Shown piece after piece: positions 1 through 47,813 of a DNA stretch of 47,813 nt. The translations under genes were made by a program, and so were the position numbers. The first letter of the stretch is position 1. Each line of letters opens with the position of its first letter. Origin of the DNA: Minisyncoccota bacterium (GTDB taxonomy: Bacteria > Patescibacteriota > JACMRA01); the NCBI GenBank assembly GCA_014376695.1, contig JACMRA010000016.1, forward strand, positions 1 through 47,813. Reading direction: 5' to 3'. Under the pieces are notes generated by a model. It saw only the letters and a list, made by a program, of their open reading frames with translations, was not told where the DNA came from and ran no database searches.

Positions 1-161
1 ATAAGTATCCAACTGTAGAGAAACTAAACGAATATTTAGATAATACAAAAATAGCAAGATCAGCGTTAGAAGGTGTTGGCAAACTCACACCAGGACAGGT
101 AAGCAGCACTGATCGTCTTAACATTGATTTATATATCAAGAAGAATCTATCAACAAAATAA
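1..161 (+). CDS. 3' end of an unrecognised protein (partial)
   Basis: The frame beginning at base 3 is open from the window edge to a TAA at 159-161 and gives the last 52 residues of a protein. The visible part is hydrophilic and lysine-rich, with a KLTPGQVSSTDRLNIDLYIKK-type tail and no membrane segment. A strong terminator follows directly, which supports this being a real gene end. I do not recognise the family; the rest of the gene lies upstream of the window. Confidence 0.6.
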   Translation, partial: KYPTVEKLNEYLDNTKIARSALEGVGKLTPGQVSSTDRLNIDLYIKKNLSTK

Positions 162-179
162 CAAATATAGAGAATAACG

Positions 180-214
180 ATTACCCAGCTAAAGATGCCT
201 GGGTAATTTTATTA
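180..214 (+). terminator. Rho-independent terminator after the partial first gene
   Basis: A perfect 9-bp stem (ATTACCCAG at 180-188 pairing with CTGGGTAAT at 199-207) encloses a 10-nt loop and runs into a T-rich stretch. It lies 18 nt after the stop of the partial gene and 11 nt before the dus start, so dus probably needs its own promoter or reads through. Confidence 0.85.
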
Positions 215-225
215 TCAAAATTCCT

Positions 226-915
226 ATGAACTTCTGGAAAACCCTTCCTCACAACTTTAGTGTCTTAGCACCGATGGAGGATGTTACTGATACGGTTTTT
301 CGCCAGGTGATTATACGGGCAGGGCGCCCAGATGTTTTGTTCACGGAGTTTTGCAATGTCGAAGGCGTCCAATCCGTTGGCCAGGCTCGAGTTATCCACA
401 GGCTCAAATACTCTGAGATTGAACGGCCGATTGTGGCTCAAGTTTGGGGAGTTACCCCAGAGGATTATTATAAGACGGCCAAACTAATTGTCGAGCTTGG
501 CTTTGACGGGATGGATATCAATATGGGATGCCCAGTCAAGAAGGTGATTAATCTTGGAGCCTGTTCTGCCCTAATCAAAGATCACAATAAAGCCAGTCAA
601 ATCATCGAAGCCTGCCAAAAAGGACTAGCTGGGAGAATCCCGCTAAGCGTTAAAACTCGCATTGGCTTTGATAAAATTGATACGGATAACTGGCTCGGCT
701 TTCTACTTACTCAAAATCTCCAAGCCATTACAGTCCACGGTCGAACCGTGAAAGAACACTCGGCAGTACCTAATCACTACGACCAGATAGCTGGGGCGGT
801 TGAGCTTCGAAATCAGTATAAACAGACCAAAATAGATGAGTTAAACAGCCTTGATAAGTCGGATAAAATTAAGATGATATTTGGGTGGGGACTCACTACC
901 GGCCTAAAGTCATAA
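226..915 (+). CDS. dus: tRNA-dihydrouridine synthase, C-terminally truncated
   Basis: Dihydrouridine synthases are FMN enzymes that reduce uridines in tRNA D-loops. The N-terminus carries the typical LAPMEDVTD start of the TIM barrel, and the active-site region DINMGCPVKKV (about residues 97-107) keeps the catalytic Cys. SVKTRIG and ITVHGRT, which contribute to FMN and substrate binding, are also present. Family members are usually about 310-340 residues, but this frame stops at 229, at the point where the FMN-phosphate motif (I-x-G-N-G-D-V) should begin: the sequence reads KMIFGWGLTTG and ends in TAA. A two-base loss there would explain the change from GNGD to GWGL, but no continuation is visible in any frame. 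It lacks the last barrel strands and the helical tRNA-binding domain, so it is probably inactive or needs another copy. Confidence 0.85.
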   Translation: MNFWKTLPHNFSVLAPMEDVTDTVFRQVIIRAGRPDVLFTEFCNVEGVQSVGQARVIHRLKYSEIERPIVAQVWGVTPEDYYKTAKLIVELGFDGMDINMGCPVKKVINLGACSALIKDHNKASQIIEACQKGLAGRIPLSVKTRIGFDKIDTDNWLGFLLTQNLQAITVHGRTVKEHSAVPNHYDQIAGAVELRNQYKQTKIDELNSLDKSDKIKMIFGWGLTTGLKS

Positions 916-1034
916 AATTGCCCCCCTCAAGGGCTAAAAGGCCATATTCTAAGCTTTGAAGGTTAAGGAGCTGACTCCAGTAAAATTGCAATTATTGGGG
1001 GTTCAGTAATTTTAGATACCGTTTTTCAACGGTA
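913..1034 (+). promoter_or_regulatory. Candidate structured leader RNA upstream of ileS
   Basis: Several complementary segments nest here. TAAAATT (913-919) pairs with AATTTTA (1008-1014). CCCCC (921-925) pairs with GGGGG (997-1001). Inside sit two hairpins: GGCT-AAAA-GGCC (932-943) and GGAG-CTGA-CTCC (967-978). A further hairpin TACCGTT-TTTC-AACGGTA spans 1017-1034. TAAAATTGC also occurs a second time at 981-989, so the closing strand 1008-1014 has two mutually exclusive partners, as a switch would. It matches no riboswitch class that I can recognise, and the role in ileS control is inference. Confidence 0.4.
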
Positions 1035-1123
1035 AGACAGTTGGTGGGTTGGAATTTTAGGTTAGTTTTGATTGGAGCTCCAAGACTTTGACACAAAAAA
1101 GATATTTATCTAGGCTGTTATAT

Positions 1124-4045
1124 ATGATCAAAAAAGCCAGTAATCGAGTTAGCTTTCCAGCCCTCGAGCAAGAGATTACCGAATTCTGGAAATCCAGCGA
1201 CACCTTCCAAAAATCAGTTGATAATCGCAACGGAGCTGACAAATACACTTTTGTCGATGGGCCGCCTTTTGTGACGGGGATACCGCACTACGGGACCCTT
1301 TTACCATCAATTGCCAAGGACATAATACCAAGATTTAAGACAATGCAAGGTTATCAGGTACGCCGTGTCTTCGGTTGGGATTGTCACGGACTACCGATAG
1401 AACAAAAAGTTAGCCAAAAACTCGGTCTCAAAGACTCAGAAGAAATCGAAAATTACGGAATCGAAAAATATATTGGCCAGTGTAGAAGCTATATCACGGA
1501 ATGTACGGATAGTTGGAGCTGGTATATTGACCGGGTTGGTCGCTGGGTGGATATGGATAATGCCTACTTTACGATGAAACCGCAGTTTAATGAGTCGGTG
1601 CTTTGGCTGTTCAAGCAAGCTTGGGACAAGGATTTGATTTATACTGGTAAGCGAGTAAGCTTGTATAGTACTGATAATAACACACCGGTAAGCGAATTTG
1701 AGGTCAATATGGATCCTTCGAATTACCGCGATGTTACTGATACAAGTATTTATATCAAATTCCCGCTCATAAGGGAGTTCAACGGGCATAAAGATCTCCA
1801 GATTTTGGCTTGGACGACGACTCCTTGGACTATGCCAGCCCACACGGCAATGGCCATCAACCCTGATATTGATTATGTTGCCATCCAGATTGAAGCGACT
1901 CAAGACAAGTATCTAGTTGCCAAAAATCTAGTTACCAAAGTCTTTGGCGAGGTAGAATTAGTACAGTTATTCGAGATTAAGGGAGCTGATTTGATCGGTC
2001 TAAAATACGAACCGCCTTTTAATTTTTATCCAGAATTAATTACCGATAAACACTTTACAGTTTATGCTGGGGATTTTGTCACTGAATCTGACGGGACTGG
2101 ATTTGTGCATCTTGCTACTTACGGCAAAGAGGATTACGACCTTTTCCAAAAACACGGTATTACTCCACTTGAGAGCATTGACAAATATGGCAAAATGTTG
2201 GTTGGAGAGAGTTTTAAAGGGCTATATTTACGCCACGCCAAAAAGCGAATTATCAACGAATTACAGGAGCTAGGTAAATTATTCAAGGCCGAAGATATGG
2301 TGCATAGAATGCCGTTCTATCGAGGAGAAAACCCGCTAATTTATTACCCACAAGACTCATACTTTATCAATATCCAAAAGATTAAGCCTCGAATGATTGA
2401 GTTGAACGAGCAGATTAATTGGTACCCAAACCATCTCAAAAAAGGCAGATTTTTGGACGCTATTACTAACGCTCCCGATTGGTGCATCTCACGTAATCGT
2501 TACTGGGCTACAATTATGCCGCTCTGGATAAATCAAGCTGGCCAGACAATTGTTTGTGGATCGATTGCGGATATGGCCAAATACTGTGCTGATTTGAATC
2601 AAAAAAATGGAATCTGGTACCTAGGCAATCAAGAAGTTAATCTTCACCGCGATATTTGCGATCAAATTGTTCTAAGCAAGGACGGAGTGGAATATCACCG
2701 AACCAAAGAAGTTTTGGACTGCTGGCTTGATTCTGGGTCGGTACCTTTTGCCCAGTATCACTACCCGTTCGAGAACAAAGAGACTTTTGAGTCTGGGTAT
2801 CCGGCTGATTTTATCGTCGAATATGTCGGACAAATTAGGGCTTGGTTTAATGTGGTGCTCCGAGTGGCTGTAATTGGATTTGATAGCTTGCCATTCAAAA
2901 ATGCACTGACAACTGGCAATATTGCAGGTAATGATGGGCGCAAGATGTCTAAGTCTTTTGGCAATTATTCCAACCCTAAGGAGACGCTTGAGAATATTGG
3001 TGGGGAGGCTCTTAGACTCTATTTAATGGGATCTAGTGTAATGAACGGTGAGGATATGGCCTGGAGCGATACCACCCTTAACGAACAAGTCAAGAATATT
3101 TTGATACCGTTTTGGAATACTTATTCTTACTTTACGATATACGCTGAATTGAGTGACTTCAAGCCTGAGAATAGCAATTTTGTGTCCGCCAAACCGCTGG
3201 ATCGATGGGTTGAAAGTGTCGTCAATCAGGCAATAATCGACTATACCAGGGCATTAGAAACCTACGACTTGCCAGCTAGTGTCAAGATCATCCAGCCAAC
3301 AATTGATGCCGTTAGTACTTGGTGGATTAGGCGATCTAGAGATAGATTTGCTGATTTAGATATGGAGGCTATCCAGACACTTTATGCCGTTTTGGTTAGA
3401 TTAATCAAGTTATTTGCCCCTCAGATGCCATTTGTAACTGAGCGTATTTATCAAGATATTGTTGTCTCGCTACTGCCCAATAGTCCAGAATCCATCCATC
3501 TTTGTGATTATCCAGTGGCTGGAGCCGTCGATCAAAACCTCCTAGATCAAATGAAAACTATTCAAGAAATCTGCTCATTAGGTCTCAAAGTACGCTCCGA
3601 GAGTGGGATTAAACTCCGTCAACCTCTATCTAGTGTAACTTTGCACTACTTACCTATTATTCAATTATCTGATGAATTACTCAAAATTATAACTGAAGAA
3701 CTCAATGTCAAAGAGATTGTTATAGGGGTGCCTTTAGATGAATTAGCTGTAACTCTCGATACAGTACTTACACCAGAACTTGAGTCAGAGGGACTGTATC
3801 GCGAATTAACCCGTCAAATCCAATCAGGACGTAAGAACGCAGGGCTTAACTTTGGGCAGTTGGTTGCTATGCAACTACATATCTCGGATACCAAATTAAC
3901 CGAATTTATAGAGTCACAGACTAAGAACCTGTGCAAAGAACTGTACTTGAGCCAAATCAAATTAGTCCAAAGCCTAGAGGCAATTAGCAGTCCCCAAGAT
4001 TTCAAATGCGAGGGCGTTAAGGGTCAGATCGGATTTGAGGTTTAG
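1124..4045 (+). CDS. ileS: Isoleucyl-tRNA synthetase
   Basis: Class I synthetase that charges tRNA-Ile with isoleucine in the cytoplasm. The protein (973 residues from this ATG) has the HIGH-type signature as GIPHYGTLLPS near residue 50, the GWDCHGLPIE segment that follows it, a CP1 editing domain with AWTTTPWTMPAHTA (threonine-rich editing motif), and GRKMSKSFGN, the KMSKS loop, near residue 600. An anticodon-binding helical domain follows. The overall layout and the HYGT form suggest the eukaryote-like IleRS2 type common in CPR bacteria. An in-frame TTG at 1088 would add 12 residues, but the ATG at 1124 starts at the conserved IKKASNRVSFPALEQE region and is preferred. The gene is complete. 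Its stop overlaps tail-to-tail with the stop of the gene on the other strand. Confidence 0.95.
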   Translation: MIKKASNRVSFPALEQEITEFWKSSDTFQKSVDNRNGADKYTFVDGPPFVTGIPHYGTLLPSIAKDIIPRFKTMQGYQVRRVFGWDCHGLPIEQKVSQKLGLKDSEEIENYGIEKYIGQCRSYITECTDSWSWYIDRVGRWVDMDNAYFTMKPQFNESVLWLFKQAWDKDLIYTGKRVSLYSTDNNTPVSEFEVNMDPSNYRDVTDTSIYIKFPLIREFNGHKDLQILAWTTTPWTMPAHTAMAINPDIDYVAIQIEATQDKYLVAKNLVTKVFGEVELVQLFEIKGADLIGLKYEPPFNFYPELITDKHFTVYAGDFVTESDGTGFVHLATYGKEDYDLFQKHGITPLESIDKYGKMLVGESFKGLYLRHAKKRIINELQELGKLFKAEDMVHRMPFYRGENPLIYYPQDSYFINIQKIKPRMIELNEQINWYPNHLKKGRFLDAITNAPDWCISRNRYWATIMPLWINQAGQTIVCGSIADMAKYCADLNQKNGIWYLGNQEVNLHRDICDQIVLSKDGVEYHRTKEVLDCWLDSGSVPFAQYHYPFENKETFESGYPADFIVEYVGQIRAWFNVVLRVAVIGFDSLPFKNALTTGNIAGNDGRKMSKSFGNYSNPKETLENIGGEALRLYLMGSSVMNGEDMAWSDTTLNEQVKNILIPFWNTYSYFTIYAELSDFKPENSNFVSAKPLDRWVESVVNQAIIDYTRALETYDLPASVKIIQPTIDAVSTWWIRRSRDRFADLDMEAIQTLYAVLVRLIKLFAPQMPFVTERIYQDIVVSLLPNSPESIHLCDYPVAGAVDQNLLDQMKTIQEICSLGLKVRSESGIKLRQPLSSVTLHYLPIIQLSDELLKIITEELNVKEIVIGVPLDELAVTLDTVLTPELESEGLYRELTRQIQSGRKNAGLNFGQLVAMQLHISDTKLTEFIESQTKNLCKELYLSQIKLVQSLEAISSPQDFKCEGVKGQIGFEV

Positions 4046-4710
4046 GGTTTGGTTCCGGGATTAACACACCTACGGACTAAAGTAAAAACTTTTCCCAACC
4101 TCGTGGACCCTTTTCCAAGAAAATCTTGTTGTGCCATATCGGTCAAGTTTGCTTCGGTTGTTGTTGAACTGACACCAAGTAAACTCAACCCTATTTGTAA
4201 TTTTTCAAAGTATTGAGTTTGAACTTCGTTTGTGGGATCGATCTTTGTTTGATCAATTTTTTTGAAAATAATTAGCAAGTTCCTGATTAATATGGCTTCC
4301 AGCGCTTGTAAATTTGCGAACGGGTCGGGTGGGTTGGTTTGTTTACTTAAATTACGTATTTCGATTATGCAATTATTTAAAGCATTGGTTATGCTATGCA
4401 AAGCTTTCTCAATCGCGCTAATTTTTAGGGTAAGAAGCTCACTGTAATCCGGCAAGATTTTGACAAAGAGAGTATCGAGGCCGTTAAGCTCAGATCCTAG
4501 AAGTTGTAATTTATAGTGATTTTCTGATCGGGGAGTTCTAACTCTAGTCTCTGGGTAAGATTTAACCTCTGCCGTATCAAATTTTTGGAGTATTATACCT
4601 GTTCCGACTGAAACGGCCTAGAGTTGAAACTCTGTGGTTTTTGCCGGGGATTCGATACGTGTACTTCTAATAAGCGATTGGGAGCCATAAATCGGAGTTA
4701 ATTCAGACAT
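4042..4710 (-). pseudogene. Unknown protein interrupted by an in-frame amber codon
   Basis: One continuous reading frame runs from an ATG at 4710 to a TAA at 4042, except for a TAG at codon 31 (4618-4620). The frame on both sides of the TAG is clean, so a point mutation is the simplest reading. No ATG, GTG or TTG follows until the TTG at 4455, which would give a 137-residue product. The encoded protein is soluble, helical in its second half (leucine and isoleucine heptad-like stretches) and has no signal peptide. I do not recognise its family. TAG is an ordinary stop in this genome (ileS and der end with it), so suppression is not expected. Confidence 0.55.
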
Positions 4711-4995
4711 ATAAAAATATAGTAATTAACAAATATTCAGTTATATCTTATATTACCATATAAATAGCTTTTTGTAAATTTTTTGTTTTAAGTTATGCTT
4801 ATTTTTTTGGTTATAATCCTAGCTCGAATTTATGACAAAACTCGTACATGCCAAGACATCTAGACCGTCAGCAGTCCTCAAGAGTTTAAATGCGTGGGAG
4901 TTGAGTGTCGGATTGGTGTGGAGCCGCTAGATATATAACCTAATAGCGATAAGGTAAATTGACAATTACTCAAAACTGCGACTTGCTAAGGAAGT
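4711..4995. other. Intergenic stretch, AT-rich, with one doubtful small ORF
   Basis: This 285-bp gap separates the divergent amber-interrupted gene and the lytic transglycosylase. It has a TATAAT at 4812-4817 and an ATG at 4832 opening a 32-codon frame that ends in TAG at 4928-4930 (starts MTKLVHAKTS, ends GLVWSR). There is no Shine-Dalgarno sequence and no recognisable family, so I do not call it a gene. A TTGACA lies about 40 nt before the transglycosylase start without a good -10 behind it. Confidence 0.4.
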
Positions 4996-5715
4996 ATGTC
5001 TCCGCTAAACAAATTGGAAAACAATCCAAAAAATACACCTACCCCTTCCGTTGAACGGATCAAAAAGCATAGTTATCGATTAGCCCTGTCCGCAGGTATT
5101 ATGGTAACATTAAACTCCTGTGCTTCTGTTGGCGGAAGTAGTGAAAGCGCAACCGCAACCGTCGCCGAGGAATTAGTTAACGCTATGATAACCCAGGAAA
5201 GCGGAGGGAATCAAAGTGCGGTAAGTCCAGATGGCGCTATAGGACTCGTCCAAATAATGGAGGGGACGGGTAAGCAATATTGCTCAGATCTAAAATGGCG
5301 AAAAGATCCTGCGGCTAATATAAAGTGTGGAGGTAGGATTGTAACGGCCTATGCTTCGCAATTAAAGATACCGCTTACGACGACTATAACTTACGAACAA
5401 TGTTTAACTCTTTTAAGAGCCTATAATAGCGGAGTGCAAAATGCTCATCGAACGGTTTATAACCTCGATGAATATGGTAATGCAACCATTTCTAATACTA
5501 AGCATGCTGAAATTGTATGTAAAGCTGTGAATCCAGCTGTAATTTCAAATAGCAAGGCAATTAATCCGGTTGTAGTACCTAAGGCTCCACTAGCAAAATC
5601 TCAGCAAAAGCAAACAATATACTCCCAACCTTCAGTTCAAACAGTTGGATTCCCAGAAAAGCAATGCAATCTGTATAAGGGGACTTGGGACGCAAAAGCA
5701 AAATTATGTAGATAA
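4996..5715 (+). CDS. Secreted lytic transglycosylase-like protein (SLT fold)
   Basis: Lytic transglycosylases cleave the glycan strands of peptidoglycan. The 239-residue product has a basic N-terminus, a hydrophobic stretch near residues 28-40 and LNSC, an imperfect lipobox, so it is probably exported and perhaps lipid-anchored. The catalytic core is seen as AMITQESGGNQSAVSPDGA followed by IGLVQIM: the Glu in QESGG is the expected catalytic acid and GLVQIM the SLT substrate-groove motif. A later LLRAYNSG matches the family's AYNxG motif. The tail has two cysteines framing GTWDA, a small motif often seen at the ends of secreted proteins. AAGGAAG lies just upstream of the ATG. It sits before a large secreted protein on the same strand, which fits cell-surface work. 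Confidence 0.8.
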   Translation: MSPLNKLENNPKNTPTPSVERIKKHSYRLALSAGIMVTLNSCASVGGSSESATATVAEELVNAMITQESGGNQSAVSPDGAIGLVQIMEGTGKQYCSDLKWRKDPAANIKCGGRIVTAYASQLKIPLTTTITYEQCLTLLRAYNSGVQNAHRTVYNLDEYGNATISNTKHAEIVCKAVNPAVISNSKAINPVVVPKAPLAKSQQKQTIYSQPSVQTVGFPEKQCNLYKGTWDAKAKLCR

Positions 5716-5761
5716 CCAATCCCTTGACTAATAAAGACAAACCTTCTAGCGTATTCTAGCT

Positions 5762-8700
5762 ATGTTAGAAAATACCAAAATCTTAAACGCTAATTTTACT
5801 TTATACCAATTATCCAAAACTTTTATTTTGCTTTTGATGCTTTTGACAACTCTTTTTGTTGTTGGGCTTGGAATTATCAATGCTCAGGCCGCTCAGTCCA
5901 ATAATTTGGAGACCAATATGACGTCCTACATCGGTTCAAGTGGGGACGATTTGGGGGAAGCGACCGCTATATCGCCTGATAATACGTATTGGTACGGCGG
6001 TTCAATTATTGATACCAGCGTTAATTACGGTCAAACTCCAATAAATATTCAAGGTGGCGGAGCTGGGATGCTATTGCATTTTGCGGCGGACGGCCAGACT
6101 CTACTCAAAGTGCTGCGTTATCCGTCCAGTGTCAAAGACATTTCAATTGACAAAATTACTAGTAAAGTTGCGGTTGTCGGAGCCTTCGGGATTTCTTATC
6201 TTAATCCGACTAATTATACTGAGGACTGGAGCCGTATTTTGCCAATTGATAGTGCGGCTATTGCCGAGAATTTTGTACGGGGGACGCACGTGGATATTGG
6301 ATCCAATGGCAATATTGGGACGCTTTATGGCAAACGGATAACTATTTGGGATAGTAGCGGGACTAACTTGACTGGAAGTGGCAACACCACCTTTGGGATT
6401 AATGCCAAGATTGTGGCTGATATTGCAATGGTTGGAGCGAACAATACGGTGGTTGTGATCGGCGAAACCCAAAAAGACGGCGGGCCATGTAGTCAGTGGC
6501 GAGGTGGCTGGATGAAAGCCTACGATTATACCGGCAATCTAGTCTGGAAGAACTACGACTGGACTCAATACGAAGTTTCTGGGACTGTGCCGGGCCTTGC
6601 AACTAATAACTGTGCCGACACTATACCGCAGCGAATTACCCTCGGGGCCGATAATAATCTTTATATGATTTCCAAATCGGCAGGTGGAAACAGTATGTAT
6701 CGCTACGACCCTAAGAATTTAAGTGTTGATTTATCCGCTAGTGGCAAATCTGCTGGGGGTGATAATTTTAATAATACTTCGAATATGAGTAGTCAAAATA
6801 TTACCTTTATGATGAAGTATGCACCGACCACGGGGGACATTATCAAGCAGCAAGTCTGGGTCTCGCGAACGGGAACCGGGGCGGCCAACTCACTTGTCGG
6901 GAGCGATATTGCGGTCGATAGTAGCGGGGTAATTGCTATGGTTGGGCAGACGGCGGCCTACTTTCCGGATAGGCTTAATCAAATTCAGGTGGTTAATGGG
7001 CTGACTTTGCCAGCTTACGGTAATGGTTATGAGGGCTTTTATCTGGAGTTGGCCCCCGATATGAGGACAAGGATTCGAGCTACCGCATTCAAAAAAACCC
7101 GAGAAACTCAAGTGGCCTCCGTTGCCATTCAAGGAAATAGGCGGGTTTTGGCTGGTAGCACCAATTATCCCGATGCCAGTATCCCGACCAAAAATTCAAT
7201 TCAACCAAATATTGGCGGCGGTAATAGCGATGGTTTTGTTAGTAGTTGGGGCTTTGAGACGGCAGCCCGTGACTACGCCATCAATGCAACCAAGATGCCG
7301 ACCGGTCAAACTGTCCCCTTGAATTCGAGCTTCGGTACGACTTTAAATTATAGTTACAGCGGAGTAGAATTACCCGTCAGCACCAATATTCAATTTACGG
7401 TGTCAGAGGGAATCGATTACACTAACGAATTATACGATGGATTTAGTTGCCTGATTATCACGGGCAACAAGAAGCAATGCACCAAGACTTTGACGGCTGG
7501 TCAGTGGCAAGCTGGCGGTTCAATAAGTCTTAATTATTCTGTAAGTCGAGTTTTGGCAGGTCAAAAGAACAAGGAAATTGTCTTTCAGGTTGTGCCGCTA
7601 AGTGCCGGTGGCCAAGCCGACCTTTACCCGGCTAATAACATTGCCACAATTCCAATTACTATCGATGATACCACGGGGCCATCAGCCGATTATTCATATT
7701 CTTTGACTCCGATTACATCAGGGGCAGTACCGCTCGGAGGGTATTTTGAAGTCAAAATTGACTATCTTTATACTGGTCCAGTCAATCTTGCGACCGACAA
7801 AAAACTAAAAATTATTGTACCATCCGGCTTAGAATATGATCCATTGAATCGCTCTGGTCTTACTTGTGCCATTGTTGCGGGCCTTGAAACTTGCACTACG
7901 ACACTTCTCAACCAAGATCTCAAACTTGGCAAAAGTCGACCTTTTTTGTTTCGGGTTAAAGCGCCTTATGTTGGGCCAATTAATCAATCAGTACTCTTCG
8001 GGATATATAATCAAGACGGGTCAGTTGTAGACACGATACCGGCCAATAATCAAGACCAGCCCCTAAATATTCTTATTAATCCAAATATGACGGCAACAAA
8101 CGATTATCAGATTAATTTAAGTTCAGCCATTACAAATGTGGCTCTTGGTCAGGCTACCTCCCCAAAAATCAATCTCAAATATACGGGGAATACTCCGCCA
8201 ATTAGCCAGCGGATCATTGTAACTATCCCAACTGGGTTTAGCTATAATTATTTGGTCAATGACGGTTTTGTGTGTATTGTGGCTAATGGTATTCAGACTT
8301 GTCAGCGAGAGGTGGCGGCAAGCGAGTGGCTGACTGCCTCAAGTGGCGCTGGTTTGGATATTAATCTCAATCTAATTGCCGATAGCATAATTAGCACGCC
8401 TACTACCAAAACTATAACTGCCAAACTAGGCATTATTGCCAAAAATGGCGAAGTCGATCAAACAACCCTTAACAATATCTCTAGTCTTGATTTGACTCTG
8501 AGTAGTACTGCAACTCCCAAACCAGCAACGCTTGCGATCAAGGTCAATCTGGCAAGTAGCTACGATATGGCTACTGGAGCGATGAAGACAAGTCTTCGAA
8601 CCAAGAATTTGATACCTTCTGCTCAACCGTATAATTCGAGTTTATTTGGTTATGCTGGCACGGAATCGGTTACTAATACTCAGGCTGATATTGTGGATTG

Positions 8701-9163
8701 GGTTTTGGTCGAGATACGCCAAGGCGCAACTACTGTGGCCAAAAAAGCCGGCCTGCTCAAGTCCAATGGCTTGATAATAGACCCTGTTAGTCAGGCTGAA
8801 ATAACATTTGACGGTCCGGATAGTCTTACTTATCAAGTAATTATCAGGCATCGAAACCATTTGGCAATCAGTACTAATTCTAACATCGCAATTACCGCAA
8901 ATCAAGCTACAAGCCTGGATCTAACTACCAATGATAATATCAAAGGAGCTAATCAAGTTATGCTCAAATCCGGGGTTTTTGGGCTTAAGCTTGGTAATCC
9001 CAGCGGTAATAATGTAATTAATTCTCAGGACAGAAGCCTAACTCGAACCGGAGGAGATGCCAATGGTGTCTACCGCCCCGAAGACCTGAATATGGATGGG
9101 ATTATAAGTTCCGCTGACCGAATACTTGGTCGCCTAACTATCGATGTAGCTGAGATTGTTTAA
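5762..9163 (+). CDS. Large secreted surface protein: propeller-like N-half, three Cys-paired beta domains, dockerin-like C-terminus
   Basis: The 1133-residue product begins with a signal peptide (hydrophobic residues about 18-40, likely cleaved after INAQA). Residues about 50-500 resemble SBBP-type beta-propeller repeats (SYIGSSGDDLGEATAI near the start). Three beta-sandwich modules of the DUF11/CARDB kind follow, each with a pair of cysteines 8-10 residues apart (near residues 561, 701 and 837, so a period of about 138). Residues about 930-1080 contain the segments GAMKTSL, SAQPYNS, VDWVLVEIR and VIIRHRNHLA, which closely match a C-terminal module common in secreted Bacteroidota proteins. 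The end has two dockerin-like calcium loops (NPSGNNVINSQD and DLNMDGIISSAD). There is no LPXTG motif. Its 3' end overlaps the convergent flippase gene by 26 bp. Its ligand is unknown. Confidence 0.75.
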   Translation: MLENTKILNANFTLYQLSKTFILLLMLLTTLFVVGLGIINAQAAQSNNLETNMTSYIGSSGDDLGEATAISPDNTYWYGGSIIDTSVNYGQTPINIQGGGAGMLLHFAADGQTLLKVLRYPSSVKDISIDKITSKVAVVGAFGISYLNPTNYTEDWSRILPIDSAAIAENFVRGTHVDIGSNGNIGTLYGKRITIWDSSGTNLTGSGNTTFGINAKIVADIAMVGANNTVVVIGETQKDGGPCSQWRGGWMKAYDYTGNLVWKNYDWTQYEVSGTVPGLATNNCADTIPQRITLGADNNLYMISKSAGGNSMYRYDPKNLSVDLSASGKSAGGDNFNNTSNMSSQNITFMMKYAPTTGDIIKQQVWVSRTGTGAANSLVGSDIAVDSSGVIAMVGQTAAYFPDRLNQIQVVNGLTLPAYGNGYEGFYLELAPDMRTRIRATAFKKTRETQVASVAIQGNRRVLAGSTNYPDASIPTKNSIQPNIGGGNSDGFVSSWGFETAARDYAINATKMPTGQTVPLNSSFGTTLNYSYSGVELPVSTNIQFTVSEGIDYTNELYDGFSCLIITGNKKQCTKTLTAGQWQAGGSISLNYSVSRVLAGQKNKEIVFQVVPLSAGGQADLYPANNIATIPITIDDTTGPSADYSYSLTPITSGAVPLGGYFEVKIDYLYTGPVNLATDKKLKIIVPSGLEYDPLNRSGLTCAIVAGLETCTTTLLNQDLKLGKSRPFLFRVKAPYVGPINQSVLFGIYNQDGSVVDTIPANNQDQPLNILINPNMTATNDYQINLSSAITNVALGQATSPKINLKYTGNTPPISQRIIVTIPTGFSYNYLVNDGFVCIVANGIQTCQREVAASEWLTASSGAGLDINLNLIADSIISTPTTKTITAKLGIIAKNGEVDQTTLNNISSLDLTLSSTATPKPATLAIKVNLASSYDMATGAMKTSLRTKNLIPSAQPYNSSLFGYAGTESVTNTQADIVDWVLVEIRQGATTVAKKAGLLKSNGLIIDPVSQAEITFDGPDSLTYQVIIRHRNHLAISTNSNIAITANQATSLDLTTNDNIKGANQVMLKSGVFGLKLGNPSGNNVINSQDRSLTRTGGDANGVYRPEDLNMDGIISSADRILGRLTIDVAEIV

Positions 9164-10592
9164 GCTTGCCTTTGTATGTTACTATTCTGACAATAATCGG
9201 CACAAGGGCTAATAAACAGCCAATAATGTGGAGTAGGATTAGCGGGGCAATTATGCGAATTTGATTGAAGTGCATTTGGTCGCTATATTGGTTGACTAGA
9301 GTAATCACCGTATCAAAAATTGGGAGATTTGCAAAGTTAATCGGCAACAAATAACCAAACGGAACGACTACCGCCAGGGCCAAAAAGCCTAGGAGGCGAT
9401 AGTTATGCCTAGCGATGGAATACTGTCCAGCCACAAAAATTATATTATAAATAGCCACAAAAACTGTATACAGAAGGATCAGCGAGATAGCCCAGCTATA
9501 ACTTGTACGGTTAAATAAGCTCATTAATTGATTACCAAATACCGCAAATACCAGCCCAATTCCCAAACTAAAAATACTAACCAATGAGCAAGCTAGTCCA
9601 AAGATGAGCTTAGAGTCTTTTTTGGCGGTGTAGGCAACTAAGGTCCCAAGACAAGCCGTCGCACCAAAGAAAATAATTTGCCCGAAATTGAATAGAACTG
9701 CCAAAAGATCTTTGGCCTCGGGATTAATTTGGGCTAGTTGACTAATAATCGGACTAATATTCAGGACGCTACTAAGCAAAAACAAAGCCATCATTGTAAA
9801 CAAAAGGCTGGTAAATTCACTTTTGAGATTGAGTTTGAGATCGGATTTGCAAACGGCCCGAGATAGATTATTTTGCTCATAATATCGACCAACAAAGATA
9901 TAAGTAATTAGCCAAAGACTAAAGAGGGCGGCCATCAGTCCAAGGGGCAATGCCCAGATCCCAAACCCAAAATACAGTAGCCCAAATGTTGCCCCAAATC
10001 TAACTAATGTACTAAGAATCCCACTAATACTAAACGGAATAATTCGAAAAACACCCATCAAATAATTATGTTGCAAACTAACATAGAGACCAGCGACTTG
10101 ATAAATAGCCAGCGTTGTTAAGATAAGCCAATTGGTATTAGAGGTATAGATCCCATAAAAAAGGCTAGCAACCAATGAGGTAATTACCACGGGGTTGAGG
10201 ACTAGCCGGCCGATCAATGATTGATACTTGAGCAAATACGACTGGGCATCGCTTAGGCTGGCTGCCTGGTGGAGAGTGACTTGTCGGATAAGATTGGTTG
10301 TCAGGGTGGCTGAGAGAGAGCTGCTAATGGCCAAAAAAGAAGTCAAACTGGTCCAGATACTATAGTCATTAGAGAGGGAGCGACTAACGAGAATTATCAA
10401 GAAATAATTAAGGAAGGCCGTAAAAATATTGGCCACAAACACAATTGCCGAAGAACGGAGAAACTGCCTTGACTCTTTGGGCTTCTGGGTTTGAGTAGGT
10501 GGTTTTGGCGTCTCGGCTATGGCCTGGCCTGGCCTCTTTGATTGGTTAGGGTCTTGGGCGTAATCTGCGTCGCTAAGAGTGTCATTAGTCAT
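9138..10592 (-). CDS. Wzx-like polysaccharide flippase (MOP superfamily)
   Basis: An integral membrane protein of 484 residues with a cytoplasmic, proline-rich N-terminus (about 40 residues) followed by roughly 12-14 hydrophobic helices. The first membrane segment with SSAIVFVANIFTAFLNYFLI and the ILVSRSLSNDYSIW loop resemble oligosaccharide flippases, which turn lipid-linked sugar units across the membrane. No catalytic signature exists for this family, so the substrate cannot be read. It is convergent with the large surface protein, sharing 26 bp. The polysaccharide genes at 38-48 kb are plausible functional partners. Confidence 0.7.
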   Translation of the reverse strand: MTNDTLSDADYAQDPNQSKRPGQAIAETPKPPTQTQKPKESRQFLRSSAIVFVANIFTAFLNYFLIILVSRSLSNDYSIWTSLTSFLAISSSLSATLTTNLIRQVTLHQAASLSDAQSYLLKYQSLIGRLVLNPVVITSLVASLFYGIYTSNTNWLILTTLAIYQVAGLYVSLQHNYLMGVFRIIPFSISGILSTLVRFGATFGLLYFGFGIWALPLGLMAALFSLWLITYIFVGRYYEQNNLSRAVCKSDLKLNLKSEFTSLLFTMMALFLLSSVLNISPIISQLAQINPEAKDLLAVLFNFGQIIFFGATACLGTLVAYTAKKDSKLIFGLACSLVSIFSLGIGLVFAVFGNQLMSLFNRTSYSWAISLILLYTVFVAIYNIIFVAGQYSIARHNYRLLGFLALAVVVPFGYLLPINFANLPIFDTVITLVNQYSDQMHFNQIRIIAPLILLHIIGCLLALVPIIVRIVTYKGKLKQSQLHR

Positions 10593-10649
10593 AAATTAGG
10601 TTTAGTCTCAATAATAATTATCGATTGGTCAATATTGATATGATTTACC

Positions 10650-10680
10650 CCAACAAAAAACCCCTAAAATTTAGAGGAGA
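10650..10680 (-). terminator. Probable Rho-independent terminator of the wall-protein gene
   Basis: Read on the minus strand, CCTCTAAA folds on TTTAGGGG and is followed by a run of six T. It lies about 25-50 nt past the stop of the gene ending at 10704. Confidence 0.6.
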
Positions 10681-10703
10681 TTGTAATTGAAGCTAGAAGT
10701 TAC

Positions 10704-11666
10704 TTAGGCTTTCTTTCGTTTGACCATAAAGTAGGTAATACTAGCGGTTGTAATTAGAGCTAGACCTGCGAGCAGAGTAGAGCTATTAACACCGGTTCGA
10801 GATAGAGTATCTACAAGGGGTTTGGTGACGTTGGCCACAGGTTTGACTGTCTCATTGATAGAGCTAATCACTGGTCTGACTGTGTTATTAACGGTGCTAA
10901 CAACGGTAGTGATAAGACTAGGGTCTTGAATAGTTTTCCAAGTGACGGAGCGGGACATTAGTTCTCGATTGGCATTGGTGAGCGTAACGTAGGCGCTAAA
11001 ATCACCTTGCTGTTCAAGGTCTCGAAGATCCCCATTAAGTACAGTATATTGGGTTGCATCTGCGGCTTGTGCATCAACAGACCCGAACGGATTAAAAGCA
11101 GTTTCCTGAATTAGTCCTTTGAGTTTGGGGCTCAAGTTGATACTGAAACTACCTGACATATCTGCATTTACTTTGAGTGTAATCTTGCGGCCTGAGGGAG
11201 TTGTGATTACGACAGTAGTTTGAATTAGACTTGCCGAAATTAATTGACCGTCCGCGTCCTTGAATTGGATATTTTCAATAATTAGATCATTATCCTGTCC
11301 GACATAAATAACTGATTTAGTTACTGATAAATTGGCATCGAGATAATCTGAACCAGACACTTTGATTGTCTGAATTAATAGTCCGCCAGCACTAAAAGGG
11401 TCTCCAGCTGACTCAAGAATTGCATTGACAAAGTTTGTGGCTTTGACATCTTTGAGTTGTTTTTTGATACAAGCTTTGAAAGTTGGCTTGTTAGGGTCGC
11501 AGACACACTTATTATTGATGCGGATTTGCCCCATTGGACATTTGGTACCTGAGTAGTCAGACTTTAATGAGTCCTGGGCGGAGACATTTATTCCGATTAG
11601 CGAAAATACGAAGATAAAGCCACACAATGCCAGTGTTGTTAGTTGTTTTGATATGTTATTTGACAT
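10704..11666 (-). CDS. Sortase-substrate-like cell-wall protein
   Basis: The start at 11666 is chosen because it begins directly before a signal peptide (hydrophobic residues about 10-28, cleavage near VSAQD); a longer frame upstream adds an unlikely 34-residue head. After the signal comes a small cysteine-rich segment (CPMGQIRINNKCVCDP). Two or so beta-rich Ig-like stretches and a long region rich in T, V and N follow. The C-terminus is a classic sorting signal in form: LSRTG, a hydrophobic helix of about 20 residues and KRKK. LSRTG departs from LPXTG at one position, but the tripartite layout suggests covalent anchoring by the sortase encoded at 28681-29409. The gene (320 residues) lies downstream of the Mur ligase on the same strand. 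Its ligand is unknown. Confidence 0.7.
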   Translation of the reverse strand: MSNNISKQLTTLALCGFIFVFSLIGINVSAQDSLKSDYSGTKCPMGQIRINNKCVCDPNKPTFKACIKKQLKDVKATNFVNAILESAGDPFSAGGLLIQTIKVSGSDYLDANLSVTKSVIYVGQDNDLIIENIQFKDADGQLISASLIQTTVVITTPSGRKITLKVNADMSGSFSINLSPKLKGLIQETAFNPFGSVDAQAADATQYTVLNGDLRDLEQQGDFSAYVTLTNANRELMSRSVTWKTIQDPSLITTVVSTVNNTVRPVISSINETVKPVANVTKPLVDTLSRTGVNSSTLLAGLALITTASITYFMVKRKKA

Positions 11667-11796
11667 AGTATTTTGTAGGATGGTATTAGCCTTTGACTGA
11701 TACAAAATGTAACGAAGTTCAAAGTGCTTTATACCTAAAAAACAAAACGCTTTTTGTCTAGCTACCACAAGGTTGTTATTGTTTGCTATTTATAGG

Positions 11797-12687
11797 TTAG
11801 CCAACTAGATGATTATCCCAAATTACCCACTGCATTCGCCCAGGTAAATTACTCAAAAATTCAACATCCTTGAGCGCGATTGCCTGATAATAGAGTTTTT
11901 TGTCCATTTGACCTATAGCCTTAAGTGCAAAAACAAAATTGGCCATTTCAAATCCAGCCACAAATCCCGTCTTAATGATTTGATTATCAATGCTTATCTC
12001 CTTGAATATGGAACCGGCAACATCGGTAACTTTGTAGTCGCGAACTTGGCTGACATAATAATCTTTGACTGTTTTGGCTACTTCGACGGGGATTTGCTTG
12101 AACATAAAGCGACTGTGCTCCAGTTGATCGCCCTGACCATTAGCAACAAAAAAAGCGTTTTTGGCTAGGTTTTTGAACAATATAGATTTGGCTAATCGGT
12201 AGTTCTCAAATCCACCATGGGCGTCGAGATGCTCTGGATAAATGTTCAAGAATATACCCCCAATAAACTTACCAAGCCCAAAGTGCCGATTTTGTTTTAA
12301 GCCTTCGCTCGATAGTTCTATAACCACGTATTTGCAGCCATTTTTGACCATATTTGCCAGCTCTTTTTGAAGATAGACCGCGTCAATACTAGTCATTTTG
12401 TAAGGGTTGATAATTTCGCCCTGTTGATCGCCTGTCGAATTGATTACGGCGGTGGAAAAATAGCCAGTTTTGACCCCGAGGCGGTTGAGGAGGCGCCCCA
12501 GAAAAATTGCGGTACTGGTCTTGCCTTTGGTGCCGGTTACAGCAATAATTTTGAGCTTTCGAGCGGGAAAACCAAAAAAGATACTCGCCAGAATTGCCTT
12601 AGTCCCATGACCGATCGGTCTAATTGCTTGTGTGAGGTTTGGGCCAAGAATACTCTTGAGTAGGCCGAAGATTGGTTTGATTTTCAT
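11797..12687 (-). CDS. murE: Mur ligase (MurE-like), lacking the C-terminal domain
   Basis: MurE adds the third amino acid of the peptidoglycan stem to UDP-MurNAc-dipeptide, using ATP. The product (296 residues from ATG 12687) has the short N-terminus usual in CPR Mur ligases, then the ATP-binding loop VTGTKGKTST near residue 50. The central domain continues with VIELSSEGLKQNRH, the NIYPEHLDAHG motif and the carbamylated-lysine region (YRLAKSILFKNL). It reaches LPGRMQWVI, where the C-terminal ligase domain with its DYAHTPD motif should begin, but stops at DNHLVG-TAA. Full CPR homologues are usually 400-450 residues. The domain that binds the incoming amino acid is absent and not visible downstream. 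An in-frame TTG at 12720 is an alternative start. Confidence 0.8.
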   Translation of the reverse strand: MKIKPIFGLLKSILGPNLTQAIRPIGHGTKAILASIFFGFPARKLKIIAVTGTKGKTSTAIFLGRLLNRLGVKTGYFSTAVINSTGDQQGEIINPYKMTSIDAVYLQKELANMVKNGCKYVVIELSSEGLKQNRHFGLGKFIGGIFLNIYPEHLDAHGGFENYRLAKSILFKNLAKNAFFVANGQGDQLEHSRFMFKQIPVEVAKTVKDYYVSQVRDYKVTDVAGSIFKEISIDNQIIKTGFVAGFEMANFVFALKAIGQMDKKLYYQAIALKDVEFLSNLPGRMQWVIWDNHLVG

Positions 12688-12870
12688 AGGAATTGAGTCG
12701 TTATAAGAATATTCTACCAAAAAAGTTTTTCTGGCAATTGACTAACAGTGTCTCTACCCAAAACAATGCTTTAATCAACAAAATATACTGACTAGATTTT
12801 GAATTTTTGATATTACTTTGACCCTCGCACGCAGTGGTAATTTGACAATTTTATTTTTTTTGGGGATTGT

Positions 12871-13191
12871 ATGTTTAAATCAAATGTAAAAAAGATTATG
12901 TCTATCCAAAAAAAACTAAACAGAACAGAATTTATTGAAGAATTATCAAGCAATCTAGGCGTGTCAAAATCACAAGTAGAAAAGTTTTTGAATGGGTTTA
13001 TCGACCTAGTAACCGAAAAGCTTACTTCAGGTTTTAGCGTCAACCTAACCGGATTCGGTCTTTTCAAAGTTGTTACACGACAACCAAGAATTGGTATCAA
13101 TCCAAAAACTGGACAAAAGATGGACATCCCAGCTTCAAAGTCAGTAGGATTCAAAGTAGGTAAAACTCTAAAAGAAGCAGTCAAAAAGTAA
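12871..13191 (+). CDS. hup: HU-family DNA-binding protein
   Basis: HU dimers bend and compact DNA in the nucleoid. The 106-residue product has the HU fold in order: an N-terminal helix pair (LNRTEFIEELSSNLGVSKSQVEKFL), the GFGLFKV turn, the beta-arm with RQPRIGINPKTGQ carrying the conserved proline, and the closing PASKSVGFKVGKTLKEAV. The ATG at 12871 follows a GGGGA ribosome-binding site and gives 9 more residues than the alternative ATG at 12898, which lacks such a site. A terminator follows at once. Confidence 0.95.
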   Translation: MFKSNVKKIMSIQKKLNRTEFIEELSSNLGVSKSQVEKFLNGFIDLVTEKLTSGFSVNLTGFGLFKVVTRQPRIGINPKTGQKMDIPASKSVGFKVGKTLKEAVKK

Positions 13192-13231
13192 TTAAACTTT
13201 AAACTTCAAGGTGTATACCCCAAAATAATTT

Positions 13232-13255
13232 CTCTCCATTAAGGAGAGTTTTTGT
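13232..13255 (+). terminator. Rho-independent terminator of the HU gene
   Basis: CTCTCC (13232-13237) and GGAGAG (13243-13248) form a 6-bp stem with loop ATTAA and lead into TTTTT. On the minus strand no T-run follows, so it serves HU rather than uvrB. Confidence 0.8.
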
Positions 13256-13269
13256 TGCGGTTTTTTTTG

Positions 13270-14601
13270 TTAATCTTCTTTATTAACCAGTTCTTGACCT
13301 AGTTCGTAGGGTCCTGGAGTGGCCGAAACATAAATACGCTGGCCAACTTTTTGTTCGAATTCGTGCCGCCTTAATGGTCGATTATTCAAGGCCGAAGGTA
13401 AGCGAAACCCGTAGTCAATTAGATTAGTTTTGCGAGACCTGTCCCCTGCGTACATAGCACCGATCTGCGGGAGAGTAATATGACTCTCATCAACAAAAGT
13501 CAAGCAATTATCAGGGAAATAGTCTAGTAAAGTACTTGGCGGCTCGCCTTCAACTCGCCCATCAAAATAGCTAGAATAGTTCTCAATCCCCCCGCAAAAG
13601 CCTAGCTCGAGTAGCATTTCAGTATCATTCATTGTTCGCTGTTTGAGGCGTTCAGCCGCTAGTAACTTGTTATCATTTTCTAGTTCGGCCAGCCTCACGT
13701 GGAGATCTTGATCAATCTTACCGACCGCATTTTGAATTTTTTCCATTGTGGTGACGTATTGCTTAGCCGGAAATACCATATATCCGTCGAGTTTGCCGAG
13801 TCCACGGTTGGTTAGAATGTCAAATCGTTCGATTAATTCGAGTTGATCACCCCAAAATACCAGTCGAACGCCGATATTTTCTTCGTTACTGGGGTATATT
13901 TCCAGCATTTCGCCCCGCACCCTAAATAGCCCCCGTTTAAGATCCATATTAGTTCGATTAAACTGCATATCGACAAGCCTTCGGGTTAATTTTGAGAGAT
14001 TGTAATTTTGGCCTGTGAGTAATTCGAGTTTTAGTGATTGATAGTCTTCGGGGTTACCAAGTCCATAGATGCAGCTCACCGACGAGACGATAATGACGTC
14101 TTTTCGAGTGAGTAAGGCTTGGGTGCTAGCGTTTCGGAGCCTTTCGATTTCTTCGTTAATTTGAGTTTGTTTTTCGATAAATGTATCGGTTTTTGGGATA
14201 TAGCTTTCGGGCTGGTAGTAGTCATAATAACTAACAAAATAATGCACCGAATTATTAGGAAAGAATCGCTTAAATTCCTCAGCCAATTGAGCCGCCAGGG
14301 TTTTGTTGTGAGCTATAACCAGGGCCGGCCGTTGCAGATTATTGATAATATTGGCCATTATATAAGTTTTGCCGCAGCCCGTGACCCCCAAAATAGTCTG
14401 TTCTTGATTGCCATTTTTGAGACTATCGGTAATTTCATCAATGACTTTTGGCTGGTCGCCCGCGGGAGTATAATCGGCTACCAACTCAAAAACACCTCCT
14501 TGTTGACTAGTCGAATTATGATCGGAAAATATATTATAACCAGAGGTTTTTACTTGTTCGGGGTTTGGTGTTGTGGTGGTATCTTGTGGTTGAATTTTCA
14601 T
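13270..14601 (-). CDS. uvrB: Excinuclease ABC subunit B, N-terminal half only
   Basis: UvrB is the helicase-like damage-verification subunit of nucleotide excision repair. Residues 38 onward match UvrB: YTPAGDQPK, Walker A GVTGCGKT (about 72-79), the beta-hairpin segment YYDYYQPESYIP (about 125-136), RRLVDMQFNR, and DESH of motif II. The frame ends at 443 soon after VSATPGPYELGQE, at the junction to the second RecA-like domain. The domain with motifs IV-VI and the C-terminal UVR (UvrC-binding) domain are missing, so about 220 residues are absent compared with the usual 660-680. A strong AAGGAGG at 14495-14501 lies 10 nt before an in-frame TTG at 14484, so the true start may be there, close to the family's usual N-terminus. 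It lies 24 bp after prmC. Confidence 0.88.
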   Translation of the reverse strand: MKIQPQDTTTTPNPEQVKTSGYNIFSDHNSTSQQGGVFELVADYTPAGDQPKVIDEITDSLKNGNQEQTILGVTGCGKTYIMANIINNLQRPALVIAHNKTLAAQLAEEFKRFFPNNSVHYFVSYYDYYQPESYIPKTDTFIEKQTQINEEIERLRNASTQALLTRKDVIIVSSVSCIYGLGNPEDYQSLKLELLTGQNYNLSKLTRRLVDMQFNRTNMDLKRGLFRVRGEMLEIYPSNEENIGVRLVFWGDQLELIERFDILTNRGLGKLDGYMVFPAKQYVTTMEKIQNAVGKIDQDLHVRLAELENDNKLLAAERLKQRTMNDTEMLLELGFCGGIENYSSYFDGRVEGEPPSTLLDYFPDNCLTFVDESHITLPQIGAMYAGDRSRKTNLIDYGFRLPSALNNRPLRRHEFEQKVGQRIYVSATPGPYELGQELVNKED

Positions 14602-14625
14602 ATGGCTTGTTTGGAGGAGGGAGGG

Positions 14626-15504
14626 TTAATTAGTGAATTGTTTGATGACTAGAACTCTAGCAAAATCATCCTCGTCTGTCAAAATATTATAAATCCATTT
14701 TGTGCCCGGTTTAAGTGTTAGGGTTTGGAATGTCGTTTGAATAATTTTTTTGGCTTCGTAGATGTTGCGTGGATCTAGTTCTAACCATATTTGGGACGGC
14801 ATATTGCCCGAGTACTTACTTACTAGTTGGTGAATTAGTTTTCGTGTCAAATCCAATCCGTCCGTCCCACTATACAAGGCTATTTCTGGTTCGGCGCTCA
14901 CTCGATTTTTTTCTTTGTTTATTAGGTCTCCAATTGGCACATAAGGTAGATTAGCTACTAGTATCCAGTTGGTATTAGTTGTGGGTAGTATTATATTATC
15001 GAGTAAGTCAGTTTGAATAAATTCAATGTGCGGATGTTTTGGGCAGAGTCTAATTTGATTGTTTTTGGCCACTTCGAGGGCTTTTCTTGAGATGTCGGTT
15101 AGGATATTGTAATCAAACAGGGGTGCAAGGGTCAAACCAATAATTCCAGAGCCAGTCCCAACTTCGACCAATGTGGTCAGCGGCTCAGCTGTATGGCTTT
15201 CGGCCTCAGCTTTGAAGTCTTCGAGTTGGAGGATTAATTCGTTGACCCAGAATTCAGTTGCCGGCCGCGGAATAAGAACATCTTTACTAATTACAAATTC
15301 CTGATTACAAAAATTCACCGAACCTAGCAAATAATCAAGCGGGTAGCCGCTGTCCAAGAGGGCAATTTGAGACTGGATTAAATCAAACTGGGAACTTGTC
15401 AACTTGAGTTGCTGGCCAAGTACGCGATTAATCGGGAGAGATAGGAGTTTGGTAAGAAGGCGAGCCTGACCAAAGTTTTTTACACAAAAATCAATAGTAG
15501 TCAT
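14626..15504 (-). CDS. prmC: Release-factor glutamine methyltransferase
   Basis: PrmC methylates the glutamine of the GGQ motif in peptide-chain release factors using S-adenosylmethionine. The 292-residue product has the N-terminal helical domain with GYPLDYLLG and LIPRPATEFWV, the SAM-binding VEVGTGSGIIGLTLA (about 113-127), and the catalytic NPPY loop in the form NLPYVP (about 185-190). The change of the first P to L is seen in some CPR members, but I cannot check it here. The length is normal. The gene forms an apparent operon with a 56-residue membrane protein 18 nt upstream and uvrB downstream. Confidence 0.9.
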   Translation of the reverse strand: MTTIDFCVKNFGQARLLTKLLSLPINRVLGQQLKLTSSQFDLIQSQIALLDSGYPLDYLLGSVNFCNQEFVISKDVLIPRPATEFWVNELILQLEDFKAEAESHTAEPLTTLVEVGTGSGIIGLTLAPLFDYNILTDISRKALEVAKNNQIRLCPKHPHIEFIQTDLLDNIILPTTNTNWILVANLPYVPIGDLINKEKNRVSAEPEIALYSGTDGLDLTRKLIHQLVSKYSGNMPSQIWLELDPRNIYEAKKIIQTTFQTLTLKPGTKWIYNILTDEDDFARVLVIKQFTN

Positions 15505-15522
15505 AATTTGAGTCTAATATGT

Positions 15523-15693
15523 TTAAAGCCGGTTAGACATTAATCTTCGAGAATAGACTAGCGAACCTATTGCTAAGCCAAAACTCACGAGTGTCCCTAT
15601 CAAATTAGCCAGCAACACGAAAGTCGCTGTTACGGCCAGTAAGCCAGAGGCCAAAATCAAAAAAGTATAAGGTGATTGCAAATCCAGAGACAT
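15523..15693 (-). CDS. Small 56-residue membrane protein upstream of prmC
   Basis: A clean frame from ATG (15693) to TAA gives MSLDLQSPYT followed by about 40 mostly hydrophobic residues that could form one long or two short membrane helices, ending SRRLMSNRL. A consensus promoter lies 34 nt upstream and prmC begins 18 nt after its stop, so it is very likely the first gene of that transcript. The positive C-terminal end suggests a cytoplasmic C-terminus. I recognise no family. Confidence 0.6.
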   Translation of the reverse strand: MSLDLQSPYTFLILASGLLAVTATFVLLANLIGTLVSFGLAIGSLVYSRRLMSNRL

Positions 15694-15727
15694 AAAATAT
15701 AGATACTTATATAATATTAATTAATTT

Positions 15728-15756
15728 ATTCTAATTATATTTAACAGGGTTGTCAA
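15728..15756 (-). promoter_or_regulatory. Promoter for the small membrane protein-prmC-uvrB transcript
   Basis: On the minus strand, TTGACA (15751-15756) and TAGAAT (15728-15733) are separated by 17 bp. The predicted start point leaves a leader of about 25-30 nt. Confidence 0.75.
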
Positions 15757-15800
15757 TTTGACAAAAATCCAAATTATTCTAACTATTAGATGGTATCTAA

Positions 15801-15891
15801 GGAGAGGTGGCCGAGTGGTCGAAGGCACTTCACTGCTAACGAAGCATACCCTAAACCGGTATCCAGGGTTCGAATCCCTGTCTCTCCTCCA
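15801..15891 (+). tRNA. tRNA-Ser, anticodon GCU
   Basis: A 91-nt class II tRNA. The acceptor strands GGAGAGG (15801-15807) and TCTCTCC (15881-15887) pair with one G-T at the base. The D-arm, a GCT anticodon in loop CTGCTAA, a long variable arm and the T-arm CAGGG-TTCGAAT-CCCTG follow. CCA is encoded at 15889-15891. The nucleotide before CCA is T, whereas bacterial tRNA-Ser normally has G there, and the last anticodon-stem pair is A-C. The long variable arm and GCT anticodon still make serine the secure call (codons AGC and AGU). Confidence 0.95.
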
Positions 15892-15942
15892 AAACATAAT
15901 CCAATACCAATAAATTATGGGAATCAAAATCAATTCTCATCT

Positions 15943-16743
15943 ATGTCCCAATACCCAATAGTAAAATTCAAACCAAAAATTCAGTTTAATTTGCTAAATG
16001 AATATTTGGACAAGAAAGCCGTAGGAAAATTTTTATTTGTAGGCACATTCTTTGCGTTATTATTTTGCTGTATTTATCTTCCTTTCAAGGGGATTCGATA
16101 TAATTCTAATACTAATTCACTTGATGGCCGAGGTGCCATATCCGTTCTGGAATCCAAAAAAGAGCCAATGGATGCAACCCCAAAAACAAAAGAAACGGCA
16201 ACAATAACCCCAAAAACAAAAGAGAGAAAACCCATAGATACCGGCCCGGTAGACGATGTCAAAGTCAACTCTTTTATACCAATTATCGCCATTAACCGAA
16301 GTTTCTGGCCAAAAATGCAACTCCCAGATCTTATCTCTCCAATTAGTAACTCGATTAATCAAATAATTCAAGGAATGTCCAAAGTCGAGACAAAACCCGT
16401 TAAAACCACCAAAATTCTTGATGTGGCCACTAGTAATAACACGGGACTTGGGCCAAGTAATTTGTCTATTGATCCATTCGCCACTAATTCAGCCAAAATT
16501 CAAGCCGTTTCGGGTCGAGTAATATGGCAAGACGGGGCTAATTACAGCGTAAAAAGCGACAAATTCTTGATACGCTCCAACCTAAGCATCCAAGTGGGGG
16601 ACAAAGTGGAGTCTTTGACTGTAGATAACAGCGGTCTCTTACCTGCTGATACATTGCTTTCGGTCAACAAGGATACCTTTATCAAATTAGGAGGCAACCC
16701 AAGCAACCAAAGTTATATTGATGCCGTTGTCAAAACCAGATAA
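15943..16743 (+). CDS. Membrane-anchored protein, possibly with a C-terminal double-psi beta-barrel-like domain
   Basis: The start at 15943 is the first ATG after the tRNA; longer frames would run through the tRNA. The 266-residue product has a basic cytoplasmic head, one membrane helix at about residues 27-45, a long linker rich in T, K and P (with TPKTKET and TPKTKER repeats), and a compact C-terminal domain of about 80 residues. The end, reading VTVDNSG-like LTVDNSGLLPADTLL and then FIKLGG, loosely resembles the DxG-LP-x(4)-L-x(7)-F-x-LGG pattern of RlpA/3D-type double-psi barrels. The usual acidic catalytic residues are not clear. It is 20 nt before the next gene and likely cotranscribed. 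Confidence 0.5.
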   Translation: MSQYPIVKFKPKIQFNLLNEYLDKKAVGKFLFVGTFFALLFCCIYLPFKGIRYNSNTNSLDGRGAISVLESKKEPMDATPKTKETATITPKTKERKPIDTGPVDDVKVNSFIPIIAINRSFWPKMQLPDLISPISNSINQIIQGMSKVETKPVKTTKILDVATSNNTGLGPSNLSIDPFATNSAKIQAVSGRVIWQDGANYSVKSDKFLIRSNLSIQVGDKVESLTVDNSGLLPADTLLSVNKDTFIKLGGNPSNQSYIDAVVKTR

Positions 16744-16763
16744 ATTTTTCATACTTATTTTAT

Positions 16764-17441
16764 ATGAACCAAGATCCTAATCCGCAGACCAACCTCGACC
16801 AGCCAGCAATTATCCCAACTGTTGTGGCTCAGCCAGAATTCCAAGAAGCCGTAATTGTGGCCCCAGCACAGGTCTTTCAACCAATCCAGTCAATCCAACC
16901 TACCGCCAAACCGCCCAAAAAAAAGCTAGACATCCAAAAAAACTGGCTGGTCAACTACACAACAATAGCCTTATCAATTGCCTTGATAGTGCTTATGCTC
17001 GGTATGGGAGGTTGGGTTATTTATTTGTATATTAATTCATCTAACCTGCAAACCACAACCGCAAACGCCGTGGCCAGTGAGAGTCAACAAAAAATTCTTC
17101 GCGAACGACTTCAAGATGCCTACGAGAGACAAAGTGCCCTCAACGATGATATGGTAATTCTTCAAGACCGCTCGCTTCAAGTAACTACCAAGTACCAATC
17201 GCAGCTACTCAAGAATTTTCGGGTACTTCAAGGGAAGCCCGAAGCCATCCAAGGTCAAAACATCGAGGATATGCGAAACGCCGAAGAAAACCTATCCACT
17301 GTTCTCAATGATATAGATATTCAAATTAACACCAACGCCAAGAAAAAAGAGCAACTTAAACAAGAAATTGACACCCTGTATAAGCAAGCTCAAGAGGAGC
17401 AAGCCCGCCGCTTGAATATTCGAGATGGACTAAGGCAGTAG
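16764..17441 (+). CDS. Membrane-anchored coiled-coil protein
   Basis: The 225-residue product has a proline- and glutamine-rich cytoplasmic head of about 55 residues, one transmembrane helix at about residues 66-90 (TTIALSIALIVLMLGMGGWV) and an extracytoplasmic part that is almost wholly charged helix. Residues about 108-225 alternate E, K, Q and L in a coiled-coil-like way, ending EEQARRLNIRDGLRQ. There is no recognisable catalytic motif. It follows the previous membrane-anchored gene by 20 nt; the two may act together in the envelope, but that is inference from position. Confidence 0.55.
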   Translation: MNQDPNPQTNLDQPAIIPTVVAQPEFQEAVIVAPAQVFQPIQSIQPTAKPPKKKLDIQKNWLVNYTTIALSIALIVLMLGMGGWVIYLYINSSNLQTTTANAVASESQQKILRERLQDAYERQSALNDDMVILQDRSLQVTTKYQSQLLKNFRVLQGKPEAIQGQNIEDMRNAEENLSTVLNDIDIQINTNAKKKEQLKQEIDTLYKQAQEEQARRLNIRDGLRQ

Positions 17442-17448
17442 TAATTTT

Positions 17449-17478
17449 TTGACAAGATAAAGTTTTTTGACCTGTAAT
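17449..17478 (+). promoter_or_regulatory. Promoter of the photolyase gene, probably leaderless
   Basis: TTGACA (17449-17454) and TGTAAT (17473-17478) are 18 bp apart. The -10 box ends only 7 nt before the ATG at 17486, so transcription would begin at or next to the start codon. No Shine-Dalgarno sequence is present. Confidence 0.6.
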
Positions 17479-17485
17479 ATATCAT

Positions 17486-19042
17486 ATGTCAAAACCCAAG
17501 TTAAAAATATATTGGTCTCGTCGGGACTTTCGGCTCACGGATAACCCAGCTTTAACCAACGCAATCAACTCGGCCGCGAATCTTGGTGTACCGATGATAG
17601 GATTATATATTTTGGATCCTGGTTTATTGGAGGTCGATAGCCAAAATATCGGGTCAGCTCGTCGACTTTTTCTAGCTCAAAGCCTTGGGGACTTCGTTCA
17701 CAAATTCAAGGATTTTCGAATCTGTATTAACTCGCCAAAAGAAGTATTTGCCGTCCTGGCTAAGAATTTTGAGTTGGAGGTTTTTGCCAATAGCGATATC
17801 GAACCATACGCCATCGCGCGAGAAAAATTAATTGTCGAAGAATTAGAGCAGCAAGGCGGCAAGCTCAATCTTTACAAAGATCAACTATCTATCAGCCCGA
17901 ATGTGGTTACCGGTATGGGCAATTTGTACTCGGTATTTACTCCGTTCAAAAAATCTATCTGGAGCGATTTTCTCAATCTCAAATCCCTGCCTCGAATTAA
18001 CCCAATGACAGCTTTGCCAGACCAAGCCGACTTTGTTCTCGATTTACAATCATACGGGTTAAAGACTCTTTTAATCCCAGAGCTAATTGAGGATACCGCC
18101 GCCAGCATCTACGATTTGATCAAGCGGCCAGATATCTTGACCCTGGACGGAGGTCTTAAGATAAATGTTAGCGAGCTAATGCAGAATCTAAATATAGCCC
18201 CAATTGAACCAGCTAACTTGCCTTATGTTAACGAAGAGCAGGCGCTGGAGGCTTTGACAAATTTTTTGGAATATCGGATACTTCATTATAAAGAGTCCCG
18301 AGACAATCTTAGCCTAGAGGCAAGTCTCGGTACCCAAAATAGCCAGATGAGCCTAGCTCTCAAATGGGGATTGGTATCGGTCCGAATCGTGGTCGCAAAA
18401 ATTGTAACCCAATTCGGTGTAGAGGCCATTAACAGCAATGAATCGCTTAGCACTTATGTTAGTGAGTTAATTTGGCGTGAGTTCTATCGCTACATATTAT
18501 ATCATCACCCACTGCTTTTGGAACAGGAGTTTCAACCCAAATTTCGCCAGACCATTGCTTGGGAGTCAGGGAACAAGGCTTTGGAGTACTTCGTGGCTTG
18601 GATACAAGGTAAAACTGGATACCCAATTGTTGATGCATGTATGATGGAAATCGCCAACACAGGACTAATGCATAACCGCGGGCGAATGATTGTCGCCAGC
18701 ATTCTAACCAAAAATCTGGGTATTGATTGGAGGTGGGGACAGGCATATTTTCGACTTAAGTTATTAGATCTCGACGAAGCAAGTAATAACGGCGGCTGGC
18801 AATGGGCAGGTAGTGTCGGCGTTGATCCCAAACCTATTAGGATTTTTAATCCTTATCTCCAGGCTGAAAACTACGACAAGACTGGTACTTACCAACTAAA
18901 ATGGCTTTCCGAAAGTCAACGAAAATACAAACCGCTTATCGAGCACAGCCTAGCCCGAGATATGGCAATACGTCGATACGGCTTGGCCCGAGAGCAAGCT
19001 AACCCTAACCAAACTCCAATTTTCGATGACCAAATCCTATAA
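17486..19042 (+). CDS. phrB: Deoxyribodipyrimidine photolyase
   Basis: A blue-light flavoenzyme that splits UV-induced pyrimidine dimers. The 518-residue product begins with the antenna-chromophore (Rossmann-like) domain, YWSRRDFRLTDNPAL. The C-terminal FAD-binding domain holds ELIWREFYRYIL, GKTGYPIVDACMMEI, GLMHNRGRMIVAS and DLDEASNNGGWQWAGS, then GVDPKPIRIFNP, all standard photolyase/cryptochrome segments. The tryptophans expected for electron transfer (in WREF and NNGGWQWAGS) are present. The length is slightly above the usual 450-480 because of an insertion in the linker. Its last 17 nt overlap the recJ fragment, suggesting translational coupling. Its presence suggests a lit surface environment. 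Confidence 0.92.
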   Translation: MSKPKLKIYWSRRDFRLTDNPALTNAINSAANLGVPMIGLYILDPGLLEVDSQNIGSARRLFLAQSLGDFVHKFKDFRICINSPKEVFAVLAKNFELEVFANSDIEPYAIAREKLIVEELEQQGGKLNLYKDQLSISPNVVTGMGNLYSVFTPFKKSIWSDFLNLKSLPRINPMTALPDQADFVLDLQSYGLKTLLIPELIEDTAASIYDLIKRPDILTLDGGLKINVSELMQNLNIAPIEPANLPYVNEEQALEALTNFLEYRILHYKESRDNLSLEASLGTQNSQMSLALKWGLVSVRIVVAKIVTQFGVEAINSNESLSTYVSELIWREFYRYILYHHPLLLEQEFQPKFRQTIAWESGNKALEYFVAWIQGKTGYPIVDACMMEIANTGLMHNRGRMIVASILTKNLGIDWRWGQAYFRLKLLDLDEASNNGGWQWAGSVGVDPKPIRIFNPYLQAENYDKTGTYQLKWLSESQRKYKPLIEHSLARDMAIRRYGLAREQANPNQTPIFDDQIL

Positions 19043-19787
19043 CCAATTATCCTCCGAGATAAAGAGCAAGCTCGAATTACTGGGCATAGATATCGAAGTC
19101 AAATATATAATAGAAAACCAATCTAGTCTCACGAGTCCCTCAGAACAATTAGCCAATTTACTCAAAAAACCCAGTATTTCCACGGCAAGCTTGCGAGCCC
19201 CAGAGGGTTATCACCTACCTAATATTATGTCCAGCTTGGAGGGCGGCATCCTAGATAAATTCGGCGGACATCCCTGTGCAGCTGGTTTTTCGACTCGGAC
19301 GGCGGCTTTACCATTGGTTAAACAAGGTTTTTTGGACTATTTGAGTCACGGCGATCAAGGGGTTTTGGATATGAGCAGCTTTCAGAGTCAAATACCGAGT
19401 AATTTGATTACCAAGATTACGGCCGCAATGCGGGCAAGCCTAGACAAAAATGTAATTTACATTGATTATGACAAGCTTAATTTAGAGTTGCTGGCTGAGG
19501 TCTTTAGACTAGAGCCGTTTGGGATAGATTTCCCTTTTCCGTATTTTTTGTTTGAGTTGCCGAGCCGCAGAGTCGCCAGTCGCAAGGTCCTGGGCAGCGA
19601 GTCCAAGCATATCAAAATTGGAATGGACAACGGTATTAATTTGACCTTTTTTAACTTGGAGTTGGAGCTGGTTAAGAAGATTAATGCGGGTAATTCGGAC
19701 TTAATAATCCTAGCCAAGCTATCCCAAAACACCTGGAATAACAGTACAAAACTCGAGTTAATCGGCGAGGCAATTTGCGTTGGTTAA
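19026..19787 (+). CDS. recJ: C-terminal half of RecJ single-strand exonuclease
   Basis: RecJ is a 5'-3' single-strand DNA exonuclease. This 253-residue product matches only its C-terminal part: the DHHA1 segment (SLRAPEGYHLPNIM, then GGILDKFGGHPCAAGFS) and the OB-fold-like tail beginning LELLAEVFRLEPFGIDFPFP. The N-terminal DHH phosphoesterase domain with the metal-binding aspartates and histidines, about 300 residues, is absent. The frame is intact and its ATG lies inside the photolyase gene (17-nt overlap), so it should be translated. Without the DHH domain it cannot be a nuclease by itself. It may bind DNA, complement an N-terminal piece elsewhere, or be a recent relic. Confidence 0.78.
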   Translation: MTKSYNQLSSEIKSKLELLGIDIEVKYIIENQSSLTSPSEQLANLLKKPSISTASLRAPEGYHLPNIMSSLEGGILDKFGGHPCAAGFSTRTAALPLVKQGFLDYLSHGDQGVLDMSSFQSQIPSNLITKITAAMRASLDKNVIYIDYDKLNLELLAEVFRLEPFGIDFPFPYFLFELPSRRVASRKVLGSESKHIKIGMDNGINLTFFNLELELVKKINAGNSDLIILAKLSQNTWNNSTKLELIGEAICVG

Positions 19788-19849
19788 TTTTTTGGTTGGT
19801 GACTTTTGTCTATGCAATGGATAAGTAAGATAGTCAAATCTCACCTTGG

Positions 19850-19881
19850 CAAAATAAAAGTACCCAAATTCTCTGGGTACT
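19850..19881 (-). terminator. Rho-independent terminator of the 83-residue protein gene
   Basis: An 8-bp stem (AGTACCCA/TGGGTACT at 19859-19866 and 19874-19881) is followed on the minus strand by TTTTATTTT. On the plus strand no T-run follows, so it faces the minus-strand gene starting at 20200. Confidence 0.75.
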
Positions 19882-19948
19882 AAGTTGAGGTATTTATAAA
19901 GTGTGGTAGATGCACCAAGGAAATCGAAACTAATTCTAGCAGAGACTT

Positions 19949-20200
19949 TTAGTCTTCTTTTTTCTCAGAACCAAGTATCACATCGAGTGTAGTATTGACC
20001 ACAGTCTTGAGGAATTGATAACTGCCGCCGTTATTGTCACCGTTAGCATCTTTCGATGCGTAGGATAATTTTCCAGTTTTGGGATCGATTCCTGAGTGGT
20101 TTCGTTCCTGCGAACCTGAAACACGACTAGTAACAGAACCATCTTTATGGGTCATTACAACTCGGCCAGGATTCTCGGGGTCGGGCTTCCAATTTGACAT
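19949..20200 (-). CDS. Unrecognised 83-residue hydrophilic protein
   Basis: A small soluble product, rich in G, S, D and N, with the centre SRVSGSQERNHSGIDPKTGK and an acidic lysine tail (GSEKKED). It has its own terminator and a TACAAT box about 15 nt before the ATG, so it is likely a real, separately transcribed gene. No membrane or signal segment is present and I do not recognise the family. Confidence 0.55.
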   Translation of the reverse strand: MSNWKPDPENPGRVVMTHKDGSVTSRVSGSQERNHSGIDPKTGKLSYASKDANGDNNGGSYQFLKTVVNTTLDVILGSEKKED

Positions 20201-20221
20201 TTAAGTCACCTATATATTGTA

Positions 20222-20253
20222 CTCAACATCAGTGTTATCACCGATAACTTGAG
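20222..20253. promoter_or_regulatory. Inverted repeat between divergent genes, possible operator
   Basis: GTTATC-ACC-GATAAC (20234-20248) is a perfect 6-bp inverted repeat flanked by CTCAA on the left and TTGAG on the right. It sits just upstream of the 83-residue gene and about 85 nt before the divergent 173-residue gene. A second, AT-rich inverted pair of TTGACA and TGTCAA lies at 20255-20282. No T-run adjoins, so a protein-binding site is likelier than a terminator. Confidence 0.35.
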
Positions 20254-20275
20254 CTTGACATATATATACATATAG

Positions 20276-20305
20276 TTGTCAAATTTAGACATAGGCTCGT
20301 AAAAT
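20276..20305 (+). promoter_or_regulatory. Promoter of the 173-residue protein gene
   Basis: TTGTCA (20276-20281) and TAAAAT (20300-20305) with an 18-bp spacer, leaving a leader of roughly 25 nt before the ATG at 20338. Confidence 0.55.
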
Positions 20306-20337
20306 TTACGTTGTTAAAAATACTGTTTTAAGCTAAT

Positions 20338-20859
20338 ATGTCCACGCTCAATTACATTCACGGAGGTCAGACCGTCCAAAAAATTTCTTACAAAAAGCCT
20401 ATCGAGTACGATGTCAGCCAAAAACTAATAGCCAAAAAAGGTACTATTGAGAACTTGACTCTTAAGATCTTTGAACGAGAATTTCAAGGCCAAGACAAGA
20501 ATAAAATTGTTCGGCTGTGGATAGATGGTCAATTCTATGTTCGGGATTTGAGAATTAACTCAGAATTTATGAAATACAAGCAAACCCTAACCGATGAGGA
20601 GAAATTCCAGAATCAATTTGACTTAGAAGAGGCATTGATAAACGCTTATGAGGACGCCGTTAATAATTTAATCAAAGGAACTTTACTATATGGCGTTGAC
20701 CCAAACATTAAGCTTGTTGATTATCTGAAAATGATTAGTAATCATATGGATAATCGAGAATATTGGCATCTGTTCGATAGGAAAAACAACGAACTGAAAA
20801 GCAATGATGAATTTTTTGATTGGATTGAAGCTAACCCAGAGCCCTATTCTATGGATTAA
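20338..20859 (+). CDS. Unrecognised 173-residue soluble protein
   Basis: The product is charged and without membrane segments. The first half looks beta-rich (LTLKIFEREF, KIVRLWIDGQFYVRDL), the second half helical (EEALINAYEDAVNNLIKGTLLYGV), and it ends in acidic residues (EANPEPYSMD). It has a plausible promoter of its own and a clean start. It precedes the drug exporter by 62 nt but that gene has a separate promoter. No function can be read. Confidence 0.5.
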   Translation: MSTLNYIHGGQTVQKISYKKPIEYDVSQKLIAKKGTIENLTLKIFEREFQGQDKNKIVRLWIDGQFYVRDLRINSEFMKYKQTLTDEEKFQNQFDLEEALINAYEDAVNNLIKGTLLYGVDPNIKLVDYLKMISNHMDNREYWHLFDRKNNELKSNDEFFDWIEANPEPYSMD

Positions 20860-20884
20860 ACGTATTCCTTGCCTTGGTTGATAA

Positions 20885-20914
20885 TTGACAAAGGCATATA
20901 TCTATCCGTATATT
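20885..20914 (+). promoter_or_regulatory. Promoter of the DHA2 exporter, probably leaderless
   Basis: TTGACA (20885-20890) and TATATT (20909-20914) with an 18-bp spacer. The -10 box ends 7 nt before the ATG at 20922, and there is no Shine-Dalgarno sequence. Confidence 0.6.
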
Positions 20915-20921
20915 TGTATAT

Positions 20922-22364
20922 ATGACCAACCCCTCATCTCCTTCAAAATTCAAGTGGCTATCGCTTGTCGTCTTATCCCTGGCACTGGCGATCATTGTTA
21001 TAGATGGTACCGTCTTAAACGTCGCCCAAAAATATGTAATTGATGATCTCAAAACTGATTTATCGACCATTCAATGGGCTTTTACTGGTTATTCTTTAGT
21101 TCTGGCCGCTTTGACAATATTTGGCGGTCGACTCGGAGACCTTTTTGGTCGCAAAAAAATGTTTGTTTTAGGTGCTATAATTTTTGCACTTGGTTCGACT
21201 GTGACGGCCTTTGCCCAAAATTCAACAATGCTTTTGATTGGCTGGTCGGTAATCGAAGGAATAGGCGCGGCTTTGATGGTACCAGCTTCTTCGGCCTTGC
21301 TAGTTAGTAATTTTGAGGGTAAAGAGCGTGGCATTGCCTTTGGGATTTATGGGGCTACGGCTGGGGCGGCTTCGTCTTTTGGGCCGATACTTGGTGGGTT
21401 TTTTGCTTCCAATATTGGTTGGCGCTGGGCCTTTGGTATTAATGTCTTTATCGCCATAATTCTTTGCCTAGGCTCTCTAATAGTCCTGGATAAAAAAGAA
21501 AATTATCCCGAAAAAACTTATCTTGACTACATCGGAGTCTTACTCTCGGCCACGGGGCTAACAGCCGTTGTCTACGGAATTATCGAAGCTGGCAAAAATG
21601 GATTATTCCATCCCACATCCCTCTCAATTCTCGGCGGGCTGGGATTGTTGGTTGCCTTTGTGGTTTACGAGCTTAATCTCGAAAAAGAGGGCAAAGACCC
21701 ATTAATCTCAATCGCAATATTCAAAAATCGCTCTTTCACCTTTGGAGTCTTAACTCTGGCCAGCTTGTTTAGCGGGTTTTCGGGATTAATCACATACGGC
21801 GTAGTGTCTTTCTTTTTGGTGGTTCGGGGGCTATCGGCTTTCGAAACTGGACTTGCCCTAATCCCCTTTTCTATTACAACCCTTGTCTTAGCACCCCTAT
21901 CAGCAAAAATTGCTGACAAAATCGGTCAAAAGACCCTTGTAATCCTGGGGCTGCTAATCAATTCCATTGGTGTTTTTCTAATTTACAATGCTCTAAATAT
22001 TTCGGCGACTACTCAAGACTTTATTATCCCCTTTGCCGTAACTGGTATTGGCTTTGGGATGATTGCGGCTCAACTTAATAATATTATTCTCTCCAGTGTC
22101 AAGGTAGCTCAGGCCGGCGTCGCTTCGGGTATTAACGGTACCATTAGAGAAGTTGCACGCGCACTTGGGATTGCCATTATTGGGGCCGGGTTTATTAGTA
22201 TGACAACTAATTATACTGGACTTAATCGGCTTGTCGGTATTACCGATGCTTCCAAAGTAGCGCTTTTATACACTCTCGGGGCAAATATCATAGCAATTGC
22301 CCTAGCCTTCGGCATAAAAAACAAAACTCAGGAGTCAGGATCCACTCTTCAAAAGACAATTTAG
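20922..22364 (+). CDS. MFS multidrug exporter, DHA2 (EmrB/QacA) family
   Basis: A proton-driven exporter of the major facilitator superfamily. The 480-residue product has about 14 hydrophobic helices. The first helix holds the DHA2 signature LALAIIVIDGTVLNVA with its intramembrane Asp. The loop between helices 2 and 3 is GGRLGDLFGRKKMFVLG, the MFS motif A. A later helix carries GATAGAASSFGPILGGFF, the antiporter motif C. The substrate cannot be deduced; families of this type export cationic drugs, but in a CPR bacterium it may move other compounds. It has its own promoter. Confidence 0.88.
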   Translation: MTNPSSPSKFKWLSLVVLSLALAIIVIDGTVLNVAQKYVIDDLKTDLSTIQWAFTGYSLVLAALTIFGGRLGDLFGRKKMFVLGAIIFALGSTVTAFAQNSTMLLIGWSVIEGIGAALMVPASSALLVSNFEGKERGIAFGIYGATAGAASSFGPILGGFFASNIGWRWAFGINVFIAIILCLGSLIVLDKKENYPEKTYLDYIGVLLSATGLTAVVYGIIEAGKNGLFHPTSLSILGGLGLLVAFVVYELNLEKEGKDPLISIAIFKNRSFTFGVLTLASLFSGFSGLITYGVVSFFLVVRGLSAFETGLALIPFSITTLVLAPLSAKIADKIGQKTLVILGLLINSIGVFLIYNALNISATTQDFIIPFAVTGIGFGMIAAQLNNIILSSVKVAQAGVASGINGTIREVARALGIAIIGAGFISMTTNYTGLNRLVGITDASKVALLYTLGANIIAIALAFGIKNKTQESGSTLQKTI

Positions 22365-22409
22365 AATGTTTAAAATGTTTAAAAGGGGCTGGTTTTGCGA
22401 CCTAAAAGT

Positions 22410-22438
22410 TTGACCAAAGGTATTAAGTATTGTATAAT
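22410..22438 (+). promoter_or_regulatory. Promoter of the repeat-containing 242-residue protein
   Basis: TTGACC (22410-22415), a 17-bp spacer and a perfect TATAAT (22433-22438), ending 22 nt before the ATG at 22461. Confidence 0.75.
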
Positions 22439-22460
22439 TGGGCTAATATAAAATGTTAAA

Positions 22461-23189
22461 ATGCCTATAGAATTACAAGTTACTACTCAAGATAGACCAA
22501 ATACCGAAAGTAGTCTAAGCCAAAAAGAAATTACTAGACTTTATTACTTAGCAACAACCCTTGGTTTGTCTTTAGTTACTAATAATAGTGATTCAACAGA
22601 TTGGGCTGCAACACTACAACGAAATGACATCTTGATCCAGAGCTTTTTTGAAACTAATGCAGCGGCTGTTGAGCTTTATGTAGACCTTATTAGACTTGTA
22701 AATACGATTTCAAACTTCACTGAATCTTCACCCTTAACAGTCGCCGAACGCATGGAGCTGTACCAATTGAGCCAAGAGATTGGACTCACATTAGTCCGCA
22801 CACAAGATGATTATGCCATCGACTGGAAAGCATCAATCCTCGCAAATCTTACCCCACTCTATCCTAACGAAGGCACTTTTCCCACAGGTCACAGAGCTAG
22901 AATTTTGGAATTAGGTGGAAAGTTGGGTCTGAAGAATCTCCCAAAGAGCTGGAAACATTTAGAGCAAATAAACACTAGTCGGCACATATACAGAGATTTT
23001 CTTGGACTGCCGTTACTGAGTAGGAATAGACCTTTTGATACTATGGATTATCCGACGGTAGAATTTGAGGCAAAGACACTCAGTCCGCAGATATTAATCG
23101 ATATAGAAAACGGTACAAAAAACTGTGAGGATTTATCAACTCTAATCGAATCAATGTGGAATTATAGGGCTGATAACGGAATTAATTAA
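22461..23189 (+). CDS. Unrecognised 242-residue protein with internal helical repeats
   Basis: A soluble protein with no signal or membrane segment. It contains two clear copies of one unit and a shorter third. The first is LSQKEITRLYYLATTLGLSLV followed by a DWAA motif. The second is LTVAERMELYQLSQEIGLTLV followed by DWKA. The third is the GHRARILELGGKLGL segment. The shared pattern is L-x(3)-E/R-x(3)-LY-x-L-x(4)-GL-x-LV-x(4)-D-x(3)-DW-x-A, about 70 residues apart. The C-terminal third is different, acidic and helical. It has a near-consensus promoter. I recognise no family. Confidence 0.5.
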   Translation: MPIELQVTTQDRPNTESSLSQKEITRLYYLATTLGLSLVTNNSDSTDWAATLQRNDILIQSFFETNAAAVELYVDLIRLVNTISNFTESSPLTVAERMELYQLSQEIGLTLVRTQDDYAIDWKASILANLTPLYPNEGTFPTGHRARILELGGKLGLKNLPKSWKHLEQINTSRHIYRDFLGLPLLSRNRPFDTMDYPTVEFEAKTLSPQILIDIENGTKNCEDLSTLIESMWNYRADNGIN

Positions 23190-23196
23190 CCGACAC

Positions 23197-23694
23197 CTAC
23201 CCCAAAACAATATTAGCTCCCTGATTTGTCCTGACGTAGTGATAAACGAATTTTTGCGGGAGGGGAGTTTTGCTCAGCATTTGGACATCGCTTAATTTGT
23301 AGTCATTGGCATCGTGGGTGACAAGCTTGACTTCGTGAACAGGAAAATCGCAGTAGTCCTGAAGTGATGGGATACTGTTGCCAGCGCAAAGCGTCCAGGG
23401 TCCGTCAACTTGGGTTGTGTAGTGAATTTCCATAATCGAATGCTCGTCAACTTGATAATTAGTTGGCATTTGGACGCGAACTGTATTGAGACCTTGGCTA
23501 AACATCATCAAGCTACCGTCAAGAGTAATCTTAGAGACTACGCAGTGATCGGCAACAATTTCGACTTTTTCAATATTAGGATTTAGAATGTGTAAAAGAT
23601 ATTTAATCGAGGCCTTTTTGAGTTTTTTGACAGTCATATCAACTGTTAATAGAGAATATTTGAGCAAGTAATCGGCGTTGGCAGTAGTATTCAT
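23197..23694 (-). CDS. Unrecognised 165-residue beta-rich protein, perhaps an M1-peptidase N-domain remnant
   Basis: The N-terminal part (residues about 8-100) alternates hydrophobic residues as a beta sheet does and weakly resembles the N-terminal saddle domain of M1 aminopeptidases (VEIVADHCVVSKITLDGS). No HExxH zinc motif is present, and the usual protein would be over 600 residues, so this could be a fragment or a different beta protein. A TAGAAT box lies exactly 7 nt before the ATG. Two cysteines lie near residues 112 and 123. It is convergent with the repeat protein, 7 nt apart. Function unknown. Confidence 0.4.
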   Translation of the reverse strand: MNTTANADYLLKYSLLTVDMTVKKLKKASIKYLLHILNPNIEKVEIVADHCVVSKITLDGSLMMFSQGLNTVRVQMPTNYQVDEHSIMEIHYTTQVDGPWTLCAGNSIPSLQDYCDFPVHEVKLVTHDANDYKLSDVQMLSKTPLPQKFVYHYVRTNQGANIVLG

Positions 23695-23998
23695 AGGTGA
23701 TATTCTAAGAGGCTTATACTACTAGTCCTAGCACAAAAAACTAACAATGTCAAAAGAATTTATTTAGGTTAATATTTAGATTAAATCTAAAGGCTATTGG
23801 TTTTTGGGTAATTCAAATTGACACTTTTTTTTATGTGTTATTTAATATGTGACAGACGAATTGCTATTATATTTCGTTTTTGTCTATTACCATATAGTCC
23901 GAAGACTACGGCCTCTCGTTAGTTTCTAGACCAAACCTAAAATCAGTAGAATGAATAACCAATATAATACAATTATTGTATAGGTTTTACTAATTATT
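23695..23998. promoter_or_regulatory. Divergent intergenic region with a 17-bp palindrome and a promoter
   Basis: TTTAGATT-A-AATCTAAA (23775-23791) is a perfect palindrome, likely an operator. A TTGACA at 23818-23823 faces right with a TTTAAT 17 nt later. A TGTCAA at 23748-23753 faces left. Closer to the right-hand gene is a TATAAT near 23962 followed by the inverted repeat ATACAA-TTA-TTGTAT. A small hairpin AGTC-CGAA-GACT lies near 23896. No protein-coding frame of useful length is seen. A leader RNA is possible but unproven. Confidence 0.4.
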
Positions 23999-24148
23999 AT
24001 GATCAAATTAATCCAAAGAATAACAAATAGTCACTTATATAAAGCCTTGGACAGGAACATTTTTTTGCCTAATATCTACATCATTGCCATAATATTAGGA
24101 TTGGCAATCGGTACGTTAATTACTTTTTTTGGTGGATTGTTGCGATAG
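23999..24148 (+). CDS. Small 49-residue membrane protein
   Basis: ATG at 23999 to TAG at 24148 encodes MIKLIQRITNSHLYKALDRN followed by one hydrophobic helix of about 25 residues and a final LLR. A promoter-like TATAAT lies about 30-40 nt upstream. It ends 4 nt before the 3' end of the decayed exchanger on the opposite strand. No family is recognised; it may be a small regulatory or toxin-like membrane peptide, but nothing shows this directly. Confidence 0.4.
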   Translation: MIKLIQRITNSHLYKALDRNIFLPNIYIIAIILGLAIGTLITFFGGLLR

Positions 24149-24152
24149 TTTT

Positions 24153-24480
24153 TTATCTTTTCAAGACACTCCAACAAGTATAAATTACATAAAGGATATA
24201 AGAACCCATTAAGAATATACTGACCGGCCGGGAGAGGTTGAACTTCTTGGCGAAGAAAATACAAACCAAGACAACAGAAGAGGCTATCAAAAGCAGAATC
24301 GAGGACATAAGTAAAGCTAGTGTATTAGCTTGTGTATTAGCTTGTATTACGCGAAAGCTTGTGGGTAACCTGCCTATCATTCAAGTCTATACCTAGACTG
24401 CCAAGTACATCGAATACATTTGAACAGATAGTTCGATTTTGACCCCACTCTGGAACTAAGCTCCAATTGACAAAAATTAG
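24153..24480 (-). pseudogene. Decayed C-terminal end of a CaCA-type cation exchanger
   Basis: On the minus strand one frame reads CSNVFDVLGSLGIDLN, which resembles the second alpha-repeat signature GSNIFDILLVLG of Na+/Ca2+ exchangers, and then hits a stop. A second frame, offset by a frameshift, continues with two hydrophobic helices and the family-like end LSRPVSIFLMGSYILYVIY. Everything upstream of the signature is missing. A 12-bp tandem duplication (GTGTATTAGCTT) lies near 24320-24345 inside it. It looks like a dead remnant lying back-to-back with the GyrA piece. Confidence 0.45.
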
Positions 24481-24515
24481 CCTTACTACTAGCCTTTTTA
24501 TAACGCCAATTTATT

Positions 24516-24884
24516 ATGACAAGTTCTATAATCCCCACCAAAATCCAACAACCACTTATTGAGTCTTCTAGCGACAAGCAATATCCCGCCCTCTTGGTAA
24601 TTACAGCCAACGGTTACGGCAAATCCACGTATTTAGCCAATTATCGAAAGACCGCCCGAGCTGCCTCAGGTGTCAAAAACCTTAATATTACGACCAAAAC
24701 AGGGCGGCCAGTTCTAGTTGAAATGCTATATGGCCAAGAGGAAATTCTAGTTGTCACAACCAAAAACGGAGTAACTATAAGACTCAACCCCAGCGAAGTA
24801 CCTCAACTTAATCGCAGCACTCAAGGCGTTCGCCTCATCAAGTTAGACGCCAAAGACACTGTCGTTAGTGGAGGCGTCAATTAA
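24516..24884 (+). CDS. gyrA: Free-standing C-terminal end of DNA gyrase subunit A
   Basis: The 122-residue product matches only the last one to two blades of the GyrA C-terminal beta-pinwheel, the part that wraps DNA. ALLVITANGYGKSTYLANYR, then a TKTGRPV segment, ILVVTTKNGVTIRLNPSEV and RSTQGVRLIKLDAKDTVVS align with the GyrA end in order. The breakage domain, the catalytic Tyr and the GyrA box are absent (about 700 residues). It has its own ATG, with a promoter-like TTGACA upstream, and lies 21 nt before the dehydratase gene in what looks like an operon. It may be a relic or a stand-alone DNA-binding piece. Confidence 0.82.
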   Translation: MTSSIIPTKIQQPLIESSSDKQYPALLVITANGYGKSTYLANYRKTARAASGVKNLNITTKTGRPVLVEMLYGQEEILVVTTKNGVTIRLNPSEVPQLNRSTQGVRLIKLDAKDTVVSGGVN

Positions 24885-24905
24885 TCCAAAAAGTGCCAAA
24901 AAATT

Positions 24906-25187
24906 ATGACTAATACACCCAACACCCCCGCAACACCAGAAAACTGGCAAGTTATCGATAACAAGCTTGTTCGAGAGTTCAAGTTTAAGAATTTTCAAGA
25001 GGCCTTAGAATGGTCAGTTCAAGTGGCAATGATCGCCGAAGAAGTTAACCACCACCCCGAAATTATGTTCACATGGGGGCGGGTCGTTATCTCGATTACA
25101 ACTCACGACGTAGGCAATCAAGTTACGGCCAAAGATATTGATTTGGCCAACGACATCAACGATTTGGAGGCTGATTTAGTTGATTAA
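24906..25187 (+). CDS. 4a-hydroxytetrahydrobiopterin dehydratase (pterin carbinolamine dehydratase)
   Basis: This small enzyme (93 residues) dehydrates the 4a-carbinolamine of pterins during cofactor recycling. The family pattern is clear: an N-terminal strand with LVREFKFKNFQEALEW, the active-site stretch AEEVNHHPEI with its paired histidines, a tryptophan strand (FTWGRVVISITTHD) and the closing LTAKD-like VTAKDIDLANDI. No aromatic amino acid hydroxylase is seen nearby, so the pterin substrate here is uncertain. The gene ends 4 nt before the ABC exporter's ATG and 21 nt after the gyrA piece. Confidence 0.9.
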   Translation: MTNTPNTPATPENWQVIDNKLVREFKFKNFQEALEWSVQVAMIAEEVNHHPEIMFTWGRVVISITTHDVGNQVTAKDIDLANDINDLEADLVD

Positions 25188-25191
25188 ATCT

Positions 25192-26913
25192 ATGCCTAAT
25201 TCCCAAAGTAGAGATCTCAGTGTCTCGGGAGCGTCCCAAACTATCAGCTTTGGTGGACTGGTTAAACGTTATCGATTAAGCTTGTTGTTTTTGTTGATTT
25301 TGGTAATTATTGTAACTGGTTTATCTCTTAGTATCCCTTATTTAACCGGGGAAGTAGTAAAATCCGTTGAGGGCAAAATTGCTAATTGGAGTTTGATTTA
25401 TGCATTGATTGGGGTTTCTTTTTTGTTGTTTTTGACTGAGTTGGCTCAGATTGTAATTGGTGCCAGGTTTCGCGAGCAAATTGGTTATGATTTGCGTAAA
25501 ATTCTAATGAACAAACTGGTCACTCAAGATTATACCAAACTAAACAAGCTCGGAGTTGGGCAGAGTCTGACTTTGTTTGGGAGCGACGTTAACGGGGTAA
25601 AAGACATTATGGGCGGCGAACTTGTGAATTCTATTAAGGCGATTTTACTTTTTATCGGGGCTTTGATTATACTTTTGGTTAGTAATTGGCAACTTGGCCT
25701 GATTGCCTTTACTTCGATGCCGATAATTATTCTGGCTTTCGGATGGGTGTTTAAGAGTGTGACTAAGTATTTTAAGCTTGCTCAAGAGAACCAAAGCGAT
25801 CTCAACAGCACAATTAGCCAAAATATCTACGCCGCAAATTTGATCCGCGTCCAAAATTCCCAGCAGTGGGAACAGGATAAATTCGGCCATTTTATAAACC
25901 AAGGACGGGACATAAGTTATAAGATTATTGATTCTTTTTCGGTCTTAATACCGATTATCAATGTGGTGTCCAACTGGACTACTTTTGGGATTTTGTATTA
26001 TGGGGCTGTGCTTTTTTTGGCGTCTCAGATTAAGATTGGTGATATTAGTGCTTATATTAGTTACTACGCCCTTTTGATTGCCCCGGTATTTATAATTGGA
26101 TTTAATTCTCAGGGTATTGCCAGGCTCGGCGTCTCTCTTAAGCGGATAAATGGACTACTAACTGCAGATGAAAATCATGAAACAGGAGCTTACCAATCGC
26201 CAATTACGAGCGGTTTTCGATTAGTCGATGTAAATCTTGAGATTGGGGGCAAAAAACTATTGGATAATATTAATCTCGAAATCAAACTCGGTTCCAAAAC
26301 GGCTATTCTCGGGCCAACTGGTGCTGGTAAATCTCTTTTGATCAATATTCTCACGGGAATGATTACTCCAACCAGTGGTCAAGTGTTGCTGGATAATCAA
26401 CCAATAGCCAGCTGGGACAAAGATCATCTAAAAAAATATGTAGCTACGGTCTTCCAAGAATCGCTTATATTCGGTAGTAATCTACGGCAAAATATCATTC
26501 TGAACAAGCCATTTGATCAGGCTAAATATAATCTAGCCCTTGAGACTTCCACGCTTGCGACCCTTGCCCTAACCAAATCTGAGATATCCGAACTCGGAGC
26601 CAATCTTAGCGGTGGCCAAAAACAGCGCTTAACCCTAGCCCGGGCCTTATATAATAATCCTCAAATTTTGTTCTTGGACGATTTTACAGCCCGCGTCGAT
26701 AAAGATACAGAGGATACCATATATCAGCGTTTAGATACGAATTACCCCGAGACAACAGTAATTAATGTAACCCAAAATATTTCTAGCATTCTTAACTATG
26801 ACCAAATTATTTTGATAATGGAAGGCGAATTATTGGCAATTGGAACGCATGATCAGTTATTAGTTAGATCACCAGAATACCAACATATCTATCAGAGTCA
26901 ACAAATCATCTAG
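25192..26913 (+). CDS. ABC exporter half-transporter A (degenerate ATP site)
   Basis: A type IV ABC exporter subunit: six hydrophobic helices (residues about 30-310) followed by an ATPase domain. Walker A is GPTGAGKS (about 374-381). The signature LSGGQ is canonical. Walker B reads ILFLDD, with Asp in place of the catalytic Glu, and the H-loop has Gln (VTQNIS) in place of His. These changes mark its own ATP site as non-hydrolysing. The partner gene starts 5 nt later. The ATG at 25192 is chosen over a TTG at 25180 that lies inside the dehydratase gene. The substrate is unknown. Confidence 0.9.
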   Translation: MPNSQSRDLSVSGASQTISFGGLVKRYRLSLLFLLILVIIVTGLSLSIPYLTGEVVKSVEGKIANWSLIYALIGVSFLLFLTELAQIVIGARFREQIGYDLRKILMNKLVTQDYTKLNKLGVGQSLTLFGSDVNGVKDIMGGELVNSIKAILLFIGALIILLVSNWQLGLIAFTSMPIIILAFGWVFKSVTKYFKLAQENQSDLNSTISQNIYAANLIRVQNSQQWEQDKFGHFINQGRDISYKIIDSFSVLIPIINVVSNWTTFGILYYGAVLFLASQIKIGDISAYISYYALLIAPVFIIGFNSQGIARLGVSLKRINGLLTADENHETGAYQSPITSGFRLVDVNLEIGGKKLLDNINLEIKLGSKTAILGPTGAGKSLLINILTGMITPTSGQVLLDNQPIASWDKDHLKKYVATVFQESLIFGSNLRQNIILNKPFDQAKYNLALETSTLATLALTKSEISELGANLSGGQKQRLTLARALYNNPQILFLDDFTARVDKDTEDTIYQRLDTNYPETTVINVTQNISSILNYDQIILIMEGELLAIGTHDQLLVRSPEYQHIYQSQQII

Positions 26914-26918
26914 AATTT

Positions 26919-28673
26919 ATGAATCAAACAACCAAACCGACGCCAATATCTAACAGCTCATTTGCCTGGAAATACCTTACGACCGAAAAAACCTCTTTTA
27001 GCCTAGCTCTGCTCTTTGTTCTAATTAATTCGGGCCTGCAAATTGCCACTCCAGAGGTGATCAAATACCTTATCAACATTGTAATTCCAACCAAAGATTA
27101 TAAATTGTTATTAATCGTTACCGTGATAATGCTTGGGGTTTTTTTGATTGAGGGATTAATATTTCGCTCCCAGGTCAAGACAGTTGGTTACGCTGCCCAG
27201 CGAATAATGCTCAAAATCCGATCTAACCTTTTTAGCCACATCCAAAAGCTGAATCTAGAATTTTTTAATCAAAATAGTTCTGGGGATCTCATATCGAGGA
27301 TTAATAGCGATACAACCATTGTCGATAATTTTTTGTCGCAGTATATATTTGCCTTTACCTCCTCGTTTTTTGTATTTATTGGATTTGGCGGGTATTTGGC
27401 TTATCTTAATCTACCGCTAGCCCTTTTGGCTTACGCCTCCATTATTATCGTGATTATAATCAGCTTATTTCTTAGGCCAATAATCCTCGGAACTAATAGG
27501 CGGGCTCTAGAAATCAACGGTACGCTCAAAAAAGTTCTGGCTGATAACCTTAATAATTATCAAGTTATCCAAGCCTACAATATTCAGAATCAACTTGTGC
27601 AAGAATTTGAAGTAGCCAACCTTAAAGCCCAGCAGCTCAATTATCACAATCGGATTTTTATTAATTTTTTTAATCCTATTTATAACTTGGCGGGTAATCT
27701 AGCCCTGGGAATTATACTTGGTTTTATTTTATTTTCCTCAGGTTCACTTAGGGATATTGGCCTTGTTATTGCCTTTGTGTATGCGGTTACTAAATTTTTT
27801 GGGCCACTGCGTGAGCTCGGTGCTGTTTTTGCTCAGTTGGCCGAATCAGTCGCGGCCTTAGATCGTATTCGTCAAATTCTCAATCACCCCGTCACCGATT
27901 TATTCTATCCAACCTTGCCTGGAGACCCCTCAAGACCAGCCCCCGACAATCACAAACTAGCCCTGGAAATAAAAGACCTAAGTTTTAAATATGATAATAA
28001 TCCAGAATTTACGCTCCAAGAAGTAACTTTTGAAGTTTTGGCTAATTCCAAGCTTGCAATTATCGGGCCAACTGGTGAGGGTAAAAGCACGCTGGCAAAG
28101 CTCATCGCCGGTCTATTAGAACCAACCACTGGCACCCTAAAAGTTATGGGACGGGATCTAAAGGATTGGGATAGGGAAGAATTTTATAATACGGTTGGGT
28201 TTATTTTGCAAGATCCATTTTTGTTTTCGGGGAGCGTGGCCAGTAACATTGTCTACGGTAATCCTAAGTATGAGCATTATAATCTTTTGGAGGACAAAAA
28301 AGAAGCCAAAGACTCCCAAAATCAGCTTATCACGTCTCTAATTGAGGATATCAATGTTCACAGGCTTGACCAAATTATTCCGAACTTAAACGAGTTTTTA
28401 TCCGTTATCGTAAGTAACAATAGCCAAAATATCAGCCAAGGTCAAAAGCAGATTATTAACTTTATACGGGTCTTACTCCGGGAGCCAAAGTTACTTATTT
28501 TAGACGAAGCCACGGCAAATTTGGACACGGTGACAGAACAATATCTCCAGCAGGCCTTGGACAATCTGACCCATAAAACCACCCAAATTATCATTGCACA
28601 TCGCCAAAACACTATCAAAGACGCAAACCAAATATTAATGGTCGGTGGCGGAAGGGCGGTAATTAGAAATTAG
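26919..28673 (+). CDS. ABC exporter half-transporter B (catalytic ATP site)
   Basis: The second half of the exporter, 584 residues with six membrane helices (about 25-315) and an ATPase domain. Walker A is GPTGEGKS (about 383-390), Walker B is LLILDE with the catalytic Glu (about 530), and the H-loop is IIAHRQ (His about 561). The signature is altered to ISQGQ. In the dimer this signature faces the defective site of the first protein, while the canonical LSGGQ of the first faces this protein's intact site. That is the hallmark of an asymmetric heterodimeric exporter. Substrate unknown. Confidence 0.9.
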   Translation: MNQTTKPTPISNSSFAWKYLTTEKTSFSLALLFVLINSGLQIATPEVIKYLINIVIPTKDYKLLLIVTVIMLGVFLIEGLIFRSQVKTVGYAAQRIMLKIRSNLFSHIQKLNLEFFNQNSSGDLISRINSDTTIVDNFLSQYIFAFTSSFFVFIGFGGYLAYLNLPLALLAYASIIIVIIISLFLRPIILGTNRRALEINGTLKKVLADNLNNYQVIQAYNIQNQLVQEFEVANLKAQQLNYHNRIFINFFNPIYNLAGNLALGIILGFILFSSGSLRDIGLVIAFVYAVTKFFGPLRELGAVFAQLAESVAALDRIRQILNHPVTDLFYPTLPGDPSRPAPDNHKLALEIKDLSFKYDNNPEFTLQEVTFEVLANSKLAIIGPTGEGKSTLAKLIAGLLEPTTGTLKVMGRDLKDWDREEFYNTVGFILQDPFLFSGSVASNIVYGNPKYEHYNLLEDKKEAKDSQNQLITSLIEDINVHRLDQIIPNLNEFLSVIVSNNSQNISQGQKQIINFIRVLLREPKLLILDEATANLDTVTEQYLQQALDNLTHKTTQIIIAHRQNTIKDANQILMVGGGRAVIRN

Positions 28674-28680
28674 ATACTGC

Positions 28681-29409
28681 CTAATAAGCGTAAACCAAAA
28701 ACCGTTCTTTTTCGTTACCTAGGCTGTTAAATGGCCAGCAAGTCATTAGAACCAATTCTTCTTTGTCTCCCGCCTCACTCTTGACTACTCCGCCGTCATT
28801 CTCGTTGACAATTTTGGTACGGTCGACGTAATAGTCTTTTTGACCAAGGCTAGATTTGAAGCTGATTTTGTCGCCTTTTTTGATGTCTTTTAGGACTCTG
28901 AGTTCGCGGTTATTGTGACCTGCCAAAAATATTTGCTTCCCGGATCCAGGCCAGCCGCCTTGCGGGTAATGACCCAAACCATAGCGAAGGACTGACATAT
29001 CCATAGTTTCGTAGACAGCCACTTTTGTACCGAAGCGTTCGATTGTGATTAAGCCACGAAGAAGAGATTCGGCTGTTGGGAGTTTGGGGCCGTTGTTTGA
29101 CTCGGGCGTCGCGGCGATCGTGCCATCGGTTGTAACTATTGGTAGAGCTAAGTCAATTGGGACTAAATTGCCATCTTTTGGCGCATCTTTACTGACCGGT
29201 AATTTGGCGAGTTGCTGGTTAATTTGTTGCTCAGCGACATTGGCTTGGCGAAGGGTTTCTTGATTTTCGCTATATTCTGAGTAGAAATACCAGCCAATAA
29301 GTCCTAATCCACTCAAAAATGAAATAATCGACAATACTGCAAAAAACTTGGAAAGAACAAGGCGAAAATTTAATTTTGGTTTGAGGGTTAATTTTGGTGT
29401 TTCAGTCAT
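28681..29409 (-). CDS. Sortase (class D/E-like cysteine transpeptidase)
   Basis: Sortases cut a C-terminal sorting signal and attach the protein to peptidoglycan or to other proteins. The 242-residue product has a basic head, one membrane helix (residues about 22-48), a linker, and a catalytic domain with IFLAGHNN (His), LVLMTCWPF (Cys of the T-L/M-x-T-C motif) and ERFLVYA (Arg). These are the catalytic triad. The only obvious sorting-signal protein in the window is the one at 10704-11666. It is downstream of a DUF2834 membrane protein on the same strand (35 nt) and converges with the ABC genes. Confidence 0.9.
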   Translation of the reverse strand: MTETPKLTLKPKLNFRLVLSKFFAVLSIISFLSGLGLIGWYFYSEYSENQETLRQANVAEQQINQQLAKLPVSKDAPKDGNLVPIDLALPIVTTDGTIAATPESNNGPKLPTAESLLRGLITIERFGTKVAVYETMDMSVLRYGLGHYPQGGWPGSGKQIFLAGHNNRELRVLKDIKKGDKISFKSSLGQKDYYVDRTKIVNENDGGVVKSEAGDKEELVLMTCWPFNSLGNEKERFLVYAY

Positions 29410-29444
29410 AGATAAATTTAGAATAGTTAGTTATACTAATGCTG

Positions 29445-29789
29445 TCAAACCAGAGTTTTTTGCGCGTCTAACTTAATCTGTCTGAGGTACAAAAACATCG
29501 GAATTGCCACGCCGACTCCAGCCAAAAATATCATCGCAACTGACCAATACCAGTTATGGATTTTGAGTCGTCGAGTCTCAACTACGGCAAAAGGCAAAAA
29601 CCCAAGCCCGCAACTGAGTACATCAACCGAAAGCAGTCCATGCAAATTATCATAGTGCGAATACTGAAGTATTTTTAGCATATCCTGACTCTTATTTGTT
29701 AGAATATCACGAAAAATAAACCAATTACACAGGCCAAAGCCGATAATAGTAATCAGGAGAAACAGGTTTTTGAGCGTGATTTTGGGCAT
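29445..29789 (-). CDS. DUF2834-family membrane protein
   Basis: A 114-residue protein with three hydrophobic helices. The middle, with a ‘VDVLSCGLGFLPFAVVETRR’-type helix, the W after it and the end FLYLRQIKLD match the DUF2834 pattern, whose function is unknown. It ends with TGA, the only TGA stop I found among confident genes in this window; a TAG follows two codons later. It lies directly upstream of the sortase on the same strand and may share its transcript. No ligand or partner can be named. Confidence 0.7.
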   Translation of the reverse strand: MPKITLKNLFLLITIIGFGLCNWFIFRDILTNKSQDMLKILQYSHYDNLHGLLSVDVLSCGLGFLPFAVVETRRLKIHNWYWSVAMIFLAGVGVAIPMFLYLRQIKLDAQKTLV

Positions 29790-29836
29790 AGCTGGAGACT
29801 AAATTAATATTAGAATTTGCACAAGTCCAGACTAGT

Positions 29837-29865
29837 TTGACACCTTTTTACAGATAGGTTAAAAT
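29837..29865 (+). promoter_or_regulatory. Promoter of the MscS gene
   Basis: TTGACA (29837-29842) and TAAAAT (29860-29865) with a 17-bp spacer; the leader to ATG 29941 is about 70 nt. Confidence 0.7.
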
Positions 29866-29940
29866 AGAATATTCAAACTGTTATAGCAATAAGGTAATAA
29901 CGTGACTAACCAAATTAACTTTTACAAAACCTGATTATTT

Positions 29941-30840
29941 ATGAATTTAAGTTTTACCATTTCGCCACTGAATAATTTTTTGACCGATATCCAAAAGTTA
30001 CTACCACGGTTTTTGACATTGGCCTTGTTACTAGGTTTAATAGCTATTTATTGGGTAGTTCGAAACACTTTGAACAACTTCCTACGCAAAAAAACAAAGC
30101 TGGCTAAAGTCTACGCCACCCAAAGATTTCTGCTGACTATCGTCACGATTTTTTTGACTCTTTTTAGTATTGTGATAGCTTTTATTGATAATTTGCCTGT
30201 TTTTTTTGGGTCAATTTCTGTCTTGTCAGCGGCCTTGGTTTTTGCGTTGCAAGATTTTGTTAGCTGTTTGTTTGCCTGGTTGTATATCGAGCTGAGCAAT
30301 CAGTACGAAGTTGGCGAAACGGTGATTATTGCTTCAGATAATCGTCAAATTTTTGGAGTTGTTAACGAAATTGGAATTTTCCGCACCAAAATTCAAGAAA
30401 AACTCGGTGGTACATCGCTGGATTACGAAATGCCAACCGGTAGAGTTCTTACTTACCCAAATAATTATATTTTTAAACACTCCCTAACTAACGTCACCAA
30501 AAATCACCTTTTGATCTCTCATCGCTTTAGCGTGGTTATAACCCTAGAAACCGACTACAAAAAAGCCAACCGCGTGCTTGAAAAAGCCGTCCACCAAACA
30601 TTTGAGCAACTGGTTAAACGCTCCGATAGGTACTTTGATGATAATGTTACTGACTTAACTAATTACATACCGCAAGTGTACCACAGCATTGAGGATTCGG
30701 GTATTAATTTTACAATTTGGTTTGGGTGCCGAGCTGGTAGGTTTCGACAAGTATTGGAGATCTATACTAGCAATATTTTGGACGCCTTTATTGCCGAGGG
30801 TGTGGAGCTTGCTTATAATACGCTAAGGGTGATTAAGTAG
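29941..30840 (+). CDS. Small-conductance mechanosensitive channel (MscS family)
   Basis: MscS channels open under membrane tension and release solutes. The 299-residue product has hydrophobic helices at about residues 22-42, 60-80 and 88-115. The pore-lining TM3 region includes SISVLSAALVFALQDFVSCLFAW. A beta domain follows with YEVGETVIIASDNRQIFGVVNEIG, then EMPTGRVLTYPNNYIFKHSLTN, which matches the family pattern of V-x-N-S. The C-terminal alpha/beta domain is complete. The length is normal for a minimal MscS. It converges with der, 9 nt apart. Confidence 0.88.
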   Translation: MNLSFTISPLNNFLTDIQKLLPRFLTLALLLGLIAIYWVVRNTLNNFLRKKTKLAKVYATQRFLLTIVTIFLTLFSIVIAFIDNLPVFFGSISVLSAALVFALQDFVSCLFAWLYIELSNQYEVGETVIIASDNRQIFGVVNEIGIFRTKIQEKLGGTSLDYEMPTGRVLTYPNNYIFKHSLTNVTKNHLLISHRFSVVITLETDYKKANRVLEKAVHQTFEQLVKRSDRYFDDNVTDLTNYIPQVYHSIEDSGINFTIWFGCRAGRFRQVLEIYTSNILDAFIAEGVELAYNTLRVIK

Positions 30841-30849
30841 CCGTGGTAA

Positions 30850-32511
30850 CTACTTGGATAGAAGAGGTGTATCTTCTATGACTCGCTCAATTAAGGTGTC
30901 GTTGACGCTTAATGTCGTACCCGGGATATCTGTTACAATCTGGATATCGGCCTGGGCCAAAGCGTTGAATAGGCTAGATTTACCGACATTTGGACGACCT
31001 AAAAAGAGGATTTTTGGGATTTTGGCGATACGATCAACTTTGTTTTCGGTGATTCGATCTAACTCGGTAGCGATATCGGTTTGCCCAATAGCATAGGCAA
31101 TAGTCCAAAAACCAAGTTCCAATATTTGCTTAAGCTGGCTGTGATTCGTACTTACGACAGTAGTTTTGGTGGAGCCTAGTTTAAATTCTTTGATAAGCTC
31201 GATTGCGTTGCCTTCTGTTAATGGCAAATCCATCCCATCTTTGAAATATTTTTTGAGTTCCAAGTTTTGATAGTCGCTTAAACTAACGCCGTTGAGCATA
31301 TAATACAATTGCAGTCGTTTACCACTGGCTTTTTTGAGGAAGTCTTTGATACTAATTACTTTAGAAATATCTTCGAGTTGATATTCGCTAGCTTCTGCTT
31401 CTGATGTGTCTTCACTCTCTTCGTCGTCGTTTTCGCCATCTTCTTCATCTTCGCCGTCATCGTCTTCCATCAGCCCGCCGCCAATATCTTCACCTTCGTC
31501 TTCGTACTCATCTTCGTCGTCTTCGTCATCACCTTCTAAGTCGAGGGCGTTATCTTGAGCTAACTCTAGATTGTAATTTTCTACTATTTCGGGAGTGATT
31601 TCGATAATAACGTTATCAATTGGGTTGATAGTCGGGTTCTCGAACATTTCAGCTTCTTGGGCTGTGATGGAACGAAAGAGGTTAACGCCATCTTTGCCAG
31701 TGTCACGTACCACAGTAAAACTACCGTCCAAATTCTTTTTGACGATTTTGGTTTTTTTGGTCTTCTCGCGTTTTTCTTCTTCTACATCTGCAAAATAATC
31801 TACATAAGCATTCTTATCGAAGCCTAATTTTTGTAGGCCGGCAACAATCATATCCATTAAAATATCTAATTGGTAACCGTTTGCAGCCGAAACATTCACA
31901 AAACCACTCCCTCCCATTCGGGCGTATTCGCTAATGTCTTTTTCGGTATTTGGATTATCGACCTTGTTGATACACACGATGAACGGTTTGCCACTTTTCC
32001 AGATACGGTTTAGCATTTCGATTGTAATTGTCTCGGGATTAGTTCGCTTATCCATAACCAGAACTAGCAAATCGGACTGGGCAATGGCGGTGTAGGTTTT
32101 GACTTGCACCATTTTTTTTATGCCTTGAGTTGCCTCGGGAACTAGTCCACCCGTATCCACAAAACGCAGCTCCATCCCCTCCCAGATTTCGTCGGCGTAA
32201 TTAAGGTCCCTGGTGGTGTGAGCTTCATTGGCCACAATAGCTTTGGCAGCTCGCCCCAGTCGATTGAGAAGGGTTGATTTACCCGAGTTTGGAAAGCCAA
32301 TGAGGGCTACTAGCGGCACGCGTTTTTCGATGGCGTGGTTGTAATCGGAGTTGAGTTGGTGGCTTCTGATGTCTTCAGGATTGGCTTTTTCGGCCTTGGC
32401 TTCTCTACGAGTCTGGGATTGACTGGTGGTGTATTTTTTGTGCTCTTCGATAGGCGCTCTAACTTTTTTGACTAGCTTGGTTTTTGGCGCCTTGGATTTT
32501 GTAGTTGACAT
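30850..32511 (-). CDS. der: Der (EngA) GTPase with a large acidic insert, truncated in the second G domain
   Basis: Der has two GTPase domains and a KH domain and works in 50S ribosome assembly. Domain 1 is intact: GFPNSGKST (72-80), the switch Thr in THTTRD, DTGG, NKVD and SAANG. A roughly 270-residue spacer follows, with about 50 residues of almost pure D and E at 325-375. The second G domain has GRPNVGKSS (505-513) and DIPGTT, but the frame ends in TAG at residue 553, just before the DTAG motif. G3, G4, G5 and the whole KH domain are absent, and the continuing sequence is the antisense of mscS. Normal Der is about 440 residues. This copy is unlikely to be fully active alone. Confidence 0.88.
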   Translation of the reverse strand: MSTTKSKAPKTKLVKKVRAPIEEHKKYTTSQSQTRREAKAEKANPEDIRSHQLNSDYNHAIEKRVPLVALIGFPNSGKSTLLNRLGRAAKAIVANEAHTTRDLNYADEIWEGMELRFVDTGGLVPEATQGIKKMVQVKTYTAIAQSDLLVLVMDKRTNPETITIEMLNRIWKSGKPFIVCINKVDNPNTEKDISEYARMGGSGFVNVSAANGYQLDILMDMIVAGLQKLGFDKNAYVDYFADVEEEKREKTKKTKIVKKNLDGSFTVVRDTGKDGVNLFRSITAQEAEMFENPTINPIDNVIIEITPEIVENYNLELAQDNALDLEGDDEDDEDEYEDEGEDIGGGLMEDDDGEDEEDGENDDEESEDTSEAEASEYQLEDISKVISIKDFLKKASGKRLQLYYMLNGVSLSDYQNLELKKYFKDGMDLPLTEGNAIELIKEFKLGSTKTTVVSTNHSQLKQILELGFWTIAYAIGQTDIATELDRITENKVDRIAKIPKILFLGRPNVGKSSLFNALAQADIQIVTDIPGTTLSVNDTLIERVIEDTPLLSK

Positions 32512-32763
32512 AATAATAGTAGGCTATTGCGGTTTGATGACTTTGTCAATGCTCACAGCAATTGTGTTATACGAAGTCTCACAAAAATCCGACCAAATAA
32601 TTTACTAAGTTCAAAAAACTCAAAAGGCAAATTTAAAAACCAAAATTCCAATCCACAAACAACGATGGGGAAGGTACTTTTTTGATACTACTTGCACAAA
32701 ACTTGCAAAAACGCGTTTTTTGACATATTATGTATTCAATTTAGAATCACCTACAAATAAAAT
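32512..32763. promoter_or_regulatory. Divergent der / L,D-transpeptidase intergenic region
   Basis: AAAAACGCGTTTTT at 32707-32720 is a perfect 14-bp palindrome immediately upstream of a TTGACA (32720-32725) and TAGAAT (32742-32747, 16-bp spacer) that drive the L,D-transpeptidase gene; its leader is about 10 nt. The palindrome touches the -35 box and so could be an operator. Nothing else is seen in these 250 bp. Confidence 0.6.
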
Positions 32764-33891
32764 ATGAATTTCAAAATTTCTTCGACGCTTTGGCTTGTAA
32801 TCGCCGCCACTATCGCAAGCCTTCTAATTGGTATCATTATCATCGGGCTGACCAATATTAACGCTCGAGCCAATCAAAGTATCTCACAAATCCAATCGAG
32901 TATCAAAGCCGCCAAGCAAATTGACATTGAGACCAAAGATTATAACAGTCAACTAGAGAACTTTTTGTCCCAAAAATCTAGCCCAATGTGGTTAATCAAT
33001 GGGTTCACTAATCAACAAAAGCTAGCCAGTCTAAACACTCAAATTCAAACTCAAATCAATACCAAAAATTCTGAGTATCTTGATTTGCAATTCAAGGAAT
33101 TAGCTAGTTATACCCAGTTTTTGGAACTAAATCCAAACTTCGAAGCAGGGGATGCCATTAGTCAAATTAGAGCTACTTTGGCATCGGCTAAAGCCCAAAA
33201 CCCAGTTTCAGTGGAAACAATCGCTAATCTAAAAAAAGATTTAACTCCTCAATTTGATGCCCTAAAAGTATCCCAGCAAGCCTTAGTCACCAAAATTCAA
33301 GCGGATAATGCTCGAGAAATATCACGTGTTCTAGCGGAGCAAAAATCCCAAGAAGATTTAGAAAATAAGCGAGTACTCGCTCAAAAAGAAGGCGATGCGC
33401 TTCTCAAAGAGAAAACCCGAATAGCCGAGTTAGTCAAAAAAGAAAAAGAATTAGAAGTCAAAAAAATTAGAGACGCTGAATTAAAGCGAGTTCAAGAAGA
33501 AGATGAAAAAAAGCAAAAATATATCTACATTAACTTAACCGCTCAGACAATGCAAGCTTTTGAGTACGGCAAGGAAGTCTACAAAACCTCGGTAACCACC
33601 GGCCGTGACAAAAGTCCAACCGTCAAGGGTACTTACGCCATTTATTACAAAGAAACTGGACGATATCTCTCAGGATGGGACGACGTCGAAAAGCACAGCT
33701 ACAAAGTATGGGTTGATTACTGGATGCCATTTTTTGAAGGCTATGGAATTCACGATGCTGATTGGCGCAAAAGCTTTGGTGGTGATGATTATAAAACCGT
33801 AGGATCCAACGGATGTATAAATACCCCGAATGAGGCTATCGAATTTTTCTGGAATTTTAGCCAAATCGGTACAAAAGTCGTGGTGGAGTAG
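32764..33891 (+). CDS. L,D-transpeptidase (YkuD domain) with a coiled-coil region
   Basis: L,D-transpeptidases form 3-3 cross-links in peptidoglycan or attach proteins to it. The 375-residue product has a signal anchor (about residues 8-32), a long helical, K/E/Q-rich region (about 35-250) and the YkuD catalytic domain. That domain begins KYIYINLTAQTMQAFEYG, continues VTTGRDKSPTVKGTYAI, then has GIHDADWRKSF with the conserved His and VGSNGCINTP with the catalytic Cys near residue 352. The family usually has HGT and SHGCIR; the variation here is modest. It has a near-consensus promoter. Confidence 0.9.
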   Translation: MNFKISSTLWLVIAATIASLLIGIIIIGLTNINARANQSISQIQSSIKAAKQIDIETKDYNSQLENFLSQKSSPMWLINGFTNQQKLASLNTQIQTQINTKNSEYLDLQFKELASYTQFLELNPNFEAGDAISQIRATLASAKAQNPVSVETIANLKKDLTPQFDALKVSQQALVTKIQADNAREISRVLAEQKSQEDLENKRVLAQKEGDALLKEKTRIAELVKKEKELEVKKIRDAELKRVQEEDEKKQKYIYINLTAQTMQAFEYGKEVYKTSVTTGRDKSPTVKGTYAIYYKETGRYLSGWDDVEKHSYKVWVDYWMPFFEGYGIHDADWRKSFGGDDYKTVGSNGCINTPNEAIEFFWNFSQIGTKVVVE

Positions 33892-33892
33892 G

Positions 33893-34591
33893 CTAGCACT
33901 GTTTATAACTTTGGAGGTTTTGGCTGCGAAATTTTTTGAACGTTACGAAGCAGGTGGTTTCTTCGGAGTAATAAGCCAATTGATATGTGTCGCCGATGCT
34001 GTTCGTAGTGTAGAGATAACATTGTTTGTAGTTCTGTGACGGCTTGAAATTACAGCTGTCCCTATCAGGATAAATAGCCTTTTGTTGTTGCACAGTATCT
34101 AGACTTAGTCGCTCGGTGCACCTGTAACTTACCTTACGATCGCCAAAGTTTTTGGAGTATTTGCCCGAAATATCTTGGGGATAATTTTTGGCTTGGATAA
34201 ATGTGTGATTTTCGATTTCGGGTAATTGCCCAGTTAAATTCTGGCGAAGGGCCAGCTCAAAGTCGACTTCGTTGAGATCTGGTGAACATTTGGCTATTGG
34301 GTATTTGCGGGCTGATTCGGTGGCTGCTGAGTTGGTATAAAATCCATCAAGGGCCGGAATAAGCGTCTGACTAAAGTGGTTAAATCTTTGGATATCACGA
34401 TTCTTGGCTTCTTGAACAAAAAACCCCCAAAAGACTACCGATAGTAAGGCTATGATCATTAATACTATTATTGACCATTCAAGCCCATTAAAAATATTCC
34501 AGCTCCAACCTGTATTTTCGGGGTATTCCTCAGCTACTTTATAATAATTAGCGTAGTTTTGTGGGGAGCTGTTTTCGGGTGGGTTTGTCAT
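33893..34591 (-). CDS. Pilin-like single-pass membrane protein
   Basis: The 232-residue product has a short hydrophilic head, a membrane helix at about residues 38-60 (WSIIVLMIIALLSVVFWGF), and an outward segment beginning AKNRDIQRFNHFSQTLIPALDGFY. This last part resembles the AKNARDIQR-x-DL-x-x-I-x-x-AL-x-x-Y stretch of CPR type IV pseudopilins. The usual prepilin-peptidase site (G-F-T-L-I-E) is not seen, so processing is uncertain. Eight or so cysteines in the last 120 residues suggest disulphides. It converges tightly with the L,D-transpeptidase gene (1 nt gap). Pilin assignment is tentative. Confidence 0.45.
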   Translation of the reverse strand: MTNPPENSSPQNYANYYKVAEEYPENTGWSWNIFNGLEWSIIVLMIIALLSVVFWGFFVQEAKNRDIQRFNHFSQTLIPALDGFYTNSAATESARKYPIAKCSPDLNEVDFELALRQNLTGQLPEIENHTFIQAKNYPQDISGKYSKNFGDRKVSYRCTERLSLDTVQQQKAIYPDRDSCNFKPSQNYKQCYLYTTNSIGDTYQLAYYSEETTCFVTFKKFRSQNLQSYKQC

Positions 34592-34752
34592 TTTATTAGA
34601 TAGGGCTAGAGGCTTTTAGCTGCCAGAAGTATGTCCTAACCAAATTAGATTGTCAAATCCTATCGCCGATAAACCTTATATAATTGACAAGAAGTCAGAT
34701 CTGGAGCAAATTAGAATTATTCAACTTTTTCTTTTTTTAACGAATTTTTATT

Positions 34753-35796
34753 ATGCAAATTATTATTAATGCTGGGGGTACCGGCAGTAGATTATGGCCG
34801 CTATCGACTGCCGCCGAGCCCAAGCAATTCGCCTCAATTGTTGGCAAAGATTCTTTGATAAGTCAGACAGTTCTGCGACTTCAATCTGAGTTCGAGAATA
34901 TTTGGGTTGCCACAAATACCAAATACCTGCATCTGGCCAAGCAACAGCTAAAGCATCTAATAATGCCGGGCAAAATCTTAGTTGAGCCGACAAAACGCGA
35001 TACTTTTGGTGCGATTATTGCCCATAGTTGTCTGGTTGCCCACCATACAAGCGTCGACGAAACTTTGATTTTTATAAGTTCGGATCATTATATTGACGAT
35101 CAAAAAGACCTGCATAATTTTTGCGGGACGCTACACGAAGTTGATACCGCTATCAACGAAAGCAAATATAGTATCATTTTGCCGGCTACCAAGCCGTATT
35201 TTGCGTCTACGGAATATGGTTACATTCAGATTGAAAAGAGTCCAAACCGAGTCAGTTCGGTAATAGAGTTCAAAGAAAAGCCGGGGGATGCAAAAGCCAA
35301 AGAGTTTCTTGAGCAAGGTAATTATTTTTGGAATTTGGGTTATTATGGTTTTAGTTACGCGGGTCTTCGGGATTTGGTTGGGCAGATTTATCCTGAGTTA
35401 TTACCCGTCCTCAACAATATTTATACCAAGGGGCGGATTGACTCCGAGGATTATCTCCAATTTCCCGAGATTAATTTTGAGCAAGGTCTAATCGAAAAAC
35501 TAATCCAAATTCCAACCCTCAAAGACAAAATTGGAGCCATAGATATGGGCTTAACCACCTGGGACGATATTGGAAACTTTGAGACTTTGTACGGCTATTT
35601 GCCCGAAGCTTCAGCCGACCAAACTACATTAGAAGTAGATGGCAATAATAATCGGGTCAAAATGCAGACAAGTCGGCCACTGGCATTAGTTGGAGTTTCG
35701 GGACTGGTAATCATCGAAAACAAAAATGGAATCCTAATAATGGATCCCAAAAAAGCCAAAAACATCCGAAAAGTTGCTAAGTATTTTGATGTTTAG
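34753..35796 (+). CDS. manC: Mannose-1-phosphate guanylyltransferase
   Basis: This enzyme makes GDP-mannose, a sugar donor for surface polymers. The 347-residue product starts with the nucleotidyltransferase motif AGGTGSRLWPLS and the PKQF segment, then VEPTKRDTFGAI, SSDHYI (metal-binding Asp) and FWNLGYYGFS near residue 195. A left-handed beta-helix-like end follows with MDPKKAKNIRKV. It is the short form without the C-terminal phosphomannose-isomerase cupin. It lies a few genes from the glycosyltransferase operon, so a supply role there is likely but inferred. Confidence 0.85.
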   Translation: MQIIINAGGTGSRLWPLSTAAEPKQFASIVGKDSLISQTVLRLQSEFENIWVATNTKYLHLAKQQLKHLIMPGKILVEPTKRDTFGAIIAHSCLVAHHTSVDETLIFISSDHYIDDQKDLHNFCGTLHEVDTAINESKYSIILPATKPYFASTEYGYIQIEKSPNRVSSVIEFKEKPGDAKAKEFLEQGNYFWNLGYYGFSYAGLRDLVGQIYPELLPVLNNIYTKGRIDSEDYLQFPEINFEQGLIEKLIQIPTLKDKIGAIDMGLTTWDDIGNFETLYGYLPEASADQTTLEVDGNNNRVKMQTSRPLALVGVSGLVIIENKNGILIMDPKKAKNIRKVAKYFDV

Positions 35797-35811
35797 GTTG
35801 TAGGCGCTTGG

Positions 35812-37239
35812 TTATTTTGGTTGCTTTTGGGGGATTGATTTTATTGGGTATTTTAATTGTTCTAATCGTTTTAATCGTTTTGATTGTTCTAATCGTTTTA
35901 ATCGTTTTGATTGTTTTGCACCCTCTTCATCTTCCACGATTAGTTTTATAATCTCCTCCTTTTTGAGTTCACCTTTTTTTATCTTATCTTTTATTGCATT
36001 TTTTATAGTAAATGAAAGCTCTGGATTTTCAAACTCCTCCATTAGGCAATCTAACAGGTTGTTAACTGAAAGCCGTTGATCTTTTGGAAGCGGAAGATAT
36101 CTTGCAAGTGCGCTAATTGCCAGCTCAAACATAGTTGTACCTTCAGGTATTATACTGCGTTCAGGATAAAGTGCCTCATTAACTTCTTCGAGTTTCAAAG
36201 GTTTAATTTCCCACGACCGTTTGAAAGGGGTAGGGTTGTCAACTTTTCTGGTACCTCCCTCTCCCGTTTTGGAAGTAGCTCCTGCTAGCGAGGCTGCGGA
36301 CTCTGGTTTCGGGCGCCTTTGTAAATTGTTAGATTGTATTGACTCCAACAAGCAGGTCAATATTTCACGGGGCTCTGCCGCCCGTAGCCCAGTATATAGA
36401 TATCTTACTAATTTAACTCTAAGGGTTACTGCGAACTCTGGATTAAACTTTGATATTATTCTGTTAAAAGCATCTTGGGAATCTGGGTCGTTTAGGTTAC
36501 TATTGGCCAGCTCTATCAAAGCCATAAGGTGCATATGGTATCTTACTCCGGCTAGTTGTCTGTGCCGGTCAGGATTTTCGAATTTGACTGACTTTTTAGT
36601 GTCTTCAGAATCTTCGAATTGGTCTGGTTCCTCGGAATCTTCGAATTGGTCTAACTCTTCATAATTTTCTACTTTTGAGAATTCGACTATATTTTTAAAT
36701 ATATAATCTTGACTTTCCAAAGTTTGGAGGATCTGCCTAAATTTACCTTTTACTTCTGGCGAAGAGGCAACAATCCCCTCGACAATTGCTTGTATCATTT
36801 CGCTAAAATCCCCGCGTTCACTTGCTGGCTTTGGCGATTCTGGCAGTTCTTTAGCTGGTGCATTTGAGGCTTTGGCTCTATGTTTAGGAGTAGACACCAT
36901 CTCTATTAAAATAGGTATGTACTTTTCGAGTAATGTCCTTATGTAGGTATCGTTTAATTTCTCGGTCGTTGGCTTAACGGCTTCGGTCAATTGATCGCTT
37001 TGTTCCCAGGTGAAGACTACATACCAATAATTAACGGCTTGGATATATGTAACCATTAATTGAATTGCCGCTAGTTGTTCTTGGCTTGTTTTTTCTCGCG
37101 CCTGATTGAGTATTTGGGCAAGTAAAAGATATGTTTGTGAGGCGGTTAGTTGGTTGGGAGAAACTCTTTCTTTCCTCCCCCTTTTCTTTTTAATTTCTCC
37201 ACGCTTTTTTGTGGGTTGTCCCAAAGTTTCGGTAGCCAT
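35812..37239 (-). CDS. Unrecognised 475-residue helical protein with two short tandem duplications
   Basis: The product has a very basic head (KKRGEIKKKRGRKERV), a long helical middle without membrane segments, an acidic patch near residue 200 and a basic tail. Two separate 27-bp duplications are visible. At 35856-35909 a unit encodes QSKRLKRLE twice. At 36608-36652 an 18-bp core repeated with a 27-bp period encodes the DQFEDSE pattern twice. I recognise no family. It has no clear promoter and is transcribed away from the small secreted peptide, past a terminator. Confidence 0.5.
   Translation of the reverse strand: MATETLGQPTKKRGEIKKKRGRKERVSPNQLTASQTYLLLAQILNQAREKTSQEQLAAIQLMVTYIQAVNYWYVVFTWEQSDQLTEAVKPTTEKLNDTYIRTLLEKYIPILIEMVSTPKHRAKASNAPAKELPESPKPASERGDFSEMIQAIVEGIVASSPEVKGKFRQILQTLESQDYIFKNIVEFSKVENYEELDQFEDSEEPDQFEDSEDTKKSVKFENPDRHRQLAGVRYHMHLMALIELANSNLNDPDSQDAFNRIISKFNPEFAVTLRVKLVRYLYTGLRAAEPREILTCLLESIQSNNLQRRPKPESAASLAGATSKTGEGGTRKVDNPTPFKRSWEIKPLKLEEVNEALYPERSIIPEGTTMFELAISALARYLPLPKDQRLSVNNLLDCLMEEFENPELSFTIKNAIKDKIKKGELKKEEIIKLIVEDEEGAKQSKRLKRLEQSKRLKRLEQLKYPIKSIPQKQPK
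35856..35909. repeat. 27-bp tandem repeat, two copies
   Basis: Two identical 27-bp units (35856-35882 and 35883-35909), beginning ATTGTTCTAATCG, in frame with the 475-residue gene and adding a QSKRLKRLE unit. A partial third copy begins at 35910. Confidence 0.85.
36608..36652. repeat. 18-bp core repeated at a 27-bp period
   Basis: GAATCTTCGAATTGGTCT occurs at 36608-36625 and 36635-36652. It keeps the reading frame of the same gene (DQFEDSE-type acidic repeat). Confidence 0.85.
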
Positions 37240-37486
37240 ATATATTTCGTTAGTAGTGCCACGATGTTAGCAGTAACAAATACTATATAGCGAAATAATT
37301 TTTGGCAAGGGCGGAGCCCGTAGAGATAGCCACGACAACAAAAAACCAGCCTTTAGAGCTGGCGGTGATGATATGAATTACGCAGATAGATGTCTAAATA
37401 CGTAATTACTAGATAAGGACAGTTGAATCAACGATGTATCTTTCCTAGCTATTTTTAAAGGTGGGCTAGAAACACCTACTTAACCC
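37240..37486. terminator. Intergenic region with a terminator for the secreted-peptide transcript
   Basis: Read on the minus strand, CCAGC (37362-37358) and GCTGG (37350-37346) form a 5-bp stem followed by TTTTTTGT (37345-37338), a clear Rho-independent terminator. It leaves a 3' untranslated stretch of about 120 nt after the small secreted peptide gene. The remainder up to the 475-residue gene holds only a weak TTGCCA/TAGTAT promoter-like pair. Confidence 0.65.
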
Positions 37487-37705
37487 TTAGCTTAGCGAAG
37501 GGGCCTCTAACCCAGCGAATGAGCAGGGGATATCTACGGCACACCTAGGTCCTTTGGGCTTGGGCGCCTTAGGGCCCGGGTTTGGGACTACAATAAGACC
37601 CGTATCGTTTGCGAGAGCTGATGGGAGATTGCCCCCAATCAACAAGCTTATAATCAAACTAACAACGCACACTTGAATAAACCGAAGTTTGTTTAAAATT
37701 TTCAT
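37487..37705 (-). CDS. Small secreted proline-rich peptide (72 residues)
   Basis: A signal peptide is evident: basic KILNKLRF, a hydrophobic core and ANDTG with likely cleavage after ALA. The mature part is about 40 residues, proline- and glycine-rich (VPNPGPKAPKPKGP), with two cysteines at RCAVDIPC that could form one disulphide. It has a good promoter and a terminator, so it is expressed as a single-gene unit with long untranslated ends. No bacteriocin double-glycine leader or immunity gene is apparent, so I call it only a secreted peptide. It could be a surface ligand or a processed signal. Confidence 0.55.
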   Translation of the reverse strand: MKILNKLRFIQVCVVSLIISLLIGGNLPSALANDTGLIVVPNPGPKAPKPKGPRCAVDIPCSFAGLEAPSLS

Positions 37706-38252
37706 GGTCTAACCATACTGAATGTTTTTAAATCTAACTGAGTGTAGAAATGTTTTTCAGAAGCTCTTTGCAGAACTACTAAGTAACACTTATTTTTAAT
37801 ATTACACAAATTTATACTTTTGTCAAAATTTCCTCATGGCTGTTAGGAATACCTGCATTAGTTAATTACCCCACCCACCCCAAAAACTTGCTTATACGAA
37901 GTGCCAGATTGACAATTTGAATAGAATCAGAAACCTGATTAATCACATTAGCTTGCTTGGGTATTTGGCTTTTTGGATCCTAGCCAGTGGCTGGTGCGTT
38001 TTATCCCAAAAGTTATGCATTGAATGTGGGACGACAGGGGCGCAAAGTAGGTTAATAAGGCTATTAACAATGATAATATTGCTAGGCTAGGTGCCAACCG
38101 GTGATGATAAAACTGCCCTCAATGAACTTGCTTAAAAACTTTCTTTTAACCCCTAAAATATTTTTGTAATCCTGATTAAATTCAATAGAATTGACAATAA
38201 TTGGATTGTTTATTACTTGATTTTGTATCAAAATGTTAATAACATATTTCAA
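37706..38252. promoter_or_regulatory. Long intergenic region between the secreted peptide and the polysaccharide operon
   Basis: On the minus strand, TTGACA (37821-37826) and TAATAT (37799-37804), 16 bp apart, form a promoter for the peptide gene with a leader of about 90 nt. On the plus strand, TTGACA occurs near 37911 and 38192, without convincing -10 boxes. A small hairpin (CCAG-TGG-CTGG) lies near 37985. No coding frame is convincing. Confidence 0.6.
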
Positions 38253-39344
38253 ATGCCCAGCACTACCGACAACCTAATTTCACAGCTTCAATCCAAGCCG
38301 TCAAAAAAAATTATTTCACTGATAATTCCGTGTTATAACGAAGAAGTAAATATTGAATATTCCTACAAGCAAATCATCGCTACTTGGGCTAATTCACCAA
38401 TTTTGGCCAATTACAACTATGAAATCGTCTATATCGATGACGGAAGTATGGACGCCACCACCGAAAATATTCAAAAACTAGCTAGCAAAGATAAGTCAGT
38501 CCGTTTGATTGAGTTATCGCGAAACTTCGGCAAAGAAAACGCCCTAACCGCCGGCCTCCATTCTTGCATAGGAGACGCGGCCATTATGCTTGACGTGGAT
38601 ATGCAGTACCCCGTGGACAAATTACCGGAGTTTGCCTGGGAATGGGAAAAAGGCTTCGATGTCGTCATCGGCGTACGGGACTCCAAAAAAACTACTAACA
38701 TTATCGAAAAATTTGGTTCCAAGCTTTTTTATATAATTATGGATCGGATTTCCGAAACTAATATTAAGTCTGGGGCTTTGGATTATCGATTAATGGATCG
38801 AAAGGTAATTAATCAGTTTAAGCGTCTGTCTGAGCATAATCGTATCACTCGGGCCTTGATTGATTGGCTCGGATTCAAGCGAACTTATATTAGTTATACC
38901 GAAGTGGCTAGGGAGTTCGGCACGCCAGCTTATAGCTTTGGTAAGCGGGTTGAATTGGCTCTCAATTCCTTTGTGACGCATAGCTTTTTCCCGATGATTG
39001 CCACTGGTTATCTAGGCCTGTTCATTATTAGCTGGAGCTTGCCGACTGGGGCGATTGTCTTTGTGACTAAGTATTTTATGGGAGATCCTTTTGGGTGGAA
39101 TGTAACCTCTGGAGTCTGCATTGGGCTACTTAATAGCTTTTTGACTGGGGTTATTCTTAGTTGCTTTGGGTTGATGTCCAACTACATCGCCAACATCCAA
39201 AAAGAAGCAATGAACCGACCTCTCTTTGTTATACGAAGCTCTAGCTACGAAATTGCCCAACCTAGAGAACTAGTCAAATATACATTCCCGGCTATGCCGA
39301 CTGTGTTGGAGGAAGCTCCTAATCCTCTTTATCAAGGGGTCTAA
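38253..39344 (+). CDS. Family 2 glycosyltransferase, GtrB/DPM1-like, membrane-anchored
   Basis: Transfers a sugar from a nucleotide donor to a polyprenyl phosphate carrier. The 363-residue product has the GT2 fold: SLIIPCYNEEVNIE, YIDDGSMDATTE, LSRNFGKENALTAGL, and the DxD metal site as MLDVDMQYP. The family's RLMDRKVI follows. Two hydrophobic segments at the C-terminus (about residues 250-320) anchor it in the membrane, as in GtrB. The ATG at 38253 is preferred over a TTG 36 nt earlier because it matches the family's N-terminus. It is the first gene of the polysaccharide operon. Confidence 0.88.
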   Translation: MPSTTDNLISQLQSKPSKKIISLIIPCYNEEVNIEYSYKQIIATWANSPILANYNYEIVYIDDGSMDATTENIQKLASKDKSVRLIELSRNFGKENALTAGLHSCIGDAAIMLDVDMQYPVDKLPEFAWEWEKGFDVVIGVRDSKKTTNIIEKFGSKLFYIIMDRISETNIKSGALDYRLMDRKVINQFKRLSEHNRITRALIDWLGFKRTYISYTEVAREFGTPAYSFGKRVELALNSFVTHSFFPMIATGYLGLFIISWSLPTGAIVFVTKYFMGDPFGWNVTSGVCIGLLNSFLTGVILSCFGLMSNYIANIQKEAMNRPLFVIRSSSYEIAQPRELVKYTFPAMPTVLEEAPNPLYQGV

Positions 39345-39374
39345 ACAATTTCCCGAAACCTTTATAATTTTCTA

Positions 39375-40589
39375 ATGACCAAAATCCACACCTCACCCAA
39401 AAACTACCTTTTCCTGAATTGGAAAGATACAGGGCACCCTAATGCTGGCGGGGCCGAAGCAGTAACTTGGAATATCCTCACAAGCCTTGTTCGAAGCGGC
39501 CACCAAGTAACTCTGCTCACGGCCAAATATCCCAATTCGGAGTCTTTCGAAATTATCGATGGAATTCACGTTCGCCGGGTTGGAGGTCGTCTAACTCATT
39601 ATCTCCAAGCTCCGTTTTATTATCACAAGCACCTCAAGCAGCAACACTTTGATTATCTAATTGAAGAGGTCAACACCCTGCCTTATCTCTCAGGTCTCTG
39701 GAGCAGCGGGATTACTAAGCGACAATTGTTCTATCACCAGTTGGCGCGCGAAGTCTGGTTTTGTGAGATGTTTTGGCCGTTGAATTTGGTTGGTTTTTGT
39801 ATTGAGCCTATTTACACCTTTTTGCAATCGGTGATTACACCTCAAGTGATTACGGTCTCTGAGAGTACTCGAGATGATTTGAGGAGATTTGGTTTTAAGC
39901 CGAGTAATATTAAGATTATTCCCGAAATTATCGAGACAACACCCCTCGAACAGTACGATTCTAGTCTCAAGACTCCTGATTTTACGATATTATTTCACTC
40001 AAGTTTGCGGAGTATGAAACGGCCGGCCGAGGCCATTCGAGCTTTTGGTCTATTTTATAAACGGCATAATCTTGGGACGCTTTGGGTTAGTGGCGGCGGA
40101 GACACTAGTGAACTCCAAGAATTGGCCATTGAGCTAAATATCTTCAAGCAGGTCAAATTCTTCGGGCGAACTACCGACGAGCAAAAAGTTGATTTGATGC
40201 AACAAGCCACTTGCCTGATAAGTACAAGTCTCAAGGAAGGCTGGGGGCTGGTCGTTAGTGAGGCTGGCAGTCAGGCTACTCCAAGTATTTGCTATAATGT
40301 TGATGGGCTTAGGGACAGTTGCGTCTTTCATGGGGGATTGATTAGCGAACCAACGCCAAGTGATATGGCTACTGAACTGGAGTCAATGTATCAGATCTGG
40401 CATACTCGCCCCGAGTTGTACAAAGAGATGTGCAATTATGCCCTAAGCCAAGCCAAATTACTAACCTCAAGAAGTTCTTACCAAGGTTTTATCGAGGCGA
40501 TTTCTGCAAGCCCTGAGGCCTCAAACCCGCAACCAGGAGAGTTAAATATAAGCAATCCCAAAAAACAAAAATCTCCGTATGCTCTCTAA
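39375..40589 (+). CDS. Family 4 glycosyltransferase
   Basis: A retaining GT4 enzyme (404 residues). The donor-binding C-terminal domain is seen in VTVSESTRDDLRRFGF-type sequence (VITVSESTRDDL), then FHSSLRSMKRPAEAIRAF. Next comes TSLKEGWGLVVSEAGSQATP, the conserved E-x(7)-E region of GT-B enzymes. The N-terminal domain has HPNAGGAEAVTWNI, the acceptor-side glycine loop. No membrane helix, but a hydrophobic stretch near residue 135 may bind the membrane. Its stop overlaps the next start by 11 nt. Sugar specificity cannot be read. Confidence 0.88.
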   Translation: MTKIHTSPKNYLFLNWKDTGHPNAGGAEAVTWNILTSLVRSGHQVTLLTAKYPNSESFEIIDGIHVRRVGGRLTHYLQAPFYYHKHLKQQHFDYLIEEVNTLPYLSGLWSSGITKRQLFYHQLAREVWFCEMFWPLNLVGFCIEPIYTFLQSVITPQVITVSESTRDDLRRFGFKPSNIKIIPEIIETTPLEQYDSSLKTPDFTILFHSSLRSMKRPAEAIRAFGLFYKRHNLGTLWVSGGGDTSELQELAIELNIFKQVKFFGRTTDEQKVDLMQQATCLISTSLKEGWGLVVSEAGSQATPSICYNVDGLRDSCVFHGGLISEPTPSDMATELESMYQIWHTRPELYKEMCNYALSQAKLLTSRSSYQGFIEAISASPEASNPQPGELNISNPKKQKSPYAL

Positions 40590-41472
40590 TCCCTTAGTAT
40601 CTATTATCATTCCAACCCAAAACTCCGAGCAATACTTAGAAGTGGCCTTAGCCTCAATAGTCAATCAAACTTATTCCAATATCGAGGTCATCGTGATGGA
40701 TTACCAGTCAACCGACAGCACGCTTGAGATAGCCAAAAGTTACACTCAACGAGTCTATCAATCCGATTCGGATCTAACTCCTGAGCAGTACAATCAAGGA
40801 GTGGCTCAAGCAACCGGTCAATATCTCTACCTAATGGAGCCGCACTGGATTTTGGAACCAACAGTAATCGGGGAGAGCGTCCTCAAAATTAGCGGGGATA
40901 ATCAAGCCATTGTCATTCACACCACTCCCGATAACCGCCAAGGATTTTTGTCCAGTATCCGCAAGCTTGAGATAGATACTTATAAATACTCGCTGGATAA
41001 TTCGACGGCTAGGTTTTTTGGGACTAGGCTTTATCGGGCTATTGGAGGACTTAAGCCGCTCCAATATGGCTGGGATTATGATTTGCAAACGCGACTGGAT
41101 AAAGCTGGTATCAAGTCAATTTATATCGATGCCGAGGCGATGGATCTGGCTCAGCCTACTCAGTGGCGAGGGCTTTTTGGGAGTTTTTATGATTTGGGTT
41201 ACAATTTGAGGGAGTTTTTGAACGCTGACCAATCTGCCAACTTTGGTAAGCTTAGTCCACTGCGACAAGGGTATTTCAAATATCGGATACGCTTTGCTCG
41301 GGAGCCAGCTCTGACTATCGGTTTTGGGTTTTATTTGATGATCAAATACCTGGCAGGGACTCTCGGCCTGATCCACGCAAGGATAAACCAAAGCCTCAAA
41401 AACCTTATTCCAACTCCAATCCTGACACGAAGAAATATACCAATTAGTAACAAACCAATTTTTTATGAGTAA
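40579..41472 (+). CDS. Family 2 glycosyltransferase-like protein lacking the DxD motif
   Basis: The N-terminus is a typical GT2 start: VSIIIPTQNSEQYLEVALAS, VIVMDYQSTDSTLEIA and QYNQGVAQATGQYLYL. At the place where the metal-binding DxD normally sits it reads LMEPHW, so the usual Mn-binding aspartates are missing. A hydrophobic segment with a lysine (GFGFYLMIKYLAGTLGL) lies near the C-terminus. It overlaps its neighbours by 11 and 8 nt, and the next protein is a related one with an intact DAD. It may be an inactive partner or an enzyme using another metal arrangement. Confidence 0.72.
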   Translation: MLSNPLVSIIIPTQNSEQYLEVALASIVNQTYSNIEVIVMDYQSTDSTLEIAKSYTQRVYQSDSDLTPEQYNQGVAQATGQYLYLMEPHWILEPTVIGESVLKISGDNQAIVIHTTPDNRQGFLSSIRKLEIDTYKYSLDNSTARFFGTRLYRAIGGLKPLQYGWDYDLQTRLDKAGIKSIYIDAEAMDLAQPTQWRGLFGSFYDLGYNLREFLNADQSANFGKLSPLRQGYFKYRIRFAREPALTIGFGFYLMIKYLAGTLGLIHARINQSLKNLIPTPILTRRNIPISNKPIFYE

Positions 41473-42289
41473 TCAAACAAACACACAAAGGCCATTAATT
41501 AGCGTGATTATTCCGACAAAAAACGAAGAGAAAAATATTGGCCGATTAATTAATTCTATCCAAAAGGCTCGAGGATACAGCCAGGATAAAATTGAGATAA
41601 TCGTTGTTGATAATCCTGGGACAACAGACAAGACTCGCGAGATTGCTAATCAATTCGGTAATGTGGAGCTATTTATCCAAGGCCCTGAACGTTCAAGTCA
41701 GCGAAACCTGGGAGCCAGCAAAGCCAAGGGTCAATATCTATATTTTGTGGATGCGGATATGGAGTTTGGGCCAGATACATTGAATAAAATCGTAGCCAAA
41801 CTATCCCCAACAACCACCCTGATTGTCCCCGAGCAAATCCCTGGTAATTCAATTTACTGCCGGGCTATTAATGTCGAGAAGCAAATCTACAAATCCAATC
41901 CAAAAATCTCAGCCGCCCGAATAATGACCAAAGTCAAGTTCACGGAAGTCGGGGGATATGACACGGAAATGGTTAGTGGGGAAGATTGGGACTTGTACAA
42001 GCGGTTGCAGGATTCGGGGCTAAAAGTCGATTTCGTTGATTCCCATATTCTGCACAACGAACAAGATCTCACATTCTGGTCGAGTACCTCCAAAAAAATC
42101 TACTACGCCAAAAAACTCAAAAATTACAAAGTAGGTATCCAGACCGAGGTCAATCCAATCTACAGGATAGCAATTTTATTTGGGAAGCCTCAGGTAATTT
42201 TTGGTGATTTTGTGGCTTGGGTATATCTAGTACTACTCAAAATGACTCAATTTGGCGTTGGGTTCGTTATTTATAAAATGCCAAATTAA
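41465..42289 (+). CDS. Family 2 glycosyltransferase
   Basis: A soluble-looking GT2 of 274 residues: ISVIIPTKNEEKNIGRLI, IIVVDNPGTTDKTREI, GASKAKGQYLYFVDADME with an intact DAD, and GGYDTEMVSGEDWDLYKRL, the acceptor-side ED motif. It is related to the preceding gene by layout, and the C-terminus is hydrophobic. Its start overlaps the previous stop by 8 nt. The sugar and acceptor cannot be deduced. Confidence 0.85.
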   Translation: MSNQTNTQRPLISVIIPTKNEEKNIGRLINSIQKARGYSQDKIEIIVVDNPGTTDKTREIANQFGNVELFIQGPERSSQRNLGASKAKGQYLYFVDADMEFGPDTLNKIVAKLSPTTTLIVPEQIPGNSIYCRAINVEKQIYKSNPKISAARIMTKVKFTEVGGYDTEMVSGEDWDLYKRLQDSGLKVDFVDSHILHNEQDLTFWSSTSKKIYYAKKLKNYKVGIQTEVNPIYRIAILFGKPQVIFGDFVAWVYLVLLKMTQFGVGFVIYKMPN

Positions 42290-42311
42290 CAAAAAAAATA
42301 AAAAAATAAAA

Positions 42312-43607
42312 ATGTCTACAAAACAAATTAAAGATCGGTCGATCTCTCCAAAAATTTTAATCACTAATCATTTCGTAAATGCTCAAAACTTGGGCGATTT
42401 AGCTCTGGTTGAGGCTATAATTTCTCAAATGAGAGAAATATTTGATAATCCAGAAATAATTTTAGAATCAGATAATCCAGAACTCTCAAAGCAATATTTT
42501 AAAAGTATACCGATAGTTGAGAGACTATTTGCGATACGAAATATTAAACTGTCAAAAAATATTTATTCTTTTGATTTTGTCTTAAAAAACTTACCCCAAA
42601 TGTTTAGATTGTTTTTTATTATAATAAATTACTATTTATTCAAATTTTTGGGCTTAAACTTACTTAATCAACAGGTTTTAAAAGAATATCAATCAGCTGA
42701 TTTAATTTTGATGATTGGCGGGGATTATCTAAGTAAATACTACGCCTATAAATTAAGGTTTATGGAAATTGAATTAGCCAAAACCCTCAAAAAGCCGATA
42801 ATTCTTTACGCTCATTCGGTGGGGCCTTTCAAAAATTATGATATAGCCTACAGCAAAAAAGTTTTATCAATGACTGATGGCGTCTTTGCCAGAGATGAAA
42901 AATCTGAAAAACTACTAATTGAATACGGCGTCGACAAAAAAAAGATCTTTAGAACTGCAGATTCTGTTTTACTTATGAAAACTTCAAGCTCTAATTCTGC
43001 CCAAAATCTTGTCACCAAGCTCAATATAGACAAGAACACAATAGGACTTGTAATTCGTGATAATGGATTTTCTCAAATGGAAGATACTGGATATCAAAAA
43101 TATTTAGCTGGTATGAAACTTTACGTTGACTTTATTTTGGAAAATGGATTCAAATTAGTTTTTATAGCTCCTAATAATTCAGATATTTTGGCCACTCACA
43201 AATTCGTTAAAGAATATAATTATAATTTGCCAATATTTTATACTAGGGATTTGCAACCCGAAGAGGCCAAATACGTCCTGTCTAAATTCAAAATAGTCAT
43301 TAGCTCGCGAATGCATCCGCTAATAATTACCTCAAGTACTGGCGTGCCGGTTATTGGTATCGGATTAGAGTTCAAAACTCTAAATTACTTAACCTTGGTA
43401 GGATTAGAAAAATATTGTCAAAAAATGGATGATTTCGATATTGATAATGCAAAACAGGCGTTCAACGAGCTAAACGCCAACTACGAAACAATTTGCAAGA
43501 ACTTACAAGTTAAGATTGGATTGGTACAAGAAAAAAGTAAACTTAACATGAGTCTAACTAAAGAAATTTATTCAAAATATGCGAACAGTCAAACCCTTCA
43601 TCTCTAA
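42312..43607 (+). CDS. Polysaccharide pyruvyl transferase family protein
   Basis: These enzymes add a ketal-linked pyruvate to a sugar residue, giving the polymer a negative charge. The 431-residue product has LITNHFVNAQNLGDLALVEA, ILMIGGDYLSKYY, PIILYAHSVGPF, GVFARDEKSEKLL, and SSRMHPLIITSSTGVPVIGI with the HP and the metal-binding pattern usual in the PF04230 family. The start at 42312 is preferred over an earlier in-frame start at 42252 inside the previous gene. It is more AT-rich than its neighbours, which may mean separate origin. It overlaps the next start by 29 nt. Confidence 0.85.
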   Translation: MSTKQIKDRSISPKILITNHFVNAQNLGDLALVEAIISQMREIFDNPEIILESDNPELSKQYFKSIPIVERLFAIRNIKLSKNIYSFDFVLKNLPQMFRLFFIIINYYLFKFLGLNLLNQQVLKEYQSADLILMIGGDYLSKYYAYKLRFMEIELAKTLKKPIILYAHSVGPFKNYDIAYSKKVLSMTDGVFARDEKSEKLLIEYGVDKKKIFRTADSVLLMKTSSSNSAQNLVTKLNIDKNTIGLVIRDNGFSQMEDTGYQKYLAGMKLYVDFILENGFKLVFIAPNNSDILATHKFVKEYNYNLPIFYTRDLQPEEAKYVLSKFKIVISSRMHPLIITSSTGVPVIGIGLEFKTLNYLTLVGLEKYCQKMDDFDIDNAKQAFNELNANYETICKNLQVKIGLVQEKSKLNMSLTKEIYSKYANSQTLHL

Positions 43608-44583
43608 CCAAGAATTAAAACCGCTAATCTCGATTATCATTGTCAATTACAACGGCAAAAAATGGCTTGATAAATGTATTAATTCGCTCGAACAACAAAC
43701 CTATACTCATCTGGAAATAATAATCGTGGATAACGGCTCAACCGACGACAGTGTTTTGTATATCAAAAAAAACTTCCCTAGCGTAAACCTGGTTCAGTCT
43801 CGCCAGAATTTGGGTTTTGCAGGAGGGAATAATCTAGGGATCGCCAAAGCCCAGGGGGAATTAATAATGCTGATCAATAATGATACTTGGATTGAGAACG
43901 AAATGATTCAAAGACTATACGAAGAAAAAATCCAAAAAAAATTAGATGTTATAGGTCCCAACGAGCTACTCTATGACAAAAGCTTGAGACCCCTAAACTT
44001 AAGTATGACAAGCCTTGACTCATTTGGTCATTACATACATACGGATCAAATAAGCAAGTTTTTTTACTTGTCTGGAGTCTGCCTTTTGTTTTCTAAGCAA
44101 TTATATTCAGATACTGGAGGGCTTGATAATAGCTTTTTTATGTATTCAGAAGAAATTGACTGGTTCTGGCGACTGCATTTGTACAAGAAAAAAATTGGAA
44201 TTTCCCAGGATCAAAAAATATATCATGCCGGGGCTGGTAGCACTGGAGCTGGAATTAAATACTTAACATTTCTCTGGCGTAACCAAAACACTCTGCAAAT
44301 GCTACTAAAAAATTACGAGTGGCATAACCTGGCATGGGTGCTGCCAATATATTTGATCATTAATACTGCCGAGATGACCCTCTTTTTATTAATTGGCAAG
44401 CCAAAAATTAGCCTTAGTTACATTCAAGGTATCTGGTTTAATATAAGATATTTTGACAGAACTATGCACTCAAGAAAGATAATCCAATCGGCCAGACTAA
44501 TACCAGATACCAAAATTTTTGAACTAATGTATTTTGGATTTGCTAAATTTAACCACTTAATACATTTTTTTAAATTTAGTTAG
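43579..44583 (+). CDS. Family 2 glycosyltransferase, rhamnosyltransferase-like
   Basis: The 334-residue product has SIIIVNYNGKKWLDKCI, VDNGSTDDS, RQNLGFAGGNNLGI and MLINNDTWIEN, where the DxD appears as NND, all usual in WbbL/RfbF-like GT2 enzymes. The acceptor-side segment YSEEIDWFWRL carries the ED-like motif. One or two hydrophobic helices lie near the C-terminus. Its start lies 29 nt inside the pyruvyl transferase gene. Rhamnose as the sugar is a family guess. Confidence 0.85.
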   Translation: MRTVKPFISNQELKPLISIIIVNYNGKKWLDKCINSLEQQTYTHLEIIIVDNGSTDDSVLYIKKNFPSVNLVQSRQNLGFAGGNNLGIAKAQGELIMLINNDTWIENEMIQRLYEEKIQKKLDVIGPNELLYDKSLRPLNLSMTSLDSFGHYIHTDQISKFFYLSGVCLLFSKQLYSDTGGLDNSFFMYSEEIDWFWRLHLYKKKIGISQDQKIYHAGAGSTGAGIKYLTFLWRNQNTLQMLLKNYEWHNLAWVLPIYLIINTAEMTLFLLIGKPKISLSYIQGIWFNIRYFDRTMHSRKIIQSARLIPDTKIFELMYFGFAKFNHLIHFFKFS

Positions 44584-44626
44584 CTCAGAGCCTTCTATCA
44601 ATATATTTAACTCCTACTGATTCATT

Positions 44627-47600
44627 ATGATACTTCCAACCATACAAAAAATAATTCACAAATTAAACACCTTTTGGTTCTATTTCGCGGCATTAACAAT
44701 AATTACACTACTGCTTCACAAGCCCTGGTTTGACCCCAGTAGCGTCCTATCTTTTGGCGATTGGTATCCTTGGTCAGGATTTTCGATTAATAGGATACAT
44801 GCTATTTTTCGTATGTGGGTCAACTTTAGTGACTTTGGCGAGTCGAATATCCAACCTAATTTTGTAATATTCAAGTATGTTTGGGGTTGGTTGTATAATT
44901 TGGGTTTGAGCAATCAAAATGCCATTAAACTCAATATATTTGTACCGCTGGCTCTCTTGGTTGTTTGGTGCCCTTATCTATATTTTGGCTACAAAACAAA
45001 ATCAAATTTTATCGGATTTATAGTGGCGATATTTTATTCGTCGACTACCTATATACTCCTGCGGTCGCAAGGCGGGCATACATTAATTGCCATTTCGTAC
45101 GCTATAGCGCCACTCCTTTTTTATTTATTTGAAATTATCCGGATTAAACCCACTTGGAAAAACTATGGCTTGTTAACCTTATTGCTTTTTGTAATGATTG
45201 GATATGAGCTGCGAATTAGTTTGATAACTTTTTGCCTTTTGATTCTGCATATGCCTTTTAACAAGGGCTGGTCCAAAACTGTTTTTAACAAAAAATTTGG
45301 GCTTTCAATTCTTTTAATTTTTTTGACTAACTTATATTGGTTCTTGCCAATCGCATTATCCAAAAGCTCTGATAGCATTGCCAAAGTAGCCAATCGCGGA
45401 CTTTTTGGGAATCATTTATTTGACCTGAATAAGGCCGCAACCCTTTCTGAATCAGCATGGACAGCTGGCTTTCCTAATAACTTTTTTGTAAGTCAACCGG
45501 TGCAGGCCTATTTGTGGATAACACCTATACTATGTATCTTTTTTGCTGGAGTAGCCATAATCACTAAAAAATTCAATTATATATGGTGCTATTTTACTTT
45601 GATAAGTCTAATTGGGATACTTTTAACGAAGCAATCCGCAGAACCCTTTCCTTTGCTGTACAGATTTTTATACGAGAAAGTGCCAGGATTTAACTTATTC
45701 CGAGAGGCTTCAAAATTTTATTTAATAACTGCTTTTGGATATACTGGATTATTAGCCCTCGGTCTAAAACTAATGTCTGATATCAAGTGGAAGTATTTAT
45801 CCATAAATTTTGACAGCTTTGCCAAAGCAGCGGCTGTTATTGCTATTCTATCAATATCTTTTATGAACCAACTTCCAATAATTACAGGTGAAATTGGAGG
45901 TATGTACAAGAGTCGACTCCCAAACCCTGATAACGCAATTGTCAATCAATTCATTAATGACCAACCCGATTTTAGTAGATTTTTATGGTTACCGAGCAGA
46001 AGCTCTTACGCTGACTTTAGCGATATACATCCTTACGTAACGATGCCAACTCTTAATACTATATTTGAGACCAATAAAAGCGACTTTTGGACTAATACTC
46101 AAGAATTATTTAACAAAAAAGACCTGCCCAAATTCCTCACCAAAAACAATATCAAATATATTGGTGTCCCAACTGGTGAGATGGATCGAGATGGTGCTCC
46201 GCTCGTGTATTATGGCGAAGACAAAGACCCTGATATCCGCTCGAAATTCATCAAGCTTCTTGACCGACAGCCCTATTTGAGCGATATAAGCGCCGAACTT
46301 GGATTAAGCCAGCTCAAAGTCTACAAACTAAAAGATGCTAGCATCACCTCTCGATACCAATCACTAAGCAACCTCTATCAAATCAACAAAAAAGAATTTA
46401 ATGCTGATAACCTAGATCAAATCAAAACTTATCTCAACTCAAACACTGAGCTAACTTACAACGATAGCCCTAATAGTCAAGAAATTAATAGCATTCAAAA
46501 AGCTTTTGAAGTTAAGGATATCCTTGGCACTCCTACGACCAAAACAATTAGCAAGGATTTGACTGCTTTGCCCAGTGCTCGAGAGCAAGATATACTAGAA
46601 ATTGTCTATCCTAAGCTCTTTTATAGTTTTGTAGAAAATAAACTGGAAATATATTCCAAGTACTCTAGCGACTTGCAAGTAGACGGCCAAAAAACCCAAG
46701 ATACCAAAAAAGAGACTCTGTTCAGTCAAGTACTTGTCGACAATGATAATTTGGAGATTAAGCTTGGTTCCCAGTACCGAAGTCTAACTCAAGGTAGTCA
46801 AGATAAATTCTTAGCCAGAACAGATCAAATAAAAGGTTTTGAGATATATCGAAGCAATAATTCGGCGCTAAATGAAGGCTTCGATGACGGTTTCTGGCAA
46901 GATAAAGTAGGGGATTGTAACAATGCGGACGACTCACCCAAGCTCCAACTCCAAAATATCACAGCCCCAGAGAACAACTACGTCAACCTCCAAGCTGAGC
47001 GCCACATTGCCTGTATCAAAAAAGCCTTAGCCATAATCCAAAGTGGTCAATACAAAGTAAGTCTTAGAGCCAGGAGCAATACAGAAGGCAAAGCGACCGA
47101 TGAAATTGGTTATTACCTAGGACTGAACAAATCGCCCGATGATCCAGTTATCTTCAAAAAAAAGCAGCAAGTTGGCAAAGATTGGACGCAAATAGAAGAT
47201 TATATTGATATACCAATGGTTGGATTATATGATATGTTTTTGTATGCCTATGGTAATGGTAGTGATAACGCCAGTATCGATTATGATAATATCAGCATAA
47301 TTAAAATTGACAAAATCTACGAAAAACAAGGGCTTAATGCAACCCCAGAATATCGCCTGCAAGATCTCAAAGACAAAAAAAACCTCACAATTGAACAGGA
47401 TAATCTTATCAATCAAAAGTTAAATGAAAAATTTGATAATGGGTTCTGGAGCAAGCAATTAGGTGATTGCCTCAACTACGACAAAGACCCAAAAATTGGA
47501 CAAGAGATAAAGGCCCAGGATAACCAGAACTACCTCAGTTTGTTTGCCCGCCGGCACTTTGCTTGTACTAACAAGATAGTAAGCGGGTTAGAACTTAATC

Positions 47601-47813
47601 GAAGCGTTAATATCAATCTTGATTATAAGATAAGCGGCAGTAATGACTTGCAATTCTATCTCAGTAACGGCGGGTGGAACAAGGTCGAGCGAATAAAATC
47701 GGCGGTCCAAAATCAGTGGCAAAACCTTAACTTTAGTTACAATGTTCTCGAGGGTGGTGATTTGGGACTTGGTTTGTATTCACTAGAAAAAAATGCGACT
47801 TTTGATGTCTACA
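44627..47813 (+). CDS. Large GT-C-like membrane glycosyltransferase with duplicated Cys-paired C-terminal modules (partial)
   Basis: The frame is open from ATG 44627 to the window end (at least 1062 codons). The first roughly 430 residues have about 10-12 hydrophobic helices. An early outside loop, FGDWYPWSGF, has the acidic D that GT-C enzymes use, and YILLRSQGGH follows. This layout resembles the AftD-type arabinofuranosyltransferases, polyprenyl-sugar-using enzymes. The large soluble C-terminus contains two copies of a module of about 180 residues, the second beginning near residue 935. Each has FDDGFW or FDNGFW, GDC, and RHIAC or RHFAC. These resemble discoidin- or carbohydrate-binding sandwiches with one disulphide. 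It closes the polysaccharide operon as far as can be seen. Confidence 0.8.
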   Translation, partial: MILPTIQKIIHKLNTFWFYFAALTIITLLLHKPWFDPSSVLSFGDWYPWSGFSINRIHAIFRMWVNFSDFGESNIQPNFVIFKYVWGWLYNLGLSNQNAIKLNIFVPLALLVVWCPYLYFGYKTKSNFIGFIVAIFYSSTTYILLRSQGGHTLIAISYAIAPLLFYLFEIIRIKPTWKNYGLLTLLLFVMIGYELRISLITFCLLILHMPFNKGWSKTVFNKKFGLSILLIFLTNLYWFLPIALSKSSDSIAKVANRGLFGNHLFDLNKAATLSESAWTAGFPNNFFVSQPVQAYLWITPILCIFFAGVAIITKKFNYIWCYFTLISLIGILLTKQSAEPFPLLYRFLYEKVPGFNLFREASKFYLITAFGYTGLLALGLKLMSDIKWKYLSINFDSFAKAAAVIAILSISFMNQLPIITGEIGGMYKSRLPNPDNAIVNQFINDQPDFSRFLWLPSRSSYADFSDIHPYVTMPTLNTIFETNKSDFWTNTQELFNKKDLPKFLTKNNIKYIGVPTGEMDRDGAPLVYYGEDKDPDIRSKFIKLLDRQPYLSDISAELGLSQLKVYKLKDASITSRYQSLSNLYQINKKEFNADNLDQIKTYLNSNTELTYNDSPNSQEINSIQKAFEVKDILGTPTTKTISKDLTALPSAREQDILEIVYPKLFYSFVENKLEIYSKYSSDLQVDGQKTQDTKKETLFSQVLVDNDNLEIKLGSQYRSLTQGSQDKFLARTDQIKGFEIYRSNNSALNEGFDDGFWQDKVGDCNNADDSPKLQLQNITAPENNYVNLQAERHIACIKKALAIIQSGQYKVSLRARSNTEGKATDEIGYYLGLNKSPDDPVIFKKKQQVGKDWTQIEDYIDIPMVGLYDMFLYAYGNGSDNASIDYDNISIIKIDKIYEKQGLNATPEYRLQDLKDKKNLTIEQDNLINQKLNEKFDNGFWSKQLGDCLNYDKDPKIGQEIKAQDNQNYLSLFARRHFACTNKIVSGLELNRSVNINLDYKISGSNDLQFYLSNGGWNKVERIKSAVQNQWQNLNFSYNVLEGGDLGLGLYSLEKNATFDVY

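Follow-up and report, generated by a model that had tools for sequence, protein, structure and literature searches.

The C-terminal 215 residues of a secreted surface protein encoded by a Minisyncoccota bacterium are, as judged from their predicted structure, well supported as a docking plug of the X-dockerin (XDoc) type. The protein lies within the window, by which we mean the whole 47,813-nucleotide stretch of contig JACMRA010000016.1 that was analysed. The same module is carried by at least nine secreted proteins of this genome, with different bodies. We consider it probable that the XDoc plugs of these proteins dock on anchored cohesin-like sockets, for display at the cell surface. The fuller version of this proposal, a complete, self-made plug-and-socket surface with one dockerin specificity, at least nine adhesins or hydrolases and a cohesin family unknown to Pfam, we put forward more tentatively. 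The identity of the module and the presence of a candidate partner in the genome are additions to an earlier, sequence-only reading of this DNA.

The gene for the surface protein (5762..9163, + strand) encodes 1133 aa, with an N-terminal hydrophobic segment as the putative export signal, a body without a Pfam match, the XDoc module at its end and no C-terminal hydrophobic segment. At E ≤ 1 the full-length protein had no match to any family of Pfam or NCBIfam, T9SS sorting models included. Genome copies, an AF2 model and fold matches place the module at residues ∼919–1133 (8516..9160). The sequence-only reading had placed it from 8520; its start lies slightly upstream of this, at about 8516. 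That reading had singled out three segments at the C-terminal end, and all three are present in this open reading frame: SAQPYNS (8618-8638), VDWVLVEIR (8693-8719) and VIIRHRNHLA (8837-8866). They fall within an X-like Ig beta-sandwich part (8516..8995), as delimited by the copies, the alignment, the model and the fold matches. The two calcium-loop repeats that it had noted are also there, and mark the two halves of a dockerin. The loop of half 1, NPSGNNVINSQD (8996..9031), is degenerate in having N rather than D at position 1, and that of half 2, DLNMDGIISSAD (9083..9118), is canonical; both are 12-mers followed by a helix with DR...R.

We modelled the module with AF2 from an alignment of eight CPR and 61 FCB copies (pLDDT 96.8, pTM 0.92), and ran the structure search that the sequence-only reading had proposed for the C-terminal module. 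The best matches were dyads of an X module and a dockerin from type II cohesin–dockerin complexes. XDoc entries occupied Foldseek ranks 1–7, with 4wi0_B at rank 1, and VIA-align ranks 1–8 (Z 9.7–10.8, rmsd 3.5–4.0, 145–151 aligned residues, the next entry having Z 5.9); the match spans model residues 3–215. VIA-align rank 11 was 1qmu, carboxypeptidase D domain II, which the X module is said to resemble in passages of PMC5141474; these also propose that the X module makes the dockerin more stable, so that it can attach to cohesins on the cell surface. In the model and its fold matches, the Ig-like X module is packed directly N-terminal to the dockerin as one unit, and the dockerin has two F-hand calcium loops, each followed by a helix (model residues 170–178 and 199–206). 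Loop 2 is canonical in all eight CPR copies (D1 N3 D/N5 G6 D12), and loop 1 is degenerate, with N at position 1, in seven of them and retains D at position 12 in all eight. Searching PDB sequences with the module profile recovered dockerins, aligned to columns ∼147–219 (best E 3e-5; 2b59_B, E 9e-4). The Pfam dockerin model, PF00404 (Dockerin_1), did not match the window module; it matched four of the seven complete copies of the genome at E ≤ 0.1, the rows for two full-length proteins being under the curated cut-off. The module is thus without a name in Pfam, because this model detects only 5 of 69 aligned members at E ≤ 1e-3. A viral fold library held no match to the module at E ≤ 0.001, and a plasmid search with it found nothing.

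The genome (956 kb in 16 contigs, 78% complete, estimated contamination 0.27%, one bacterial 16S rRNA gene) has nine copies of the module on seven contigs, two of them on a 196-kb contig (E 8e-150 to 3e-13). Seven are complete and have 38 invariant columns in common; in all but one of the seven the protein ends within one residue of the module, the exception having a longer tail. The two others are cut off by the ends of C1 and C16, which agree in every one of their first 141 bases, the pattern to be expected if assembly broke off in a near-identical repeat. The C13 module gene is apparently split into two open reading frames. Among the bodies of the tagged proteins, GH26 (38 bits) and CBM9 (113 bits), each in one of the nine, SdrD_B (231 bits) and FG-GAP (57 bits) score over their cut-offs, and two proteins have a beta-helix/GH141_M-like part that scores under the cut-off.

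Relatives of the module are numerous outside the CPR, with at least 559 stretches among 84,980 species genomes; together with the nine copies here, they make the resemblance far stronger than chance would give. We kept the best 80 of these, among which near relatives from the genome's own kin may be absent. All 78 of the best 80 that are named to phylum or lower belong to Bacteroidota, Ignavibacteriota, Chlorobiota, Calditrichota or KSB1, that is, to the FCB group, which bears out the tie to secreted Bacteroidota-type proteins claimed from the sequence; the remaining two are ‘bacterium isolate RS_7_18’. The claim that such modules stand at protein ends also held, since 76 of the best 80 end no more than 32 residues before the end of their frame (two of the 76, L078 and L079, being truncated). 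Three FCB proteins (L088, L094, L097) continue for 230–338 residues after the module; by eye, two of these tails, in L088 and L097, resemble those of T9SS substrates. In the same best 80, QP[YF] occurs in 69, DW in all 80, an HxxH-type motif in 73 and RHRNHL in 30.

We take the genome's own phylum to be CPR/Patescibacteria from its mostly 0.5–1.5 Mb genomes and from the 956-kb size and single bacterial 16S rRNA gene of the present one; a Saccharibacteria 16S probe gave no match. Within this phylum the picture is different. A profile of the CPR copies gave clear matches in only two of 379 genomes, the one under study (G000, included in the count) and G003, from another genus of the same family (E 1.5e-53); a short Ig-dockerin protein in G160 is a distant match (E 7.5e-6). 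Four other genomes of the family (68–85% complete) have no module. With a broader profile 54 of the 379 genomes matched at E ≤ 1e-3, nearly always through the dockerin part alone (model columns ∼160–220). Of 198 Bacteroidota-side genomes (centre included), 27 matched at E ≤ 1e-5, some only through the C-terminal part, and many of the 27 have full modules.

For the module tree we thinned the FCB rows from 80 to 61, removing L078, L079, L083 and L088 as truncated or odd and 15 that were > 50% identical to a kept row. In the resulting unrooted tree (69 rows, 225 columns, bootstrap not settled) the eight CPR rows form one clade (100/100) on a long stem, and the clade recurs in a quick tree restricted to the X part (SH-aLRT 99). 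Midpoint rooting places it among FCB rows, with weak support (54/59); the G160 protein is too distant to serve as a root. The sequence-only reading had named a deep CPR clade with no tie to Bacteroidota as the outcome that would speak against it. This was borne out in part: the clade contains nothing but CPR copies, yet the closest relatives known for it are FCB. The G003 copy is nested among the paralogues of the genome under study (91/82), which suggests that the module multiplied before the two genera separated. Its identity to those paralogues, 44%, compares with 27–54% for seven other genes. For kinship among the members of the family, the genes available (2, 2, 7, 0 and 3 for G001 to G005) were too few. 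Because there is one CPR clade, on a long stem, and because the G003 identity is about that of ordinary genes, any transfer would have been old and single.

Transfer from FCB to CPR is the simplest history, because clear modules occur in 2 of 379 own-phylum genomes, as against matches in 27 of 198 on the Bacteroidota side. It is likely, on these comparisons of sequence, that the module passed long ago from an FCB-type lineage into an ancestor within this CPR family, and then multiplied. The transfer suggested by the sequence-only reading thus survives as a likely event of FCB-type origin, but one that would be old and single. Vertical descent from a deep common ancestor followed by numerous losses, or a transfer in the opposite direction, from CPR to FCB, would be compatible with that unrooted tree and its intact CPR clade, and could draw on the dockerin-like matches in the 54 genomes; we nevertheless think such a history unlikely, if worth keeping in mind, since those matches are nearly all to the dockerin part alone, full modules occur in many of the 27 matching Bacteroidota-side genomes (of 198) and in two of 379 in the own phylum, and the FCB relatives among the best 80 of at least 559 are spread over several phyla. 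As for an interaction with Bacteroidota hosts, also suggested earlier, we found no evidence for such contact. Because the plug is of FCB type, tagged proteins of FCB neighbours might be captured, or CPR proteins might dock on FCB cohesins and by this means become attached to hosts.

The cohesin family PF00963 failed as a direct way of finding a partner, giving no match in the genome under study at E ≤ 1 and none in G003 at E ≤ 0.01; it was gene adjacency in G003 that revealed one. There, a gene 39 bp downstream of the XDoc gene, on the same strand, encodes a secreted protein of 512 aa whose C-terminus consists of PRTGG, a hydrophobic stretch and KKK, and whose N-terminal ∼160 residues form the candidate socket domain. 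Two homologues, with E values of 3e-14 and 2e-12, are present in the genome under study. One, a C12 protein of 548 aa with its domain at L143:5411-5863 (−), has SRTG followed by a hydrophobic stretch and then a basic tail at its C-terminus; the other, a C11 protein with its domain at L144:6518-7045 (+), is cut by the contig end. The C-terminal hydrophobic segments of the two complete socket proteins reach 2.81 and 2.72, as against ≤ 0.86 in the XDoc proteins. Across the 379 genomes the socket profile was clear only in the same two as the module (a third, G352, gave a 38-column match, E 0.008). The socket was absent from the four module-less genomes of the family and from two FCB genomes, and its profile gave no match stronger than E 0.4 to the open reading frames of the FCB loci.

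No Pfam family matches the socket domain. Its best AF2 model, built from three sequences, has pLDDT 69.8 and pTM 0.69, and four other models reached pLDDT 44–63. With this model of pLDDT 69.8, cohesins filled Foldseek ranks 1–26 and VIA ranks 1–43 (Z 9.5–7.8), followed by CBM2 and CBM3 jelly rolls (Z 7.7–7.3). The first Foldseek match, 4wi0_A, is the partner chain, in one crystal, of the first match to the plug, 4wi0_B. Comparison of the socket profile with nine cohesin stretches (eight FCB, one CPR) by hhalign gave a probability of 0.2%. Because this comparison was negative and PF00963 did not match, it is the fold that argues for cohesin homology, and we regard the candidate socket, with moderate confidence, as a cohesin-like domain. 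Its adjacency to and co-occurrence with the module suggest that it may bind the dockerin, although the two genomes that have both belong to one family, so that common ancestry may account for the co-occurrence. Two proteins of the genome under study each have one such cohesin-like place, giving two sockets for nine plugs; more could be hidden, because the genome is 78% complete and one socket gene is cut.

In the mechanism that we propose, the XDoc-tagged proteins would be exported by signal peptides, recognised here as hydrophobic segments, and the socket proteins would be anchored by their C-termini (RTG motif, transmembrane segment, basic tail) through sortase and/or the membrane. The C-terminal XDoc would then plug into the cohesin-like domains, presumably in a calcium-dependent manner, holding the tagged proteins on the outer face of the cell in a surface assembly after the manner of cellulosomes. 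The tagged proteins might serve to attack, or to stick to, cells or matter coated with glycans. Conceivable targets are the glycans or walls of partner cells, because GH26 and CBM9 occur among the clients and a lytic transglycosylase gene adjoins that of the window protein. This SLT gene (4996..5715, + strand; PF01464, E 7e-14) ends 46 bp upstream, is a possible operon partner and encodes a protein with a lipobox-like LNSC, as seen by eye. The window also encodes a sortase (28681..29409, − strand; PF04203, 78 bits against a cut-off of 26.6), whose nearest NCBIfam models are of class D, with scores under their cut-offs, and which is a candidate for anchoring the RTG-type socket proteins. The genome has four sortase matches. 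We had considered the window sortase and the best G003 sortase as a specific pair, and dropped this because they are 22% identical over 139 residues; the idea is also undercut by the presence of sortases in all six genomes searched of the family.

On the FCB side too, the module appears from sequence searches to keep company with cohesins. PF00963 matched at E ≤ 0.01 in six of nine FCB genomes searched, all nine module-bearing (G379, there only under the cut-off, G381, G382, G383, G384 and G541), and did not do so in G380, G471 and G573. A single open frame contains both a cohesin match and the module in G383 and again in G382, and L026, L039 and L053 combine, by eye, a cohesin-like part with the module in an adaptor layout. 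The CPR dockerins carry a signature of their own. Positions 12, 13 and 17 are D, R/K and R/K in both halves of all eight CPR copies, as against one of 61 FCB copies. Positions 13 and 17 are one helix turn apart, and the helices that carry them bind cohesins in known complexes, according to passages of PMC5141474. The repetition of D-R/K...R/K in both halves would fit two equivalent binding faces, and all CPR plugs may share one specificity, changed from that of the FCB modules.

The strongest challenge to docking on these sockets accepts the plug and disputes its partner, which would be another surface protein, an S-layer component or the cohesins of neighbouring FCB cells, the socket being a carbohydrate-binding jelly roll. 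The plug fold is strong and the socket model, at pLDDT 69.8, less so; CBM2 and CBM3 folds score close behind the cohesins, and the socket is without a sequence-level link to them. We judge this rather unlikely all the same, given that cohesins fill the first 26 of 26 Foldseek and 43 of 43 VIA rows, and that socket and plug genes adjoin in G003 and co-occur. That the module is instead a C-terminal sorting or secretion signal, with no docking function, seems improbable: its extreme C-terminal position in 76 of the best 80 FCB matches (of at least 559; two truncated), as in all but one of the seven complete copies here, recalls T9SS tails, but the structural matches are XDoc dyads and not a T9SS tail, no T9SS model matches the window protein, and the long continuations of L088, L094 and L097, two of them T9SS-like by eye, indicate that the module can stand inside a sorted protein. 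It is more improbable still that contigs of a Bacteroidota bacterium were binned with the CPR genome. Contamination would explain why no more than two of the phylum's genomes clearly have the module, but its copies lie on 7 of the 16 contigs, including two on the 196-kb contig, estimated contamination is 0.27%, and the copies form a clade apart from all 61 FCB rows that includes a second genome of the family. We retain docking of the XDoc plugs on the cohesin-like sockets as the preferred reading.

By what means CPR cells furnish their minimal envelope and keep hold of partners is an open question. Cohesin and X-dockerin halves in one genome offer a testable answer to it, with at least nine client proteins named at once; if it is true, a small number of anchors would let an ultrasmall cell swap the tools that it carries on its surface. 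More generally, C-terminal XDoc modules are widespread among secreted FCB proteins, and Pfam misses nearly all of them. Because PF00404 finds 5 of 69, claims that genomes lack dockerins, such as that made in connection with Melioribacter roseus cellulases in a part of PMC3534657, may need re-checking.

The module can be set beside the type II X-dockerin dyads of the cellulosomal scaffoldins CipA/ScaA and CipB (2b59, 4wi0, 4u3s, 5k39, 5g5d, 5m0y), which likewise have an Ig-like X module packed on a two-loop C-terminal dockerin. It differs in having an X part of about 160 residues where theirs has 98, in its 19–23% identity to them, in escaping the Pfam dockerin model and in being borne by many different proteins, where the known dyads end one scaffoldin. 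The socket resembles cohesins (PF00963; Coh3ScaB of 4wi0, CaCohA2 of 6kgc) in its predicted jelly-roll fold, and differs in having no PF00963 match, a model of low confidence and a single domain on an RTG/TM-anchored protein. Cellulosomes are recognised by a multi-cohesin scaffoldin with many dockerin-borne glycoside hydrolases; in this genome, 78% complete, no multi-cohesin scaffold was found and GH26 occurs in one of the nine tagged proteins. Peer et al., in 2009, reportedly dealt with cohesin and dockerin proteins that are non-cellulosomal.

Among CPR bacteria, the nearest parallel by description is SEML1_0315 of the epibiont Southlakia epibionticum, also a dockerin-domain protein in a Patescibacterium, which the text available of PMC10633639 places among essential envelope-associated proteins; the word cohesin is absent from the main text as available. 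An envelope role for CPR dockerin proteins is plausible because SEML1_0315 is listed as essential and envelope-associated. A system like the present one is not described in the available portions of the open-licence dockerin and cohesin literature on CPR, Patescibacteria, Saccharibacteria and Parcubacteria (PMC10633639, PMC8542988, PMC9177762, PMC10066038). A cellulosome-like system has been proposed, in the accessible text of PMC8542988, for Ca. Stygibacter of the Cloacimonadota. As described in such sources, it and the non-cellulosomal proteins share with the present case secreted proteins tagged with dockerins, and cohesin proteins, in bacteria other than Clostridia; here the cell is a CPR bacterium, the dockerin is of the X-dockerin type and the partner domain lies outside Pfam. 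We accordingly file the system as a non-cellulosomal cohesin/dockerin display, known in kind and, in this variant, new.

The near-identical ends of the X-dockerin C-terminal (XDoc) module probably broke the assembly of the present genome. Two of its module-carrying contigs, C1 and C16, start with the same 141 bases (L014:1-141 and L015:1-141), which lie within the module, and the sequence identity suggests recent gene conversion or duplication. On a third contig, C13, the XDoc gene (L010:4237-7409, - strand) is apparently split into two ORFs of 486 and 526 aa, with similar repeats where they part; this may reflect a frameshift, an assembly error or a real break.

In the window, a lytic transglycosylase gene with a lipobox-like LNSC motif (4996-5715, + strand) precedes the XDoc gene by 46 bp. 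A 317-aa ORF (15790-16743, + strand) encloses a tRNA-Ser(gct) that ARAGORN predicts at 15801-15891, so that one of the two calls, the tRNA or the start of the ORF, is misjudged. At ~42000-46000 the GC content is 33-38%, lower than the surrounding 40%; this region, with its 1062-aa ORF that extends beyond the window end, gave no Pfam match at E<=0.001.

Another genome of the same phylum, G160 (completeness 100%; L107:1471-2127, - strand, and L138, G160:C1:413057-413386), encodes a short secreted Ig+dockerin protein (E 7.5e-6 against the module) and has two weak matches to the PF00963 cohesin family. Judged from these similarities, annotation may undercount cohesin/dockerin pairs in CPR. Among the Bacteroidota-type (FCB) relatives, proteins extending past the module are rare; in L088, L094 and L097, 230-338 residues follow it C-terminally, and the C-termini of L088 and L097 resemble a T9SS tail.
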